64,000 nt of DNA from an uncultured Erysipelotrichaceae bacterium (GTDB lineage: Bacteria > Bacillota_I > Bacilli_A > Erysipelotrichales > Erysipelotrichaceae): assembly GCA_946537255.1 (NCBI GenBank), contig CAMNFS010000003.1, forward strand, positions 1 through 64,000. The letters run 5' to 3'. The notes beneath the pieces were generated by a model. It was not told the origin of the DNA. It did no database searches and was given only the letters and a program-made list of their open reading frames with translations. Position 1 is the first letter of the stretch. Every line of letters starts with the position of its first letter. Shown in pieces: positions 1-64,000 of this stretch. Position numbers and translations under genes: made by a program.

Positions 1-794
1 AGGCAGACTTCGAGGCTTACCTCGCTGCCAAGGATGACCGTGATGCACAGCGTGCTCTCAAGGACAAGCTCGTCAAGGATCTGAAGGATTCCAAGGTTGA
101 GGAAGTCAAAGTCCTCCTCGAGATGGAACGCGATCTCGTCGGCAAGTCCGTATGGATCGTCGGCGGCGACGGCTGGGCATATGATATCGGCTACGGCGGA
201 CTTGATCATGTCATGGCAAACAACCTGAATGTCAACGTTCTCGTTCTCGATACCGAAGTTTACTCCAACACCGGCGGACAGTCCTCCAAGTCCTCTCAGG
301 CTGCTTCCATCGCGAAGTTCGCTGCCGGAGGAAAGGCACTCGCCAAGAAGGATCTCGGTCAGATCGTCATGGAATATGGTCACTGCTATGTAGCGTCCGT
401 ATCCATGGGTGCCAACCAGGCACAGACCATCAAGGCCCTCAAGGAAGCTGAGAGTTACGACGGACCTTCCATCGTCATCGCTTACTGCCCGTGCGCAGAG
501 CAGGGTATCAAGGGCGGTCTCATCAAGGCACCGCTGGTCCAGAAGGCAGCTGTTGAATGCGGATATGTCACACTCTATCGGTATGACCCGCGTCTCGAAA
601 AGCCGCTGCAGATCGATTCCAAGGAACCGAACTGGGACAAGTTCCACGATTTCCTGATGAACGAGGCACGTTATTTCAACCTGCCGAAGCTCAAGGGTCA
701 GGAAGCCGCAGAAGCAGCGTTTGCGAAGACTCTGTCCGACGCAAAGACCCGCTACACCAAGCTCGTCAACAAGGCCAGGATTCAGGAAGGCTGA
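1..794 (+). CDS. nifJ: Pyruvate:ferredoxin (flavodoxin) oxidoreductase, C-terminal part
   Basis: Open from the window edge (reading frame from base 3), so only the last ~264 residues of a protein that is normally ~1,170 aa are present. The visible part is the thiamine-diphosphate domain: GGDGWAYDIGYGGLDHV is the TPP/Mg-binding stretch, followed by YSNTGGQSSKSSQ and the cysteine-bearing IAYCPCAEQGIKGG segment, all characteristic of pyruvate:ferredoxin oxidoreductases. The enzyme oxidises pyruvate to acetyl-CoA and CO2 while reducing ferredoxin or flavodoxin in the cytoplasm of anaerobes. Acetyl-CoA could feed the phosphate acetyltransferase at 27585. Codon use is strongly biased (ATC, CTC, AAG), as in a highly expressed gene. 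Family identity is secure; the exact electron acceptor cannot be told. Confidence 0.95.
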   Translation, partial: ADFEAYLAAKDDRDAQRALKDKLVKDLKDSKVEEVKVLLEMERDLVGKSVWIVGGDGWAYDIGYGGLDHVMANNLNVNVLVLDTEVYSNTGGQSSKSSQAASIAKFAAGGKALAKKDLGQIVMEYGHCYVASVSMGANQAQTIKALKEAESYDGPSIVIAYCPCAEQGIKGGLIKAPLVQKAAVECGYVTLYRYDPRLEKPLQIDSKEPNWDKFHDFLMNEARYFNLPKLKGQEAAEAAFAKTLSDAKTRYTKLVNKARIQEG

Positions 795-809
795 AACTGA
801 TCTGCTGAC

Positions 810-843
810 AGGAAGCTCTCTCATTTGAGGGCTTCCTTTTTTC
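810..843 (+). terminator. Rho-independent terminator after nifJ
   Basis: An AGGAAGCTCTC arm pairs with GAGGGCTTCCT around a short loop and is followed by a T-run. It lies 16 nt after the oxidoreductase stop. Confidence 0.85.
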
Positions 844-894
844 ATTCAGAAACAATTCAGCCCGTTTTTATAGTCGGAAGAATGAGAATCGTAC

Positions 895-906
895 TAGAAT
901 AAAGAC
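895..906 (+). promoter_or_regulatory. -10 element placed for a leaderless start
   Basis: TAGAAT at 895-900 is separated from the ATG at 907 by only six bases. With normal sigma-A spacing, transcription would begin at the A of the start codon. No Shine-Dalgarno sequence is present and no good -35 box is seen. Confidence 0.5.
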
Positions 907-1962
907 ATGAAGGTACTGCTTTATTTTGAAAGTGAAAGTCTGATCAAGACCTCCGGCATCGGCCGGGCCTTTGAGCATCAGAAACAGGCCCTGACCTCGG
1001 CGGGTGTAGAGTACACCACCGACCCATGGGATGATGATTATGATATTCTTCATATCAATACCGTTTATCTGAACAGCGAGGCGATCATTGCCCATGCCAG
1101 AAAGCTTGGCAAGAAAGTCATTTATCATGCCCACAGCACCGAGGAGGATTTCCGCAACAGTTTTGTCTTTTCGAACATCATGAGTCCGATTGTGCGACGG
1201 ACCCTGATCAATCTGTATTCCAGGGCGGATGCGATTATCACTCCGACCCCATATTCCCGATCGCTGATCCGGAACTATGGAATTGATCTTCCGATCTATC
1301 CCGTATCCAACGGCATTGAACTGCCGCTTTATGCTGAGAATGAGGAAAAGCAGAAATCCTTCCGCCGGTACTTTCATCTCAATGACAGCACCCGGATTGT
1401 GCTTGGGGTCGGCCTGCCGTTTGAGAGAAAGGGGATCCTGGATTTTATCAAGGTCGCGGAAGCGATGCCGGAGTATCAGTTCATCTGGTTCGGAGAGCTG
1501 AATCCGCTCGCGGTTCCCGCCAAAATCAATGAAGCGATTGAACACCATCCGGAAAACTGCCGGTTTCCCGGCTATGTGAAGGGACCGATTATTCAGGGTG
1601 CCTATCAGGCCGCGGATCTGTTCTTTTTCCCGTCCTATGAGGAGACGGAAGGCATAGTTGTTCTGGAAGCGCTGGCCAGTCACCAGCAGGTTGTGGTGCG
1701 GGATATCGGTGTTTTCAAGTCCTGGCTGAAAAACGGCATCTCCTGCTACAAAGGTTCTTCCAACAGTGAGTTTATCCAGCTGATCCGCGACTGCATGGAA
1801 AAGCGGATTCCATCCACTGTTGAAAAAGGCTATGAAGTCGCATGTACACGATCGATAGAGCGGGTCGGAAAACAGCTTCGGGCGGTTTATGAAGCCGTCT
1901 GTGACGGCAGAATTCTGAAGGATGAGGAACTTGAATCGGTTCAGGAAGGTACGGACTGCTGA
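907..1962 (+). CDS. GT4 glycosyltransferase, CpoA-like glycolipid enzyme
   Basis: 351-aa GT-B fold glycosyltransferase of family GT4. The N-terminal SGIGRAFEHQKQAL, the DYDILHINTVY segment, the GKKVIYHAHSTEEDFRNSF stretch and PVSNGIELP resemble the streptococcal CpoA-type enzymes that add a second sugar to monoglycosyl-diacylglycerol. The C-terminal donor-binding half carries PSYEETEGIVVLEALA, the usual E-x7-E region. It probably works at the inner face of the membrane with the GT4 domain encoded at 4282, giving a mono- and then a diglycosyl-diacylglycerol. The donor sugar cannot be read from sequence. There is no Shine-Dalgarno before the ATG, and a -10 element ends six bases upstream. The assignment to GT4 is firm; the glycolipid role is by family resemblance and neighbours. 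Confidence 0.8.
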   Translation: MKVLLYFESESLIKTSGIGRAFEHQKQALTSAGVEYTTDPWDDDYDILHINTVYLNSEAIIAHARKLGKKVIYHAHSTEEDFRNSFVFSNIMSPIVRRTLINLYSRADAIITPTPYSRSLIRNYGIDLPIYPVSNGIELPLYAENEEKQKSFRRYFHLNDSTRIVLGVGLPFERKGILDFIKVAEAMPEYQFIWFGELNPLAVPAKINEAIEHHPENCRFPGYVKGPIIQGAYQAADLFFFPSYEETEGIVVLEALASHQQVVVRDIGVFKSWLKNGISCYKGSSNSEFIQLIRDCMEKRIPSTVEKGYEVACTRSIERVGKQLRAVYEAVCDGRILKDEELESVQEGTDC

Positions 1963-2054
1963 AGTCCCTCTTTCAGAAGTCCGTTTTCCAAGGATTCAGT
2001 ATCAAATTGCCGGGAATCATGCATGCAGGAGAAAAGGAAAAAAGGGAGGATCTG

Positions 2055-3071
2055 ATGAATCAGAAAAACAGATTCCGTAAAGGAATTACGTTCATCCTGT
2101 CAGGACTGCTGGCTGTTACTACAAATGCCGGCTGCCTCAGCAGGAAATCATCCGATGGATCAGCGGGTTCTTCATTCCGAAGAGACTGGTCTCTTGCCAT
2201 GAAGATGCCGGATGAAAAACAGCTTGCGGAAGCGGGCCGTTTTCGTTCTCCATACATCGCTTTTTTCCCTCAGTATGAAGAAAGCCTCTTTACTGCGGTT
2301 TCCATGGATTTCCGGATGAGTCACGATCCTGCCGGAACCTATATCTGTCCGATTGTATGGAGCCTGAATACGGAAGGAATGCATCCATCCTATAAAGAGA
2401 TCAGAACTGACTATGGGCAGGAACTGTCCGGGTACTTTGGATTTCAGGTTCTTGACGACGGCACAAAGGCGGTGATCATGACGCTCTGGAATGCTTTCTG
2501 TGAAGATTATGAAGGAAATGTTTCCATGATCAAGGCTAAGGTTCTGTATCCGGAAGGAAGGGAAGGGAAGGAACTGACAGACACCGGGGAAGGAAGCTTT
2601 GTGCAGTGCATCTATCCCTATGACTGGCAGACTGATACGGATTACCGGTTTCTTCTGGAACAAAGCACAGGGGAATCCGGAACCGAACTCTATAACCTCA
2701 CTCTCTTGAATATCGAGGAGAATGAAAAGATCCGGCTTTTCTGTTTTGACAGCGGACTTGAACAGGTCTGCATTCAGAGTGTCTGCGGCTTTGTGGAAAA
2801 CTTTGAACCCCGCTTTGCGTCCTGGCCCCGTTCCCTGGAATTCTGGAACGCAAAAGCAAGAGAGAAAGACAGCGGGCAGTGGCGGAATGCGGAAGCTGTG
2901 AATTATACCGTCAATGCCAGTGAGGGAGATCTTGAATATGAGGGCAGCTGGAACTATGGATCAGATGAACATGGCTGCTGGATCATCACCTCCGGAACGG
3001 AAGGACTGTGCACGCCTCCGGACAATACCGGTCCTTATCCGATTCCTTCCTCTGTGGATCAGCCATCCTGA
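2055..3071 (+). CDS. Exported protein, possible lipoprotein, unknown function
   Basis: 338 aa from the ATG preceded by GGGAGGATCTG, an excellent ribosome site; an upstream in-frame ATG at 2007 has none. The N-terminus has basic residues, a hydrophobic stretch (ITFILSGLLAVTTNAGC) and then a Ser/Gly-rich linker, so it is exported. The Cys could be a lipidation site, but Asn at -3 makes the lipobox imperfect. The mature part contains GYFGFQVLDDGTKAVIMTLW, which reminds me of DUF3472-type proteins; I cannot verify this. It lies between two glycolipid-type genes in the same orientation, so an envelope function is plausible. No catalytic motif is recognised. Confidence 0.6.
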   Translation: MNQKNRFRKGITFILSGLLAVTTNAGCLSRKSSDGSAGSSFRRDWSLAMKMPDEKQLAEAGRFRSPYIAFFPQYEESLFTAVSMDFRMSHDPAGTYICPIVWSLNTEGMHPSYKEIRTDYGQELSGYFGFQVLDDGTKAVIMTLWNAFCEDYEGNVSMIKAKVLYPEGREGKELTDTGEGSFVQCIYPYDWQTDTDYRFLLEQSTGESGTELYNLTLLNIEENEKIRLFCFDSGLEQVCIQSVCGFVENFEPRFASWPRSLEFWNAKAREKDSGQWRNAEAVNYTVNASEGDLEYEGSWNYGSDEHGCWIITSGTEGLCTPPDNTGPYPIPSSVDQPS

Positions 3072-3207
3072 TCCTGAGCATCCATAAACCGGGGCTGCAA
3101 GATGAAAGGAACCGTCTGCCTCAGAGATTCAGAACTCTGAAGGGGATGGCCGCATTCTTCCGGTACCTGTTTTTTTCCGGTTTGTGAAGAGTATAATAGG
3201 AACTGTC

Positions 3208-4248
3208 ATGAAGACATTGAAAAAACTGTTTTCCAGTTATATTTTCAACTTTGCTCTGATTATCGGAATTGCGGCTCTGGTGATGTATCTTACGATCCGT
3301 GATAATCCGAAGGAAATATTCGAGGCATTGAAACGGGCTGACAAACTCTGGATCGGAATTACCGTTCTTGCGGTTATATCGATCCGGCTTTTTTCCGGTC
3401 TCGCGATCAAACTGGAATGCAACCTGACATTTCCGAAATACACCTTTCTGCAGGGAGTGGAGAACGCTTTTGTCGGAGGGCTGTTCAATGAGATTACTCC
3501 AAGCGCGAGCGGCGGTCAGTTTGCCCAGATTTTCATATTCCGCAAGCAGGGCATTCCGATGACGGAAGCGGCAGGCGTGCTCTGGATGAATTTCATCATT
3601 TATCAGACCACCATGGTAGTTTCGGTATTTCTTCTGATTCTTCTCAAATTCCGTGAGTTCTATGTGAAGTATTCGCAGTTTTTTGTGATTGTTCTTTTCG
3701 GCTTCGCGGTCAATGCGGTTGTCATAGTCGGCCTTTGGGCACTCGTGAAGTTTCCGAAATTCTATACCTGGCTGTCTACCCGCGGGATTGAAATCGGCCA
3801 TAAGCTTCACCTTGTCAAAGATAAGGAAAAAGCACTTTCCTCACTGAATGAGTATCTGGAGCGGTTTCAGAATGAGGTGAACATTCTTTCGCAGCATAAG
3901 GAGATGGTCGCGAAGGTTGCGCTTGCCCATCTGATGCGGCTGCTTGTCTATTATTCCATTCCGTACTTCTGTGCCCGGGCGCTTCATATTCCGATGAAGC
4001 CCGGTATTCTGCTGGATGTGATTACACTTTCTTCCTTTGTTTCAATGATCAATGCGTTTATTCCTCTGCCCGGCGCAAGCGGCGGTACGGAGGCGACTTT
4101 CCTTCTGATGTTCGGGACGATTTTCAAGCCCCTGGATGTACGCATGGTCATGCTGCTGTGGAGGTTTATGACCTATTACTTCGACATGATGATTGGGGCT
4201 CTTGTTTTTCTGATTGCGAAGAACCGAAGCGATGCGGCGAATGCCTGA
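3208..4248 (+). CDS. Lysylphosphatidylglycerol synthase TM-region / flippase-like membrane protein
   Basis: 346 aa with about eight predicted hydrophobic segments and the family signatures GGLFNEITPSASGGQFAQ and FIPLPGASGGTEATF, typical of the LPG_synthase_TM (UPF0104) family. These are the membrane domains of MprF-like flippases found without the aminoacyl-transferase domain. They are thought to move lipids or glycolipids across the membrane. It sits between a CpoA-like transferase and a diacylglycerol glycosyltransferase, so translocating the glycolipid product is a reasonable inference. I chose the ATG at 3208 rather than the GTG at 3184 because TATAAT at 3192-3197 lies inside the extra codons and would act as the -10 element. 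Confidence 0.8.
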   Translation: MKTLKKLFSSYIFNFALIIGIAALVMYLTIRDNPKEIFEALKRADKLWIGITVLAVISIRLFSGLAIKLECNLTFPKYTFLQGVENAFVGGLFNEITPSASGGQFAQIFIFRKQGIPMTEAAGVLWMNFIIYQTTMVVSVFLLILLKFREFYVKYSQFFVIVLFGFAVNAVVIVGLWALVKFPKFYTWLSTRGIEIGHKLHLVKDKEKALSSLNEYLERFQNEVNILSQHKEMVAKVALAHLMRLLVYYSIPYFCARALHIPMKPGILLDVITLSSFVSMINAFIPLPGASGGTEATFLLMFGTIFKPLDVRMVMLLWRFMTYYFDMMIGALVFLIAKNRSDAANA

Positions 4249-4281
4249 AGCCTTTATAATAAGAAAGAGTGAGTTTTGGAT

Positions 4282-6279
4282 ATGAGAATAGGATTGTTCA
4301 GCGATACATTTCCGCCGGATCTCAATGGCGTAGCCAACAGTACGAATATTCTGTTTCAGGAACTGCTGAAGCACGGACATCAGGCGTATGTCGTATGTAC
4401 CCGGGCAGGAACCGGATGGGCGGAATGGAATGAAGACCATACGATCCTGCGGCTTGCCGGAGTGACGATCAAGCGCCTCTATGGATATGCGGTGACAACT
4501 CCGATTCATGTAAACGCGCTGAATGAAGTGAGGGCACTGAATCTCGATGTGATTCACTGTCAGACAGAATTCGGAGTGGGAATGTTCGCTCGAATCTGTT
4601 CCAAGCAGCTGAATATTCCGCTTGTGAGTACCTATCACACTTCCTATGAAGACTATACGCATTATCTGAATCTTCTGAACTCTCCGCGGATTGACAGTCA
4701 GCTTCAGAAGGGGGTGGCCTGGCTTTCGAGACTCTATGGAGACTCGTCTGTTGAAGTCATCGCACCCAGCCAGAAGACGAAGGAACTTCTGGAACGATAT
4801 CACATCCGCAGCGATATTCATGTTGTTCCGACCGGTCTTGATCTTGAACGGTTTTCACCATCCCTTCAGAATCCTGCCCGCACCGCGGAAATCCGCCGCC
4901 AGTTTGGAATATCAGAAACAGAGCGGCTGGTGCTTTACCTTGGCAGAATTGCTGAGGAAAAATCCCTGGATCTAGTGATTGACGGCTTTGAGAAGGCGCG
5001 GAACAACGGTACGGATATCAGACTTCTGATTGTCGGAGGAGGACCGGATCTTGACCGTCTGAAGCGGTACACGAAACAGAAAAACATGGAAGGCGTGATT
5101 CACTATGCCGGGCCAAGGCCGGCGGATGAAGTTGCGGATTATTACCGAAGCGCGGATTTCTTTGTCAGCGCCTCGCTTTCAGAAACCCAGGGCATGACAT
5201 TTGATGAAGCGATGGCCAGCGGTCTGCCGCTTCTTTCCCGCCGTGATGAGGTTCTGGAAAACCTTCTGATTGACGGCCGGACCGGATGGTATTTTACGGA
5301 CGCGGAGGATCTTGCGGAAAAACTCCGGTGGGTGAAGGAAATGTCCGAAGACGCACTGAATCAGATGAAGGAAAATGCCCTGAAGCAGATTCAGCCGCTG
5401 AGCAGCGAGCAGTTCTACCAGAACGCCATGGCAGTATATGAGAAAGCCATCCAGACCTACAGTGAACTGATGATGATTGAGGATGTTCAGGTCAAGGATG
5501 ATATTGTTCAGGTATTCCTGGCGGATATGCAGGGACGCTCGAAGGAAGATGTGCGGATTCTCGTTACGATGGATGATTATTTCAATGAGGGACTGCGCAA
5601 GGGCATGCGGATCAGCGGCTCGATGATTGAGACGCTGAAAAAACGGGAAGAAGCTGTCCGGGCCTGGCAGTCCTGCATGCGCAAGGTGGCTGTAAGGGAT
5701 CGGACCCGGAAGGAGATGTATGACTGGCTCACCCGGAATACCTCCTGTGATATTGAAACCATCAACGATATTGTGGATCGGCTGGAGGAAAAGGGCTACA
5801 TTGATGATGAGCGCTACTGCTCAGAAAACATTTCCAGGATGAAGCTGAAGCTTCTCGGTGAGGAGCGCATTGTCCGCAGCCTGCAGAAAAAAGGGATTCC
5901 GGCGGATATGGTCCGCAGACATCTCGATGGCGGAAGCGATGATGAGTTTGAAACCGCCGCCGCTTATGCAAAAAAAGCCGCCGCATCCATTCATGACCGC
6001 AGCGTAATGATGAAAAAACGCCGTCTGAAGGAAAAGATGATGATGCATGGATTTGGTTCGGATCTTTCGGATCAGGTGATTGCGTCCATGAATTTTGAAG
6101 AGGATGAGATGCAGGAAATGGACAGCCTGCGGCGGTGTGCGGTAAAAGCAAAGAAGCATTATGAGAAAAAGTATGACGGGACAAAACTCCGCAACACGGT
6201 ATTCCGCTACTGCAGCGCACAGGGCTACCGGCCGGAAAACATCTATGTCATACTGGATGAAATGGAGTGGAACGGATGA
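4282..6279 (+). CDS. Diacylglycerol-type GT4 glycosyltransferase fused to RecX
   Basis: 665 aa with two complete domains in one frame. Residues 1 to ~375 form a GT4 glycosyltransferase: MRIGLFSDTFPPDLNGVANS at the N-terminus, VPTGLDLERF, YLGRIAEEKSLD, and SLSETQGMTFDEAMASGLP as the E-x7-E donor site. This start is typical of 1,2-diacylglycerol 3-glucosyltransferases. Residues ~395-665 match a full RecX: a beta-rich N-terminal segment ending in LRKGMRISGSMIETL, then the three-helix repeats RTRKEMYDWLTRN, VDRLEEKGYIDDERYC and RIVRSLQKKGIPADMV. RecX binds RecA filaments and limits recombination. There is no stop or frameshift between the halves. The ATG at 4282 is preferred over the TTG at 4276. 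The gene overlaps yhaM by 4 nt. Confidence 0.85.
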   Translation: MRIGLFSDTFPPDLNGVANSTNILFQELLKHGHQAYVVCTRAGTGWAEWNEDHTILRLAGVTIKRLYGYAVTTPIHVNALNEVRALNLDVIHCQTEFGVGMFARICSKQLNIPLVSTYHTSYEDYTHYLNLLNSPRIDSQLQKGVAWLSRLYGDSSVEVIAPSQKTKELLERYHIRSDIHVVPTGLDLERFSPSLQNPARTAEIRRQFGISETERLVLYLGRIAEEKSLDLVIDGFEKARNNGTDIRLLIVGGGPDLDRLKRYTKQKNMEGVIHYAGPRPADEVADYYRSADFFVSASLSETQGMTFDEAMASGLPLLSRRDEVLENLLIDGRTGWYFTDAEDLAEKLRWVKEMSEDALNQMKENALKQIQPLSSEQFYQNAMAVYEKAIQTYSELMMIEDVQVKDDIVQVFLADMQGRSKEDVRILVTMDDYFNEGLRKGMRISGSMIETLKKREEAVRAWQSCMRKVAVRDRTRKEMYDWLTRNTSCDIETINDIVDRLEEKGYIDDERYCSENISRMKLKLLGEERIVRSLQKKGIPADMVRRHLDGGSDDEFETAAAYAKKAAASIHDRSVMMKKRRLKEKMMMHGFGSDLSDQVIASMNFEEDEMQEMDSLRRCAVKAKKHYEKKYDGTKLRNTVFRYCSAQGYRPENIYVILDEMEWNG

Positions 6280-7211
6280 CGAAGATCAGAGATTTCAAGG
6301 AAAAAGAACGGTATAAGATGAATCTTCTGGTCAAGAGCGTGGTTAAGGGCGTGACACAGAAGGGCGCACCTTACCTGAATCTTGTCCTGCAGGATAATAC
6401 CGGAACCATAGATGGAAAATTCTGGGATGTTTCACCGGAAGACATGGCGGCCGCCAAGGCAGGGCATGTGCAGTTTCTGGCTTTTGAAGTGCTGGATTAC
6501 AATAACGCGCTTCAGCTGCGGGTCAACCGGATTACGGATCTGGATCAGGATCTGATCGATCTTTCCGAATATGTCATGGCTTCTCCTGTGGAAATCGGTG
6601 AGCTGAAAGCCAGAATCGGAGGATATATCACCTCTTTGACCAACCCGGTGCTCAGTGCGCTTGTGAAGGGAATGTTTGAGCGGGTCGGAAAGGCATTCTA
6701 TGATTATCCGGCCGCATCCAGAATCCATCACAGTTATCTGGGGGGACTTGCGGAACATACCCTGGGCATGGCAGACCTTGCGGAAACCATGGCTGGCCAG
6801 TACGCGATTCTGAACCGGGATCTTCTGATCGCGGGTGTGCTGGTGCACGATCTTGGCAAGACTGCTGAACTGGGCGGACTTGTTTCAAATGAATATACCC
6901 TGGAAGGAAAGCTGATCGGTCATATTTCGATCTGTCATGGCTGGCTGATGGAAACAGCGGCCGCTCTGAATCTTACGGATCGCGAGGAGACCCTTCTTCT
7001 GAGGCATATGATTCTTTCCCATCATGGCAAACATGAATTCGGATCTCCGGTTCTTCCGGAAATTCCTGAAGCGGAGGCACTGAATCTGATTGACAACATG
7101 GATGCCCGCATGAACACCCTGAAAAAGGCAATGGAGACAGTCAAGCCCGGTCAGTGGACCGGAAAACTGTTTTCGATGGATAACCGGCAGTTTTACAAGG
7201 CGGATGAGTGA
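6276..7211 (+). CDS. yhaM: 3'-5' exoribonuclease YhaM
   Basis: 311 aa. An N-terminal OB-fold nucleic-acid-binding region (KGAPYLNLVLQDNTGTIDGK, residues ~25-100) is followed by an HD phosphohydrolase domain with RIHHSYLGGLAEHTLGM, VLVHDLGKTAEL and HMILSHHGKHEFGSP, whose histidines and aspartates bind the catalytic metals. This is the YhaM architecture; the family trims RNA and can also attack single-stranded DNA from the 3' end. The ATG overlaps the preceding stop (ATGA), indicating translational coupling to the GT-RecX gene. Length and motif order are normal. Confidence 0.9.
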   Translation: MTKIRDFKEKERYKMNLLVKSVVKGVTQKGAPYLNLVLQDNTGTIDGKFWDVSPEDMAAAKAGHVQFLAFEVLDYNNALQLRVNRITDLDQDLIDLSEYVMASPVEIGELKARIGGYITSLTNPVLSALVKGMFERVGKAFYDYPAASRIHHSYLGGLAEHTLGMADLAETMAGQYAILNRDLLIAGVLVHDLGKTAELGGLVSNEYTLEGKLIGHISICHGWLMETAAALNLTDREETLLLRHMILSHHGKHEFGSPVLPEIPEAEALNLIDNMDARMNTLKKAMETVKPGQWTGKLFSMDNRQFYKADE

Positions 7212-7213
7212 TT

Positions 7214-8533
7214 ATGAGTATTCGTCTTTTCATGGTACAGAAACTTCATGAGATCCTGTCAAAAGCCGGACGCGGAGGTTCATTGCCCGGTACTTTGGCG
7301 TTGAAAATGGATCCGGAATTTCTTTCCCGTTTCCATATGCCGGACAAGGTCATTCTTGTGACCGGAACCAATGGAAAGACTACGACGATGAATCTGATTG
7401 CAGAGGCTCTGAAGGCAAACGGTCTTTCCGTTCTCTGCAACCATCGCGGGGATAATCTGAACGTCGGTCTTGCGACCGCTTTGGCGGCCGGATCGAATGA
7501 CCGGTATGAAATACAGGCAGACGCGGTTGTGCTGGAAGTGGATGAACTGACGCTTTACCGGGAATTTCATCGGCTTCATCCTACCGCTCTGGTGATCACG
7601 AATTTTTTCCGCGATCAGCTGGACCGCGCCGGAGAACTGGAGACGATCATCCGGAAGATCATGGAACTGACGGAGAACTTTGAGGGTGATCTGATTCTGA
7701 ACGGCGATGACCCCAATTCTCTGCGGCTGGCGGATCATGCGAAAAAAGCCCGGGTACACTGCTTCTCCATGGCTGAAACCATCAAATCACGTAACATCAG
7801 TGATGAGGCCAGTGAAGGGAAGTTCTGTCCGCGGTGCGGCCGTCCCCTGATCTATGATTTCTATCAGTATTCCCATATCGGACGGTTTCGCTGTCCGTAT
7901 GATGGATTTGGAAAAATCCGGCCGGATCTGTATGTCGACAGAGTGAATTTTGACAATGAGACTTTCCGGGCAGACGGATTTACCTATCATTCCTTTATCA
8001 ACTCCGGCTATGCGATTTATAACTGTGCCGCCGTCCTCTGTCTGCTCAAGGCTTTGGGTCTGAATCTGCCGGCGGCCAATGAGGTATTCAAAACCTATAA
8101 GCTGAAAGAGGGCAGGAATGAGGTATTCAATCTCTCATCACCCTGCACCATCAATCTTGTCAAAAATCCCACCGGTGCCAATGAGGTGATGAAATACATC
8201 ACCGCCCAGCCGATGGATAAGAACATCTGTATTTTTCTCAACGACAATGACCTGGACGGAACCGATATCTCCTGGATCTGGGACGCTCATTTTGAACGGC
8301 TCAATGATCCGCTGATTCATACGATTGTCTGTTCCGGACAAAGGGCCTATGATATGGCCTTGCGTCTGAAATACGAAGGGCTGGAGGACAGAATCCGGGT
8401 GATTGAGGATTCACGCGACGCGATTGCCTGGCTGGATGATCAGAAGATGGAAAGCTTCGTGATCGCGACTTATACGGCGCTTCATCCAACCCGGGGGATT
8501 CTGAGCCGTCAGGCAAGGAGGCACCGCTCATGA
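7214..8533 (+). CDS. murT: Lipid II isoglutaminyl synthase, MurT subunit
   Basis: 439 aa Mur-ligase-like protein. The P-loop VTGTNGKTTTMNLIAEAL is near residue 50, the central domain follows, and the DUF1727 C-terminal domain carries NDNDLDGTDISWIWDAHFE, which includes the conserved catalytic Asp region. With GatD it amidates the D-Glu of the lipid II stem peptide to D-isoglutamine, using ATP and glutamine. The family zinc ribbon is present as CPRC...CPYD, so the fourth Cys is replaced by Asp (see findings). The ATG at 7214 fits known MurT N-termini better than the GTG at 7208. It overlaps gatD by 4 nt. Confidence 0.93.
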   Translation: MSIRLFMVQKLHEILSKAGRGGSLPGTLALKMDPEFLSRFHMPDKVILVTGTNGKTTTMNLIAEALKANGLSVLCNHRGDNLNVGLATALAAGSNDRYEIQADAVVLEVDELTLYREFHRLHPTALVITNFFRDQLDRAGELETIIRKIMELTENFEGDLILNGDDPNSLRLADHAKKARVHCFSMAETIKSRNISDEASEGKFCPRCGRPLIYDFYQYSHIGRFRCPYDGFGKIRPDLYVDRVNFDNETFRADGFTYHSFINSGYAIYNCAAVLCLLKALGLNLPAANEVFKTYKLKEGRNEVFNLSSPCTINLVKNPTGANEVMKYITAQPMDKNICIFLNDNDLDGTDISWIWDAHFERLNDPLIHTIVCSGQRAYDMALRLKYEGLEDRIRVIEDSRDAIAWLDDQKMESFVIATYTALHPTRGILSRQARRHRS

Positions 8534-9297
8534 AACTGAAAGTGCTCTGGATGTACCATGACCTCATGGACCTTTATGGAGACAAGGGAAATATACAGGT
8601 GCTGAAGACACGATGTGAAAAGCGCGGCATCGATCTGACTGTCGATACCTGCACCATCGGCGAGATCCGTACCATATCCGATTATGATATCTTTTTTCTC
8701 GGCGGCGGCGCAGACCGGGAACAGAATCTGATCTATGAGGATCTTCTCTTACGCAGAGAGGGGATAGAAGAAGCCATGAAGTCCGGTACTGCTTTTCTTC
8801 TGATCTGCGGTGGCTACCAGATGTTTGGAAAGTATTACCGGGATCAGGACGGAAACACCGTTCCGTGCCTTTCCTTTTTTGATTACTATACCGTTGCCAG
8901 TGACCGGGATCATCGCTGTATCGGAAATATTGCCGTCGAAGTGAACATGGATGGGGAACACTTTCTCGCAGTGGGCTTTGAAAACCATGGCGGGCAGACG
9001 GAGAATGTATCATTTCCGTTTGGCAGTGTCAGATACGGGCATGGAAATACCTTCAATGGAAAATTCGAGGGGTTTCTGAACGATCAGGTGCTCGCGACCT
9101 ACATGCATGGTCCTCTGCTGCCGAAGAATCCGATGATTGCCGACCTGGTTGTGAGACGCGGCCTGCGGCGGAACTATGGCGATGTTTCACTTGATCCGCT
9201 GGATGATACCCTGGAAACAAAGGCCAGGACAGTCATGCTGGAACGGCTTGGCGTCAGTCTGGAAAACAGACAGGAAGCTGAAAAACAATCTGACTGA
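8530..9297 (+). CDS. gatD: Lipid II isoglutaminyl synthase, GatD glutaminase subunit
   Basis: 255 aa class-I glutamine amidotransferase-like protein of the CobB/CobQ type. The nucleophile region is LLICGGYQMFGKYY (Cys near residue 95) and the catalytic His lies in TYMHGPLLPKNP near residue 190. It releases ammonia from glutamine for MurT. The ATGA overlap with murT fits equal production of the two subunits. This gene ends the block that starts at 907 and is followed by a likely terminator. Confidence 0.93.
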   Translation: MKLKVLWMYHDLMDLYGDKGNIQVLKTRCEKRGIDLTVDTCTIGEIRTISDYDIFFLGGGADREQNLIYEDLLLRREGIEEAMKSGTAFLLICGGYQMFGKYYRDQDGNTVPCLSFFDYYTVASDRDHRCIGNIAVEVNMDGEHFLAVGFENHGGQTENVSFPFGSVRYGHGNTFNGKFEGFLNDQVLATYMHGPLLPKNPMIADLVVRRGLRRNYGDVSLDPLDDTLETKARTVMLERLGVSLENRQEAEKQSD

Positions 9298-9780
9298 GCG
9301 TTCCAGGGCAGACCGCTTCAGAGAATCATTCCGGAATCAGGAATGGTTTTTCATTTCTGTCTGATTCATTCCGGGCAGAGTCTGAATGGAATGCGGATTC
9401 TTTTTTCGGCTGTGCAATGATGCGGAGATATCCGGATCAGGAAGATCTGCAGGATGTGAATGAACCGTCTGCGGAAGTCTCAGATATCATATTTCATATC
9501 CGAATGGAGAAGCAGCTGGTATTCCCTGGTTTACAGAAGCGGATGGAAAGATCCCTTCAGAAAATGACAGGATAAATAGCAGATCACTGATGTCTGCTTT
9601 CTCTTCGCTCTGCCGCTAAAACACACCGCCCGTGACAGGCGCTGAACTGAAAGATGTTCAGAAATCATCTGAAGGAATTCAATTCAGACTCTGGAAGCGA
9701 AAAAAACGAACCGGGAACCGGGCCGGACAGAACCGGCTGTTGAATAGGAAGGAACTTGAAACAGAGGCTGAGAAAAAACG
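9298..9780. other. Long gene-poor gap, two terminator-like hairpins and a weak small ORF
   Basis: CATTCC (9327-9332) pairs with GGAATG (9340-9345) ahead of a T-run, a probable terminator for gatD. A second CATTCC/GGAATG pair ends before TTTTTT at 9401-9406. A 52-codon frame at 9417-9575 opens with ATGATGCGG, but it has no Shine-Dalgarno and matches nothing I recognise. The rest, up to the methyltransferase start, shows no gene or clear promoter. Confidence 0.5.
9327..9352 (+). terminator. Probable terminator after gatD
   Basis: The six-base stem CATTCC/GGAATG has a seven-base loop and is followed by GTTTTTCATTT. It lies 30 nt after the gatD stop. The stem is short, so confidence is moderate. 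Confidence 0.6.
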
Positions 9781-10632
9781 ATGAACAATATTTGGTCAGA
9801 TCAGATACAGGGAGTTATGACACTGTATCTCAGCAGGAAACTGAGATTTGATGATTGTTTCTTTGCACAGTATGACAGGGTATTCGGTCTTCCAGAGAAT
9901 GAAGAACTGAAAATTCTGGAAATAGGATGTGGTCCCGGTGCTTTGGCGGAAGCCATGCACAGATGGTATCCCCGGGCACAGATCACAGCCATCGACAGAG
10001 ACAGCAGCTTTATCGCATTTGCAGAGAAAACAATAAAAGATGTGGTTTTCATGGAAGGAGACGCAGCCCATCTGCCGTTTGAGAATGATCATTTTGACGT
10101 TGTGATCTCCCATACTGTTCAGGAACATATCGAGCCAGCGGCTTTCTGGAATGAACAAAGACGCGTATTGAAGCCAGGGGGAATCTGTCTCTGTCTGTCT
10201 GCGAGAAAAGGGATCCATTGTACGGCACCGTGTCTGGAAATGACATCGGAAGAAAAAGAGTTCTGGGAAAGTGTTCCGCACACAGATGATGTTCTGGAAA
10301 AGAATAACGTCGGTAAATATGCTTTATCAGAGGCTGAACTTCCGCGTTCCATGGAACAGAACGGGTTTGTGGATGTTACAGTCGGATATTGTTTGATCGA
10401 TCTGACGCCGGATTCGCCGAAGTATTCTTCCCGGATGGCCGAAACAATGATTGAAGCGATGAGGCAGAATGATCTCGAAGCAATTCAGTCCATGCATTCT
10501 TCCGCCGCAAAGAATGCAATAGATGCCGTGAATGCGAAATATGACCTTCGGATCCGTCTGTATCGCAATGGTGAAAAACAATGGGATACCAGTATTGCGC
10601 TGATTATGACAGTCCGGGGAAGAAAGGGCTGA
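9781..10632 (+). CDS. Class I SAM-dependent methyltransferase
   Basis: 283 aa. The Rossmann-fold S-adenosylmethionine-binding motif I is ILEIGCGPGALAEAM (residues ~42-56), followed by the acidic ITAIDRD (motif II), GDAAHLPFENDHFDVV and RVLKPGGICLCL (post-motif III). This is a Methyltransf_11-type small-molecule methyltransferase; the substrate is unknown. It stands alone between a long gap and a convergent HIT gene. No good ribosome site precedes the ATG; only GGCTGAG is nearby. The A+T-richer codon choice and isolated position hint at a different history from its neighbours, but this is weak. Confidence 0.8.
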   Translation: MNNIWSDQIQGVMTLYLSRKLRFDDCFFAQYDRVFGLPENEELKILEIGCGPGALAEAMHRWYPRAQITAIDRDSSFIAFAEKTIKDVVFMEGDAAHLPFENDHFDVVISHTVQEHIEPAAFWNEQRRVLKPGGICLCLSARKGIHCTAPCLEMTSEEKEFWESVPHTDDVLEKNNVGKYALSEAELPRSMEQNGFVDVTVGYCLIDLTPDSPKYSSRMAETMIEAMRQNDLEAIQSMHSSAAKNAIDAVNAKYDLRIRLYRNGEKQWDTSIALIMTVRGRKG

Positions 10633-10726
10633 GGCCTGTTTCAGTGAACTCTCACACAGTCTGCCTGAGCGGGATCCTCCTGATGAAAAAAAGAAGGTTC
10701 TGAACCCGGATGAGTAAACAGTAAAA

Positions 10727-10752
10727 CCCCTTCATTCGAAGGGAATGAAGGG
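10727..10752 (-). terminator. Terminator for the minus-strand HIT gene
   Basis: A perfect ten-base inverted repeat (CCCTTCATTC and GAATGAAGGG) has a GAAGG loop. On the minus strand it is followed by GGTTTTAC. It may also stop transcripts from the plus-strand methyltransferase. Confidence 0.7.
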
Positions 10753-10826
10753 ATGGAAGAATTTGTGGTATCTTTGGTATCCACCCGCCGACAGTTTCCA
10801 AAGGAGGGATCGGCAGACTGCCTTTT

Positions 10827-11222
10827 TCAGGCGGTAACAGTCTGAAGAACTTCGTTCAGATCTTTTTCTCCCTCGGGATGAAATTCAATCCGGATCGCAT
10901 CCGACTCATTGAACCGGGGGATGATATGACAATGCATGTGATCCACGCTCTGACCGGCGGCTTCCCCGCAGTTGGCCAGAAGATTTACGCCGGCGGCACC
11001 GGTGTTCTTTTTGATTTTTGCGCCAAGCTGAGCGGCACAGGTAAAAACCTTCGCGACAGTGGATGGATCCGCTTCCAGCGCGGAGCTGACGTGTTTCTTG
11101 GGCATGACAAGCGTGTGACCGTAGGTGACCTGGGAGATATCAAGAATTGCCAGGACGTCGTCGTCTTCGTAGACGATTGAAGATGGAATTTTATGATCGA
11201 TAATATCACAGAAAATACACAT
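10827..11222 (-). CDS. HIT family nucleotide-binding hydrolase
   Basis: 131 aa. CIFCDIIDHKIPSSIVYEDD at the N-terminus and the histidine triad HMHCHIIPRF near residue 100 identify an Hint/HIT protein. Such proteins hydrolyse aminoacyl-adenylates or AMP-phosphoramidates in the cytoplasm. The CxxC and the triad are intact and the length is typical. GCGGAGG lies ahead of the ATG, and TATAAT lies further upstream on the minus strand, so it has its own promoter. It is downstream of the lipoprotein terminator at 11252-11278. Confidence 0.92.
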   Translation of the reverse strand: MCIFCDIIDHKIPSSIVYEDDDVLAILDISQVTYGHTLVMPKKHVSSALEADPSTVAKVFTCAAQLGAKIKKNTGAAGVNLLANCGEAAGQSVDHMHCHIIPRFNESDAIRIEFHPEGEKDLNEVLQTVTA

Positions 11223-11251
11223 GAATGGTTTCCTCCGCTGACTATTATACC

Positions 11252-11278
11252 AAAAAGAAAGCCTTCCCGAAGGAAGGC
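11252..11278 (-). terminator. Terminator after the foldase-like lipoprotein
   Basis: On the minus strand GCCTTCC-TTCG-GGAAGGC is followed by TTTCTTTTT. It lies seven bases past the lipoprotein stop and ends the foldase operon. Confidence 0.9.
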
Positions 11279-11284
11279 GTGTGA

Positions 11285-12289
11285 TTACTGGGCCGGGGAA
11301 GCAGATGGTGTAGCGGATGCGGCCGGAGCTTCACTGGCCGCAGGCGATTCACTGGCCGCAGGCGATTCACTGGCTGCCGGAGATACAGCAGGGACAGCGC
11401 TCGGAAGCGGTGTCGGGGCTGCCTTGGACTGTACCAGCATATCCGGATTGGATTCCTTCAATGCGTTGTAGAGTTCAATGTCATAGACATGGAATCCATA
11501 CTTGCGGTAGTAGTAATCGGTGGAGTTTGAAGTGACGGCACCGATGCTGGAAAGACTCTTGATTGCATCTTCCTTGAAATCCGCAGGGGTGTGGGAATTG
11601 ACTTTCACCAGATAGAACGAGGATCCGTCCATACCCGGAAGAAGGACCCATCCATCATCCGGCGAAGAAGTGCGGATCACGGAGTGAACCGAGGAATCAT
11701 AGGTGGTTGTATTCGTTGTCACGATTTCCGGTGTTCCGGTGGAAGTGCTGTTATTCTCTGAAGCTGCCGTTGCGGCATCCTTACTGCCGTCTCTTAATGC
11801 GGACAGGGCCGCATCCGCATCTTCCTTGGCAGTGAAGGTGAGAACGGTTGCCTGAACGGGATCATAGGCTGCGCAGATCTCGTCAAAATGTTCGTCAATA
11901 TACTTTTCGACCAGCTTGTCTGCCTGCAGGGAAGGGATCAGGGAATCATTCTTGAATTCCTCTTCCGTCATGCCCATTGATTCAAGATAACTGGGGAAGG
12001 AATCTCCGTACATGGACTTGTACATGCTCAGAGTGCTTTCCGCACTTTCCTTCATTTCGTCTGTGACTTCAATCTCGGCGCTCGTGACCGCTTTTTCGGC
12101 GTCGCTGACTACCTGGCCGGCACCGCTGTTGGCTTTCAGTACATTGTACAGCTCACCTTTGGTGATGGTCATATTTCCAACTGTCATAACCGTTTCATTG
12201 CTGCCGGGAAGCTTTGCGGACGCGTCCTTGCATCCGACAAGAAGCAGAGCGCAGGAAGCGGAAAGCAGAAAACGCTTCATGTTCTTCAT
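11285..12289 (-). CDS. PrsA/SurA-like lipoprotein with a Pro-Ala-Ser-Glu tail
   Basis: 334 aa. It has a lipoprotein signal peptide, MKRFLLSASCALLLVGCKD, with lipobox LVGC. The N-terminal part (VMTVGNMTITKGELYNVLKA, then EEFKNDSLIPSLQADKLVEKY) resembles the SurA/PrsA N-terminal chaperone domain. Residues ~145-270 occupy the place of a parvulin domain, but I do not see the usual FSxDxS/GGxLG signature, so it may lack isomerase activity. The last ~40 residues are a low-complexity A/S/P/E tail encoded by tandem 18-bp repeats. It is immediately downstream of the parvulin-bearing partner at 12291 (one-base gap). An extracytoplasmic chaperone role is inferred. Confidence 0.75.
   Translation of the reverse strand: MKNMKRFLLSASCALLLVGCKDASAKLPGSNETVMTVGNMTITKGELYNVLKANSGAGQVVSDAEKAVTSAEIEVTDEMKESAESTLSMYKSMYGDSFPSYLESMGMTEEEFKNDSLIPSLQADKLVEKYIDEHFDEICAAYDPVQATVLTFTAKEDADAALSALRDGSKDAATAASENNSTSTGTPEIVTTNTTTYDSSVHSVIRTSSPDDGWVLLPGMDGSSFYLVKVNSHTPADFKEDAIKSLSSIGAVTSNSTDYYYRKYGFHVYDIELYNALKESNPDMLVQSKAAPTPLPSAVPAVSPAASESPAASESPAASEAPAASATPSASPAQ
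11331..11384. repeat. Three tandem 18-bp repeats in the lipoprotein tail
   Basis: TCACTGGCCGCAGGCGAT occurs twice exactly (11331-11348 and 11349-11366), followed by a diverged copy at 11367-11384. On the coding strand they encode SPAASE-type hexapeptides. Confidence 0.9.
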
Positions 12290-12290
12290 T

Positions 12291-13298
12291 TTATTCCACC
12301 TCCATATACTTCTTCAGTTTTTCAAGATTTGCTTCATCCGTGAAGGTAATTCCGAGTTCCTGTCCCTTTTCCCAGAGGGCCTTGTTGGCAAGGGTTGTAT
12401 CGTAGCTGCTGAGCAGAGAACTGTAAACCTCGGACATCGTTACTTCCGTTCCTTCCAGAACGTTGTTCTGATCAATATAAGCCTGCTTCAGAGTTTCCGG
12501 AGTAGTGGCGTTGCAGTGAATGCGGAAATAGCCGAAGCTGCTGGAATAGACCCAGTCGCTGGTTTCGCCTTCCTTCAGTTTCAGCGCGGCTTCCAGGAAT
12601 GCCTTGTCAAGGGTTGTGGTGTTGGCGTCAACCGTACCGAGTACGCCGCCTTTTTCAGAAGTGCTTGGATCCTCGGAGAATTCCTTGGCCACTTCCGAAA
12701 ATTCCTTGCCGGCTTTGAATGCCGCGTCAACCGCGTCCAGCCGTTTCTGTTCATCTTCGGTCGGAGTTCCTTCACCGGAATCACCGTTTTCAAACTTGAC
12801 CAGCAGGTAGGAAATGTTGCGGATCTTCAGTTCATCAAAGTGCTTGTCCGCGTACTGCGAGATCAGTTCATTCTGCTTGCGGTAATCGATCAGATAGGTT
12901 TCAAGGTCTTCATAGCCCTTATAGCCGATGGAGCGAAGACTCTGAGCGATTACATCCTTGTAGTTGGAAGGGTAATTGCTCTGATAGTTGGAAATGATGG
13001 ACGCTGCCTGCTGGGAAGCCCAGGTCTTCATGTCCTCGGTAGCCTCCATGGACTGATTGCTGACGGCGCGCATGAATTCCTGCATGAGGGCACTCGTTCC
13101 GCTGCTCTTGAACATGCTGTCATAATACATGGATGCTGTGACATCGGTTCCGTTGATGGAATATACAACATCCTCTCCGTTGGCTGTCTTACCTTTCAGC
13201 TTGCCTTTGTTCGTGTCATAGATGTAGTAGATCGATATGACTGCGAACACGACAATCAGAAGGCTGACAAACCAGTTCTTTTTAATAAAACTGCTCAT
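12291..13298 (-). CDS. Membrane-anchored PrsA-type peptidyl-prolyl isomerase (parvulin)
   Basis: 335 aa from the ATG at 13298, which has TAGGAGGAACT before it; the open frame runs further upstream without a better start. One N-terminal transmembrane anchor (WFVSLLIVVFAVISIYYIYD) has no lipobox. A SurA-like N-terminal region follows, then a parvulin domain (~residues 180-280) with ISYLLVKFENG, EFSEVAKEFSEDPST, EKGGVLGTVDANT and GYFRIHC. It should help fold exported proteins at the outer face of the membrane. The gene starts a two-gene operon with the lipoprotein at 11285. It has its own sigma-A promoter with a near-palindrome in the initiation region. Confidence 0.85.
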   Translation of the reverse strand: MSSFIKKNWFVSLLIVVFAVISIYYIYDTNKGKLKGKTANGEDVVYSINGTDVTASMYYDSMFKSSGTSALMQEFMRAVSNQSMEATEDMKTWASQQAASIISNYQSNYPSNYKDVIAQSLRSIGYKGYEDLETYLIDYRKQNELISQYADKHFDELKIRNISYLLVKFENGDSGEGTPTEDEQKRLDAVDAAFKAGKEFSEVAKEFSEDPSTSEKGGVLGTVDANTTTLDKAFLEAALKLKEGETSDWVYSSSFGYFRIHCNATTPETLKQAYIDQNNVLEGTEVTMSEVYSSLLSSYDTTLANKALWEKGQELGITFTDEANLEKLKKYMEVE

Positions 13299-13309
13299 AG
13301 TTCCTCCTA

Positions 13310-13327
13310 TTGAAAAACGCTTTTCAA
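13310..13327. promoter_or_regulatory. Near-palindrome at the foldase transcription start
   Basis: TTGAAAAACGCTTTTCAA is a dyad with seven-base TTGAAAA arms. It lies between the -10 box and the ribosome site of the foldase operon, so it would overlap the transcription start as an operator or form a 5' hairpin. Confidence 0.5.
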
Positions 13328-13355
13328 TTATATTCCCTGTCCATTTACTTTGCAA
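13327..13355 (-). promoter_or_regulatory. Sigma-A promoter of the foldase operon
   Basis: On the minus strand TTGCAA (-35) is followed by a 17-base spacer and TATAAT (-10). The ATG of the isomerase is about 29 bases beyond the -10 box. Confidence 0.8.
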
Positions 13356-13445
13356 TTTACCATCTCTCTTTCTTATCTGAATTTTTCCTGAAGATTCTTC
13401 TCTGCGAAACCCGAGGACATTAAACAAGACGCCGTGAAACCCCTG

Positions 13446-13454
13446 TGATATAAT
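13446..13454 (+). promoter_or_regulatory. Extended -10 promoter of the suf operon
   Basis: TGATATAAT is a TGn-extended consensus -10 box, 27 bases before the sufC ATG. No matching -35 hexamer is evident. AGGAG and AAGGA lie in the short leader. Confidence 0.7.
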
Positions 13455-13481
13455 CCGTTAGGAGTAAAAGGAATAACACGT

Positions 13482-14318
13482 ATGAAAGAACTTGTGATAA
13501 AGGATCTCCATGCAGAGGTGGAGGAAAAGGAAATTCTGAAGGGTGTCAGCCTGACAGTGAGACAGGGGGAAGTCCATGCCCTGATGGGACCGAACGGAAA
13601 CGGAAAGTCCACGCTGCTTGCGGCAGTGATGGGACATCCGAAATATAAAGTGACTTCCGGATCCATTACCTGGGATGGACAGGATGTACTTTCCATGTCG
13701 GTGGATGAAAGAAGCCGGGCCGGCCTGTTTCTGGCGATGCAGTACCCTCAGGAGATCCCTGGAGTAACCAACAGTGATTTCCTCAGAGCCGCAATGAATG
13801 TACGGCGGGAATCACCGGTTCCTCTGTTTACGTTTATCCGGTCCATGGAGAAGACCATCAAGGATCTTGAAATGAAGGAAGATCTTGCCCACCGGTTTCT
13901 GAATGAAGGATTTTCCGGCGGTGAGAAGAAACGCAACGAGATTGTTCAGATGGAGCTTCTGAAACCGGATCTTGCAATGCTCGATGAGCTGGACAGCGGC
14001 CTCGATGTGGACGCGCTTCACATTGTTGCCCGTGCCATCAACAACATGCGGAAGGAGTACCCGCTGAGTCTGATTGTTGTTTCGCATTATGAACGGTTCT
14101 ATGAACTGATTGAGCCGCAGTTTGTTCATGTTCTGGTGGATGGTGTCATTGTCGCGGAAGGGGATGCGGAACTGGCAAGGAAGATTGATCAGGAAGGCTA
14201 TGACTGGATTTATAAAGAGTATAATGTTCAGCCTGCCAGTGAAGCCGCTGCGAAAAAACGTACCGCTGTCAGTATCGGTGCCTGCGCAGTCTCACAGAAA
14301 GTACAGGGCAGAAAATGA
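13482..14318 (+). CDS. sufC: Fe-S assembly ATPase SufC
   Basis: 278 aa ABC-type ATPase. Walker A is GPNGNGKST, the Q-loop region is AMQYPQEIPGV, the signature is FSGGEKKRNEI, Walker B is LAMLDELDSGLD and the switch His is in VVSHYER. SufC powers the SufBCD scaffold that builds iron-sulfur clusters in the cytoplasm. A ~30-residue extension past the usual end (from about PASEAAAKKR) is Ala/Lys-rich and of unknown role. It is the first gene of a tight sufCDSUB operon, overlaps sufD by 4 nt and has a strong extended -10 promoter. The Fe-S-dependent enzymes in this window (oxidoreductase, RlmN, MtaB) would be clients. Confidence 0.97.
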   Translation: MKELVIKDLHAEVEEKEILKGVSLTVRQGEVHALMGPNGNGKSTLLAAVMGHPKYKVTSGSITWDGQDVLSMSVDERSRAGLFLAMQYPQEIPGVTNSDFLRAAMNVRRESPVPLFTFIRSMEKTIKDLEMKEDLAHRFLNEGFSGGEKKRNEIVQMELLKPDLAMLDELDSGLDVDALHIVARAINNMRKEYPLSLIVVSHYERFYELIEPQFVHVLVDGVIVAEGDAELARKIDQEGYDWIYKEYNVQPASEAAAKKRTAVSIGACAVSQKVQGRK

Positions 14319-15112
14319 GAACCGTTCATGTCAGTGAGGACATCCGGCTGAACGGAGGATTCGAAGAGTTTGTCATTGAAAGTGACCGGGATCTGGATCT
14401 TTCCATCAGTGCGGAAGGGGAATGTCAGGCGTTTTTCCGTATTCTTTCAGCGAAAAGTCTGCGGATCCGCGGGCATGTGTCAGCTCTTTCCGATGTATCT
14501 CTTGTTTTCTGGAATGAAGGCAGGCAGACGCTCAGAACGGATGAAAGCTATGAAGTAAACGGCAATGCCCGCTTTGTATCAGCGTATGGGGAGTGCAGCG
14601 GCGGAATGACAGACCGCAGCGTTTATGTAGCCCTGCGGGAAAAAAATGCCCAGGCTGAAGTTCTGACCGCGTCCTTGATCAACGAGGTCAAGAACTATCG
14701 GATCCAGGTTGTGAATTTCGCTCCGAAAACCTACGGGGAAATCCGCAACTTTGCGGTTGTGCTCGAAAAAGGAAAACTCATGATTGATGCCATCGGAAAG
14801 ATCGTCAAAAATGCCAAAGGCGCAAAGAGTCATCAGACCAGCCGGTCCATGAGTTTTGCCAAAGGCCAGAGCGCGACGATTCTCCCGGAGCTTCTGATTG
14901 ATGAAAACGATGTTGAGGCAAGTCACGCGATGTCAATCGGCAGAGTGGATGATGAACAGCTGTATTATCTGATGAGCCGGGGCCTTACGATGAAGCAGTG
15001 CACTGCTCTGATCTCTGCCGGATATCTTCTTCCGGTAACGGAAGTGATAAGGAATGAAGAACTGCGCACCACCCTTGCTCAGGAACTGGAAAGGAAGATC
15101 GAAAGCCTATGA
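14315..15112 (+). CDS. sufD: Fe-S scaffold protein SufD (short form)
   Basis: 265 aa. It has the SufB/SufD beta-helix core: RSMSFAKGQSATILPELLIDENDVEASHAMSIG, then the C-terminal LYYLMSRGLTMKQCTALISAGYL. The characteristic ASHAMSIGR segment that carries the scaffold His is present. Typical SufD is ~400-430 aa; the N-terminal helical domain is missing here, so this is a short form rather than a truncation, because the start overlaps sufC correctly. It pairs with SufB and SufC. Confidence 0.88.
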   Translation: MRTVHVSEDIRLNGGFEEFVIESDRDLDLSISAEGECQAFFRILSAKSLRIRGHVSALSDVSLVFWNEGRQTLRTDESYEVNGNARFVSAYGECSGGMTDRSVYVALREKNAQAEVLTASLINEVKNYRIQVVNFAPKTYGEIRNFAVVLEKGKLMIDAIGKIVKNAKGAKSHQTSRSMSFAKGQSATILPELLIDENDVEASHAMSIGRVDDEQLYYLMSRGLTMKQCTALISAGYLLPVTEVIRNEELRTTLAQELERKIESL

Positions 15113-16329
15113 TGGATGTTCAGAGGATCCGGAAAGACTTTCCGATGCTGAAAGCACATCCGGAACTGGTTTATTTTGACAATGGTGCTACGACCCTCAA
15201 GCCGCAGTGCGTCATTGACGCTGTGAATGATTTTTATACCGCTCATACCTCCAATGTGCATCGCGGAGATTACGCGATCGCTTCTCTCAACGACCGCCTG
15301 TATGACGGGGCCAGAGGTTCTTTCGCAAAGCTTCTGAACTGCAGCAGTCAGGAGATCATTTTCACGCATAACGCAACCGCGAGTCTGAACCAGATTGCCT
15401 GGGGGCTCGGACATGATTTTCTCAAGCCCGGGGATGTGATTCTTACAACCGAGGCGGAACATGCATCAAACCTTCTGCCATGGTTTCGGATGAAGGAGGA
15501 ATATGGCGTTGAAGTACGCTATGTTCCCCTGGACAATCAGGCAAATCTTGACCTTTCCGAGTTTGCGAAAGCTCTGACACCGGAAGTCAGGGCAGTGGCA
15601 GTGGCGATGGTGACCAATGTGCTTGGCAGCATTCAGCCGATCAAGGAGATTTCCAGAATGGCGCATGCCCAGGGTGCTCTTGTCATTGTGGATGGCGCTC
15701 AGGCAGTCCCGCATATGAAGGTGGATGTAAAGGATCTGGACATTGATTTTCTCGCTTTTTCCGCTCATAAGATGTGCGGTCCGAGCGGGGTGGGAATCCT
15801 GTACGGAAAAAAGCAGCTTCTCGATGCCATGAGCCCGGTCTTCATGGGAGGGGATATGAATGCCCGTTTTCAGAAGGAATGCACCTATGAACTGAAGAAG
15901 GGTCCCTCCAAATTCGAAGCCGGAACCCCGAACATTGAAGGGGTGATCGCTTCCGCAAAAGCATGTGAGTATCTGATGGAGATCGGTCTCGATGAGATTC
16001 ATGCCTATGAGAAGGAACTGCGGGCCTATTTTCTTGAACAGATGCAGAAACTCGGGAATATAGAAATCTACAATCCGGACAATCTCTATGGACCGATTGA
16101 TTTCAACGCGAAAGGCGTCTTTTCCCAGGACGCGGCCGGGTACCTTGCCTCAAGGAACATAGCAGTCCGCTCTGGCAACCACTGTGCAAAAATACTTCAT
16201 GAAGTGATCGGCACGGACAGTACGATCCGGGCATCCCTTTATTTCTACAACACAAAGGAAGAGGTAGACCGCTGCGTCAGCGCGTGCGCGGATATCTCGC
16301 TGGAAAATGCGATCGGCATTTTCTTCTGA
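15109..16329 (+). CDS. sufS: Cysteine desulfurase SufS
   Basis: 406 aa group-II cysteine desulfurase. The pyridoxal-phosphate Lys lies in DFLAFSAHKMCGPSGVGILYG (positions near residue 225); YFDNGATTLKP begins the protein and SGNHCAKILHEVIG near residue 360 supplies the catalytic Cys. It removes sulfur from cysteine and passes it to SufU. It overlaps sufD by 4 nt and lies 12 nt before sufU. Length and motifs are normal for the family. Confidence 0.96.
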   Translation: MMDVQRIRKDFPMLKAHPELVYFDNGATTLKPQCVIDAVNDFYTAHTSNVHRGDYAIASLNDRLYDGARGSFAKLLNCSSQEIIFTHNATASLNQIAWGLGHDFLKPGDVILTTEAEHASNLLPWFRMKEEYGVEVRYVPLDNQANLDLSEFAKALTPEVRAVAVAMVTNVLGSIQPIKEISRMAHAQGALVIVDGAQAVPHMKVDVKDLDIDFLAFSAHKMCGPSGVGILYGKKQLLDAMSPVFMGGDMNARFQKECTYELKKGPSKFEAGTPNIEGVIASAKACEYLMEIGLDEIHAYEKELRAYFLEQMQKLGNIEIYNPDNLYGPIDFNAKGVFSQDAAGYLASRNIAVRSGNHCAKILHEVIGTDSTIRASLYFYNTKEEVDRCVSACADISLENAIGIFF

Positions 16330-16341
16330 GGAGGCATCATT

Positions 16342-16800
16342 ATGAGTGATTATCTGCAGATGCTGGAGGATCCTGAGGTTCTCAGAGAACTGATCATGGA
16401 TCATTATAAATATCCGCATCACCACAGTCTGACGGAAGACATGAAATACCGGAAGGTTCATATGTCGAGTGACAGCTGTATTGATGATATTACCGTACAG
16501 TCGGACATTGAGGACGGTGTGATCAGGGATATCCGTTTTGACGGTACTGCCTGCACCATTTCCACATCCTCCACTTCCATCATGACCGATCTTCTGCGCA
16601 ACAAGACGGTCGCGGAAGCCAAGGCGATCATTGAACAGTACATGAATATGCTGGATGGAAAGGAATACGATCCGGGCATGCTTGAGGAAGCAGTCGCGAT
16701 GAAGAATGTATACCGCCAGGCAAACCGCATCAAATGCGCGACAATCGGCTGGAAGGCGATCAGTCAGATGATAGAAGAAAGTGAGAACAGCCATGAGTGA
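16342..16800 (+). CDS. sufU: Sulfur-transfer protein SufU
   Basis: 152 aa IscU-like zinc protein. Cysteines are in DSCIDDI (~residue 40), DGTACTIS (~65) and RIKCATIGW (~130), the three Cys positions of SufU, with the Asp ligand two residues after the first Cys. SufU takes the persulfide sulfur from SufS. The usual Gly directly after the first Cys (CGD) is replaced by Ile (CID), a variation worth noting. The start has GAGGAGGC upstream. The gene overlaps sufB by 8 nt. Confidence 0.93.
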
Positions 16801-18205
16801 AAACAGAAACAGCGATATTCTCACTTCCCAGGAAGACTACAAATATGGTTTTGTCGATAAGGACATCAGTATTTTCGATACCGGAAAGGGCATCAGTGAA
16901 GAGGTAGTCCGCACCATCAGCAGAATCAAGAATGAGCCGGAATGGATGACGGAATTCCGTGTGAAGTCCTATTATCAGTTTGAGAAGATGCCGATGCCGG
17001 AATGGGGACCGGATCTTTCGGAAATCGATTTTCAGGATTTTACCTACTACAAACGGGTCAGCCAGGAGGCGGAGCGCAGCTGGGATGATGTACCGGAGGA
17101 AGTGAAGAATACCTTCGAGAAACTCGGTATTCCGGAAGCGGAGCGGAAATATCTTGCGGGTGTGACAACTCAGTATGAATCCGAAGCGGTCTATCACAAC
17201 ATGCTGGATGAGGTGCAGTCCAAAGGCGTCATATTCCTGGATATTGACAGCGGTCTCAGGGAGTATCCTGAGCTGTTCAGGAAATACTTTGCGACGATTG
17301 TTCCGGCGTCCGATAATAAGCTCGCGGCGCTGAACTCCGCGGTATGGTCGGGCGGAAGCTTCATCTATGTTCCTCCCGGCGTGAAGCTGGAAAAACCGCT
17401 TCAGTCCTATTTCCGGATCAATTCAGAATCCATGGGTCAGTTTGAGCGTTCCATTATCATTGTCGATGACGGGGCAGAGTGCTCGTATGTGGAAGGATGT
17501 ACGGCTCCCCAGTATTCGCGTGATTCCATGCACGCGGCGGTTGTTGAGGTCTTTGTCGGAAAAGGCGCTCGATGCAGATATTCCAGTGTCCAGAACTGGA
17601 GCGGCAATATTCTGAATCTGGTCACCAAACGGGCGAGGGTAGAAGAACACGGTGTCATGGAATGGGTGGATGGAAATATCGGATCCCGCATCTCCATGAA
17701 ATATCCTGCATGCATACTGGCCGGGGAATACGCACATGGCATGTGCATTTCCATTGCGGTGGGTTCAAGGAATCAGTTTCAGGATACCGGCGCGAAGATG
17801 GTTCATCTTGCGCCGCATACCAGCTCTTCCATTGTCTCCAAATCCGTATCGAGAAACGGCGGTGTCACCAATTTCCGGGACTGGATCCGCTTTACTTCAA
17901 AGGCAGACTGGTCGCGATCCAAAATTGAGTGCGATACCCTGATTCTTGATGACCGCTCCAAATCCGATACCATTCCGCTGAATATCAATGAGAACAGCAC
18001 ATCTGTCATTGAACATGAGGCAAAGGTTTCCAAGATTTCGGAAGAGGAACTGTTCTATCTGATGAGCAGAGGTCTATCGGAGGCACAGGCAACAGAAATG
18101 ATTGTCATGGGCTTTCTTGAGCCGTTCACAAGAGAGCTGCCGATGGAATACGCGGTTGAGCTGAATCAGCTTCTGAAGCTTGATATGAGCGGATCGATCG
18201 GCTGA
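16793..18205 (+). CDS. sufB: Fe-S scaffold protein SufB
   Basis: 470 aa. SufB signatures include [72 protein letters not shown] and the closing [19 protein letters not shown]. It is the cluster-binding scaffold partner of SufC and SufD. I start at the ATG at 16793 rather than the GTG four codons earlier. It overlaps the sufU stop, and its own stop overlaps the next ATG (TGATG). Length is normal. Confidence 0.96.
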
Positions 18206-18732
18206 TGGAAAAATCTCTTGCAAGAAAGACCGGCCGGGCACGCCGGTCTTTGATATCCGAAGAAGACAGAATCCGGTATGACCGCATCCTTCTGGAGATG
18301 ATGAAAGAGCGGGCATTGCATGCGGGGATGATCGGCTGTTATGTATCTGTCAGGGATGAGGCGGACACCCATGCCTTTCTGAAGTGGTGCTTTGCCTCGG
18401 GTAGAAAGACGGCGGTTCCGCTGGTGAAGGACGGCACTCTGGAATTTCATGAGATTACTTCCTTTTCTTCTCTGAAGGAAGGAACTTTCGGAGTGATGGA
18501 GCCATATGAAGGAAGAGTGGTTTCTCCCCGTGAGCTTGATCTGATGTTTGTGCCGCTTTCCGCCTTTGATAAAAACGGGAACCGGACCGGCTATGGAAAG
18601 GGATATTATGATTCGGTTCTTCTTCCTTCCATGCATAAGGCAGGAGTTGCCTATCCTGAACAGCGGGTAGACCATATCGATGCGGATCCATGGGATATTC
18701 GACTGGATGAAGTGCTGGTGCCGGAAATCTGA
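18205..18732 (+). CDS. fau: 5-formyltetrahydrofolate cyclo-ligase
   Basis: 175 aa. The family signature FVPLSAFDKNGNRTGYGKGY followed by YDSVLLP (~residues 113-140) and an N-terminal basic region (KSLARKTGRARR) identify the ATP-dependent enzyme that turns 5-formyl-THF into 5,10-methenyl-THF. The ATG overlaps the sufB stop by one base, so it is the last gene of the suf transcript. It is a folate enzyme rather than a Fe-S assembly factor. A terminator follows at once. Confidence 0.92.
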   Translation: MEKSLARKTGRARRSLISEEDRIRYDRILLEMMKERALHAGMIGCYVSVRDEADTHAFLKWCFASGRKTAVPLVKDGTLEFHEITSFSSLKEGTFGVMEPYEGRVVSPRELDLMFVPLSAFDKNGNRTGYGKGYYDSVLLPSMHKAGVAYPEQRVDHIDADPWDIRLDEVLVPEI

Positions 18733-18742
18733 ACATATCACA

Positions 18743-18768
18743 AGCCTGCCGAAGCGGGCTTTTCTTTT
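18743..18768 (+). terminator. Terminator of the suf-fau operon
   Basis: AGCCTGC-CGAA-GCGGGCT (one G-T pair) is followed by TTTCTTTT, ten bases after the fau stop. Confidence 0.85.
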
Positions 18769-18782
18769 CGGCAGGGATGGAT

Positions 18783-18865
18783 CAAAAAAAAAGAATCCGG
18801 GATCATTCAGGGTTCTCCGTCCTTTCAACAAAAAAACTTCAGTTTCCTGATTGGGATCCTGAAGC
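18783..18865 (-). terminator. Two terminators downstream of tRNA-Val
   Basis: On the minus strand, CTTCAG pairs with CTGAAG (18837-18864) before a run of seven T. A second weaker hairpin, AGAACCC with GGATTCT, ends in nine T at 18783-18791. Confidence 0.7.
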
Positions 18866-18869
18866 GAAG

Positions 18870-18942
18870 TGGAGGCTACAGGACTCGAACCTGCGACATC
18901 ACCCCTGTGAAGGGTGCGCTCTCCCAGCTGAGCTAAGCCTCC
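18870..18942 (-). tRNA. tRNA-Val (anticodon CAC)
   Basis: On the minus strand this folds as a standard cloverleaf: acceptor GGAGGCT/AGCCTCC, D-arm GCTC...GAGC, anticodon stem CACCC/GGGTG with loop TTCACAG (anticodon CAC, reads GUG), and T-arm GCAGG-TTCGAGT-CCTGT. The discriminator base is A. The 3' CCA is not encoded. TGATACAAT on the same strand, ending about nine bases upstream of the 5' end, is a likely extended -10 promoter. Confidence 0.95.
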
Positions 18943-19041
18943 GTGCCATTTATTGTATCACTTTTCATCCTCTGTGGATGGTTTATTTCAGGATCATTCG
19001 TTTTTCCCATGTATTTCCTGTCTGCTTATTCGATCAGATCC

Positions 19042-19050
19042 TGATACAAT
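19042..19050 (+). promoter_or_regulatory. Extended -10 promoter before gtrA-like gene
   Basis: TGATACAAT is a TGn-extended -10 box, 21 bases upstream of the ATG at 19072; AAGGAG lies in between. Confidence 0.55.
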
Positions 19051-19071
19051 TTCTGATGGGAAGAAGGAGTT

Positions 19072-19578
19072 ATGTCAGAAAACGCGGAGAATACGAAAAC
19101 GACGGTCAAGGAATTCATCAAATTCAATCTGGTGTCTTTTCTTGTAACGCTGAGTCAGCTGGTGCTGGTCAATCTTTTCCTGTATCTCATGAAAGACTGG
19201 AAGGCACCGCTGCCGGGATTTCTGAATGAGATCTTCCGTACGGAAGTGGTTGGAGAAGGAAATAACAACTGGGGATATGTTCTTCCGTTTTTTCTTTCCA
19301 ATGCAATTGCGAATGTGATCGGCTATTTCATCAACCGGAAGGCTACCTTCAAAAGCAACTCTCCCAAATGGATGGTGGTTGTTTTTCTGGTGGTTCTGTC
19401 GGTGCTGATTCTGATTGGAACGTGGGTACAGGGCAGACTGGTCTATCTGATCCGGATGAACTATCCGTCTCTTGCCTCACTGGCACCTACCATCGCATCC
19501 TTTACTGCCGGCATTCTTCAGTTTCTTGTTCTGTTCCCGCTTGAAAAGTTTTTTCTGTTTAAAAAGAAAGAGAGTTGA
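19072..19578 (+). CDS. GtrA-like membrane protein
   Basis: 168 aa with four predicted transmembrane segments (FNLVSFLVTLSQLVLVNLFL, then the VLPFFLSNAIANVIGYFI region with INRKATFKS, then two more). The NxIGYFINRKxTF pattern after the second helix is the GtrA/DPMS-associated signature. Such proteins are thought to help move polyprenyl-linked sugars across the membrane. The next gene is a glycosyltransferase five bases downstream, the usual partnership. AAGGAG lies six bases before the ATG. A ~25-residue insert (APLPGFLNEIFRTEV onwards) separates helices 1 and 2. Confidence 0.85.
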   Translation: MSENAENTKTTVKEFIKFNLVSFLVTLSQLVLVNLFLYLMKDWKAPLPGFLNEIFRTEVVGEGNNNWGYVLPFFLSNAIANVIGYFINRKATFKSNSPKWMVVVFLVVLSVLILIGTWVQGRLVYLIRMNYPSLASLAPTIASFTAGILQFLVLFPLEKFFLFKKKES

Positions 19579-19583
19579 TAACT

Positions 19584-20870
19584 ATGCCTGAAGTATCTGT
19601 AATTGTGCCTGTATATAATGCGGAGGCTGCCCTGCAGCGCTGTATCGACAGTATCCTGAATCAGGAATACAAGGATCTTGAACTGATTCTGGTGAATGAT
19701 GGATCGAGGGATTCCTCGGGATCCATCTGTGATGAAGCAGCCAGGAAGGACAGCCGTGTAAGGGTGATTCATAAAACCAATTCCGGTGTTTCCGATACCC
19801 GTAATATGGGGATTGACGAGGCGGAAGGAACCTTCATCCAGTTTCTGGATGCGGATGACTGGATTACCAGCGATTCCACGAAACTTCTGGTGCGGACTGC
19901 CAAGGAAAAGAACGCGGATCTTGTGATCGGAGATTTCTACCGGGTTGTCGGCGATAATCTCGCTACCAAGGGAAGCATTGAGACGGATGAGGTGCTGAGC
20001 CTGCAGGAATATGCGGAATACCTGAAGGCTTCTCCGGCTGACTACTATTACGGCGTCATCTGGAACAAGCTCTACCGCCGCGATATCATGAACAAATATC
20101 ATGTGCGGATGCAGAAGGATGTCAGTTTCTGTGAGGATTTCATCTTCAATCTGGAATATCTTCTCCACTGTGAACGGATTGCGGCGCTTCAGGTACCGGT
20201 CTATTACTATGTCAAGACGGATGGATCTCTCGTCTCCGCCAGCATGAATCCCAAGAAGATCATTGACATGAAAACCTCTGTCTATCAGTACTATGACAAA
20301 TTCTTCCGGAATGTGCTGGATGAAGAGAAATACCGCAATGAGCGGGTCAAAATCGCTTCCTTCATGGTGAGCGCCGCTACGGATGAGTTTGTGATTCCGC
20401 TGGCGCCGGGTACCAAGAAGGTAGGAGAAGAAAAAACAGCGGTTGTATTCAACCAGGAAGATACCATTATCGCCCAGACCTACTATCTGAAAAAGCTGTT
20501 TGAAAAATATCTGAATACCGTCGCGGTAAAAAATGATCTGGAACCGGCCGATGTGCGTCTGTTCGGTTATGTCAAAGCACAGAAGGAAGTCCACTCCCTC
20601 AGGGAGATCATGGATGTGACCGGGCTCAGTGAAGCCGCGATCATCGGCAGTGCCCAGAGACTCATGATGCGGGGATACATATCCCTGTCCATTCACAAGA
20701 ACGGAATCCGAATGAGTGTGAAAAAGGCTGACAGCCTCGAGCATGATCTGGATCTGGTAAAGGAAGATCTGATGGAATCCTGCTTCAGCGGCTTCAGTGA
20801 GGAAGAAAAGAAGCAGGCAACGGGTTACCTTTCAAGAATCGGTGCAAATGTGAAAGAGCGTCTGAAATGA
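19584..20870 (+). CDS. GT2 glycosyltransferase with C-terminal MarR-like winged helix
   Basis: 428 aa. Residues 1 to ~230 form a GT-A family 2 glycosyltransferase: VSVIVPVYNAEAALQRCIDS, NDGSRDSSGSICDE, NTRNMGID-type text (SDTRNMGIDEAEG), and the metal-binding LDADDWI. Residues ~285-428 look like a MarR-type DNA-binding module: a leading helix, then LREIMDVTGLSEAAIIGSAQ as helix-turn-helix, RGYISLSIHKNGIRMSVKK as the beta-wing, and CFSGFSEEEKKQATGYLSRI as the closing helices. The ATG at 19584 is preferred to the TTG at 19575. It is followed with a 4-nt overlap by the GH3 gene. GT2 identity is certain; the second domain is from pattern reading. Confidence 0.82.
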   Translation: MPEVSVIVPVYNAEAALQRCIDSILNQEYKDLELILVNDGSRDSSGSICDEAARKDSRVRVIHKTNSGVSDTRNMGIDEAEGTFIQFLDADDWITSDSTKLLVRTAKEKNADLVIGDFYRVVGDNLATKGSIETDEVLSLQEYAEYLKASPADYYYGVIWNKLYRRDIMNKYHVRMQKDVSFCEDFIFNLEYLLHCERIAALQVPVYYYVKTDGSLVSASMNPKKIIDMKTSVYQYYDKFFRNVLDEEKYRNERVKIASFMVSAATDEFVIPLAPGTKKVGEEKTAVVFNQEDTIIAQTYYLKKLFEKYLNTVAVKNDLEPADVRLFGYVKAQKEVHSLREIMDVTGLSEAAIIGSAQRLMMRGYISLSIHKNGIRMSVKKADSLEHDLDLVKEDLMESCFSGFSEEEKKQATGYLSRIGANVKERLK

Positions 20871-23188
20871 ATTCTCTTACCCCTGAAAAGGCAGCCGAGC
20901 TGTTTACCGGCAAGGATAAATGGAGCACGGCGGATGCGGAAGAATATGGAATTCCATCCATACGCATGAGTGACGGACCGAATGGTCTGCGGGTGGAAAA
21001 GGAGAACAGTCTCGGCTTCAGTGAATCCTATCCGGCTGCCGCATATCCCTGTGCCTGTCTTTCCGCCTGCGCCTTTGATCCCTCGCTGCAGTATGAACTT
21101 GGGGAACATCTGGCCAGAGACTGTCAGAAACATGACATCTCGCTTCTGCTGGGGCCGGGCGTGAATCACAAGCGCTCACCGCTCTGCGGCCGCAGCTTTG
21201 AATACTACAGCGAAGATCCGTTTCTGTCCTCTGAACTTGCCTCGGCGTTTATCCGCGGCCTGCAGGATCACGGTGTCGGCGCCTGTCTCAAGCATTTCGC
21301 GGGGAATTCAAGGGAATACGGAAGACTGGTCAGTGACAGTATCATGGATGAGCGTGCCCTCCATGAGCTGTACCTGCGGCAGTTTGAACGCACTGTCCGC
21401 AGGAGCCATCCATGGGCTTTGATGTGCGCATACAACCGGCTGAACGGAACTTACTGCTGTGAGAATGAAACTCTGATGAAGGAAGCCCGTTCCTGGGGGT
21501 TTGACGGCGCATTCATTTCCGACTGGGGTGCGGTTTCCGATCCGGTTATGAGTCTGAAGGCCGGTCTTAATCTCGAGATGCCGGGTGGAAGACACGGAAC
21601 CGAAAAACGTCTGCTTTCTGCGCTGGCGGATCATAAGATCAGCGAGGAACAGCTTTCTGAAAGCGCGGAACATATCCGAAAACTGTGCGAGAGAACAAGC
21701 CGGAAAGTGCCTTATGAAGGGAAGGAAACCGATACGGAGTTTGCCTGCCGTCTGGCCGAGGAATCGGCGGTTCTTCTGAAAAACGAAAAGGAACTTCCGT
21801 TAAAAAAGCATGATACGATCGCTCTGATCGGCGCCTTTGCCAAAACGCCGCGGATTCAGGGGGCAGGCAGTTCCAGTGTCAATACAAATGACAGAGACTG
21901 TCTGTATGATGTCATGAAGGAAAAAAACGTGCTGTTTTCCTATGCGGCAGGATATCATATTCATACCCATGTGACTGACCTGATTCTGGAGGAACAGGCG
22001 GTTCTGCTCGCTTCCAGGGCATCGCATGTTGTAGTTGTGCTGGGACTTACGGAAGGGGATGAGGCGGAAGGATATGACCGCACCTCCATGCGTCTTCCGG
22101 CCAATCAGCTTCATCTTCTGGATGCGCTCATCCTGCACAGCCGGAATATTACGGTTGTCCTGGAGACCGGCGCTCCGGTGGAACTGCCGTTTCGAAACCG
22201 CGTGCAGGCCATTCTCTGCATGTATCTTTCCGGCTGCCGTTCCGGACTCGCGCTGTATCGGCTGCTGTTTGGACTGGCCAATCCATGCGGACATCTCGCG
22301 GAAACCTGGCCCGAGAAGGCAGAGGATGTCCCATGTGCCGATACCTTTTCCTCGGATCTCTATCAGAGTGAATACCGGGAATCGATTTTCTCCGGCTACC
22401 GCTATTATGACCGGACCGAAACAGCACCGGCTTATGCCTTCGGACACGGGCTGTCCTACAGTGAGTTTGCGTACCTGGATCTGACCGTGCGGCGAAGCGG
22501 CAATGCGGTGAAGGTCATGGTCAGGGTCAGAAATACGGGCAGTCGGGCAGGCAAGGAGATTGTTCAGATCTATGTGGGCATGCCGGACTCCCTGATCGAA
22601 AGACCGGTAAGGGAACTGAAAGGCTTTGCGCCGGTGTTTCTGCAGCCTGGTGAAACAAAAGAAGTGCATGTCACGATTGAAGACAAGGAATTTGCCTATT
22701 ATGACGTGTCCCTGCATGAATGGAAAACGGAACGGGGGAAATACCGGATCCATGCAGGAAGGGCAAGTGATGATCTGCGGCTCTATGCAGATATCGTCAT
22801 CAACGGAACAGATCGTCCTTTTTCAGCGATTCCGGCTGGTTATGTCTCAAAGGAAAAGCCAGCCGGCGCGCTTGCACGCGAAGATTTTGAAAAAGTGCTT
22901 GGTCATGCCGTAACGGATCATTTCAATGACGGACCGTTCACCGCTGACAGCACGATTATGGAACTGGAAAAGACATTTGCCGGGCGTCAGGCTCTGAAGA
23001 TCATCCGCTCGGTGCTCAAGCGCCGGGAATTTCCGGGCGTGCGGGATTCGATGGTTTTTGAGGCTCCGATCCGGAACATGGTATGGATCGGAAGCACCTG
23101 GGATACCGTTGACGCGGTTGTGAATTATCTCAATAAGAAAGGATCGCTGCGTACCGTGATCCATACCGTGCTTCATAAAGACAGATGA
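20867..23188 (+). CDS. GH3 family beta-glycosidase
   Basis: 773 aa glycoside hydrolase family 3. The N-terminal TIM barrel contains RMSDGPNGLR, LGPGVNHKRSPLCGRSFEYY, SEDPFLS, ACLKHFAGN and the nucleophile Asp in GAFISDWGAV (~residue 220). The alpha/beta sandwich contains GAGSSSVN and a late fibronectin-III-like region starts near VRVRNTGSRAGKEIVQIYV. No signal peptide is present, so it acts in the cytoplasm on imported beta-glucosides or similar. ATGA overlap couples it to the GT2-MarR gene, an unusual pairing of a glycosyltransferase with a glycosidase. The exact sugar is unknown. Confidence 0.92.
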   Translation: MNSLTPEKAAELFTGKDKWSTADAEEYGIPSIRMSDGPNGLRVEKENSLGFSESYPAAAYPCACLSACAFDPSLQYELGEHLARDCQKHDISLLLGPGVNHKRSPLCGRSFEYYSEDPFLSSELASAFIRGLQDHGVGACLKHFAGNSREYGRLVSDSIMDERALHELYLRQFERTVRRSHPWALMCAYNRLNGTYCCENETLMKEARSWGFDGAFISDWGAVSDPVMSLKAGLNLEMPGGRHGTEKRLLSALADHKISEEQLSESAEHIRKLCERTSRKVPYEGKETDTEFACRLAEESAVLLKNEKELPLKKHDTIALIGAFAKTPRIQGAGSSSVNTNDRDCLYDVMKEKNVLFSYAAGYHIHTHVTDLILEEQAVLLASRASHVVVVLGLTEGDEAEGYDRTSMRLPANQLHLLDALILHSRNITVVLETGAPVELPFRNRVQAILCMYLSGCRSGLALYRLLFGLANPCGHLAETWPEKAEDVPCADTFSSDLYQSEYRESIFSGYRYYDRTETAPAYAFGHGLSYSEFAYLDLTVRRSGNAVKVMVRVRNTGSRAGKEIVQIYVGMPDSLIERPVRELKGFAPVFLQPGETKEVHVTIEDKEFAYYDVSLHEWKTERGKYRIHAGRASDDLRLYADIVINGTDRPFSAIPAGYVSKEKPAGALAREDFEKVLGHAVTDHFNDGPFTADSTIMELEKTFAGRQALKIIRSVLKRREFPGVRDSMVFEAPIRNMVWIGSTWDTVDAVVNYLNKKGSLRTVIHTVLHKDR

Positions 23189-23253
23189 GTCAGTAAAAGG
23201 AACCTCTCCCTTTTCTGATCCGGCAGGGCAGCTGGCAGAACGAAGAGATGAAA

Positions 23254-23289
23254 TCAAAAAAAAGTTCCCGGAATAAAGGTCCGGGAGCT
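23254..23289 (-). terminator. Terminator after proC
   Basis: On the minus strand AGCTCCCGGA pairs with TCCGGGAACT around CCTTTAT and is followed by a run of T. It starts three bases after the proC stop. Confidence 0.85.
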
Positions 23290-23291
23290 TT

Positions 23292-24086
23292 TCAGTACTG
23301 TCTGCCAAGTTCCTCAGCCCGCTGAATGCAGGCGGAATCGGCTCTTTCAATTGTTTCCGCAAAGCTGCTCTGTTTCAGAACCTCGATCGCTTCAATGGTG
23401 GTTCCGCCTTTGGAACAGACTTCATCGACAAACTTTGAAATCGGTTTTTCCGGGCTGTTTCTTAGAAGCAGGCCGCTGCCGATCATGGTTTCAACAAGGA
23501 GGTTTCTTGCGTCCGCTTCCGGTATGCCGCGGCGGACCGCGTCTTCAAGCATGCACTGAATATAGTAATAGAAATAGGCAGGCGTACTGCCGTTGACCGC
23601 GATGATATCACACATGTGGGATTCATCGATCCAGGCCACCGTGCCAAGCTTTGAAAACAGGGTTTCCGCAAAGAGAATATCTTCTCTGGCGCAGTTGTCA
23701 CTGTGACAGAGCGCGACCGCGCCGCACCCGATCTGAAGAGGGGTATTGGGCATGGCCCGGATTACCGGTACCTCTCCAAGTGCGTCCGTGAAGCGGCGGA
23801 TCGGAATTCCTGCCGCAATGGTCAGAATGCAGGGCGGGACATGACCCTTCATGTTTTCAAGAAGACCTGCAATATCCTGCGGTCTTACCGCTGTCAGCAC
23901 CATGTGACAGGCATCACAGAGGGCGGATTCACTCTCATAAACCGCAAGACCCATGGAGGCGGCTTCTTCCTTTTTTGCGCTGGATGGATCATAGACACCG
24001 ATTTCTTCCGGGGGCAGGAAGGTAAGGGATCCTTTCAGAATCGCTCCGCCCATATGGCCCATGCCAAGGATACCAAGTTTTTTCAT
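23292..24086 (-). CDS. proC: Pyrroline-5-carboxylate reductase
   Basis: 264 aa. The NAD(P)-binding motif is KKLGILGMGHMGGAILKG; MVLTAVRPQDIAGLL follows; VIRAMPNTPLQIGCG is the substrate and active-site region; and the C-terminal dimerisation part contains FVDEVCSKGGTTIEAIEVL. It catalyses the last step of proline synthesis. AGGAG lies ten bases before the ATG. It is transcribed alone, divergently from priA. Length is typical. Confidence 0.95.
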   Translation of the reverse strand: MKKLGILGMGHMGGAILKGSLTFLPPEEIGVYDPSSAKKEEAASMGLAVYESESALCDACHMVLTAVRPQDIAGLLENMKGHVPPCILTIAAGIPIRRFTDALGEVPVIRAMPNTPLQIGCGAVALCHSDNCAREDILFAETLFSKLGTVAWIDESHMCDIIAVNGSTPAYFYYYIQCMLEDAVRRGIPEADARNLLVETMIGSGLLLRNSPEKPISKFVDEVCSKGGTTIEAIEVLKQSSFAETIERADSACIQRAEELGRQY

Positions 24087-24126
24087 CTGCGATTTCTCCT
24101 ATGTCATAATCGTACCTCAAATGGAG

Positions 24127-24138
24127 TAGAATATTGTC
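24127..24138 (+). promoter_or_regulatory. -10 element placed for a leaderless priA start
   Basis: TAGAAT at 24127-24132 is six bases from the priA ATG at 24139, the same spacing as at 895. No Shine-Dalgarno is present at a useful distance (GGAG is 13 bases away). Confidence 0.5.
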
Positions 24139-26280
24139 ATGTATTTGCTTGAATGCTTTATAGAACATCCGGTCCGGACAATTGATCAGACTTTTACCTA
24201 TTATTCAGAGGAGCCCGTTTCCTCCGGGGTGCGGGTGCAGGTTGATTTCAACGGGCGTAAGGTTACCGGGTTTGTGGATTCCGTGCAGGAAACGGACGGG
24301 GTTCCGGAGGGAATCAAGCCGGTACTTTCGGTTCTGGATCAGGAATCTTTGATCACGGAAGAACTCCACGCACTTGCCCGGTATATGAAGGACATCACGG
24401 TCAGTACGACCATTGCCTGCTATCAGGCGATGCTGCCGGCAAAAATCAAACCCCGCGGGGAACAGAAAAAAGTGGTTATGGAAACCTGGGCGCTTCCATG
24501 CGTGCAGGAGGTGGCGCTGACCCCCAGACAACTGGAGGCGTTTCTGTTTGTTCAGAAGAATCAGCCGCTGCTCTATTCAAGGCTGCGCCGCCACTTTCCT
24601 TCCCAGGCCAAAGTGCTCGCGGACAAGGGAGCGGTCATTCTGGAACAGAGGGAAAGGCAGGCGGCACTTCCTGTCTTCAGAGAGATCCATGAAGAGCTGA
24701 CGCTTACAGAGGACCAAAAGAAAGCGATGGAAGCCATACACAGAAAGCCGGAAGGTGTTTTTCTTCTGCATGGAATGACCGGCAGCGGCAAGACGGAGAT
24801 CTACCTTCATCTTGCAAGAGAAGCCCTTCAGGAAGGAAAGCAGGTGCTGATTCTTGTGCCGGAGATTGCACTGACCCCGCAGATGATTGAACGGGTCAGG
24901 TCCCGATTCGGCAGTGCGCTTGCCATTTATCACAGCGGTCTGAATTCTCAGGAAAAATATGAACAGTACCGGATGGTACGGATGGGGAAGGCATCCATAG
25001 TCGTCGGGACTAGATCTGCAGTCTTCCTTCCGTTTCGCAGCCTTGGACTCATCGTCATGGATGAGGAACAGGACAGTTCCTACAAACAGGATTCCCAGCC
25101 GGCCTATCACTGCCGGGATATTGCGATATGGCGGGCAGCGTATCATCATTGCCGAATCATTCTCGGCAGCGCCACGCCAAGTCTTGAAAGCTATGCCCGG
25201 GCCATTCGGAATGTATATACGCTGGTGGAACTTTCCCACCGCGTCAACAGACAGATGCCGGACATCTCAATCGTCTCTTTGAAAAAGGCCATGCGCAGCG
25301 GGGATTCCTATATCATCACAAAGGAACTGGAAGAGAAGATGCGGGCACATCTTGAGGCGCACAAGCAGGTGATCCTTCTGCTCAACCGGCGCGGATTTCA
25401 TACCAGCATGCGCTGCACCTCCTGCGCTCAGCCGCTGAAATGCAGACATTGTGACATTACGCTTTCCTACCACCGGAGCAGCCATCAGCTGGTCTGTCAC
25501 ACCTGCGGCTATACAACCCGTTTTCCCAAAGCGTGTCCTTCCTGTGGATCCGTGGAAGGATTCTCTGCCTTCGGCTTTGGAACCGAACGGCTTGAGATGG
25601 AAGTGAAGAACCGCTTTGAAGGAGTGAAGGTACTGCGGATGGACGCGGATACCGTATCTGCCAAAAACGGACATGAAAAAATTCTTGGACAGTTCGGCCG
25701 TCATGAGGCGGATGTACTGGTAGGGACACAGATGATTGCCAAGGGTCTGGATTACCCGGATGTGACCCTGGTTGGAATTCTGAATGGAGATGAGGGACTG
25801 CAGCGGACGGACTATCTCTCGTGTGAAATGACGTTTGATCTTCTGATGCAGGCGGCGGGACGGGCCGGACGGAGTGAATCCGCCGGTGAGGTTGTGCTGC
25901 AGGTCTTTGATCCGGATCATTATGCGGTAAGGGACGCGGCCGCTCAGGATTACCGGTCCTTTTTTCACCAGGAGATGAGCTACCGGCACGCGGCCAGCCA
26001 GCCGCCTTATACGTTTCTGATTGCGCTTACCGTCAGTTCCCTGAAGCAGGACGATGCCGAGCGGACTGCCCTTAGATGCATGGAAACCCTGAAGGGAGAC
26101 TTCCGGAAACTCGGAGTGATCCAGCTTCCCAAAAGGCGGGACCGTTTCTATGCCCGTATTCTTCTGAAAGGAAAGAATCTTGAAGAGATGCGGGCGGCAG
26201 TCAGAAACATGTTCACGGAGGAACCATCGCTTTCAAGAAAGGATATTCGGATTGATGTCAGTCCGATGAATCTCGAATGA
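24139..26280 (+). CDS. priA: Primosomal replication-restart helicase PriA
   Basis: 713 aa. The 3'-DNA-binding N-terminal domain is followed by Walker A GMTGSGKTEIY (~residue 215), the DEEQDSSYK box, and zinc-binding Cys pairs CTSCAQPLKCRHC and CHTCGYTTRFPKACPSC (~residues 430-470), then helicase motifs VGTQMIAKGLDYPDVTLV and AAGRAGRSES. PriA reloads the replisome at stalled forks. The sequence is a little shorter than many orthologues (~730-800 aa) but all motifs are present. It overlaps rsmB (ATGA). Def and Fmt, which often lie between these two genes, are absent. Confidence 0.96.
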   Translation: MYLLECFIEHPVRTIDQTFTYYSEEPVSSGVRVQVDFNGRKVTGFVDSVQETDGVPEGIKPVLSVLDQESLITEELHALARYMKDITVSTTIACYQAMLPAKIKPRGEQKKVVMETWALPCVQEVALTPRQLEAFLFVQKNQPLLYSRLRRHFPSQAKVLADKGAVILEQRERQAALPVFREIHEELTLTEDQKKAMEAIHRKPEGVFLLHGMTGSGKTEIYLHLAREALQEGKQVLILVPEIALTPQMIERVRSRFGSALAIYHSGLNSQEKYEQYRMVRMGKASIVVGTRSAVFLPFRSLGLIVMDEEQDSSYKQDSQPAYHCRDIAIWRAAYHHCRIILGSATPSLESYARAIRNVYTLVELSHRVNRQMPDISIVSLKKAMRSGDSYIITKELEEKMRAHLEAHKQVILLLNRRGFHTSMRCTSCAQPLKCRHCDITLSYHRSSHQLVCHTCGYTTRFPKACPSCGSVEGFSAFGFGTERLEMEVKNRFEGVKVLRMDADTVSAKNGHEKILGQFGRHEADVLVGTQMIAKGLDYPDVTLVGILNGDEGLQRTDYLSCEMTFDLLMQAAGRAGRSESAGEVVLQVFDPDHYAVRDAAAQDYRSFFHQEMSYRHAASQPPYTFLIALTVSSLKQDDAERTALRCMETLKGDFRKLGVIQLPKRRDRFYARILLKGKNLEEMRAAVRNMFTEEPSLSRKDIRIDVSPMNLE

Positions 26281-27515
26281 TGACAAATGCTAGAGAATAC
26301 GCGTGGTCCGTGCTGTGCCGGGTCATGCTGGAACATGGCTACGCCAGTCTGATGCTGCGGAACATGCCGCAGGATCTTTCCCGTCAGGACCGCGGTCTTG
26401 TGACGGAACTTGTCTATGGGACGCTGCGGACATGGAAACTTCTCGAATATCAGAGAAAGGATCTTGTGAAAGGACCGGTACGTCCCAGAACGGCGGTGCT
26501 TTTGAATCTGTCCGTCTATCAGATCCTGTATCTTTCCAGGGTTCCGGCTTACGCGGCAATCGATGAAGCCTGCCGTCTTGCGCCCAAACGGGAAAGGGGA
26601 TTTGTCAATGCCGTTCTGCGCAGGATTGCCGAGCGTAAGGAAGTACTGCCTCCGGAAGATGGAACCCTGGAGCGGCTTTCGATTGTGACTTCCCATCCTC
26701 TGTTTGTTCTTAATCTATGGAAGGCACATTACGGAGAGGAAACGGCAAGGGAAATTGCCTTTCATAATCAGCTGCGGCCTCAGATCTATGGCCGTCTGAA
26801 TACGCTGAAAGCGGAAAAAAAGGACATTGACTGCCCAAAGATTCACTGGCTGAGTGAAACCGCGTTTCGGTATGAGGGGGTGCTTAGCGAAACCGAATGG
26901 TTTCAGGAAGGCCTGGTTCTGATCCAGGATTATTCTTCTCAGATGCCGGCTGAATTTCTTGATGTCCATCCCGGGATGCGGGTTCTGGATGTCTGCGCGG
27001 CGCCGGGCACAAAGACACAGCAGATCGCCTGTCTCATGGAAGATCAGGGAGAAATCACCGCGATGGATCTGTATCAGGAACGGACCGGACTTATGGATCA
27101 GCTGATGGAGCGCACGGGCGTTCATATTGTAAGGACATCCACAGGGGATGCGGCGGAAGTGAACCGTCTCCATGAGCCGGAGAGCTTTGACAGGGTTCTT
27201 GCCGATGTGCCGTGTTCCGGTCTGGGAGATCTTTCCCATAAACCAGAGATCCGCTATCATGTGACGCCGGAGTCGATAGATGATCTGATCAGAACCCAGA
27301 AGGCGATCCTTCACGCGGCAGGACAGATGGTAAAGCCAGGCGGCATACTTGTCTACAGTACCTGCACGCTGAACCGCAAGGAAAACGAAGGACAGGTACA
27401 GATGTTTCTGAAGGAAAATCCCGCATTCTCTCTGATAAGGGAACGTACTGTTTTTCCGATGATGTTTGACAGCGATGGATTCTATATGGCAGCGCTTTCA
27501 AAAAATGCGGTGTGA
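26277..27515 (+). CDS. rsmB: 16S rRNA m5C967 methyltransferase RsmB
   Basis: 412 aa. An N-terminal NusB-like RNA-binding domain (AREYAWSVLCRVMLEHGYAS, VTELVYGTLR, NLSVYQILYLSRVPAYAAID) is joined to the catalytic domain with VLDVCAAPGTKTQQIA (SAM site), ADVPCSGLGDLSHKPEIR (first Cys) and VYSTCTLNRKENE (catalytic Cys). It methylates C967 of 16S rRNA. Coupled to priA by a 4-nt overlap. Motifs and length are normal. Confidence 0.95.
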   Translation: MMTNAREYAWSVLCRVMLEHGYASLMLRNMPQDLSRQDRGLVTELVYGTLRTWKLLEYQRKDLVKGPVRPRTAVLLNLSVYQILYLSRVPAYAAIDEACRLAPKRERGFVNAVLRRIAERKEVLPPEDGTLERLSIVTSHPLFVLNLWKAHYGEETAREIAFHNQLRPQIYGRLNTLKAEKKDIDCPKIHWLSETAFRYEGVLSETEWFQEGLVLIQDYSSQMPAEFLDVHPGMRVLDVCAAPGTKTQQIACLMEDQGEITAMDLYQERTGLMDQLMERTGVHIVRTSTGDAAEVNRLHEPESFDRVLADVPCSGLGDLSHKPEIRYHVTPESIDDLIRTQKAILHAAGQMVKPGGILVYSTCTLNRKENEGQVQMFLKENPAFSLIRERTVFPMMFDSDGFYMAALSKNAV

Positions 27516-27529
27516 ATGGTCCGTTTTTC

Positions 27530-27557
27530 TTCACAAACCCATGAAAGCGTTTATAAT
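27530..27557 (+). promoter_or_regulatory. Sigma-A promoter of pta
   Basis: TTCACA is followed by a 16-base spacer and TATAAT. The pta ATG is 27 bases further on, behind GTGAGGTAGG. Confidence 0.65.
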
Positions 27558-27584
27558 TAAGAAAAAATGTGAGGTAGGTATACT

Positions 27585-28568
27585 ATGTTTGGTTTTGGTG
27601 ACATGATTGCTAAGCTGAAGAGAGCTCCGAAACGGATCGTTTTTACAGAAGGCTCCGATCCTCGGATTCTTGAAGCGGCAAGCCGTCTGCTTGCGAGTTC
27701 GTTCCTTCACCCCGTTCTTCTGGGTGATCCTGATGAAATTCATGCGGCGGCAGAAGAAAGTGGATTCAATATCCGCGGTGCGGAGATAATTGATCCGAAG
27801 AAATGGGAGCGCTATGACGAAATGGTTGATCTTTTCGTTGAGCTCCGGAAGAACAAGGGCATGACACCGGAAAAGGCAAAGAAGATGCTTGAAGGTGCCA
27901 ACTATTTCGGAACCATGCTTGTGAAGATGGGCGTTGCGGACTGCCTGCTCGGTGGGGCGACATACAGCACAGCGGACACGGTCCGTCCGGCACTTCAGAT
28001 CATCAAAACAAAGCCGGGGAATACGATTGTCAGCAGCTGCTTCATTCTCGTCCGTCCGTCCGCTACCGGTGAAAACGAAGTGCTCGCCATGGCCGACTGC
28101 GCAATCAACATCAATCCGTCTGAGGATGAACTTGTTGAAATTGCCGGTGAGACCATTGAATGCGCGAAGGTGTTCGGTGTTGATCCGAAGGTTGCCTTCC
28201 TGTCCTATTCCACACTTGGCTCCGGCAAGGGTGAGGATGTTGAAAAGATGCGCAACGCGGCAACCAAATGCAAGGCGAAATTCCCGAGCACACCGATCGA
28301 AGGTGAACTGCAGTTCGACGCGGCCGTTTCTCCGCGGGTTGCCCGTACCAAGTGCCCGAACAACCTTGTGGCAGGTTACGCGAATACCTTTATTTTCCCG
28401 GATATCAATGCCGGAAACATCGGTTATAAAATTGCCCAGCGTATGGGTAACTTCGAAGCCTATGGTCCGATTCTGCTCGGTCTGAACGCGCAGATCAATG
28501 ACCTCTCCCGCGGCTGCAACGCGCTTGAGGTTTACTCCATGGCAATCATCACCGCTGCTCTTTCCTGA
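27585..28568 (+). CDS. pta: Phosphate acetyltransferase
   Basis: 327 aa short-form Pta. PKRIVFTEGSDPRILEAASR begins the enzyme; NYFGTMLVKMGVADCLLGGA, TKPGNTIVSSCFI, ADCAININPSEDEL and ANTFIFPDINAGNIGYKIAQ are characteristic of the family. It makes acetyl-phosphate from acetyl-CoA. Acetate kinase is not in this window. Codon bias (GTT, CTT, CGC) suggests strong expression. It has its own promoter, separating the priA-rsmB pair from rlmN. It is followed by a small zinc-ribbon gene. Confidence 0.96.
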   Translation: MFGFGDMIAKLKRAPKRIVFTEGSDPRILEAASRLLASSFLHPVLLGDPDEIHAAAEESGFNIRGAEIIDPKKWERYDEMVDLFVELRKNKGMTPEKAKKMLEGANYFGTMLVKMGVADCLLGGATYSTADTVRPALQIIKTKPGNTIVSSCFILVRPSATGENEVLAMADCAININPSEDELVEIAGETIECAKVFGVDPKVAFLSYSTLGSGKGEDVEKMRNAATKCKAKFPSTPIEGELQFDAAVSPRVARTKCPNNLVAGYANTFIFPDINAGNIGYKIAQRMGNFEAYGPILLGLNAQINDLSRGCNALEVYSMAIITAALS

Positions 28569-28570
28569 TC

Positions 28571-28717
28571 ATGCAGTGCAGAAAATGCGGAAAATCCATT
28601 CCTGAATTTGCCGCAAAGTGTCCCTATTGCGGACGCCGCACAGCATATGGCTGGCAGAAAGAAGGGGAAAAGGCACTGAAGCCGGTGAATGAACTCCTCA
28701 AAAAAATCAAAAGATGA
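28571..28717 (+). CDS. 48-aa zinc-ribbon peptide
   Basis: ATG two bases after the pta stop, 48 codons to TGA, then a terminator. The peptide starts MQCRKCGKSIPEFAAKCPYC: two CxxC pairs 13 residues apart, the zinc-ribbon pattern found in the zinc_ribbon_2 domain at the start of many Firmicutes membrane proteins. Here no further domain follows, only a basic tail ending NELLKKIKR. It may bind nucleic acid or protein. The terminator placed directly after its stop supports a real reading frame co-transcribed with pta. Confidence 0.7.
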   Translation: MQCRKCGKSIPEFAAKCPYCGRRTAYGWQKEGEKALKPVNELLKKIKR

Positions 28718-28743
28718 CCCGCGGCACAAAGCGGGTTTTCTTT
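28718..28743 (+). terminator. Terminator of pta operon
   Basis: CCCGC (28718-28722) pairs with GCGGG (28731-28735) before TTTTCTTT. Confidence 0.85.
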
Positions 28744-28764
28744 ACGCAGAGTAGGGTCTGAATA

Positions 28765-28780
28765 TGCTAATATATTAGGC
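28765..28780 (+). promoter_or_regulatory. Extended -10 for a near-leaderless rlmN start
   Basis: TGCTAATAT (TGn plus TAATAT) ends seven bases before the rlmN ATG at 28781; no Shine-Dalgarno lies between. Confidence 0.45.
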
Positions 28781-29818
28781 ATGCAGACGATTTATGATTT
28801 CACGCTGCCGGAAATGGAAGAGATGCTGGCCGGGTATGGACAGAAATCCTACCGGGCAAAACAGCTGTATAACTGGCTGTATCGAAAGCGGGTACAGCGT
28901 TTTGAGGATATGAGTGATCTTCCGGCCGCTTTGCTTGAGAAGCTGAAGGAGCGGTTTTGCATCATGCCGGTAAAACCTCTTGAAAAACAGGTCGCGAAGG
29001 ATCTGACCGCGAAGTATCTGTTTGAACTGCAGGATGGCTCCACCATTGAAACGGTACTGATGCATTTCAGTTTTGGAAAGAGTGTCTGCGTTACCACCCA
29101 GGTCGGCTGCAGCATGGGATGCCGGTTCTGCGCTTCCGGACTTCTGAAAAAACAGCGGGATCTTACCGCCGGAGAGATTGTCGGTCAGATCATGTATATT
29201 CAGCAGGAACTGGACGCGGTGAATGAGCGGGTGGACAATGTGGTTGTCATGGGTACCGGTGAGCCGTTTGACAACTATGACAATGTGCTGGATTTCTGCG
29301 CGGTGATCAACAGTGATCACGGGCTCGCGATCGGAGCACGGCATATTACGATCAGCACCTGCGGTGTCGTGCCGGGAATCAACCGGTTCGCCGAAGGACA
29401 TTACCAGTACAATCTCGCGATTTCTCTTCACGCGCCGAATGATGCGCTGCGGAAGGAACTGATGCCGATTGCCAGAGCCTATTCACTGGATCAGCTGATG
29501 GATGCCCTCAAACGCTACAGTGAAGGAAATCATCGCCGGCTCACATTTGAATATATTCTTCTGAAGAATGTGAACGACAGTGACGCACATGCCATGGAAC
29601 TTGCGGATCTTATCCGCGGAATGAATGCGTATGTGAACCTGATACCTTATAATGAAGTGAATGAGAACGGATTTCATACAACGGATGAAAGACGTTCCCT
29701 GCATTTTTATGATGTGCTTATGAAAAATGGCGTAAAAGCGACGCTGCGGAGCCGGCATGGGGATGATATTGATGCGGCCTGCGGACAGCTGCGGGCACGC
29801 CGTGAAGGAATCTTGTAA
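28781..29818 (+). CDS. rlmN: Dual-specificity RNA methyltransferase RlmN
   Basis: 345 aa radical-SAM enzyme. The cluster-binding motif is GCSMGCRFCASG (Cx3Cx2C), preceded by TVLMHFSFGKSVCVTTQVGC. MGTGEPFDNYDNVLDF is the GEP motif, and the resolving Cys is near ARREGIL's upstream DAACGQLRA. It methylates C2 of A2503 in 23S rRNA and A37 in some tRNAs. Fe-S cluster supply would come from the Suf system. It begins the rlmN-prpC-prkC-rsgA-rpe-thiN block, a widely conserved Firmicutes order. Confidence 0.95.
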   Translation: MQTIYDFTLPEMEEMLAGYGQKSYRAKQLYNWLYRKRVQRFEDMSDLPAALLEKLKERFCIMPVKPLEKQVAKDLTAKYLFELQDGSTIETVLMHFSFGKSVCVTTQVGCSMGCRFCASGLLKKQRDLTAGEIVGQIMYIQQELDAVNERVDNVVVMGTGEPFDNYDNVLDFCAVINSDHGLAIGARHITISTCGVVPGINRFAEGHYQYNLAISLHAPNDALRKELMPIARAYSLDQLMDALKRYSEGNHRRLTFEYILLKNVNDSDAHAMELADLIRGMNAYVNLIPYNEVNENGFHTTDERRSLHFYDVLMKNGVKATLRSRHGDDIDAACGQLRARREGIL

Positions 29819-29821
29819 GGA

Positions 29822-30577
29822 ATGAAATATTTCGGCATTACCGACCGCGGCAAACTGCGGCGAACGAACCAGGACAACTATGTCATTGCCTCCAATGCGT
29901 ATGGGGATGTTTTTGCTATTGTGTGCGATGGAATCGGCGGCGGCAAGGGCGGAGACGTCGCGAGCCGTCTTGCCGTATCACATTTTTCCATGGCGTTTTC
30001 TCTGTCGGATCCGTTTCTTGAGGAAGAAGAGGTCCGCCGCTGGCTCTCACTGGAAATTCCGGCCGCCAACACGGAAATCTATCAGACCGGAGTGAATACA
30101 CCCGGGCTAAAGGGCATGGGTACCACTCTGACCGGTGTTCTGATCTCCAAAGCCGGCCGCTATATTGTCAATATCGGGGACAGCCGCACGTACGCGTATT
30201 ACAAGGATCACAGTATGAAGCTTCTGACAAGAGATCATACGCTGGTCAATGACATGCTGCGGCATGGTGAGCTGACAGAGGAAGAGGCGAAGAACTTTCC
30301 CCGCAAGAATGTTCTGACCAATGCCCTCGGGGTCTGGGAAAAAACCCGTTTTGATCTGGAAAGACGGGATGAGGAACTCTGCGGTTTTCTGCTTTGCTCG
30401 GATGGCCTGCATGGTTATGTGGATGAGGATCGGATCCGCCGCATTGTTCTGGACAGGCTGATGGACCCGGCGATCCGGGTGAGACGTCTTTATTCCGCCG
30501 CGATGAATGCCGGAGGGTATGACAATATCACTGCGATTCTGATCGATCTGGAAGGAGATGAGATGTATGAGCAGTAA
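29822..30577 (+). CDS. prpC: PP2C-type Ser/Thr phosphatase PrpC
   Basis: 251 aa PPM/PP2C phosphatase. Metal- and phosphate-binding motifs: RRTNQDNYVIA, VCDGIGGGKGGD, NIGDSRTYAYY, LTRDHTLVNDML, LLCSDGLHGYV and YDNITAILID. It removes phosphates placed by the PASTA kinase encoded immediately downstream, with which it overlaps by 11 nt. The ATG follows the rlmN stop by three bases. All catalytic Asp are present. Confidence 0.95.
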   Translation: MKYFGITDRGKLRRTNQDNYVIASNAYGDVFAIVCDGIGGGKGGDVASRLAVSHFSMAFSLSDPFLEEEEVRRWLSLEIPAANTEIYQTGVNTPGLKGMGTTLTGVLISKAGRYIVNIGDSRTYAYYKDHSMKLLTRDHTLVNDMLRHGELTEEEAKNFPRKNVLTNALGVWEKTRFDLERRDEELCGFLLCSDGLHGYVDEDRIRRIVLDRLMDPAIRVRRLYSAAMNAGGYDNITAILIDLEGDEMYEQ

Positions 30578-32366
30578 TAATCTCATTGCCAACCGATATG
30601 AAGTGTTTCAGCACATCGGCCAGGGCGGTATGGCAGATGTTTTTCTTGCTGTGGATACCATTCTCAACCGCCAGGTCGCGATTAAGATTCTGCGCTCGGA
30701 GCTGTGTACGGACGCGGTCTCTGTTCTGCGCTTTGAACGGGAAGCTCAGGCGGCGACCGCTCTTGCCCATCCCAACATTGTAGAAATCTATGATGTCGGA
30801 GAATACAAGGGTCATCATTATATTGTCATGGAGTATGTGCCCGGCAAACCGCTGAAAAAAGTCATTCAGCAGCGCGGCGCTCTGCTCAAGGAAGAAGCGG
30901 TGGATATCATGAAGCAGCTGACCTCCGCTACTGCGGAAGCCCACCGGCGCGGCATTATTCACCGTGATATCAAACCCCAGAATGTCATCGTCAAATCGGA
31001 TGGATCCATCAAGATGCTTGACTTCGGCATTGCCCTTGCCAAAGGCTCCATGCAGCTGACGCAGGCAAACAATGTCATGGGCAGTGTGCACTATCTTGCC
31101 CCGGAACTTGCAAAAGGGGAATCCGCCTCAGCACAGTCGGATATCTATTCGCTCGGCATTGTTCTGTTTGAGATGCTGACGGGAGATGTTCCTTTCAAGG
31201 CGGACCAGGCGGTCCAGGTCGCACTGATGCAGATGCACAATGAGATTCCGGATGTCCGTTCCATCAATCCGGATATCCCGCAGTCTGTGGACAATATTGT
31301 CATAAAGGCGACTGCCAAGAATCCGGATCTTCGATACCGGTCCTGCAATGAGATGCTGGATGATCTGAGAACCTGTCTGCGGCCGGAACGGCAGAATGAG
31401 GCGAAGATCAAGCTGATTACAACCGCGGAGCAGCTCAATAACCGGGCCAGACGGGAGAAGGAAGAAACCCGCATGCAGGCCATGAGCCAGGGACTTTCCG
31501 CCAAAGGGGAAACCGGCCGTACAGGCATTCGGCGCAAGGAGCGGACAGCCTCCATGGACCGGGTCAGACCGGATGGTTCCCGGGTAGTCCGTCCGGCTGT
31601 GGAACGCACCAGCCGTACCAACCGGCCGCTGTTTATTCTTCTCATTTTTCTTCTGATGGTGCTTTCTGCCAGCGGCATCTATTTTGCGCTTTCTCTTTCC
31701 GGCGTTCTGAATCCTGCCGCCAAGACCGTTGAGGTACCGGATCTGATCGGAATGAGCCTTGCGGACGCCAAGGCGCTCTGTACCGATGAGAGCCTGGTGC
31801 TGGATACGAACAACGTGGAATATACGCTGACCGATTCCATTGAAAAGGGTGAGATCATTAACGTAAACCCGGCGGTTGGAACGGAAGTGGAAAAAGGCTC
31901 CCGCGTCAGTGTTACGGTTTCCTCCGGAATCGGTGTTACCGTACAGGATTATACCGGCCGCAAGGTCAATGATGTGATCAGGGACCTTTCGCAGTATACC
32001 TATCTGAAGGTGGAAACCCGCGAGGAAAACAGTTCTTCCGTAGCACCGGGAACGGTGATCCGACAGGAACTTCTTGAACCGGGGACGATGTTCAATCCGA
32101 ATACCGCCAGTGAAATCAGACTGGTCTATTCCAGCTATCCGACGATTAAAATTCCGGAGGAAATCAACGGCATGCCGATTGAAGAAGCTTCCAGACTTCT
32201 TGAGTCGGTCGGCATTGAAGTCTTCTCCTCAACGCTTGATACTACGGGCCTCAGTGAAGAGGAAATTGCGAATCTGAATACCGGCGTCGTCATCCGTTCG
32301 GATCCCGAAGCCGGAAGTGAGTATACACAGAAGGATGATACCTATGTCGTTCTTTACTATTACTGA
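30567..32366 (+). CDS. prkC: PASTA-domain Ser/Thr protein kinase PrkC/StkP
   Basis: 599 aa. The ATG at 30567 has AAGGAG nine bases upstream; the ATG at 30558 touches that site and is rejected. Kinase domain at residues ~10-270: GQGGMADVFLAV, invariant Lys in VAIKIL, IIHRDIKPQNVIV, MLDFGIAL and SVHYLAPELAKGE. A basic juxtamembrane stretch leads to one transmembrane helix (LFILLIFLLMVLSASGIYF, ~residue 355), then three PASTA domains outside (~390-455, 456-525, 526-599) beginning VEVPDLIGMSLADAKALC. PASTA domains sense peptidoglycan fragments or lipid II. Targets in other species include division and cell-wall proteins such as those encoded here. Confidence 0.96.
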   Translation: MSSNNLIANRYEVFQHIGQGGMADVFLAVDTILNRQVAIKILRSELCTDAVSVLRFEREAQAATALAHPNIVEIYDVGEYKGHHYIVMEYVPGKPLKKVIQQRGALLKEEAVDIMKQLTSATAEAHRRGIIHRDIKPQNVIVKSDGSIKMLDFGIALAKGSMQLTQANNVMGSVHYLAPELAKGESASAQSDIYSLGIVLFEMLTGDVPFKADQAVQVALMQMHNEIPDVRSINPDIPQSVDNIVIKATAKNPDLRYRSCNEMLDDLRTCLRPERQNEAKIKLITTAEQLNNRARREKEETRMQAMSQGLSAKGETGRTGIRRKERTASMDRVRPDGSRVVRPAVERTSRTNRPLFILLIFLLMVLSASGIYFALSLSGVLNPAAKTVEVPDLIGMSLADAKALCTDESLVLDTNNVEYTLTDSIEKGEIINVNPAVGTEVEKGSRVSVTVSSGIGVTVQDYTGRKVNDVIRDLSQYTYLKVETREENSSSVAPGTVIRQELLEPGTMFNPNTASEIRLVYSSYPTIKIPEEINGMPIEEASRLLESVGIEVFSSTLDTTGLSEEEIANLNTGVVIRSDPEAGSEYTQKDDTYVVLYYY

Positions 32367-32378
32367 GCGGAGACTGAA

Positions 32379-33239
32379 ATGAAGGGGCGGATTGTCCGGA
32401 TTCTGTCCAAGGACTATACCGTGCAGCTTGAAGACGGGACACGGGTGAATGCCGTTGCCATGGGAAGGCTGCGGAAGGGCTTTTCACCGGTAATCGGAGA
32501 TCTTGCCGAAGTGCGTGAAAGCAAGCATGCCTGGGGAATTGAGAGAATCGAAAAGCGGCATAACTGTCTCATCCGGCCTGCCTGCGCGAATGTGGATCAG
32601 GCTCTCATTGTAATGTCTGTGAAAGATCCGGATTTTTCTGCCGCCCTTGTTGACCGGCTTTCCGTGCTGATCATGCATGCTGGAATCCGGCCGATTCTCT
32701 GTGTGACAAAGCTTGATCTTGGCGTAAGCGAAGAAACAGAAGCACGGATCCGGGAATATGAAGCCGGTGAAATGCCGGTGATCCGCACGGCCAAGGATTC
32801 TCTGAATCCGGATGTCGCCGAACTGTTTCGGGGCCGGATTACTGTGCTGACCGGACAGAGCGGAGCCGGGAAAAGCACTCTGCTGAATGAAATCAATCCG
32901 GCGTTTCATCTGGAGACGCAGGAGATATCAAAGGCACTGGGGCGGGGAAGACACACAACCAGGCACAGTGAGCTTCATGAAGTTGCCGGAGGGCTGGTGG
33001 CGGATACACCGGGCTTTTCCTCTCTGGATTTTTCAGGAATGAAGGAAAGGGATCTGGACAGAGCGGTTCCGGATTTTGTTCCATATCTTGGAAAGTGCCG
33101 GTTTACGGACTGCATTCATGAAAACGAACCGGACTGCGGAATCAAAAAGGCAGTGGAAGAAGGAAAGATCTGCCGGGTCCGATACAGCAATTATCTCGAT
33201 ATTCTTGGTCTGATTCGAAACCGAAGGGAGAACTGGTGA
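32379..33239 (+). CDS. rsgA: Ribosome small-subunit GTPase RsgA
   Basis: 286 aa circularly permuted GTPase. An N-terminal OB fold (GRIVRILSKDYTVQLEDG) is followed by G4-like VTKLDLG, then G1 LTGQSGAGKSTLLNEI, G3 ADTPGFSSLDF, and the zinc knuckle CRFTDCIHENEPDCGIKKAV. It checks 30S subunit maturation. The order prkC-rsgA-rpe-thiN is the classic Firmicutes arrangement. Spacing to prkC is 12 nt and to rpe 1 nt. Confidence 0.95.
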   Translation: MKGRIVRILSKDYTVQLEDGTRVNAVAMGRLRKGFSPVIGDLAEVRESKHAWGIERIEKRHNCLIRPACANVDQALIVMSVKDPDFSAALVDRLSVLIMHAGIRPILCVTKLDLGVSEETEARIREYEAGEMPVIRTAKDSLNPDVAELFRGRITVLTGQSGAGKSTLLNEINPAFHLETQEISKALGRGRHTTRHSELHEVAGGLVADTPGFSSLDFSGMKERDLDRAVPDFVPYLGKCRFTDCIHENEPDCGIKKAVEEGKICRVRYSNYLDILGLIRNRRENW

Positions 33240-33240
33240 T

Positions 33241-33894
33241 ATGACAAAGACAATTGTGGCTCCATCTGTGCTTTCCATGGATTACAGCCGTATGAAGGAA
33301 CAGCTTGAGGAAGTGGAAAACAGCGGTGCCGAGTGGCTGCACTTTGATGTCATGGATGGTCATTTTGTTCCGAATCTGACATTCGGGCCTGATATTCTGA
33401 AAGGGTTCCGGAAGGCGTGCGGGTTATTTCTCGATGTGCATGTCATGATCACAAAGCCGCTGTTTTTCGCTGAGAAGTTTCTCTCTGCCGGAGCGGATGG
33501 ATATACCTTTCACTATGAAGCAATGGACTCGGAAGAAGAGATCCGCAGTCTTGCCTCTTTGATCCGTGCGCATGGAAAAACTGCCGGAATCTCAATCAAA
33601 CCGGATACGGATGTCTCAGTGCTGAAGCCGTTTCTTAATGACTTCGATCTGTTTCTGATCATGTCCGTAGAACCGGGATTCGGCGGTCAGAAATTCATTC
33701 CGGAAAGTCTGGACAAGATCCGTACACTGCGCGGATGGCTGGATGAGATGCAGTCTCAGGCGCATATCGAAGTGGACGGAGGAATCAATCAGACAACCGG
33801 CGCGCTGGCAAAGAATGCCGGAGCGGATGTTCTGGTCGCAGGGTCCTATATCTTCAGGAATGATATTGCAGAGGCGGTGAACTCTCTTGCGTGA
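33241..33894 (+). CDS. rpe: Ribulose-phosphate 3-epimerase
   Basis: 217 aa TIM barrel. VAPSVLSMDYSRMKEQLEEV, the metal-binding HFDVMDGHFVPNLTFGP, DVHVMITKP, MSVEPGFGGQKFIPESLDKI and EVDGGINQTTG are all standard. It interconverts ribulose-5-phosphate and xylulose-5-phosphate in the pentose phosphate pathway. It overlaps thiN by 8 nt. Confidence 0.96.
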   Translation: MTKTIVAPSVLSMDYSRMKEQLEEVENSGAEWLHFDVMDGHFVPNLTFGPDILKGFRKACGLFLDVHVMITKPLFFAEKFLSAGADGYTFHYEAMDSEEEIRSLASLIRAHGKTAGISIKPDTDVSVLKPFLNDFDLFLIMSVEPGFGGQKFIPESLDKIRTLRGWLDEMQSQAHIEVDGGINQTTGALAKNAGADVLVAGSYIFRNDIAEAVNSLA

Positions 33895-34495
33895 GTGTGT
33901 GATCGTACTGAAACTTGCGGAAAGGCTGCCGGAGCTAAGGAATGTGGATTACATCGGCGCGGACCGGGGTGCCCTGGTACTTGCAGAGAAGAATCAGCGG
34001 ATGGTATTTGCGATCGGCGACTTTGATTCTATTACGGATCCTGAACGGAAACAGATTGAGCGGTACTGTGATGAAGTCATCGCCCTCAATCCCATCAAGG
34101 ACAACAGCGATTCCGAAGCGGCCGTGGATGAAGCGGTACGCCGTGGCTATCAGCGGATTTATATTGCCGGGGCAATCGGCGGAAGGCTGGACCATGAGAT
34201 TGTCAATATCCGTCTTTGCTGGAAGTATCCGGAAAAAGTTGTCCTGCTGGATGAGCATAACTGCTGTACCGTGCTGAAAGAAGGCGTTCACCGTATCCAG
34301 CGGAATGGATATCAGTACATTTCTCTGTTTGCGCAGAAGGAATGTGAGATCTCTCTTTTCGGATTCAAATATTCACTGGATCATCGGGTGATGAATGAGC
34401 GCTCCCTGTATGGCCTTTCCAATGAACTGAAAGAGGAAGAGGGAGAAATCCATGTCCACCGCGGAAGCATCCTGGCTGTACAGACCAGAGACTGA
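33887..34495 (+). CDS. thiN: Thiamine pyrophosphokinase
   Basis: 202 aa. YIGADRGALVLAEKNQ, FAIGDFDSITDPE, LNPIKDNSDSEAAVDEAV, IAGAIGGRLDHEIVNI and a C-terminal beta-rich region match thiamine diphosphokinase, which makes TPP (cofactor of the oxidoreductase at 1-794) from thiamine and ATP. The start is a TTG at 33887 inside the rpe end, or the GTG at 33899; the true one is uncertain. Length is typical. Confidence 0.92.
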   Translation: MRECVIVLKLAERLPELRNVDYIGADRGALVLAEKNQRMVFAIGDFDSITDPERKQIERYCDEVIALNPIKDNSDSEAAVDEAVRRGYQRIYIAGAIGGRLDHEIVNIRLCWKYPEKVVLLDEHNCCTVLKEGVHRIQRNGYQYISLFAQKECEISLFGFKYSLDHRVMNERSLYGLSNELKEEEGEIHVHRGSILAVQTRD

Positions 34496-34566
34496 ATGGC
34501 CGCTTGGCATTCCTCTTTGAATCGATGCGGAACATGAAAAAGAAAGCCGGGGACATCCGCTGTAAT

Positions 34567-34600
34567 AAAAAAAGAACTTCCGATGCGGAAGTTTTTCTTT
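34567..34600 (-). terminator. Terminator after rpmB
   Basis: AAAAAGAACTTCCG-ATG-CGGAAGTTTTT is a stem flanked by A- and T-runs, so it can end transcripts from both the minus-strand rpmB and the plus-strand thiN. Confidence 0.85.
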
Positions 34601-34609
34601 CTGGTAACC

Positions 34610-34825
34610 TTATGCTTCTTTCGGGGCTGCAGCCTTTTTCTTAGCTCCGCCCTTGAGAGTTTTCAGGGCGCGTGCCGAAATACGCACAGTCTGCGGCTTG
34701 CCGTCAACCATGATATGAACTTTCTGCAGGTTGACATTCCACTTGCGGCGGGTCGCGCGCAGGGAGTGAGAACGCCTGTTACCGGACATCGGTTTCTTAC
34801 CGGAGAATTCACAAACTCTGGACAT
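34610..34825 (-). CDS. rpmB: 50S ribosomal protein L28
   Basis: 71 aa from the ATG at 34825. The N-terminus [19 protein letters not shown] and [18 protein letters not shown] are characteristic of L28. A Lys/Ala tail ([13 protein letters not shown]) closes it. GGAGG lies seven bases before the ATG; a GTG two codons upstream is less well placed. Only one Cys is seen, so the zinc form (C-type) is not indicated. It is monocistronic with a sigma-A promoter. Confidence 0.96.
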
Positions 34826-34857
34826 ATTCACACCTCCATTCCTGATAATGCTTGACT

Positions 34858-34886
34858 AGAATACCATGATTAAAAATGAAATGCAA
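34858..34886 (-). promoter_or_regulatory. Sigma-A promoter of rpmB
   Basis: On the minus strand TTGCAT is followed by a 17-base spacer and TATTCT, 32 bases upstream of the rpmB ATG. Confidence 0.75.
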
Positions 34887-35010
34887 CTGCCTTTTCATGG
34901 ATCTTCTTCTCTGATATTCCCGTCTTTAAAACCGGGCGGAAGAGCTTTCCGAGAAAAAAACAGCAGGAACATGCATCTGCTGAAATTTCATCAGAATCCT
35001 CTGGATGATG

Positions 35011-35019
35011 TGTTAAAAT
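35011..35019 (+). promoter_or_regulatory. Extended -10 promoter of ftsAZ
   Basis: TGTTAAAAT (TGn plus TAAAAT) lies 26 bases upstream of the ftsA ATG, with TAGGAG in between. Confidence 0.6.
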
Positions 35020-35045
35020 GATTGAGTTATTAGGAGTGCTGAGTG

Positions 35046-36308
35046 ATGAACGATAAACAGATCTATGCTGCGCTTGAGATATCTGATCACGAAGTCAGGA
35101 TGATTGTCGGGGAGTTTTTCAATACCCGGTTCAATATCATCAAGGTGGAACGGATTCCATGTTCCGGTGTGAGTCTTGGCAGGGTGACAAATCCCGCAGC
35201 GGTTGTCGAAAGCATCCGCACGGCATGCGATGATGCCCATCGCATGATAGGCGCAAAGATTGAAAAGGTGATTCTGGGACTGCCCAGTTATAATATGAAA
35301 CGCTATTCCCTGAAGTCGACGGTGGCGATTGAGGGAATCGATGGCGTGATTACAGTTGAGGATATCCGTTCGGCAATGCGCCAGGCGGAGCAGATGAATA
35401 TCGGAAAGGGTCTGGCCCTGATTCAGACCGTATGTGTCAAATATACGGTCAACGGAATCTCCTCGCGGAGAATCCCGATCGGGGAACGGGCAAATGAACT
35501 GATTGTGGACGTGGATCTGATCTGTGCCGACCGGACGATGAGTTTTGCGCTGGTCAACTGCGTAGAGCAGGCCGGACTTCAGGTCATGGATCTTTTCATT
35601 GATGTATTTGCGGTTGCCAAGGAAGCAGCTCTGTTCGAACAGGCTGTTGATCAGAATGTCATTGTTCTCAAGATGGAACGGGACCATACCACGCTTGGTC
35701 TGATTGCCCGCGGCCGTCTGAATTCCAGTGTGATTTCAGATCTTGGTGTCGGCGCGATCGCGGAAACCGTCATTGACAGATACGGACTGAATTCCACGGA
35801 TGCCTGTGAACTGGTCAAATACAGTGCCAAACTCGACCGGACAAGCTATTCGGATAATCCTGTATACATCTGGCAGGAAGGCGGAGATGCCCGCAAGATC
35901 ACCGAACGGGAACTCTGCGAATGCATCCAGCCGAAGGTTCAGGAATGGATCTCCGCAATTGAGAATTTATGCACGCCAATCTTGCAAGCAGGGAAAACTG
36001 CTGTTATCATTACCGGTGAGGGTGGCGAAATGCAGGGACTCAACGTTCTTCTGCAGCGCACACTCCGATGCGAGGTAAAGAACTATATTCCTGAAACTCT
36101 TGGCGGACGCAACGCCGGGTTGACGGCATGCCTCGGGCTTTTCTACGCTTACAATGACAGACAGCCGATTACCGGATATACCGATAACAGTCTGGACATG
36201 GAGACGTTTATTAAGTCCGTATCCTACCGGGAAAACAGAGCCAACGGAAATCCGGAGGATACTTTAACAAAAAAACTGAAAGGGATACTCTTCGACGCGA
36301 AGAAATAA
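35046..36308 (+). CDS. ftsA: Cell division protein FtsA
   Basis: 420 aa actin-like ATPase. IYAALEISDHEVRMIVGEFF is the phosphate-1 region; the SHS2 (1c) domain covers ~residues 85-165; DLGVGAIAETVI and VIITGEGGEMQGLNVLL are phosphate-2 and adenosine motifs. The C-terminal DTLTKKLKGILFDAKK is an amphipathic membrane-binding helix. FtsA ties FtsZ filaments to the membrane. The phosphate-2 motif is DLGVGAI rather than the usual DIGGGTT. The ATG at 35046 has AGGAG nine bases upstream; a GTG one codon earlier is possible. The gene is 15 nt before ftsZ. Confidence 0.93.
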   Translation: MNDKQIYAALEISDHEVRMIVGEFFNTRFNIIKVERIPCSGVSLGRVTNPAAVVESIRTACDDAHRMIGAKIEKVILGLPSYNMKRYSLKSTVAIEGIDGVITVEDIRSAMRQAEQMNIGKGLALIQTVCVKYTVNGISSRRIPIGERANELIVDVDLICADRTMSFALVNCVEQAGLQVMDLFIDVFAVAKEAALFEQAVDQNVIVLKMERDHTTLGLIARGRLNSSVISDLGVGAIAETVIDRYGLNSTDACELVKYSAKLDRTSYSDNPVYIWQEGGDARKITERELCECIQPKVQEWISAIENLCTPILQAGKTAVIITGEGGEMQGLNVLLQRTLRCEVKNYIPETLGGRNAGLTACLGLFYAYNDRQPITGYTDNSLDMETFIKSVSYRENRANGNPEDTLTKKLKGILFDAKK

Positions 36309-36323
36309 GAGAGGGAAGCAAAT

Positions 36324-37415
36324 ATGTCAGACTTAACGTACAATCAGGTAGCACGAATCAAGGTATTCGGCATCGGCGGAGCCGGCAGCAACGCGGTCAA
36401 CCGAATGGTTCAGGAAGGCGTTCAGGGAGTTGAATTCTATGTAGCCAACACGGACCTTCAGGCACTGGATGTTTCGCCGGTTCAGAATAAGATCCAGTTG
36501 GGAAAAGCAGGTCTTGGTGCCGGCGGAAATCCTGACAACGGACGCAAGGCAGCGGTAGAGAGTGAAGAAGATATCCGCAAGGCCATGGAAGGAAGCGACA
36601 TGATCTTCCTTACCGCCGGACTTGGCGGAGGAACCGGTACCGGCGCATCTCCGCTGTTCGCAAAGATTGCCAAAGAGCTTGGCTGCCTGACTGTAGGTAT
36701 TGTCACAAAGCCGTTCAACTTTGAAGGAAGAAAACGCATGGTCCAGGCGGAACAGGGTCTGGAACAGTTAAAGGAATATGTTGATTCACTCATTATTATT
36801 TCCAACAACAAGGTGCTGGAAGTCATCGGCCATATTCCGTTTGAAGACGCATTCAAGGAAGCTGACAACATTCTCCGTCAGGGTGTTCAGACCATCACGG
36901 ATCTCATTGCTGTTCCGGCAATGATCAATCTCGACTTTGCGGATATCAAATCCGTTATGGAAGGTCAGGGCAGCGCGCTGATCGGAATCGGTATGGCACA
37001 GGGTGAAAACAAGGCACAGGAAGCGGCCCAGAAGGCAATTCAGTCTCCGCTGCTTGAGGCTCAGATTACCGGCGCGAAGTCCGCGATCGTCAATGTGACC
37101 GGCGGTGCTTCCATGTCTGCGTATGACGCCCAGGAAGCTGTCGATTATATCCGTGAAGCTGCCGGAAGTGATATTGATATCATCTTCGGTGTTGCCATCA
37201 ATGACAAGATCGGTGATGCGATTATTGTTACTGTTATCGCGACCGGATTTGATCTGCCGCGGCCTGATTACATTCCGAGTGACGGTCCGGCCAACAATGC
37301 CCGTCCGGTTTCCGCAAATGTTTCGATCCGTACGGATGACGCGCCTTCCTTCGGCAACAGTGTATCCGCTGCTGAGGAAGAGGATGAAGGCGTTCCGGCA
37401 TTCTTCCATCGCTGA
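36324..37415 (+). CDS. ftsZ: Cell division protein FtsZ
   Basis: 363 aa tubulin-like GTPase. KVFGIGGAGSNAVNRMV, NTDLQAL, the tubulin signature GGGTGTGASPLFAKIAKE and the T7 loop NLDFADIKSVM are present. The C-terminal peptide EEDEGVPAFFHR matches the conserved tail that binds FtsA. GTP-dependent polymers form the division ring. The linker between the core and the tail is short (~45 residues). AGAGAGGG precedes the ATG. EzrA, the negative regulator of FtsZ, is encoded at 49423. Confidence 0.97.
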   Translation: MSDLTYNQVARIKVFGIGGAGSNAVNRMVQEGVQGVEFYVANTDLQALDVSPVQNKIQLGKAGLGAGGNPDNGRKAAVESEEDIRKAMEGSDMIFLTAGLGGGTGTGASPLFAKIAKELGCLTVGIVTKPFNFEGRKRMVQAEQGLEQLKEYVDSLIIISNNKVLEVIGHIPFEDAFKEADNILRQGVQTITDLIAVPAMINLDFADIKSVMEGQGSALIGIGMAQGENKAQEAAQKAIQSPLLEAQITGAKSAIVNVTGGASMSAYDAQEAVDYIREAAGSDIDIIFGVAINDKIGDAIIVTVIATGFDLPRPDYIPSDGPANNARPVSANVSIRTDDAPSFGNSVSAAEEEDEGVPAFFHR

Positions 37416-37429
37416 AATGAATGAAAAGA

Positions 37430-37455
37430 GAATCGCTGACGCGGTTCTTTTTTTT
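37430..37455 (+). terminator. Terminator of ftsAZ
   Basis: GAATCGC-TGAC-GCGGTTC (one G-T pair) is followed by eight T. Confidence 0.9.
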
Positions 37456-37476
37456 CTGTGACTTTTTCGAAAACGT

Positions 37477-37504
37477 TTGACTAATCCTCAGAAATGTGTA
37501 AACT
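37477..37504 (+). promoter_or_regulatory. Promoter of metNIQ
   Basis: TTGACT, 16-base spacer, TAAACT, just upstream of the T-box leader. Confidence 0.6.
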
Positions 37505-37760
37505 GAATACCATAAAGCAAAGAAGAGAAGAGTAGCCGGCTGTGAAATGCAGCAGAGAATCCCGGACGCTGAAAAGGGATCATGGAACACCGGTGAACAT
37601 GGTCTTGGAGCTGCTGATCCGAAAGGTAGGGTCTGACGGTATTCCCCGTTACAGGAAAGAGGTATGTTGGTACCTCATGAGGCAGTGTTCAGTAATGACA
37701 CTGTAAAGCAAGGTGGTAACACGTGAGAAATCCCGTCCCTGCGTTGGGGACGTTTTTTAT
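37505..37760 (+). promoter_or_regulatory. T-box leader, methionine specifier
   Basis: The Stem I start AGAAGAGAAGAGTAGC and the AGCAGAGAA segment are typical. A GTGAACATGGTCTTGGAGC stretch puts ATG (37599-37601) in the specifier position, next to CTTGGAGCTG that closes Stem I. The T-box sequence AAGCAAGGTGGTAACACG (37706-37723) forms the antiterminator, and CGTCCC/GGGACG followed by TTTTTT (37734-37757) is the terminator. Uncharged tRNA-Met should stop termination and switch on metNIQ when methionine is short. The specifier matches the transporter downstream. Confidence 0.9.
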
Positions 37761-37780
37761 TTACAGAAAGGGGGACAGGC

Positions 37781-38800
37781 ATGATTGAACTGATCCATGT
37801 ATCCAAGGTGTTTGATACCAAGGAAGATCAGATCCATGCGGTAAACGATGTGTCGCTCACGATTCAGGACGGCGAAATTTTCGGTATCATCGGATATTCC
37901 GGCGCCGGCAAGAGCACGCTTGTACGCATGATCAATCAGCTGGAAAGACAGAGCGCCGGCGATGTGATCATCGACGGCCGCAGAATGCAGGAGCTCAGTC
38001 AGAAAGAACTGAACAGGGAACGCCAGTCCATCGGCATGATCTTCCAGCACTTCAATCTGCTCTGGAGCAGAACCGTCCGGCAGAACATTGAACTGCCGCT
38101 GGAATTTGCCGGAGTAGGAAAGCAGGAACGGGCTGCCCGGGCTGCGGAACTGATCCATATGGTGGGTCTTGACGGAAGGGAGAATTCCTATCCAAGCGAA
38201 CTGTCCGGCGGACAGAAACAGCGCGTCGGCATAGCCAGAGCCCTTGCCAACAATCCTCGTATTCTGCTCAGTGATGAGGCTACCTCAGCGCTGGATCCCG
38301 ATACGACCGTACAGATTCTGGATCTTCTCAAGCATATCAATGAAACGCTTGGCATCACGATTGTCATGATTACGCATCAGATGGAGGTTGTGCAGCATAT
38401 CTGTTCCAGGATGGCAGTCATGAGTGAAGGAAGAGTGGTGGAAGAAGGAACGGTACAGGAGCTCTTCGAGCATCCCCGTCATGAGATCACCAAACGCTTT
38501 GTACAGAACCTTGATGATGGAAAGGATATTGAGGAACTCGCGGAGCGGCTGAAACTGAAATATCCGGACGGAGTACTGCTGAGGGCAACCTTCACCAGAA
38601 ACAATACGGATGACGCGGTCATCGCTGAGGCGATCCGTAAAGTCCGCTTTCCTGTCAGTATTGTTGCCTCCTCGATTACGGATTCCGTCTCCGGGCCCTA
38701 TGGCGTAACCTATCTGCATCTGTATCAGGGCACAGACCCGGAATACAATCTGTTTGTTGAAACACTTGTGAATTCCTCAGTGAAAGTGGAGGTGCTGTAA
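37781..38800 (+). CDS. metN: Methionine ABC transporter ATP-binding protein MetN
   Basis: 339 aa. Walker A GYSGAGKSTLVRMIN, signature LSGGQKQRVGIARAL, Walker B ILLSDEATSALD, H-loop ITHQMEV; the C-terminal ~75 residues form the NIL domain, which binds methionine and inhibits transport. It powers uptake of methionine through MetI, with MetQ as binding protein. AGGGGG lies before the ATG, after the T-box terminator. It overlaps metI by one base. Confidence 0.97.
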   Translation: MIELIHVSKVFDTKEDQIHAVNDVSLTIQDGEIFGIIGYSGAGKSTLVRMINQLERQSAGDVIIDGRRMQELSQKELNRERQSIGMIFQHFNLLWSRTVRQNIELPLEFAGVGKQERAARAAELIHMVGLDGRENSYPSELSGGQKQRVGIARALANNPRILLSDEATSALDPDTTVQILDLLKHINETLGITIVMITHQMEVVQHICSRMAVMSEGRVVEEGTVQELFEHPRHEITKRFVQNLDDGKDIEELAERLKLKYPDGVLLRATFTRNNTDDAVIAEAIRKVRFPVSIVASSITDSVSGPYGVTYLHLYQGTDPEYNLFVETLVNSSVKVEVL

Positions 38801-39459
38801 TGCTGGACTCATCACTGAATCTCGGACAGCTTCTGACGGCGGTCTATGAAACGGTCATGATGACATTTGTATCGCTTGCCTTTGCGTCGGTATTCGGGCT
38901 GCTGATCGGCATCCTGCTGTACTGTACACAAAGCGGGGGACTGTTTCCGAACCGGCTCTTCAACCGGATCGCGGATATGGTTGTCAATGTGCTGCGGGCG
39001 ATCCCGTTTCTGATTCTTCTGATTCTTCTGATTCCTCTTACGAGGGCTATTGTCGGAACGATGCTTGGAGCACAGGCAGCGCTTCCGCCCCTGATTGCGG
39101 CGAGCACTCCGTTTTTTGCGAGAATGTGCGTCATTGCTTTTCAGGAAGTCGATAAGGGAACCATAGAGGCTTCAAAATCCATGGGTGCTTCCAATGGCCA
39201 GATCATCTGGAAGGTTCTGCTTCCGGAAGCGATGCCGGCAATTGTGTCCGGAATCGCTGTCACCGGGATTTCTCTGGTCGGATATACCGCCATGGCAGGA
39301 GCGATCGGAGCCGGAGGACTGGGCAATCTTGCCTATATGTATGGCTTTGCACGCAGAAATGACGCGGTTCTGTATACCAGCACCGTGATCATTGTACTGA
39401 TCGTATTTGCGATCCAGTGGATCGGAGATGCGATTGTAAAGAAAATCGATAAACGTTAA
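38800..39459 (+). CDS. metI: Methionine ABC transporter permease MetI
   Basis: 219 aa with five predicted transmembrane helices. The cytoplasmic loop contains the permease EAA motif: IEASKSMGASNGQIIWKVLLPEAMP (Glu/Ala/Gly pattern). The AIGAGGLGNLAYMYGF segment near the end is characteristic of MetI. It forms the channel with MetN. Confidence 0.95.
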   Translation: MLDSSLNLGQLLTAVYETVMMTFVSLAFASVFGLLIGILLYCTQSGGLFPNRLFNRIADMVVNVLRAIPFLILLILLIPLTRAIVGTMLGAQAALPPLIAASTPFFARMCVIAFQEVDKGTIEASKSMGASNGQIIWKVLLPEAMPAIVSGIAVTGISLVGYTAMAGAIGAGGLGNLAYMYGFARRNDAVLYTSTVIIVLIVFAIQWIGDAIVKKIDKR

Positions 39460-39482
39460 TTTCAAGGAAAAGGGGAAAAGAC

Positions 39483-40319
39483 ATGAATAAAAAAACACTT
39501 CTCAGAGGCGTATGTGCCTCACTTGCTTCACTCACTCTGATTGCCTGCGGATCAAACAGCTCCGCATCGAAGGAGGCGGAAAAGCTGAGCGTAATCGCGA
39601 CAGCCAACCCGCATGAAATCATCCTCCAGCAGGCAAAACCGATTCTCAAGGAAAAGTACAATATTGATCTGATGATCATCGAGACCGAGGATTACTACAC
39701 TCCCAACCGGGCGGTATCCGACGGAGACGCGGATGCCAACTACTTCCAGCATGTACCGTTCTTTGATAATGAGAAGGCCTCCAACGGCTATAAGATTTCC
39801 AATGTCGCCGGCATCCATATCGAACCGTTTGGATTCTATTCCAGAAAATACAGGAGCCTGGAAGAACTGCCGGAAGGCGCTCATATCATCACCTCCAATT
39901 CCGTCGCGGATCATGGCCGGGTGCTGGAGATTCTTGCCAAGGCAGATCTCATCAAACTGCGGGATGGCGTGGATTCTCTTACCGCGACCAAGGAAGATAT
40001 CATTGACAATCCGCATAAGTTTGATTTCTCCATTGAAGTCAATCCGGAACAGCTGACCAACGCCCTTGAGGATCCGCAGGCAGATCTTGTGGCAATCAAC
40101 GGAAACTACGCCATCGGCGCCGGCCTCAGCCCGAGCAGTGACGCTCTTCTTCTTGAGCAGGCGGACTTCTCCAATCCATATGTCAATATTGTCGCCGTAC
40201 AGCAGGGACATGAGGATGACCGGAAGATCAAGGCACTGATTGAAGTGCTGAAATCCGATGAGATCCGTTCCTTTATCGAAACCAACTGGGCTGACGGTTC
40301 CGTCATTCCCGCCAGATAA
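39483..40319 (+). CDS. metQ: Methionine-binding lipoprotein MetQ
   Basis: 278 aa. Signal peptide RGVCASLASLTLIACGSN with lipobox LIAC, then SVIATANPHEIILQQAKPIL, YFQHVPFFDN and GFYSRKYRSLEELPEGAHI, all features of the NlpA/MetQ family. It is tethered to the outer face of the membrane and delivers methionine to MetNI. Spacing of 23 nt from metI; AAGGGGAAAAG precedes the ATG. A strong terminator follows. Confidence 0.95.
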   Translation: MNKKTLLRGVCASLASLTLIACGSNSSASKEAEKLSVIATANPHEIILQQAKPILKEKYNIDLMIIETEDYYTPNRAVSDGDADANYFQHVPFFDNEKASNGYKISNVAGIHIEPFGFYSRKYRSLEELPEGAHIITSNSVADHGRVLEILAKADLIKLRDGVDSLTATKEDIIDNPHKFDFSIEVNPEQLTNALEDPQADLVAINGNYAIGAGLSPSSDALLLEQADFSNPYVNIVAVQQGHEDDRKIKALIEVLKSDEIRSFIETNWADGSVIPAR

Positions 40320-40338
40320 CTTCACCGATATCAGAACA

Positions 40339-40370
40339 GGCAGTGCGGAATCCTTCGCGCTGCCTTTTTT
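40339..40370 (+). terminator. Terminator of metNIQ
   Basis: GGCAGTGCG pairs with CGCGCTGCC (one G-T pair), followed by TTTTTT. Confidence 0.9.
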
Positions 40371-40439
40371 ATTGTGACTGAAGGGGCAGTAAGAAGGTAT
40401 ACTGATTACGGGAGTTTACGGGAAAAGAGGGAAATCAGT

Positions 40440-40910
40440 ATGGATGAAAAAATGAAGACAGTGGGACGGAAGATGGGGATTGCCATGGGGATTACCATGA
40501 GCTTCTTTCTCTCTCTGATTGGAATCACCAGCGCCGGAAAGTTTACGGTTCCGGGATTTCTGATCAGTTTTCTGGTCAGTTCCGCCCTTGCTGTTGTGAT
40601 CGGTCTGTTTCTGCCGATTGGAAAAATCACCGGCGCAGTTTTGAAAAGCGCGGGTCTGGAACGGAATTCAACAGCCGGTCATCTTCTTTCCGCATTGATT
40701 TCAGACTGTATCTACACGCCGATCATGACCCTGGTGATGGTGTTTCTCGCCTGGCGCAGCGCGACCGCCCAGGGGGCACAGATTCCGTTTGGAGCGATGT
40801 TTCTGAAATCATTCGGAATTGCGATGATCGCGGGTTTTGTGCTTTCTTATTTCTTTGAGCCATTCTACATGAATCTGTTCATGAAGGATGCGCAGGGGCA
40901 GAAACGCTGA
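40440..40910 (+). CDS. Four-helix membrane protein, unknown
   Basis: 156 aa from the ATG at 40440, preceded by AGAGGG; a start 22 codons upstream is unlikely because it has no ribosome site. Four predicted transmembrane helices (GIAMGITMSFFLSLIGITSA; VPGFLISFLVSSALAVVIGLF; TPIMTLVMVFLAWR; FLKSFGIAMIAGFVLSYFF), each followed by basic or polar turns. The two halves look loosely alike, with 'FxxxFxxSxxxAxxxGxxLxxFF'-type text, so it could be a duplicated two-helix unit. I do not recognise a function. It is in the same direction as NUDIX, 27 nt upstream of it. Confidence 0.6.
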   Translation: MDEKMKTVGRKMGIAMGITMSFFLSLIGITSAGKFTVPGFLISFLVSSALAVVIGLFLPIGKITGAVLKSAGLERNSTAGHLLSALISDCIYTPIMTLVMVFLAWRSATAQGAQIPFGAMFLKSFGIAMIAGFVLSYFFEPFYMNLFMKDAQGQKR

Positions 40911-40937
40911 GCAGTATATAAGGAACAGGAGAAAAGG

Positions 40938-41360
40938 ATGATGAAAAAGGAAAAGTCCTGCGGAGCTGTAATCTTCCGCAGAAAAAAGGAACTTGAGGTG
41001 CTTGTGATCCGTCAGAATCAGGGCCACTGGTGCTTTCCGAAAGGTCATGTGGAGAATGATGAAACGGAGCGGGAGACCGCTGTCCGTGAGGTCAGGGAAG
41101 AGACCGGTCTGAATATCCGCTTTCTGTTCGGCTTTCGGGAGGAGACACACTACAGCCCGAAAGAAGGGGTTGACAAGGATGTCGTCTATTTTATAGCAAC
41201 CGAAAACGGCGGCCGTCTGAAGAAACAGGATTCCGAGGTCATGGAAATTCAGTGGGTCACCATTCCCGAAGCGTCCGCGCTTCTGACCTATGAAAATGAC
41301 AAGCAGCTGTTCCGCAAGGCAGTCCGGTTCATTAAGGAAAACGCCGACGGAGAACTCTGA
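40938..41360 (+). CDS. NUDIX hydrolase
   Basis: 140 aa. The Nudix box is complete: GHVENDETERETAVREVREE followed by TGL (G-x5-E-x7-REVxEExGL, residues ~40-62). The start is KSCGAVIFRRKKELEVLVI and the fold core HWCFPKGHVE resembles diadenosine tetraphosphate (Ap4A) or (d)NTP hydrolases. Substrate unknown. AGGAG is six bases before the ATG. It overlaps the next gene by one base. Confidence 0.9.
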   Translation: MMKKEKSCGAVIFRRKKELEVLVIRQNQGHWCFPKGHVENDETERETAVREVREETGLNIRFLFGFREETHYSPKEGVDKDVVYFIATENGGRLKKQDSEVMEIQWVTIPEASALLTYENDKQLFRKAVRFIKENADGEL

Positions 41361-42223
41361 TGATTCACGTTCAGCCTTCCTTGTCACCATGGCAGGTCCG
41401 GCAGGAGGAACTCGTGCCGGAACTTTTTATCGCTGGCAGTGAACTGGAAAAACTGACGGTGCGCGAGGATAACCGAATCATCGGCTACGCAGCCGTATAC
41501 CGTTCCCGGAACAATGACTTTGTGCTGCAGATGCGGATGGAACTCGATGAGACACCTCTGCTTCTCTGGCACGCGTTTTCCATTGCCGCAAACCACGTGA
41601 TTTCGGCATATCATCCGGACCGTATTCTTTCCTTCAGTGAAGATCCGCGGATGAAAAGAATCGCGGCGAAAAACCTTTTCTATCCCAAGGGCCGCATCTA
41701 TCAGCGGACAGTGGAGGAGTGGCGGTACCGGATTCCCGATACGTGCTTTGATCAGGAGGGGTATCTCATTGATCAGGGGCGGATGCGTTCCCTTCCTTTC
41801 GGATGGTTTTCTACCCGGGAGAAGGGCTGCGGATGGATTGCCGCATATAATCTGCTCAAGCTCAACGGAAAGGAACAGACCATGCAGGAAACCGCGGAGG
41901 GGCTTGGCAGATGGGGACTGGCCGGTGAGTATTTCGGAGAAAACTTTTTTCTGCTGGTATTCTATCTGTTCCGAAAGGGACTCAGAACAAAAACAGCCTT
42001 CGGCAAAACCGCGGCGCGGGCGCTCATGAAAAAAAGCAGAAACGGAATCCTTCTGTATTCTCATGGCAAGGGCAGTCATTATACCGCCTACCGGGTCAGA
42101 AGTGACGGAAGCTGTTATTTCTTCAATGTGATTTATGGGAAAAGCGGCTATGTTCAGACTGTGGATTCCTTTTTTGAAGTACATGGCAAAGGCTGGAAAG
42201 TCATGCTTGCGGCAGTTTGTTAA
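41360..42223 (+). CDS. Possible GNAT-like plus papain-like cysteine-peptidase protein
   Basis: 287 aa with no signal peptide. Residues ~1-120 read like a GNAT acetyltransferase core: IIGYAAVYRS, a loop, then ISAYHPDRILSFSEDPRMKR and NLFYPKGRIYQR at the end. Residues ~150-287 have the order Cys-His-Asn of a papain-like/C39-type peptidase: KGCGWIAAYNLLKLNG (Cys ~157), GKGSHYTAYRV (His ~239) and CYFFNVIYG (Asn ~254). Both calls are from pattern reading. The ATG overlaps the NUDIX stop by one base, so the two are co-translated. A membrane-bound peptidoglycan hydrolase follows 30 nt downstream. Confidence 0.5.
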   Translation: MIHVQPSLSPWQVRQEELVPELFIAGSELEKLTVREDNRIIGYAAVYRSRNNDFVLQMRMELDETPLLLWHAFSIAANHVISAYHPDRILSFSEDPRMKRIAAKNLFYPKGRIYQRTVEEWRYRIPDTCFDQEGYLIDQGRMRSLPFGWFSTREKGCGWIAAYNLLKLNGKEQTMQETAEGLGRWGLAGEYFGENFFLLVFYLFRKGLRTKTAFGKTAARALMKKSRNGILLYSHGKGSHYTAYRVRSDGSCYFFNVIYGKSGYVQTVDSFFEVHGKGWKVMLAAVC

Positions 42224-42238
42224 TTTGCCTGTTTCATG

Positions 42239-42253
42239 TAAAATAGTCGGTAT
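42239..42253 (+). promoter_or_regulatory. -10 element close to the glucosaminidase start
   Basis: TTGTTA (42217-42222), 16-base spacer, TAAAAT (42239-42244). Only nine bases separate the -10 from the ATG and no ribosome site is present, so a nearly leaderless mRNA is implied. Confidence 0.45.
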
Positions 42254-45193
42254 ATGCGAAACTGGATAAAGAAACTGGCAGCTGTTTGCGCAGGCTGTCT
42301 TGTGATGAATACACTGAACGTTCAGGCCATCGACCCGACCGATATTCAGAAGGACGGGCGTTTTCATCTCGTTGATTTTGAAACAGGAACGGTCAGCGGT
42401 GAGAGTTATGAAACCTTCCGGGAGGCAAAGACAGTCTACAACGATGTCAAGGACGGTTATGTCAACCTCGCCATCGTAAAGGATGGAGTAACCTATGAGG
42501 CGGAATACGCGCTGGCAATTTTCAAGGTGAACAACGCCTGTGATTTTGAAGTGAGCTATGCCAACACAAGCGATGGAACCAACGGTACCGTGAACGGATG
42601 CTATGGCGTGGACGCCGCTTATCTCTATACGGATGACGAAGGAGAGAATGTGACCTTTTCCCTGAGCGGCGTGACCGGCAAGGCAAGTCTTGAGGATGTG
42701 ACCGTGATGCCGCTGCAGAACGTTTACATGCGGATGACAATGTTCACGGTGCAGAATGGAAGACTGTTCCATATGATCAAGGCGGAGATGGAGGATGACT
42801 ATTACGCCTACATCATTGATCATGGAACAGCTCCGTCTTACCTGCAGGAGGATCATGCCTATTACAGCTATGACGGGCATTATTTCTATGGCGATGACCA
42901 GCTGTATCTGATGCTCGATGATTACCGCAACGGGATCAGAGAGAACAGCGTCAATCCCTCGGATCCCTGGTATGACTGGTATCAGTTTGTATCCCATCGG
43001 ACACTGAGCAATGCGACAGAAGAACAGGTGGACAGCTATATTCAGAAAACCATGGGCGTGCGCAGTCCGATTGTTTCCTTCCTGGATAATGACAAGGACG
43101 GAGTCGATGATGTACTGACGCAATCGCAGCTGTTCGGGCTGACGGATACCTTCTTTCAGAGCCAGTATGAATTCGGTACAAATGTTCTGATGATGCTTGC
43201 GATCTCGATGAATGAATCCAGCAGCGGCCGCAGTTCCCTTTCCTTTACCAGAAACAATCTGTATGGCCACGCGGCCTACGACAGCGAAGCGGAAGCGGCG
43301 GAAGGGCGGTACGCGGATATCCGCACTTCTGTCTATTCACATGCGAAATACTATCTTTCCGGAAGCTATCTGAGCCCCATGAAGGAACAGTATCACGGCG
43401 GGTTTTTCGGTAATAAATCCGCGGGCATGAATGTGCTCTACAGTTCGGATCCCTACTGGGGAGAGAAAGCGGCTGCCGCTTACCGGGAACTGGATGAACA
43501 GCTTGGTACGAAGGACAGCGAAAGCGTAAAAATCGGAATCCGGACGGTGGAGGATGAAACGATTGTCTATCAGGAACCCGATGGAAGATATCCTCTTTAC
43601 GCAACCGGTTCGATGCCGGACATGGCCTTTGTGATTCTTGAGGAAATTGAAAATGAAGCCGGCAGATGGTATCGGATTCAAAGTGACGCGACACTGGATG
43701 AAGAGCGGGCCGTGGATCTTTCCTATCATTACCGCTGGGCGGAGGATACTGCCTATATCAAAGCCGACAGTGTGCAGCTTCTGATCGGGAATGAAACACC
43801 GAACCGGGAATTTGCGACCGTGACATTTGAAGGCGGGGGCGGCACGTTTATCGGAAACGAAGAAACCGTCAGCTATGAGATTCCCGTCGGAATGGACGCG
43901 GTGGTATCGGCACCCTCCATGGATCATCATGTATTCTCCGGATGGGATCTCGAAACCCGGCATGTGGACGCGGATATGGTTTTTACCGCCGATTACGCGG
44001 AAGTGGACGGCCTGCAGTTTGTGTCCTTTCCAAAGAGCGATTATGAAATCAATGACCGGATCGATCTCAAAAACGGGATTCTGACCGTCCATCAGAAAAG
44101 CGGTACGGATACACAGGAACATCTTACCTCCAGCATGGTTTCGGGCTTTGACATGTCAAAGGATTCCGAGCAGAAGGTCATGGTGCGTCTTGCGGGCTGT
44201 GAGACGTCTTATCCGATCACGGTCAGTCAGGAAAAGGACAGTCAGAGGGCCGCGATCAAGGACCGGATTCTCAGTATTATTTCCGCCTATGGCAATCGAA
44301 GCTCCCTGAGCGAAGAGGATGTGGAAAAAATCATTACGCTGAAGAAGGACATGGACAGCAGTGTGCAGCCATACCTCACCCAGCAGGAACTGAGAAGTTT
44401 TGACCGCATTCTGCGGATCGCCTACAATGACCGGATCAGTTATATCGTGGATGAGAATACTCTTGGCTTCGGGGTTTCCGGACTTTCCGTTTCCATTCCT
44501 CTGGAAGAGGGACAGCTGGAAAAAAGAAAGTCCAGTCAGGATGCCTTTGAGGTGAAGATTGAAGAATCCATCCGGCCGGAAGCGGAGGAAGCCATGAAAG
44601 CCATGGCGGATTATCTGCGGGAAACGGTACTTGGTTCCTATACCATCCGTATCAGAAAAAACCTGGATCCGTATGCGACAGACGTTCCGCTGCTGTTTAC
44701 CGTAAACCGGCCTGCGGATTCCGTCGGCGGAGATGTGTATACTGTTCTCAGCTATACAGAGGATGGGGATGTCGTCAAGTGCTACACCCGTCAGACCACC
44801 AATACGATCTCCTTTGTCGGTGAAGGGGATGGGGAGTACATGATACTGACCCGCAATACCAGCAATCAGTATGTCGGTGAGGATCCGGTGGAAGCGGTGA
44901 CGGTAGATACCAGCAGTACCGATATCCGGATGATCATCGCCAAAATTACCGGTGCCGTGATTCTGCTTGTGCTGATTGTCTTTCTCGCGGTGCACTTTCT
45001 GCGTAAACGCCGCAAGAAAAAGGTGATTGAAACCGTTCAGCAGGAACGCAAGGTCAGGGAGGAAAACAAGGAAGATCTTGAGGTGACTCAGGCCATTGAA
45101 ATTCTGAATACGGAAATGATCCGGCTTGAGGAAATCAGGAAAGCGGAAGAAGAGAGGAAAAAGAATGACGAACGACACGATTCTTCTGAGTGA
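42254..45193 (+). CDS. Large membrane-anchored glucosaminidase (GH73-like)
   Basis: 979 aa. Signal peptide MRNWIKKLAAVCAGCLVMN through VQA. An unknown region follows (~30-275), then a DxDxDG calcium-loop-like NDKDGVDD, then a glucosaminidase domain (~295-410): MLAISMNESSSGRSSLSFTR with catalytic Glu, RNNLYGHAAYDSEA, SVYSHAKYYLSGSYLSP and YSSDPYWGEKAAAAYR. An InlB/Flg_new-type beta repeat (FEGGGGTFIGNEE to FSGWDL, TADYAEVDG) is at ~530-600. A C-terminal helix AKITGAVILLVLIVFLAVHF (~residue 900) is followed by a charged, coiled-coil-like cytoplasmic tail. It probably cuts peptidoglycan while staying in the membrane. There is no ribosome site. Confidence 0.85.
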   Translation: MRNWIKKLAAVCAGCLVMNTLNVQAIDPTDIQKDGRFHLVDFETGTVSGESYETFREAKTVYNDVKDGYVNLAIVKDGVTYEAEYALAIFKVNNACDFEVSYANTSDGTNGTVNGCYGVDAAYLYTDDEGENVTFSLSGVTGKASLEDVTVMPLQNVYMRMTMFTVQNGRLFHMIKAEMEDDYYAYIIDHGTAPSYLQEDHAYYSYDGHYFYGDDQLYLMLDDYRNGIRENSVNPSDPWYDWYQFVSHRTLSNATEEQVDSYIQKTMGVRSPIVSFLDNDKDGVDDVLTQSQLFGLTDTFFQSQYEFGTNVLMMLAISMNESSSGRSSLSFTRNNLYGHAAYDSEAEAAEGRYADIRTSVYSHAKYYLSGSYLSPMKEQYHGGFFGNKSAGMNVLYSSDPYWGEKAAAAYRELDEQLGTKDSESVKIGIRTVEDETIVYQEPDGRYPLYATGSMPDMAFVILEEIENEAGRWYRIQSDATLDEERAVDLSYHYRWAEDTAYIKADSVQLLIGNETPNREFATVTFEGGGGTFIGNEETVSYEIPVGMDAVVSAPSMDHHVFSGWDLETRHVDADMVFTADYAEVDGLQFVSFPKSDYEINDRIDLKNGILTVHQKSGTDTQEHLTSSMVSGFDMSKDSEQKVMVRLAGCETSYPITVSQEKDSQRAAIKDRILSIISAYGNRSSLSEEDVEKIITLKKDMDSSVQPYLTQQELRSFDRILRIAYNDRISYIVDENTLGFGVSGLSVSIPLEEGQLEKRKSSQDAFEVKIEESIRPEAEEAMKAMADYLRETVLGSYTIRIRKNLDPYATDVPLLFTVNRPADSVGGDVYTVLSYTEDGDVVKCYTRQTTNTISFVGEGDGEYMILTRNTSNQYVGEDPVEAVTVDTSSTDIRMIIAKITGAVILLVLIVFLAVHFLRKRRKKKVIETVQQERKVREENKEDLEVTQAIEILNTEMIRLEEIRKAEEERKKNDERHDSSE

Positions 45194-45437
45194 GATTGAT
45201 TTTGAAGAAGAGGAGCCTGGCGCTCTTCTGGATTCCATCGCGGCAAGAGGAATCGCAATTCCTGTTGCCGTGGTCCGGGTCAATGGCCGCTATCACTGCA
45301 TTGACGGCAGGAAACGTCTGACCGCGGCGAGAAGGCTGGTCGGAAAAAAAGCCGGCATCGAGCGGATACCGGCTGCCATTCATCAGGATCATACCCGGGC
45401 GGGAAATCCCTTCTGGGGCGCGAAGAACCATCACTAG
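45165..45437 (+). CDS. ParB/Srx-like nuclease-fold domain protein
   Basis: 90 aa. LLSEIDFEEEE, ALLDSIAARGIAIPVAVVRV and GRYHCIDGRKRLTAARRLVG follow the ParB N-terminal (ParBc) pattern of 'I..S....G...P..V......Y.ivDG.RR..Aa...G', with the G-R-K-R turn. The DNA-binding helix-turn-helix of a true ParB is missing. The CTP- or phosphate-binding Arg is kept in GRKR. The gene starts 29 nt inside the hydrolase gene and ends on a shared CTAG with rqcH in convergent orientation. GAGAGGAAAAAGA precedes the ATG. Its role is unknown. Confidence 0.65.
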   Translation: MTNDTILLSEIDFEEEEPGALLDSIAARGIAIPVAVVRVNGRYHCIDGRKRLTAARRLVGKKAGIERIPAAIHQDHTRAGNPFWGAKNHH

Positions 45438-47071
45438 GAGATATCCGCCCCGGCTTTGCGAAGCTGATCGGGATCCGGATCAATATAGATGGTCTTATAG
45501 TTTCCAAGCTGTACCATACCCGGTTTTGCGCCGGGTATTTTCTTGAGAGCGGATATCGGACAGTAGTTGACCGGAACGGAGGAGGAATCTCTTCCTTTGG
45601 AATAATATGCCGCAAGACCGGCCGCCAGCCGCATGGTATCCTCATCCGGATGCGGGGCATGCACAACGACATGGGCTCCGTGATAATCCTTGGCATGAAA
45701 CCACAGATCGCTGCGGCGGCTGTGGTGAAAGGTCAGAGATTCATTCTGAAGGTTGTTGCGGCCATAGGATATTTCCACATCATGGAAGGTAAAGGAAGAG
45801 ATGTGCAGCGGCTCTTCCTTTTTCCGACGCCGCTTTTTTGTTTTTTCCTTCATATATCCGCCTTTGACAAGCTCATCCCGGATTTCTGAGGCCGTGTTGA
45901 AATCCGCCTGTTCCAACTGTTCCAGAAGGCCTTCAAAGTAGGCGATTTCCTTTTCACAGAGATCGATCTGTTCCCGCAGATAGACCTGTCCTGTCCGGTA
46001 TTTTCGATATTTCGCGTAGCATTTCTGAGCGTTGCGGCTGCCGTCAAGGCGGGGATCAAGGGGAATGGTAATCGTTTCTCCCGTTTCATAATCCTCTGTT
46101 ACAAGCTCACTCATGCCGCGGGTATCACCTGGCTGTACGACGTAGAGAATATCTCCGTATTTTTTCCAGAGATCACAGCCAAGGGCATCGTCATATTCCC
46201 GCAGAAGACGCGGGAGTTTCTGACGCTGATGTCTGAGCTGACGGCGGACGGTATGAAACACATCTCCGCTGATTTCCTTGATCCGCTCCTTTTCCTCACG
46301 GTGATAGTAAAGGATATCGAATCCTTCAAACAGGGGATAACTGACGCACCGCCCGATCGATTTCAGTTCGATGCAGTGAAAGACGGCTTCATCGCCGCTG
46401 TTTGCGATATAAAGTCTGTCGCTGCTTTCTATTTCGCTCATGATCGAAGAAAAAGACTGACCCAGAGCCATGCGGTATTCCGCTTCCTTTGAAAGAAAGG
46501 GAGAGAAACCGCCGAACTGCCTGGTGAGAGTTAGACTGCGGTCTACCTGAGGGTCCGTAAACGGATTCCGTTTCTTCTGGGATTCAATCGGTACAAACTG
46601 CGCATTCGGAAGAATCATCCGCCGGTTGTTTTCAAACGGAGGGATCCGTTTCAGAGCATCTACGATGATGCCGCTGCGGACCAGAAGCAGATTGGCGTAA
46701 TTGCCCAGCAGCTCAGCGACAAGCTCCACTTCTTCCGGATCTCCGAGTTCATTCCGGCGCCGTATGGAGATCGTACACCACCGGTCCAGTTCCGCCTGAT
46801 GAACTGCATGCATGGTTGCGCCTTCCAGATACTTTCTCAGGATCATGACAAAATTTCCCGGCTCATCCGGGGTCGGGTAGCTTCGTCTGGAAATCAGAAT
46901 CCGGTTGTATCGGCTGTGACAGGAAATCAGCAGCTGTTCCTTTCCATGCGTTCCGTGAATCTGAAACAGAATCTCAGTTGTGGAGATCTGATAGATTTTC
47001 TGAATGCGGGCCGGAAAGCGTTCCGCAATTCCCGGCAGCAGTTTATGAAGAAGGATTCCGTCAAGTGCCAT
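45434..47071 (-). CDS. rqcH: Ribosome-associated quality control factor RqcH (Rqc2/NEMF)
   Basis: 545 aa from the ATG at 47071. N-terminal NFACT-N: MALDGILLHKLLPGIAER, FQIHGTHGKEQLLISCHSRY, NFVMILRKYLEGA, ELVAELLGNYANLLLV; a coiled-coil middle (QIDLCEKEIAYFEGLLEQLE); NFACT-R at the C-terminus with YGRNNLQNESLTF and DLWFHAKDYHGAHVVV. It binds stalled 50S subunits and adds alanine tails that mark the nascent chain for decay. It was once called fibronectin-binding protein A. An extended -10 sits six bases before the ATG with no ribosome site, so leaderless translation is likely. Confidence 0.94.
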   Translation of the reverse strand: MALDGILLHKLLPGIAERFPARIQKIYQISTTEILFQIHGTHGKEQLLISCHSRYNRILISRRSYPTPDEPGNFVMILRKYLEGATMHAVHQAELDRWCTISIRRRNELGDPEEVELVAELLGNYANLLLVRSGIIVDALKRIPPFENNRRMILPNAQFVPIESQKKRNPFTDPQVDRSLTLTRQFGGFSPFLSKEAEYRMALGQSFSSIMSEIESSDRLYIANSGDEAVFHCIELKSIGRCVSYPLFEGFDILYYHREEKERIKEISGDVFHTVRRQLRHQRQKLPRLLREYDDALGCDLWKKYGDILYVVQPGDTRGMSELVTEDYETGETITIPLDPRLDGSRNAQKCYAKYRKYRTGQVYLREQIDLCEKEIAYFEGLLEQLEQADFNTASEIRDELVKGGYMKEKTKKRRRKKEEPLHISSFTFHDVEISYGRNNLQNESLTFHHSRRSDLWFHAKDYHGAHVVVHAPHPDEDTMRLAAGLAAYYSKGRDSSSVPVNYCPISALKKIPGAKPGMVQLGNYKTIYIDPDPDQLRKAGADIS

Positions 47072-47077
47072 ATCGGC

Positions 47078-47086
47078 ATTATAACA
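47078..47086 (-). promoter_or_regulatory. Extended -10 for a leaderless rqcH mRNA
   Basis: On the minus strand TGTTATAAT (TGn plus consensus TATAAT) is followed by GCCGAT and then the ATG. Transcription would start at the start codon. Confidence 0.7.
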
Positions 47087-47159
47087 GAATCTGACAAAAG
47101 CCATTCCCGGAAAATCTCAAAAACGGAGAATGACTCTGTATAAAAAAAGAGGTGAATCA

Positions 47160-47764
<605 letters not shown>

Positions 47765-47807
47765 CGTTCGAAACGGTTTGAGGTACCTTATGGATGGAGG
47801 GATGATC

Positions 47808-48383
47808 ATGACAAAAAAGGGACTGCTGATTGTCGTAAGCGGACCGTCCGGCGTAGGCAAGGGGACGGTTCTGAAGGAATTCATGAATGATCCGGAACTG
47901 AATCTGTCCTATTCCGTTTCCATGACAACCCGGGGCATGCGTCCGGGAGAACAGGAAGGCGTCAATTACTATTATGTCAGCCGGGAAGAGTTTGAAAAAA
48001 CCATTGCCGAAGGCGGCCTTCTGGAATGGACGGAGTTTGTAGGCAATTATTACGGAACCCCGCTGAAGGAAGTGGAACGGCTGCGGGAAGAGGGGGTCAA
48101 TGTCCTGCTTGAGATAGAAGTGGATGGATGCCAGCAGGTCGTAAAGAAGATTCCCGAAGCACTTACGATTTTTATTGTTCCCCCCAGCATGAAGGAACTG
48201 GAAAACCGGATCCGGGGAAGGAAGAGCGAGCCGGAGGAAATCGTGCAGCAGCGGCTTGCCAAAGCCCAGAAGGAACTGGAGCTCTCCGGTCAGTATCGCT
48301 ACATCGTATGCAATGATGATGTAAAACTCGCAGCGGATATTATCCGTGTCATTATCCGCCATCACATGGAAAGACAATTCTGA
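47808..48383 (+). CDS. gmk: Guanylate kinase
   Basis: 191 aa. The P-loop is LLIVVSGPSGVGKGTVLKEF; the GMP site has YSVSMTTRGMRPGEQEGVNY and YYVSREEFEKTIAEGGLLEW; IFIVPPSMKELENRIRGR follows. It phosphorylates GMP and dGMP. GGAGGG lies six bases before the ATG at 47808. The promoter is not obvious in the pseudogene remnant upstream. rpoZ does not follow. Length is normal. Confidence 0.96.
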   Translation: MTKKGLLIVVSGPSGVGKGTVLKEFMNDPELNLSYSVSMTTRGMRPGEQEGVNYYYVSREEFEKTIAEGGLLEWTEFVGNYYGTPLKEVERLREEGVNVLLEIEVDGCQQVVKKIPEALTIFIVPPSMKELENRIRGRKSEPEEIVQQRLAKAQKELELSGQYRYIVCNDDVKLAADIIRVIIRHHMERQF

Positions 48384-48408
48384 ACTGTCGGAACTCCGGC
48401 AGTTTTTT
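48383..48408 (+). terminator. Terminator of gmk
   Basis: AACTGTCGGA pairs with TCCGGCAGTT (one G-T pair) around AC, and the T-run TTTTTT follows. Confidence 0.85.
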
Positions 48409-48493
48409 CATATCTCTGTCCGTTTGAAGGCTTCCGCCGCATGCGGAAACGGGGAAGGCAGACAGGTGCGATTCCCTGAATCCTGAACAGATG

Positions 48494-48524
48494 AAAAAAA
48501 ACATCCATTCTGCAATATGGATGT
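48494..48524 (-). terminator. Terminator of rpsD
   Basis: On the minus strand ACATCCAT pairs with ATGGATGT, followed by seven T. It lies 16 bases after the rpsD stop. Confidence 0.9.
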
Positions 48525-48540
48525 TTTCAGGTGCATCGAA

Positions 48541-49143
48541 TTAACGGTTGTAGTATTCGACGATCAGCGCCTCGTTGATTTCCTGATTCAGTTCAGGACG
48601 TTCCGGAATCCGGACATAGGTGCCTTTCTTGTTTTCCTTGTCAACACTGACGAAAGCCGGTGCGGCATAGGTGCTGTCGAGGACTTCGTTGATCACCTTC
48701 ATGTTGCGGGCATTCTCGCGGATCGCAATGACAGAACCCGGAGTGATCTGTGCGGAAGGGATGTCGCATTTCCTGCCGTTTACTTCAATATGACCGTGGT
48801 TGACGAGCTGACGGGCAGCCTTGCGGGTGGAAGCGAATCCCATCCGGTAAACCAGGTTGTCCAGTCTGCTTTCGAGAAGAACCAGGAAGTTGTAACCGGC
48901 CATGCCTTCCATCTTCTGTGCCTTCGCGAATGTGTTGTAGAACTGACGTTCATTGACACCGTACATGTTGCGTACGCGCTGCTTTTCTCTCAGCTGTGTG
49001 CCGTAGCCGCTGAGCTTGATGCGCTTGGTCTTGCCGTGCTGACCAGGTGCATACGGTCTCTTTTTGAGTTCCTCGCCGGTTTCAAGAACGGAGAAGCTGA
49101 GACGTCTGGACTTCTTCCATACCGGACCTGTGTAACGTGCCAT
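48541..49143 (-). CDS. rpsD: 30S ribosomal protein S4
   Basis: 200 aa from the ATG at 49143 ([15 protein letters not shown]), with GGAGG upstream. [40 protein letters not shown], and the S4 RNA-binding domain [20 protein letters not shown] followed by [15 protein letters not shown] are standard. It nucleates 30S assembly. It is monocistronic with an excellent promoter and a ~170-nt leader, as expected for a gene that S4 regulates itself. No Cys pairs are present at the N-terminus, so it is the zinc-free form. Confidence 0.97.
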
Positions 49144-49316
49144 GTTAAATTGTTCCTCCTGTTTGTTACATGTGGCGAAACAACAACAGGTGCAGATCAT
49201 CTGTGCGTTGTGTTGCTATTAGTCCGTTTCACTTATTGCAGCTAAGGTACTCCGGCGACAGTTTCCTGTTAGCAACGCATGGTGCAGGACTCTGCATGCT
49301 GCTATCATTTGACGCA
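49144..49316 (-). promoter_or_regulatory. Long rpsD leader, candidate S4 autoregulatory RNA
   Basis: About 173 nt lie between the predicted transcription start and the rpsD ATG. The leader has several self-complementary segments, for example GCAGCATGCAGAGTCCTGCACCATGC-like text and TGTTGTTGTTTCGCCACATG near the ribosome site. S4 autoregulation through its leader is known in other Firmicutes. I cannot match the published consensus by eye. Confidence 0.5.
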
Positions 49317-49322
49317 ACGACT

Positions 49323-49351
49323 ATTATATTGAACCGGAGAAATCCTGTCAA
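49323..49351 (-). promoter_or_regulatory. Consensus sigma-A promoter of rpsD
   Basis: On the minus strand a perfect TTGACA, 17-base spacer and a perfect TATAAT. Confidence 0.93.
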
Positions 49352-49376
49352 ACATTTCTGCAGGACACGGATTCTG

Positions 49377-49385
49377 TGATAGAAT
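49377..49385 (+). promoter_or_regulatory. Extended -10 promoter of ezrA
   Basis: TGATAGAAT (TGn plus TAGAAT) sits 37 bases before the ezrA ATG, on the opposite strand to the rpsD promoter. Confidence 0.55.
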
Positions 49386-49422
49386 AAACCCGTACGTTTT
49401 TTATATATAAAGGTGGGACAGC

Positions 49423-51150
49423 ATGGAGACAGTAATTAAATATCTCTCTGATATAAGAATTGTGATCGTAATCGCGATATTGGTTATTCTGATCATCGTC
49501 TGGTTTATCGTAAACAAGATTCAGACCGGCAACTGCCGGAAACAGCTGGAGGATCTCGAGGTCCGCTATAACGCCATCAAGAGCGTGCCGCTATCCTTCA
49601 AGCTGAACAAGGCGGTTGCGATCAGCCGGGTGGAACCGGAGGCCATGCAGAAAGTAGCCAACATGAAGGATGACTTCGATAAAGCCGAAGCCAACCTCAA
49701 GCAGATCAGCAATGAACTTGCAGATACGGAAGATCAGATTCTTGCCGGCAAGCTCAAGGCCGCAAAAGCCGGACTGCGTGATCTGGAGGCGAGTATTTCG
49801 CTTGGCGAGACACAGGTCAAGAGTCTGAATGATTTCCTGGATTCCATTCTTGAGAAGGAAACGTTCCAGCGCCAGGAGGTCACGGAGCTCAAGAATCATT
49901 TCCGTGAGATCAAGGATCAGGCCACCCGGAATCAGGATCAGCTCAGCTACTCCTGGGATATTATCGAACGCAACATTTCTGAAACAGAGCGGATGTTCTC
50001 CAACTTTGAGGAATGGATGTATGCCAGCGATTTTGAAAAGGCAAACGCCGAGCTGGAAAACATCAAGGCTTCCATTGAGACACTTGAACACAATGTGAAC
50101 ATGATGCCGTCGCTTCTCGATGACGCAAGAGGCGTGGTTCCGAAGATGGCGGAAGTGGTTCATCACGATTACACGGAAGCCAAGGAGCGCGGTGTCTATC
50201 TCAAGCACCTGCAGGTGGAATCGAATCTTCAGCTGATTAACGGCGGTCTCAAGGATGATCTCGAGCAGCTGAAGACCGGAGACGCGGAAGGGGTCAGAGA
50301 ACATCTCGATGACTACAAGAAGCGTCTTACCCAGATCAGCCAGCAGGTTGAAAGAGAAAGCAAGGCATATGATCAGCTGAATGATCTTGCCAATGAGACC
50401 ACCCGTCTTTACAACGAAACGGAACAGGATATGAAATATGTCCAGGATCAGTTCGCGCATCTGTCCAGCCGTTTCGGCCTCAATGGTGTGGAGGAGCGCA
50501 TTACCGAGGCAAATGACAGACTCCGCGACATTTCCGCGCGGATGCCGAAGCTGTTCAATCTGTATCAGGAGAATCAGACTCCTGCCTCCGGACTGATGGC
50601 CTCCATGAAGGAGCTGAATCAGGATCTTACGGAAGTAAGCCGCAGTCTCAAGGATATCCGGGCGGAGATCGACAGTGCCGCCGGCGGAGAGGACCGTGCC
50701 CGCAAGCAGCTTGTCAAGCTGCAGGTGATCATGAATCAGATGCAGGTCAAGATTGCCAAATTCAAGCTTCCTTCCATCTCGTCTCAGTATGAGGCGGATA
50801 TGAAGCGGGCGGATGAGTATATTTCCAGCCTCAACAATCTGATCAACGCGACCCCTCTGAATGTGCAGAAGCTCAACAGCACCCTGAAGGAAGCGATCGA
50901 CTTCATCTACCGGCTGTACAACAACGTGAACAATGTTGTCGCGACCGTCATGATGGTGGAGAATACCATTGTCTTTGGAAACCGGTACCGCAGCACCTAT
51001 GCGGATATTGACAGTGAACTGACAAGAAGCGAGCTGTGTTTCCGCAACGGAGATTATACGCAGGCGCTGACGATCGCAATCGCGACGATTGAAAAGATCC
51101 ATCCGGGCAACTATGAAAACATGATCCGGGAGAATTCAAGTGAAGCGTAG
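49423..51150 (+). CDS. ezrA: Septation ring regulator EzrA
   Basis: 575 aa. One N-terminal transmembrane helix (IVIVIAILVILIIVWFIV, residues ~12-30) is followed by long spectrin-like coiled-coil helices and the C-terminal VENTIVFGNRYRSTYADIDS, the EzrA signature patch. It sits in the membrane with the cytoplasmic part binding FtsZ and limiting extra Z-rings. GGTGGG precedes the ATG. The following genes, a NifS-like desulfurase and ThiI, are the classic EzrA neighbours. Length is normal. Confidence 0.95.
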   Translation: METVIKYLSDIRIVIVIAILVILIIVWFIVNKIQTGNCRKQLEDLEVRYNAIKSVPLSFKLNKAVAISRVEPEAMQKVANMKDDFDKAEANLKQISNELADTEDQILAGKLKAAKAGLRDLEASISLGETQVKSLNDFLDSILEKETFQRQEVTELKNHFREIKDQATRNQDQLSYSWDIIERNISETERMFSNFEEWMYASDFEKANAELENIKASIETLEHNVNMMPSLLDDARGVVPKMAEVVHHDYTEAKERGVYLKHLQVESNLQLINGGLKDDLEQLKTGDAEGVREHLDDYKKRLTQISQQVERESKAYDQLNDLANETTRLYNETEQDMKYVQDQFAHLSSRFGLNGVEERITEANDRLRDISARMPKLFNLYQENQTPASGLMASMKELNQDLTEVSRSLKDIRAEIDSAAGGEDRARKQLVKLQVIMNQMQVKIAKFKLPSISSQYEADMKRADEYISSLNNLINATPLNVQKLNSTLKEAIDFIYRLYNNVNNVVATVMMVENTIVFGNRYRSTYADIDSELTRSELCFRNGDYTQALTIAIATIEKIHPGNYENMIRENSSEA

Positions 51151-52270
51151 GGTTTATTTTGACTCTGCCGGCACAACCGATGTTTCGCCGGATGTCCTGA
51201 AAACCTATGAATCCCTGCTGGAAACATATTTCGCCAACAGCGAATCCCTGTATGAGGAAGGCAGTGAAGTGCATCGTATGATGGAAAAAGCCCGCGCCGC
51301 GACAGCCGGGCTTTTAGGTGTTTCACCGCATGAGATTTTATTCACCTCCGGAAGCAGCGAAAGCAACTCCATGGCCATCAAGGGTGTATGTTTTGCGGAT
51401 ATGAGCAGAAAGCATCTGATCACCTCATGCATTGAACACAGCAGTGTTCTGAATGCCTGCCGGCAGATGGAACGGGTATTCGGTTATGATGTGACCTATC
51501 TGCCGGTGGATCAAAACGGGCGGGTGAGGATTTCTGATCTGCGGAATGCGATCCGTAAGGATACGGTTCTGGTTTCGATCATGCATGTCAATAATGAAGT
51601 CGGATCCATCCAGCCGATAGAGGAAATTGCCCGTATTGTCAAAACGGAGAGTGACGCGCTGTTCCATACGGATCTCACACAGTCGGCAGGGAAGATTCCG
51701 TTTGATCTGAGAAATATCGATCTTGCGTCGGTATCCGCGCATAAGCTGCATGGACTCAAGGGCAGCGGGATTCTCATGAAGAAGGGATATGTCCCGATGG
51801 AACCTCTGATTTCCGGAGGCGAACAGGAATTCGGTCTTCGAGGCGGCACGGCCAATGCCTGTGCGGATATGGTGTTTGCCAAAACACTGCGTCTTGCGAT
51901 GGAACAGCAGCCTGCTTTTGCGACTCATACAGGCAGACTGAACCAGAGGCTGAGAAGCGGATTACGCGCCATGGAAGGGATCGAGTTCAACAGTCCTGAG
52001 GACGCATTGCCCTGTATAGTGAATTTTTCCTGTGAGGCAATTCCAAGCGAAGTCATGCAGAATGCACTGAACGCTCAGGGGTTCATGGTAAGCGCCCGTT
52101 CCACCTGCGAAAGCAATTCAAGCAATCCAAGCCATGTTCTGTCTGCCATGGGGTTCTCTGACCGCCGGGCCAGCACATGCATTCGGATTTCGCTGGGAAT
52201 GGAAAATACGGAATCGGATATTGACCGGTTCCTGGAAGTACTGAAGGAGATTATCAGACAGTATGGCTGA
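51140..52270 (+). CDS. NifS/IscS-type cysteine desulfurase (ThiI partner)
   Basis: 376 aa class-V aminotransferase-fold enzyme. YFDSAGTTDVSPDVL, SGSSESNSMAIKG, IEHSSVLNACRQM, the PLP Lys in VSAHKLHGLKGSGIL, and the active Cys in STCESNSSNPSHVLSAM are intact. The start is the GTG at 51140, 11 nt inside ezrA, with CGGGAG upstream. It overlaps thiI by 8 nt, so its sulfur is very probably handed to ThiI for 4-thiouridine in tRNA, distinct from the SufS at 15109. Confidence 0.93.
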   Translation: MKRRVYFDSAGTTDVSPDVLKTYESLLETYFANSESLYEEGSEVHRMMEKARAATAGLLGVSPHEILFTSGSSESNSMAIKGVCFADMSRKHLITSCIEHSSVLNACRQMERVFGYDVTYLPVDQNGRVRISDLRNAIRKDTVLVSIMHVNNEVGSIQPIEEIARIVKTESDALFHTDLTQSAGKIPFDLRNIDLASVSAHKLHGLKGSGILMKKGYVPMEPLISGGEQEFGLRGGTANACADMVFAKTLRLAMEQQPAFATHTGRLNQRLRSGLRAMEGIEFNSPEDALPCIVNFSCEAIPSEVMQNALNAQGFMVSARSTCESNSSNPSHVLSAMGFSDRRASTCIRISLGMENTESDIDRFLEVLKEIIRQYG

Positions 52271-53450
52271 ATACAACACAATTCTCATCCGTTACGGAGA
52301 GCTGACAACCAAAGGAAAAAACCGGAAGGATTTTATCCGCAAGCTGGATCAGAACATTCGATACATGCTGAAGGAATATGCACAACTGCAGTTTCAGAGA
52401 GGCTATGACCGGTATTACATTGTTCTCAATGGCCAGGATCCATCGCCGGTGTGCGAGAAACTGAAGAAAGTATTCGGTATTTCTTCGTTTTCGCTGAGTG
52501 AGCGGGTGGACTCGGACCTCGATGTCATTACCGCCCGGTGTCTGGAAATAGCGAAAGCATCCAGCGCTTCCACGTTTAAGATGATTTCGCGCCGTCATGA
52601 CAAATCCTTTCCGATGAAATCCGACGGAATCAACCGGCATGTGGCCGGAGTGATTCTTGAGAATACGGATCTGAAGGTGGATGTACATCATCCCGGACTG
52701 GAGATCAGGGTTGAGGTACATGAATACGATACCTATCTGATGAGTGAAAAGATACCCGGCGCCGGCGGCTATCCTTCCGGAATCAACGGAAAGGTGCTGC
52801 TGATGCTCTCTGGCGGAATTGATTCTCCGGTTGCGGCATATGAATTAATGAAACGCGGTCTTGATGTGGAAGCGGTTCACTTCGCGAGTCCTCCGTATAC
52901 CAGTGACAACGCAAAGCAGAAGGTGCTGGATCTTGCGGCCATGATGAGTGAATACAACCAGGGCAGGATGCGGGTCCATATGGTGAATTTTACCGAACTG
53001 CAGCTTGCGATCTATAAGGCAGCCGGGGATCCCTATGCGATCACCCTGATGCGCCGGATGATGGTGCGGCTTGCCCAGCGGATCGCGGAAACGAACAAGT
53101 GTCTTGCGATCGGGACCGGGGAAAGCCTTGGTCAGGTGGCTTCACAGACACTCGAAAGCATTGCCTGCATCAATTCGGTCATTTCCATTCCGGTGCTTCG
53201 GCCGCTCATCTGCATGGATAAGGTGGAGATCATCGACAGGGCCCGCCGCATTGGAACCTATGAGACATCCATTCTTCCGTATGAAGACTGCTGTACGATA
53301 TTTGATCCGAAGAATCCTGTCACAAAACCGGTCATAAAAAAAGCGGAACAGTACGAATCACGGTTCGCATATGATGATATGATAGGAAAAGCACTGGCGG
53401 AGGCTGAAACCATTACGGTACATCCGCCGGTAAAAGAGTCGTTTCTCTGA
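52263..53450 (+). CDS. thiI: tRNA 4-thiouridine synthase ThiI
   Basis: 395 aa. N-terminal ferredoxin-like and THUMP domains (ILIRYGELTTKGKNRKDF, VDVHHPGLEIRVEVHEYDTY) then the PP-loop LLMLSGGIDSPVAAYELMKR, with TGESLGQVASQTLESIACIN and PYEDCCTIFDPKNPVTKP. It adenylates U8 and inserts sulfur. The C-terminal rhodanese domain is absent, as in most Firmicutes, where a partner NifS gene supplies sulfur directly. Confidence 0.96.
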   Translation: MAEYNTILIRYGELTTKGKNRKDFIRKLDQNIRYMLKEYAQLQFQRGYDRYYIVLNGQDPSPVCEKLKKVFGISSFSLSERVDSDLDVITARCLEIAKASSASTFKMISRRHDKSFPMKSDGINRHVAGVILENTDLKVDVHHPGLEIRVEVHEYDTYLMSEKIPGAGGYPSGINGKVLLMLSGGIDSPVAAYELMKRGLDVEAVHFASPPYTSDNAKQKVLDLAAMMSEYNQGRMRVHMVNFTELQLAIYKAAGDPYAITLMRRMMVRLAQRIAETNKCLAIGTGESLGQVASQTLESIACINSVISIPVLRPLICMDKVEIIDRARRIGTYETSILPYEDCCTIFDPKNPVTKPVIKKAEQYESRFAYDDMIGKALAEAETITVHPPVKESFL

Positions 53451-53471
53451 AGAAAAAGAGGTGGTGGAAAT

Positions 53472-53720
53472 ATGGGTCTTTTACGCCGGCATGATAACAA
53501 TATCGCGCTCGCATTTGAACGGGTCATGGAATATGGCAAGACAGAAACAGAAAAGGAGTTTGTCGACAGTCTGAATCTGATTACCAATGAAGTTGCCAAA
53601 AGCGATGATTATTCTACAAATGAAAAACTGAAAATCTATGAACTTCTGACAATTATTGCCAACTGTTCCGCAAGGGACCGCACCCGTTATGCCAAAAAAC
53701 TGATCCGGGTTCTGCGTTAG
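53472..53720 (+). CDS. Small conserved-looking protein, unknown
   Basis: 82 aa. It starts MGLLRRHDNNIALAFERVME and ends RYAKKLIRVLR. Charged, probably helical, without Cys pairs or a transmembrane segment. AGAGGTGGTGG is just upstream, so translation is well supported. It follows thiI by 21 nt and is followed by a terminator, so it is the last gene of the ezrA-thiI transcript. I do not recognise the family. Confidence 0.65.
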   Translation: MGLLRRHDNNIALAFERVMEYGKTETEKEFVDSLNLITNEVAKSDDYSTNEKLKIYELLTIIANCSARDRTRYAKKLIRVLR

Positions 53721-53764
53721 GCGTCCCGGCTGGTTGAGAGCGGTTTTTTGATTATTGTTTCACG

Positions 53765-53789
53765 CACCTGGAGAAATCCAGGTGTTTTT
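53765..53789 (+). terminator. Terminator after the ezrA-thiI operon
   Basis: CACCTGGA-GAAA-TCCAGGTG is an eight-base perfect stem, followed by TTTTTA. Confidence 0.92.
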
Positions 53790-53801
53790 ACATGGGCTGT
53801 T

Positions 53802-53882
53802 GAGAATCGATATACAGGAAAACCTTAATGACAGGAAATTGCTGAGTCAAAGAGTATCTAGATTCGATATATACTGAAAACA
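53802..53882. repeat. Two imperfect direct repeats before the sugar kinase
   Basis: AGAATCGATATACAGGAAAA (from 53802) and AGATTCGATATATACTGAAAA (from 53860) are 58 bases apart. They may be repressor sites for the kinase gene. Confidence 0.4.
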
Positions 53883-53934
53883 GTCAGTTTCATTCAGCTT
53901 TCAGAAAGCATGGATGGAAAGGAAGGAGACAGGC

Positions 53935-54864
53935 ATGATTTATACTGTGACACTGAATCCCGCACTGGATTATGTCATCCAGGTTGATCACTTCCAGCCC
54001 GGCAGGATCAACCGGAACCGGAAGGAAAACATTTTCTTCGGAGGCAAGGGAATCAATGTTTCCTGTATTCTCAATGAACTGGGGGTGAAAAGCACTGCCC
54101 TTGGGTTTATTGCCGGCTTTACCGGAAGAAGTCTTCGCGACGGCCTGAAGAACATGGGGATTACTGCTGACTTTACGGAAGTAAGGGAAGGCATGACAAG
54201 AATCAACGTGAAGATGAAATCCGATGAGGAAACAGAAATCAACGGCATGGGCCCGCTGATTACGGAATCGGATTTTGTGCAGATGAAGGAGAAAATCAGA
54301 ACCCTTCGGAAGCAGGATATTCTGATCCTGTCCGGCAGTATTCCTTCCTGCATGGACAGTGATGCCTATGAAAGGATCATTGAATGTCTGCAGGAGCCAG
54401 CCTGTCTGATCGTGGACGCGGAAAAGAATCTGCTTCTGCCCATTCTGAAATACCGTCCGTTTCTGATCAAGCCGAATACGATCGAGTTGGAAGAGATCTC
54501 CGGAAAGAAACTGAATACAACTGAGGAAATTGTTCTGCAGGCCCGCAGGCTTCAGGCAATGGGCGCAAGGAATGTACTGGTTTCCCGGGCGAAGGAAGGG
54601 GCTGTGCTGATTGAGGAATCCGGAAGAGTGATCTTTCAGGATGCGGCCCATGGCACCGTTGTCAATTCCGTCGGTGCCGGGGATTCCATGGTGGCAGGGT
54701 TTCTTGCCGGCTGGATACAGACAGGGGACAGCGCGTATGCCCTGAAGCTTGGTACTGCCTGCGGCGGGGCCACCGCGTTTCATACCGGGCTTGCAGAAAG
54801 AAATGAGATTGAGGAAGTGCTCGCCTCACTCAAAGAATATGAAGTGCAGAAAAAAAGAGGCTGA
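53935..54864 (+). CDS. PfkB-type phosphosugar kinase (1-phosphofructokinase-like)
   Basis: 309 aa from the ATG with GGAAGGAGACAGGC upstream. MIYTVTLNPALDYVIQVDHF and FFGGKGINVSCILNELG are typical of the FruK/LacC branch; the C-terminal VNSVGAGDSMVAGFLAG is the pfkB catalytic Asp motif. It phosphorylates fructose-1-phosphate or tagatose-6-phosphate; the choice cannot be made here because no PTS or lac genes are next to it. It has its own long upstream region with two direct repeats. It converges with tetR. Confidence 0.9.
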   Translation: MIYTVTLNPALDYVIQVDHFQPGRINRNRKENIFFGGKGINVSCILNELGVKSTALGFIAGFTGRSLRDGLKNMGITADFTEVREGMTRINVKMKSDEETEINGMGPLITESDFVQMKEKIRTLRKQDILILSGSIPSCMDSDAYERIIECLQEPACLIVDAEKNLLLPILKYRPFLIKPNTIELEEISGKKLNTTEEIVLQARRLQAMGARNVLVSRAKEGAVLIEESGRVIFQDAAHGTVVNSVGAGDSMVAGFLAGWIQTGDSAYALKLGTACGGATAFHTGLAERNEIEEVLASLKEYEVQKKRG

Positions 54865-54893
54865 CAAATCCCGATGAACCATATATTCCTGAT

Positions 54894-55487
54894 TCATGCG
54901 TCAGGAAAGGATGACTGAATGATGGAATAGAGAACCGGCCGCATTTCCTGAATGGAAGAAGGGTCGTGCTCCACAATTGCGTCGTAGGAAACAGAAATGA
55001 TCATCGCGATCATGCAGTAGATTCTGAGAAGTACGGTTTCTGTTGTAAGACCGGCAGACAGGGCATAGTTCTGTACGGTTTCAAGACCGGGAATCCGGTC
55101 CTTTTCCTGTGCGAATGAAAACTGATCGGCACGGATCGGCCAGACAAAATCCCGGTGTATGAAGCGGATCAGGTCTATGTCTTCCTCAAACCGAAGGATG
55201 ACAAAATCCGCCATCCGGATCAGGTTTTCACAGAAGTGCGGACTCCGCACCTGATTCATATGGGCGAAGGAATCATTCAGCAATTGAAAGGTCAGTTTCT
55301 GATTCAGAGCCCTCGCGATGTCTTCCTTGTCACGGAAGTAGAGATAGAAGGTTCCTTTGGCAACGGAGGCCATTCTGCAGATTTCCGCGATGCTGGTATT
55401 GGAAATGCCCTGTTTTGTGAAACAGGCATATGCGGAATTCAGCAGCTTCTGACGTTTTTCATTCTTCTTTTTTTCTATCAGTCCCAT
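54894..55487 (-). CDS. TetR/AcrR family transcriptional regulator
   Basis: 197 aa. The N-terminal helix-turn-helix KLLNSAYACFTKQGISNTSI and AEICRMASVAKGTFYLYFRD are textbook TetR text; the remainder is the variable ligand-binding domain. GGTGGATCAGGG precedes the ATG. The metallophosphoesterase gene ends 16 bases upstream on the same strand, so the two form an operon. Its target is not known; there are no matching dyads I could identify with confidence. Confidence 0.92.
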   Translation of the reverse strand: MGLIEKKKNEKRQKLLNSAYACFTKQGISNTSIAEICRMASVAKGTFYLYFRDKEDIARALNQKLTFQLLNDSFAHMNQVRSPHFCENLIRMADFVILRFEEDIDLIRFIHRDFVWPIRADQFSFAQEKDRIPGLETVQNYALSAGLTTETVLLRIYCMIAMIISVSYDAIVEHDPSSIQEMRPVLYSIIQSSFPDA

Positions 55488-55503
55488 CCCTGATCCACCT
55501 GTT

Positions 55504-56385
55504 TTATTCTTCGCTCATCGCTTTATGACGGAGCCGGTAGAGAACTACTTCGGCACCGGCAAGAAACCGGACATCTTCTTCCGTTGTTCCGACTCCGTTG
55601 GAGATATCAAGCGTGAAAAGATCCCGTATGCTGTGCTTGCCGCGGAAGTACCCTTCCGCCATCGGCGGTGTGTAGAGTGCACCGAACAGCCAGTATGCCT
55701 GACCGCCATGACTGTGGCCGCTGATCATATAGTCCGTGAGATCCACCGGAACATCGTCCGCAAGATCCGGGGTATGACTGATGACGATGTTGTAAGTGGC
55801 ACGGCTGACATTGGCGAACGCGGTGTCCATATCCACGTGTCCGCCCAGCCCGCTGTCCAGACCGGTCAGCGTGACGGATCCGCTTCCGCAGTTTCTCAGC
55901 AGAACGCTTTGATTGGTCAGTACTTCAAAATCACTTTCATAAAGAATGTAGCGGACATAATCCGGCATATCCGCTGACTGATAGTCAAAGTCACCGAGCA
56001 CCGCAAACTTGCCGAGGGGAGCTTTCAGTTCCTTCAGGATGCTGATGAGTTCCTGTGTATTGGATTCACTGATGCGCTCGGGGCTTTGATCATAGAGATC
56101 TCCTCCGAAGATAATGACATCGGCACTGAGTTCATTGATGGTATTTACGAGTTTTCTCAGCCGCTCCTGTTTCATGAAATGCAGATAATCCAGATCACTG
56201 AAATAGGCGATGGAGATGTTGTCCATCTGGTCCGGAATGAAGACGGAATTCAGAGTTTCATAGCGGATGGTATAGCGGGATGGGGCTGCGTACCAGGCGT
56301 CATAATACAATGAAAGCGCAATCCCTGCCGTCAGGATCAGAATCATAAGTATTCGGATCAGCACCCGTTTTACCTTGTCTTCCAT
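55504..56385 (-). CDS. Membrane-anchored calcineurin-like metallophosphoesterase with altered motifs
   Basis: 293 aa with one N-terminal transmembrane helix (VLIRILMILILTAGIALSL). Phosphoesterase motifs: FSDLDYLHF where the family has D-x-H, GGDLYDQSP (intact), LGDFDYQ where the family has GNHD/E, ISHTPD (intact) and ISGHSHGGQ (intact). It resembles YkuE-type enzymes that face outward, but the first-motif His and the GNHD His are not in their usual places. Activity is doubtful, or the metal site is different. It shares an operon with tetR and is divergent from the HAD gene. Confidence 0.8.
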   Translation of the reverse strand: MEDKVKRVLIRILMILILTAGIALSLYYDAWYAAPSRYTIRYETLNSVFIPDQMDNISIAYFSDLDYLHFMKQERLRKLVNTINELSADVIIFGGDLYDQSPERISESNTQELISILKELKAPLGKFAVLGDFDYQSADMPDYVRYILYESDFEVLTNQSVLLRNCGSGSVTLTGLDSGLGGHVDMDTAFANVSRATYNIVISHTPDLADDVPVDLTDYMISGHSHGGQAYWLFGALYTPPMAEGYFRGKHSIRDLFTLDISNGVGTTEEDVRFLAGAEVVLYRLRHKAMSEE

Positions 56386-56406
56386 TGGTTCTAATCATAC
56401 AGGCAA

Positions 56407-56415
56407 TGTTATAAT
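56407..56415 (+). promoter_or_regulatory. Extended -10 promoter of the HAD gene
   Basis: TGTTATAAT is a TGn-extended consensus -10 box, 17 bases before the ATG; AAGGACAGG lies in between. Confidence 0.6.
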
Positions 56416-56432
56416 TTCTTCAAGGACAGGAT

Positions 56433-57188
56433 ATGATTTACTTTTTCTCACTGGATTCTCTTTTTGAAAGCACGCTTCCGGTACTCGGCGCCGTGGATAT
56501 GATCCGCACCCTGGTTCAGCATCAGGAGCGTTTTCTGATCATTACGGACAAGGCGAACCGATCCCGCCGGCAGCTGGCCCAGTATCTTTATGATGCCGGT
56601 TTTCCGTTGCTTTATGACGAGATGTTCTATACGTCTACGATGGCGGCTGTGGATGCGGTGCGCCGCAATTATCCGGAACTTTCCCGGGCCTGCTACATCG
56701 GCAATGAAGCCCTTGGCAATACGCTTCGGGAAGGAGGATTTGTCATCGATCTGAAACAGGCCGACTGGCTGTTCATCGGCAGTAACCGGAACGCGGCTTA
56801 CCGGGATTACTGTGACGGACTGTCTCTTGTTCTGAATGGCGCAACCATGATTTCCGTCAATGATGATGTGCTGGAAACAGTCAATGGGCAGCCCTGCATC
56901 GGCACTGGCGCTGTTGTCACCATGCTCGAGGCTGCAAGCGGCAAGCGCGCCCTGCATGCCGGCTGGCCCGCACCTCTGCTTCTGAGGAAGGCATCCAGAT
57001 ATATGGGCTGTGAAGAGGAAGATGTGCTGTTTGTTTCAGACCGCTATCAGGAAGAAATCCTGCCGGCGGGAAAGGCAGGATTCAAAACGGTATTTATTGT
57101 GGGTGATCAGAATATGACAGAGGATCTGCGGGATCTGGAAATCCAGCCGGATTATATTGTTGAGAATCTCAAGGGCCTGCTAAAATGA
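56433..57188 (+). CDS. NagD-like HAD-family protein, probably inactive
   Basis: 251 aa with the layout of the HAD-IIA (NagD/pNPPase) family: LGAVDMIRTLVQHQERFLII, ADWLFIGSNRNAAYRDYCDG, the cap-domain SVNDDV and IGTGAVVTMLEAASG. The catalytic residues are gone, though. Motif I reads FFSLDSLF in place of FDLDGTL (nucleophile Asp to Ser). Motif III reads GWPAP instead of GKP (Lys to Trp). Motif IV reads SDRYQEEI instead of GDRxxTDI. The fold is evidently kept over 251 residues with no stop or frameshift, so a binding or regulatory role is more likely than decay. It overlaps the C26 gene by 9 nt in convergent orientation. Confidence 0.8.
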   Translation: MIYFFSLDSLFESTLPVLGAVDMIRTLVQHQERFLIITDKANRSRRQLAQYLYDAGFPLLYDEMFYTSTMAAVDAVRRNYPELSRACYIGNEALGNTLREGGFVIDLKQADWLFIGSNRNAAYRDYCDGLSLVLNGATMISVNDDVLETVNGQPCIGTGAVVTMLEAASGKRALHAGWPAPLLLRKASRYMGCEEEDVLFVSDRYQEEILPAGKAGFKTVFIVGDQNMTEDLRDLEIQPDYIVENLKGLLK

Positions 57189-57899
57189 GCGGCAGTCATT
57201 GAGAAACAGTTTTGCAAGGGCAATCATTTTCGAATCCTTCTGCAGCCGCTCCGGATGCCATTGAACCGCCAGGATGCGGTTTTTTTCAATTCCTTCTATA
57301 ATACCGTCGCTGCTGTAGGCGGATACCGTAAAGCCAGGCGCCGGGGTATCAATTGCCTGATGATGAAAGCTGTTGACAGTGCAGGTACTGCCGAAGAGTC
57401 CGTACATCCGGGTTCCCTGAACCAGATGAACCGAATGAGAAGTATCATAGTCGCCTTTCTGTGGCTTTAACCTGCGTTGATTATGTTCGGTGTTCAGAAT
57501 GGAAGGAATATCCTGTATGAGATCTCCGCCGCAGGCGACATTGATCAATTGAATTCCCCGGCAGATGCCAAGAATCGGCTTGTTTACTTTTTCAAAGGCA
57601 TGAAACAGAAGCAGGTCGGATTCATCAAAGGCACTGTCCGCATAGACCGTTGTCGAGGGATCCTTTTCCTGATCGTAGAGAGAGGGCGAAAGATCCTCAC
57701 CGCCGGTGATGCAGAGCCCATCCAGAAGGGAAGCGTATGACTCTGCCTCCGAAGCGCTGAGTGTCGGCAGAATCATGCAGAGAATATCCGGATCCGCTGC
57801 CCGAAGATAACGGACGTAGTCCAGATTGTCATATACGGCGGGCTGTCCGTAGACCGTGGTTTCTCTTCCTGTCAGCCCGATCAGAAGTTTTCTGTTCAT
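57180..57899 (-). CDS. Class-I glutamine amidotransferase-like peptidase C26 (PuuD-like)
   Basis: 239 aa from the ATG at 57899, preceded by GGGAGGAACC. The open frame runs upstream without a better start. CITGGEDLSPSLY, KPILGICRGIQLINVACGGD (nucleophile Cys) and AVQWHPERLQKDS (His-Glu) are the C26 motifs. The family includes gamma-glutamyl-GABA hydrolase and related gamma-glutamyl hydrolases. The exact substrate cannot be told. It is transcribed alone and convergently with the HAD gene. Confidence 0.9.
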   Translation of the reverse strand: MNRKLLIGLTGRETTVYGQPAVYDNLDYVRYLRAADPDILCMILPTLSASEAESYASLLDGLCITGGEDLSPSLYDQEKDPSTTVYADSAFDESDLLLFHAFEKVNKPILGICRGIQLINVACGGDLIQDIPSILNTEHNQRRLKPQKGDYDTSHSVHLVQGTRMYGLFGSTCTVNSFHHQAIDTPAPGFTVSAYSSDGIIEGIEKNRILAVQWHPERLQKDSKMIALAKLFLNDCRSF

Positions 57900-58053
57900 A
57901 CCGGTTCCTCCCTGAATGCATCCTAGCATATCCTCACACATTGCGGAAGGAAAGCCGGAAATGCTATAATTCAGCATATTATCAGGAAAGGAAGGAACCG
58001 GATTTGGACGACAGTATACCGCTGCGGCAAGGAAAATGGAAAGGAGCAGGCCT

Positions 58054-59313
58054 GTGAATCTTTCGAATACTGCTCTGATTGTGATTCTCATCCTGCTGAT
58101 TCTTTTTTCAGGATTGTTTTCTGCTGTTGAAACCGCGTATTCCAGCGCCAGCAGAATCAGGCTCAAGGCGATGTCGGGCCATGACGCAAAGGCAGATGGG
58201 GTGCTGTCCATACTGGAGGATTACGACCGTTTCATTTCCGCGGTTCTGATCGGAAATAATATTGTCAATATTCTTGCGGCCACGCTCGCAACGGTTTATT
58301 TCACCCGGCTGTTTTCTGAGCAGGGAGCCGGAATCTCCACGGTTGTCATGACGTTTCTGGTTCTGATGTTCGGCGAAATCGCCCCCAAGACCATTGCCAA
58401 GAAGATGCCGGAATCCTTCGCGATGAAGACGCTGGGATTTGTACAGTTCTTTCAGTTTCTTCTGACTCCTCTGACCTGGATTTTTTCCGGATGGCAGTCG
58501 CTTGTCAGCCGGTTCGTCAAACCGGACAATGATGAAAGCGATATTTCCGATGAACTGATCACAATGGTGGATGAAGCGCAGAAGGAAGGCGATCTCAAAG
58601 CCCATGAATCGGATCTGATTTCCGCCGCGATTGAGTTCAATGACCTGGAAGTCCGTGATATTCTGACTCCTCGCGTCAACGTCGTTGCGGTCAGTATCAC
58701 CAGCAGCCTGGAGGAGGCAGAGAAGGTTTTCCGCAACAATTCCTATTCGCGTCTTCCGGTCTATGAAACAAATATTGATAATATTGTCGGCGTGATTCAT
58801 GAGAAGGATCTGTACAACCTGGTGATGACCAAAGAGCCAAGGCAGTCTCTGCGTCGGATTATCAAGCCGGTCATCTATACGAATGAGAACGTCAAGATCT
58901 TTACGCTGCTGAAGCAGCTGCAGTATGCCAAGCTTCATCTCGCCGTGGTTCTTGATGAATACGGCGGCACTGCCGGCATCATTACCATTGAGGATATCAT
59001 TGAGGAACTGGTCGGTGAGATCTATGACGAACATGACACCGTTCAGGAATACTATGAGCGGATCAATGATCATACATGGCTTGTGAAATGCAACGCGGAC
59101 ATTGATGACATGATGGAGCGCTTCGGGGTGGAATATGACGGGGATGAATACGATTTCATTACGGTCAGCGGCTGGGTGATTCATGAGCTGGACCGCATCC
59201 CTCAGGCAGGAGATACCTTTGACTACAAGAATCTTCATGTCACCGTCACCAAAGCCGATCAGCGGAAGGTCAATGAGATCAGGGTTGAGATACAGGATGC
59301 GGAAAAGGAGTAA
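58054..59313 (+). CDS. CNNM/CorC-type membrane protein with CBS pair
   Basis: 419 aa from the GTG at 58054, which has AAGGAG seven bases upstream; the ATG at 58036 lies ahead of that site. The N-terminal CNNM (DUF21) domain has three or four transmembrane helices with FSGLFSAVETAYSSASRIRL and LMFGEIAPKTIAKK. A CBS pair follows (ILTPRVNVVAVSITSSLEEA, GVIHEKDLY, AVVLDEYGGTAGIITIEDI), and then the CorC_HlyC transporter-associated domain. Such proteins are tied to Mg2+ or Co2+ efflux or to CorA function. The hemolysin name is historical. It is 3 nt before rsmE. Confidence 0.92.
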   Translation: MNLSNTALIVILILLILFSGLFSAVETAYSSASRIRLKAMSGHDAKADGVLSILEDYDRFISAVLIGNNIVNILAATLATVYFTRLFSEQGAGISTVVMTFLVLMFGEIAPKTIAKKMPESFAMKTLGFVQFFQFLLTPLTWIFSGWQSLVSRFVKPDNDESDISDELITMVDEAQKEGDLKAHESDLISAAIEFNDLEVRDILTPRVNVVAVSITSSLEEAEKVFRNNSYSRLPVYETNIDNIVGVIHEKDLYNLVMTKEPRQSLRRIIKPVIYTNENVKIFTLLKQLQYAKLHLAVVLDEYGGTAGIITIEDIIEELVGEIYDEHDTVQEYYERINDHTWLVKCNADIDDMMERFGVEYDGDEYDFITVSGWVIHELDRIPQAGDTFDYKNLHVTVTKADQRKVNEIRVEIQDAEKE

Positions 59314-59316
59314 TCC

Positions 59317-60027
59317 ATGCAGGAATACTTTGTGGATGAACCCCTGGAGCCAGGGCAGATCATTGAGCTTCCGAAGGAAAAGGCGTTTCACGCCTTCCGG
59401 GTGCTGAAACTGAATCATGAAACCGTCCGTCTGGTCAGTCACAATACCGGCTATTTTGCCGAGGTTTATACGGAACAGGGAAAAGGGCTTGCCAGAATTC
59501 TTTCCGTGGATGACGCGGTGAATGAGCTTCCGGTACCGTTTACGCTGTGCATGGCGCTCATACGGCGGGAAAAATTCGAACTGGTGCTGCAGAAAGCGAC
59601 AGAGCTTGGAGTGAGCAGAATCGTACCGTTTGTTTCAAGCCGCTGTGTCGTTAAGGCAAAGGATGAGAAAAAAGACCGTCAGAAAGAACGGTGGAATGCG
59701 ATCGTTACGGAAGCCAGCGAACAGTGCAAGCGAAACTGCATCCCTGAAGTGCTGCATCCTCTAGCTTTCCATGAGCTCGCAGGCTTTCATGAAGAAGTCA
59801 GCCTTGCGGCTTATGAAGGAGTGCGGCTCAGCGCTGCCTCTGTTAGCCGCTCCATGAAACGGGCCCCGGTCTGCGGAGTGATCGGTCCGGAGGGCGGCTT
59901 CAGTGAAGAAGAAGTTTCATATCTAGAAGCACATGGATTCACGCCGGTAAGTCTTGGGAACAGGATTCTGCGAGCGGAGACCGCCGCGATCTATCTCTGC
60001 GCGGCGGTTGGTGAAGCATTCCTGTAG
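59317..60027 (+). CDS. rsmE: 16S rRNA m3U1498 methyltransferase RsmE
   Basis: 236 aa SPOUT-family enzyme. QEYFVDEPLEPGQIIELPKE begins it; ALIRREKFELVLQKATELGV, RIVPFVSSRCVVK, and the C-terminal knot VIGPEGGFSEEEVSYLEAHG and LGNRILRAETAAIYLCAAV match RsmE. It methylates U1498 at N3 in 16S rRNA. It is four codons past the CNNM stop, likely the same transcript. Confidence 0.95.
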   Translation: MQEYFVDEPLEPGQIIELPKEKAFHAFRVLKLNHETVRLVSHNTGYFAEVYTEQGKGLARILSVDDAVNELPVPFTLCMALIRREKFELVLQKATELGVSRIVPFVSSRCVVKAKDEKKDRQKERWNAIVTEASEQCKRNCIPEVLHPLAFHELAGFHEEVSLAAYEGVRLSAASVSRSMKRAPVCGVIGPEGGFSEEEVSYLEAHGFTPVSLGNRILRAETAAIYLCAAVGEAFL

Positions 60028-60104
60028 ACCGGTTTAATACCCGCCTGATTCATCTCAGCAGCCGGATAGAAGAGAACAGTCTGATCGCGGATCCGCTGGA
60101 AAGC

Positions 60105-60563
60105 ATGGTATATGTTTTCATCAGGAACACCATGGGAATTGATATCCTGAAGGAATCCGTCCTGAAGTCCGCTCAGCTTCTCATCAGCAACGCCGAGCAG
60201 GAAAGAGACCGGGAGATGAAGGCCGCCCGCGAGAAGCAGGAAGAAGCGCGCCAGAAGGAAGAAGAGGCATCCCGGAGGCGGGATGCGAGAATCCAGGCCG
60301 GGATCGGCTGGGTGACGGTTCTTGCGGTATTTTCCGCCTGGATCGATGCGTATGACTTTCTGGGCAAGCTGTCACCGGACATGGAGGACGGATGGCATTC
60401 TCTTATGAAGTATCCGCCGCTGTTTCTGTTTGAACTGCTCATGGCAGCCGCAATTTGGTTTGTCGGTATCATTGCCATGATCTATGTTGCCAAGGCATGG
60501 AAGGAAGCTGTTTCCAATAAGGAAGACGCGAAAAGCTCTTCTTCAGAAGACAGGAATCAGTAA
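60105..60563 (+). pseudogene. 5'-truncated remnant of a membrane protein gene
   Basis: The frame reads as a charged coiled-coil segment (ERDREMKAAREKQEEARQ) and then two transmembrane helices (GIGWVTVLAVFSAWI and LLMAAAIWFVGIIAMIY). The frame is already open and protein-like upstream of the first ATG (from ~60015: VDRFNTRLIHLSSRI through IADPLES), but that part has no start codon. A possible start at 60132 has AGGAACACC in front. This is most simply the 3' end of a longer gene whose front part was deleted after rsmE. If translated, it would be a 143-152-residue membrane protein of unknown role. Confidence 0.5.
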
Positions 60564-60604
60564 CCGGAAGTTCGTTTTGTCTTACAGAATCATGAATCCT
60601 TATG

Positions 60605-60642
60605 AAAACCAGCCGGATTCTTCTGTATGGGCTGGCTGGTTT
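60605..60642 (-). terminator. Terminator of the SGNH gene
   Basis: On the minus strand AACCAGCC pairs with GGCTGGTT, followed by TTCATAAGG; the stop codon itself lies in the first arm. It could also end the plus-strand remnant. Confidence 0.6.
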
Positions 60643-61792
60643 ATTCTGGCTGATCCTGGGACAGAAGCGTTTCACTCAGCCAATGGGACAGGTTTCTGCA
60701 GCCAAGGCTGCTGAGATGGTGTTCATCATACAGCCAGTCTTGCAAAGTGCTCCCATACCGGATGATCTGCGCGTTCATGTCAGGTGGCTCATTGCTGTTT
60801 TTTTCGACAAAGACTACCCGGCAGTCCGGGTTTTCCAGAAGATTGGAAAGAGGAACGAGGCGGTCAGCTTCTTCTGCGTGAAAGATCAGGGTGATGTGAT
60901 CCGGAAGGATATCCTCTTCCTTCAGGGAAGCGATCTTTTCCATGATCCGTTCGGTGGAAAGATCTTCTTCCGCCATAATCATGCAGTCTTTGTTCAGGGA
61001 CAGTTCACTGATACATGCAAGCAGACAGTCGTCCCCGATCAGAAGATCCTTTCTTTTTTTCGGACGCATTGAGAGCGCTCTGTCTTCGATGGCGGTAACG
61101 ATCAGATCCGTATATGCTTTCCGGCCAGCCGGGGGAAGATGAATCCCGTCTTCATAGAAATACTCCGGATGCCCGCTGGAAAACGCTTCCCAGTCGATGA
61201 TCTCGAGCTGATCAAACTCTTCCTCAAGTTCCCGAATCGTATCGGTGTTATAGAACTGCCAGTTGTTGGTGGTAGTAAGCCAGAACAGCTGTCTCTCACC
61301 GCACATGCGGATAATCTCCTCACAGGCGCTCTTGCTTAGTGGGGCGTTGGTGCCGATCCCGAAAACAACCGGGTTGAATTCCCTGCCTTCTTCAAGAAGC
61401 GATTCCAGGATGCCGAAAACCGGATAATAGGACCGGTTCTCTTCCGCATCCACAATTCCCGCTGGAAACGCTTCCCTCAGATTTTCCGCGGCTCCAAGCA
61501 TGACGGAATCCCCGATCAGACAGACCGGCATGGTGTCAATCCCCGCAGCCAGGCGCCGGAATGAGGGATCCTTTTCCTTACGTGCTTCCATCCGGGATTC
61601 TGTATAGAAGGCAGAATTCACTTCGGCAATTCTTTTTTCTGCCACTGCGGTTCTTTCCTCTAGATATGCGTTTTCTTCCCGGATCCGTTCCGCAAGCTTC
61701 TGTGCTTCCATCCGCTCCATATGAATTCTGTGAAAAACCGGAATCAGAAGACAAAGCACTGCGGCCGGAATCAGTATTTTCCATGCTTTCAT
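60641..61792 (-). CDS. Membrane-anchored protein with two SGNH-like domains
   Basis: 383 aa from the ATG at 61792. An N-terminal transmembrane helix (WKILIPAAVLCLLIPVFH) is followed by a short coiled coil (HMERMEAQKLAERIREENAY). The first SGNH hydrolase domain (~95-255) has block I CLIGDSVMLGAAENL with Ser, GIGTNAPLS with Gly/Asn, and block V YEDGIHLPPAGRKAY with Asp-His. A second, shorter domain (~260-383) repeats the pattern: LIGDDCLLACISEL and YDEHHLSSLGCRNL. It lacks the Ser (GDD). The first domain resembles the C-terminal domain of OatA-type peptidoglycan O-acetyltransferases. The gene is convergent with the remnant at 60105. Confidence 0.8.
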   Translation of the reverse strand: MKAWKILIPAAVLCLLIPVFHRIHMERMEAQKLAERIREENAYLEERTAVAEKRIAEVNSAFYTESRMEARKEKDPSFRRLAAGIDTMPVCLIGDSVMLGAAENLREAFPAGIVDAEENRSYYPVFGILESLLEEGREFNPVVFGIGTNAPLSKSACEEIIRMCGERQLFWLTTTNNWQFYNTDTIRELEEEFDQLEIIDWEAFSSGHPEYFYEDGIHLPPAGRKAYTDLIVTAIEDRALSMRPKKRKDLLIGDDCLLACISELSLNKDCMIMAEEDLSTERIMEKIASLKEEDILPDHITLIFHAEEADRLVPLSNLLENPDCRVVFVEKNSNEPPDMNAQIIRYGSTLQDWLYDEHHLSSLGCRNLSHWLSETLLSQDQPE

Positions 61793-61894
61793 GACTTTCT
61801 GATTATACTGCAGGCGGATTCTTTGGGAAATGGGATGAGAGATTCGGGAATTCCGTTTCATTTTTGAAGACAAATACGGTATTCTTTTCCATGT

Positions 61895-63178
61895 ATGAAA
61901 ACAGTTTCGGTAATGAATCTTGGATGTAAAGTCAACGCCTATGAAAGCGAAGCGATTGTTCAGCAGCTTGAGGAGGAGGGTTATACGAGAGTTCCGTTTG
62001 GAAGCCAGGCGGATCTTGCCATGATCTTTACCTGTGCCGTGACCAACGAAGCCGCCAGAAAAAGCCGTCAGATGATCCACCGGGCCAGACGGAGCGGCTG
62101 CCGGATTGTCGCGGTCGCAGGCTGCTATGCGCAGATTGATCCGGATGCGGTAAAGGACGCGGATATTGTTGTCGGCAGCGTTCATAAGAAAAATCTTCCG
62201 GGGTATGTTCACGCCTTTGAGCGGACAGGGGAAAGAATTCTTGATGTCGGCGTTCTGGATCAGGAGGAATTCGAACCGCTGTCCATGGTTCGCTTTGCGG
62301 ATCGGACCCGGGCCTTTCTCAAGATCGAAGACGGATGTAATCAGTTCTGTTCCTATTGCGTGATTCCCTATGCCCGCGGAAGAGAACGCTCGATGGCTCC
62401 GGACTGCGTGATTGAAGAAGCCAGGCGGATTGCCGTCCATCATAAGGAAATCGTACTGACCGGCATTCATACCGGCCGTTATGGAAGGGAGTACGGCGTC
62501 AGTCTTGCCGGACTGCTGCGCCGGATTCTCAATGAAGTACCTGAGCTTGAACGTCTCAGGATTTCATCGATTGAAGTGACCGAGCTGAATGAGGAATTTC
62601 TGAGCCTGATGGAAGAAAATCCCCGGATTGCCCGCCATCTGCATATCCCGCTGCAGTCGGGCTGTGACCGGATTCTCGAGGCAATGCGCCGGCCTTACCG
62701 TACGGATGAATTCCTGGAGCGGATCACGGACATCCGCAGACGGATGCCGGGAATTTCCATCTCAACCGATCTGATCGTCGGATTTCCGGGTGAGACTGAC
62801 GCGGATTTTGAAGAGACGGTTTCCTTTCTGAAAACCTGCGCGTTTTCCTTTCTGCATGTATTTCCCTTCAGTGTAAGAAGCGGAACAGCGGCAGAAAAGA
62901 TGGATCATCAGATCCATGCGGAAGTAAAGAAGCAGCGGGCAAAAATCTGTCTGAATCTCTCCGAAGAACTGTATGATACATATAAGAGAGAAAAGATCGG
63001 TTCCCAAGTCCGGGTACTGATGGAACGAAGTGAAAACGGAATGTCATCCGGACATTCCAGTGAATATCTTGAAGTCTTTCTGAAGGAAGAAATGGAAAAA
63101 TCAACGATGGCAGACGCTCTGATAACCGGCGTCGAAAACCATCGCGTCTATGCGAGGAGAATATATGAAGCTGAATGA
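61895..63178 (+). CDS. mtaB: tRNA t6A37 methylthiotransferase MtaB
   Basis: 427 aa. UPF0004 domain Cys in MNLGCKVNAYESEA, IFTCAVTNEAARKS and VAGCYAQID; radical-SAM Cx3Cx2C in LKIEDGCNQFCSYCVIPYAR; GRERSMAPDCVIEEA; a C-terminal TRAM-like beta region. It turns t6A37 into ms2t6A37 in tRNAs reading ANN codons. Requires two 4Fe-4S clusters, linking it to Suf. The ATG has no ribosome site; a -10-like TATTCT is nine bases upstream. It overlaps murE by 14 nt. Confidence 0.95.
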   Translation: MKTVSVMNLGCKVNAYESEAIVQQLEEEGYTRVPFGSQADLAMIFTCAVTNEAARKSRQMIHRARRSGCRIVAVAGCYAQIDPDAVKDADIVVGSVHKKNLPGYVHAFERTGERILDVGVLDQEEFEPLSMVRFADRTRAFLKIEDGCNQFCSYCVIPYARGRERSMAPDCVIEEARRIAVHHKEIVLTGIHTGRYGREYGVSLAGLLRRILNEVPELERLRISSIEVTELNEEFLSLMEENPRIARHLHIPLQSGCDRILEAMRRPYRTDEFLERITDIRRRMPGISISTDLIVGFPGETDADFEETVSFLKTCAFSFLHVFPFSVRSGTAAEKMDHQIHAEVKKQRAKICLNLSEELYDTYKREKIGSQVRVLMERSENGMSSGHSSEYLEVFLKEEMEKSTMADALITGVENHRVYARRIYEAE

Positions 63179-64000
63179 ACTGTTTGACAATGTCGGGGAT
63201 GTCGAGATCCGCAGTCTGATGGCGGACAGCCGAAAGAAGCGTCCGGACTCCATCTTCTTCTGCGAAAAGGGAATGATGAATGACGGCCACCGGTTTGTGG
63301 ATCAGGCCATAGAAAACGGAGCGAAGGTCATTGTTCATTCCGAACCGCTTCCCAGTACCAATCCGGAGATTACCTATATCAAGGTGAAGGATGTCAACAA
63401 GGTATACAACAAAGTCGCGGATGCTTTCTATGGATATCCGAGCCATAAGCTGACCATGTACGGGGTAACCGGAACCAATGGCAAAAGCACGATTGCCTGT
63501 GTGATCCGGGATGTACTGGATTCCTATAAGCCCTGCGGCTATATCGGCACCATTGCGATTGAGTACGGAAGCGTCAAACTGCCGCCGCTGCTTACCACTC
63601 CGGATATTGATGATCTTCACGGTATTCTCAAGGATATGGTGAATGCCGGCATTGAAGCCTGTGCCCTGGAAGTCAGTTCCATCGGTATTGAACAGGGACG
63701 GGTGGACGCGATTGATTTTGATTCTGCGATCTTTACGAATCTGACCCATGATCACCTGGATTATCACGGGACAATGGAAAACTACTTCCAGGCGAAAAAG
63801 AAACTGTTTGACCGTCTGAAGGAAGATGCCATCGCGGTGACCAATGTGGATGATCCCTACGGCATGAAAATCGTTGAGGACTGTCCATGCCGGGTTGTGA
63901 CCTACGGAATTGAAAACAAAGCGGATTACCAGATTGTCCGCTATCAGCTCAAAAAAGACCGTACGGTCTTTACATTACGCTGCAATGGCATGGAATATGA
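63165..64000 (+). CDS. murE: UDP-N-acetylmuramoyl-tripeptide synthetase MurE, N-terminal part
   Basis: At least 278 residues, open at the window end. The ATG at 63165 has GAGGAGAATAT upstream. The N-terminal UDP-binding domain has IRSLMADSRKKRPDSIFFC and DGHRFVDQAIENGAKVIV; the ATP site is MYGVTGTNGKSTIACVIRDV; then TTPDIDDLHGIL, ALEVSSIGIEQGRVDAIDF and NLTHDHLDYHGTMENY with the carbamylated Lys expected in YFQAKKKLFD. It adds the third amino acid to UDP-MurNAc-dipeptide; the DNPR or Lys-type selectivity motif lies beyond the window, so the amino acid is unknown. Confidence 0.95.
   Translation, partial: MKLNELFDNVGDVEIRSLMADSRKKRPDSIFFCEKGMMNDGHRFVDQAIENGAKVIVHSEPLPSTNPEITYIKVKDVNKVYNKVADAFYGYPSHKLTMYGVTGTNGKSTIACVIRDVLDSYKPCGYIGTIAIEYGSVKLPPLLTTPDIDDLHGILKDMVNAGIEACALEVSSIGIEQGRVDAIDFDSAIFTNLTHDHLDYHGTMENYFQAKKKLFDRLKEDAIAVTNVDDPYGMKIVEDCPCRVVTYGIENKADYQIVRYQLKKDRTVFTLRCNGMEY

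Follow-up and report, generated by a model that had tools for sequence, protein, structure and literature searches.

An ancient, order-wide fusion of a GT4 lipid-type glycosyltransferase to a full-length RecX in the Erysipelotrichales

In an uncultured Erysipelotrichaceae bacterium, a GT4 lipid-type glycosyltransferase (GT) and a full-length RecX are encoded by one gene, located at 4282-6279 on the forward strand of the window, by which we mean the whole 64,000-nucleotide stretch of DNA that was analysed. The fusion is real, and it is ancient and order-wide in the Erysipelotrichales. It is likely that each half keeps its usual role, the two being independent functions on one chain, and the analysis favours two ordinary proteins that an old frameshift brought together over a new pathway between repair and the membrane. 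In an order that holds pathogens (Erysipelothrix) and common gut commensals, the only RecX appears to be the tail of a lipid glycosyltransferase, and the knockout or the annotation of one function affects both. Each part is known, and what appears to be undescribed is the architecture, with its spread through the order and its history; we found no report of a RecX-glycosyltransferase fusion in the open-access literature, most subscription papers lying outside that coverage.

Domain structure of the fused gene

The gene is a single continuous open reading frame of 665 codons, with its methionine codon at 4282 and a TGA stop at 6277-6279. The reading frame, the Pfam and NCBIfam matches and the predicted structure together define a GT4 glycosyltransferase at residues 1-392 followed by a RecX at residues 397-662. 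The GT4 domain (4282-5457, forward strand) is delimited by the Pfam and NCBIfam matches and by residue conservation, with Glyco_transf_4 at residues 15-190 (E 1e-25, 91 bits against a cut-off of 28.5) and Glycos_transf_1 at residues 202-368 (E 2e-31, 109 bits against a cut-off of 26.4). The original prediction, made from the sequence, had placed the glycosyltransferase hallmarks at residues 1-375; its GT4 identity was right, but the boundary has to be moved, the glycosyltransferase part extending to about residues 392-395. The junction, at about residues 375-410 (5404-5511, forward strand), was defined from the structure, the alignment and Shine-Dalgarno (SD) statistics.

The RecX domain (about residues 397-662; 5470-6267, forward strand) was identified with the NCBIfam RecX model NF010733 (E 1.5e-33), which covers residues 397-662 with its positions 5-264 of 267 and therefore aligns at full length. 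In searches with sequence profiles, the best PDB matches of this half were the RecX entries 3e3v and 3d5l. This bears out the full-length RecX that had been predicted at residues 395-665, and the continuous frame likewise agrees with the claim that no stop or frameshift separates the halves. The score of the RecX half, 116.6 bits, is below the NF010733 equivalog cut-off of 240 bits; because none of the 167 genomes of the class that were searched (0/167) passes this cut-off either, the low score mainly reflects the strictness of the model. Among the individual repeats, RecX_HTH1 (residues 461-501) and RecX_HTH3 (residues 553-600) score above their Pfam cut-offs, and RecX_HTH2 (residues 508-545) is below its own (17.8 against 26 bits) and lies at the position expected for a RecX. 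Used as the sole query, PF02631 gave no match in the genome of the window; this is because RecX_HTH2 is the weakest repeat in the fusion, and a full-length model is consequently needed. Compared with the long RecX proteins of the Bacillota (NF010733; B. subtilis RecX/YfhG, 264 aa; 3e3v, 3d5l), residues 397-662 match over the full length and share the N-terminal beta segment and the three-helix repeats. The RecX half differs from them in sitting behind a glycosyltransferase, without a free N-terminus, and in scoring below the 240-bit cut-off, as it does in all genomes of the order and the class that were searched.

A search for a stand-alone recX elsewhere in the genome of the window (2.44 Mb, completeness 100%) found none with profiles up to E 10. 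RecA is encoded in the same genome, on another contig (463 bits).

The glycosyltransferase half and its neighbours

The best glycosyltransferase family was alpha-monoglucosyldiacylglycerol synthase (Mgs, NF049988), matched at full length by residues 1-392 (E 2e-73). The score of 248 bits misses the equivalog cut-off of 400, and the substrate is thus not certified. The EX7E motif (E301/E309) is invariant across 76 fused homologues, as are H119, R222 and K227, and Foldseek matches to MshA, BshA, PimA and PimB' (E 1e-21 to 1e-13) correspond to a GT-B structure. The GT half therefore resembles Mgs and the GT4 lipid glycosyltransferases in its full-length match, its fold, its motif and its operon, which contains a second glycosyltransferase of the Dgs/IagA type and a flippase-like protein; it differs from them in its lower score and in its RecX C-terminus. 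Both the operon partners and the nearest family, although the match is below its equivalog cut-off, lead us to infer a diacylglycerol substrate, and the GT half probably starts membrane glycolipid synthesis in the Erysipelotrichales. An uncultured Lachnospiraceae (L117:4986-7151) carries a second C-terminal fusion of the same glycosyltransferase family, with a different partner, an aldo/keto reductase (PF00248, E 1e-60).

The fused gene stands within an operon-like row of envelope genes, in the order glycosyltransferase, DUF3472, flippase, fusion, yhaM, murT-gatD. The first gene (907-1962, forward strand) encodes a homologue of the processive diacylglycerol glycosyltransferases (IagA/BgsA/Dgs family; NF053513, 495 bits, above the cut-off of 460), the second glycosyltransferase of the glycolipid pathway. 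Between it and the flippase gene lies a gene for a DUF3472 protein whose N-terminus resembles that of a lipoprotein (..LLAVTTNAGC; 2007-3071). The flippase-like membrane protein (LPG_synthase_TM/TIGR00374; 3184-4248, forward strand; PF03706 E 2e-34, TIGR00374 above its cut-off) is encoded directly upstream of the glycosyltransferase, an arrangement conserved in fused and unfused loci. On the other side, the ATG of yhaM, a 3'-5' exoribonuclease gene (6276-7211, forward strand; NF010007, 320 bits, full length), overlaps at 6276 the TGA of the fusion at 6277 as ATGA, and profile matches identified murT and gatD (lipid II isoglutaminyl synthase; 7208-9297, forward strand), which are also found downstream in relatives. 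Many relatives have the flippase gene 5' and murT-gatD 3' of the fusion.

Distribution of the fusion

The fusion is conserved in two families, and the possibility, raised in the original prediction, that relatives share it is thereby upheld. RecX was found in 148 of the 152 sampled Erysipelotrichales genomes, and in 133 of these 148, closed chromosomes included, it lies in an open reading frame of at least 600 aa; two of the 15 genomes with a shorter frame are truncated by contig ends. Outside the order, within the same class, the RecX frame is at most 317 aa in every genome with a match (116/116), and the glycosyltransferase has its own frame of ~390-450 aa. All of the nearest genomes that were searched (60/60) match the fusion query, mostly over its full length. 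Named carriers are Bulleidia extructa, Lactimicrobium massiliense, Erysipelothrix sp. HDW6A, Amedibacillus dolichus, Holdemanella porci, Faecalicoccus acidiformans, Sharpea azabuensis, [Clostridium] spiroforme, Breznakia pachnodae and Traorella massiliensis. Judging from identical or near sequences, the genus of the window would be the one with close relatives of Bulleidia extructa and Lactimicrobium. Two near-complete Erysipelotrichales genomes (G079 and G096) gave no match to either the glycosyltransferase or RecX at the thresholds applied.

Origin from overlapping genes

In fourteen outgroup loci from uncultured Bacilli (L104-L106, L108, L109, L115, L119-L123, L126, L128 and L131) the glycosyltransferase gene overlaps a separate recX, and in nearly all of them a flippase gene precedes the pair. 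These flippase-GT-recX triplets encode the same two proteins in the same order and operon, but recX is a gene of its own with its own ribosome site. Its GTG start lies exactly 20 nt before the glycosyltransferase stop in 11 of the 14 loci, mostly with GGAGG or GAGG within the glycosyltransferase codons for E-V-Y or G-V-Y, and the SD energies are about -7 to -11 kcal/mol. The outgroup RecX frame is shifted relative to that of the glycosyltransferase, which ends at a conserved ..VYKRAI(K/R)xxW-stop, and the fused proteins continue through the aligned place into RecX. Given the shifted frames and this read-through, a one-base deletion, or an equivalent indel, near the glycosyltransferase stop would be the simplest route to the fusion. 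In the ancestor, an Mgs-like glycosyltransferase gene and recX would have been adjacent and overlapping in one operon, with the SD and GTG of recX inside the last glycosyltransferase codons; a small indel near the stop would then have merged both frames, and the RecX start, superfluous after the fusion, would have decayed. The glycosyltransferase tree and the RecX tree both set the order apart from the outgroups, which is compatible with a single fusion at the base of the order, in trees whose rooting was not formally tested and with the outlier L099 remaining outside. This is a well-resolved case of gene fusion from an overlapping pair, in which the unfused and the fused state, re-fission and the erosion of a partner are all visible.

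Independent or coupled functions

If the two halves work independently, as we think likely, the GT half would make, on the inner side of the membrane, the first sugar-lipid of the glycolipid/LTA-anchor pathway, and the RecX half would modulate RecA filaments. RecX dosage would now be tied to glycosyltransferase translation, and the chain would escape proteolytic cleavage. RecX would have to act as a ~76-kDa protein, with RecA regulation and glycolipid synthesis sharing a translation start, and the fusion is a natural test of whether RecX works while tied to a membrane enzyme.

A more far-reaching alternative, which we regard as unlikely, is that the glycosyltransferase anchors RecX at the membrane, or that the lipid or nucleotide-sugar state controls RecX, which would make RecA activity depend on the status of the envelope. 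The only RecX of the Erysipelotrichales would then be tethered in a fixed geometry to a membrane glycolipid synthase, and recombination or SOS control would be coupled, physically or metabolically, to envelope lipid synthesis. The retention of the fusion in ~90% of the genomes of the order speaks for it, as does the purifying selection acting on both halves, with low dN/dS in the glycosyltransferase (0.05-0.14) and in RecX (0.02-0.18) between close pairs with unsaturated dS. The junction is also short and confidently predicted: in the AlphaFold2 model (mean pLDDT 89.7) the last glycosyltransferase helix (residues 375-395) leads directly to the first RecX strand (residues 397-405), although with a pTM of 0.70 the relative placement of the halves is not fixed by the model. 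Moreover, the 76 homologues have no indels between residues 360 and 410, and this could mean that the halves are held in a fixed geometry, pointing to a joint function. However, three other indel-free runs in the same protein equal or exceed these 51 residues; a special rigidity of the junction was therefore rejected, and the run is no strong sign of coupling.

Against coupling, the fusion has been undone at least twice within the order. Four genomes (G011, G017, G198 and G207), forming one clade deep inside the genus, have the glycosyltransferase and recX separate again, with an ATGA overlap in G011 and G017 and a longer one in G198 and G207, and the two genes are also split in L098, an Erysipelothrix-like MAG. 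A topology with all fused proteins in one clade and the split forms outside was rejected (AU p 0.0005), so the splits in L031, L144 and L145 and in L098 are later fissions. RecX has also persisted without an active partner: it is found at the same locus without the glycosyltransferase in G163 and G169, alone and in another context in several genera (most of the sampled genomes of g19, g17 and g56), and behind a dead glycosyltransferase remnant in G119 and G015. From the fissions and from this persistence, the fusion is stable but not indispensable. In addition, the outgroup genes already form one operon, and joint expression is therefore older than the fusion. Finally, B. subtilis RecX-YFP is dispersed in the cell and forms nucleoid foci after DNA damage, with foci at the pole in competence only (PMC3527212); RecX there acts at the nucleoid, and a role at the membrane would consequently be new. 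Nothing pertinent on RecA and the membrane turned up in the open-access literature.

One product or two

Internal initiation, giving two products, had been among the proposals of the original prediction. The window gene does have two methionine codons at the junction (5470 and 5473), and a few homologues show a decent SD by chance (L009, -9.1; L103, -8.1). Across 87 fused genes, however, junction starts reach -5 kcal/mol or better no more often than in-frame control starts (8% versus 12%), in a test that covers SD-led initiation only. The best junction start per gene has a median SD pairing of -1.6, versus -8.0 at real gene starts, and the median for unfused recX starts is -7.0. Fifteen of the 87 genes have no in-frame start codon (ATG, GTG or TTG) anywhere at the junction, and in the Coprobacillaceae such a codon is mostly missing. 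An internal ribosome site for RecX was rejected on these SD statistics.

Two lineages with an eroded glycosyltransferase provide a second, independent line of evidence. G119 (L132:1764-2918, reverse strand, closed genome) and G015 (L034:1440-2822) have frames of 385 aa and 461 aa, respectively, in which an N-terminal glycosyltransferase remnant of about 100-200 aa shares its frame with an intact RecX; the catalytic half is lost and the first residues (MRIGFLTNAYP.., MRIGLFSN..) are kept, which is what a dependence of RecX on the glycosyltransferase start would predict. From the chance-level junction starts and these in-frame remnants, a single ~76-kDa protein appears to be the best reading of the product, and the proposal of internal initiation is not supported. 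The broader possibility that RecX is additionally made alone, either in this way or by cleavage at the junction, we consider quite improbable. G015 and G119 also represent a natural loss-of-glycosyltransferase series within the genus.

Integrity of the RecX half and of the reading frame

RecX diverges faster than the glycosyltransferase (mean distance 0.70 versus 0.53), and it is very divergent in some small genomes (G061 and G109), which would suit a decaying passenger without RecA function. As a general explanation this is very improbable, given the low RecX dN/dS in close pairs, the intact RecX retained where the glycosyltransferase is lost and the recA in the genome. In three genomes of 1.3-1.5 Mb (G061, L148; G109, L147; G157, L146) the RecX halves are very divergent or shortened, and RecX may be decaying there.

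A sequencing or assembly artefact that joined two genes has a negligible probability and was rejected: nothing supports it, and the architecture recurs in well over 100 independent genomes, named strains and closed genomes included. Dozens of independent assemblies carry the fused frame free of stops, and several of these consist of a single contig (G037, G041, G050, G066, G102, G107, G122 and G139). Individual genes are interrupted. L048 (G024) has an in-frame TAA at fusion codon 446, between the N-terminal strands and the helices of RecX, and L143 (G095, closed genome) has a frame break within the glycosyltransferase part; these interruptions are either sequencing errors or young pseudogenes.
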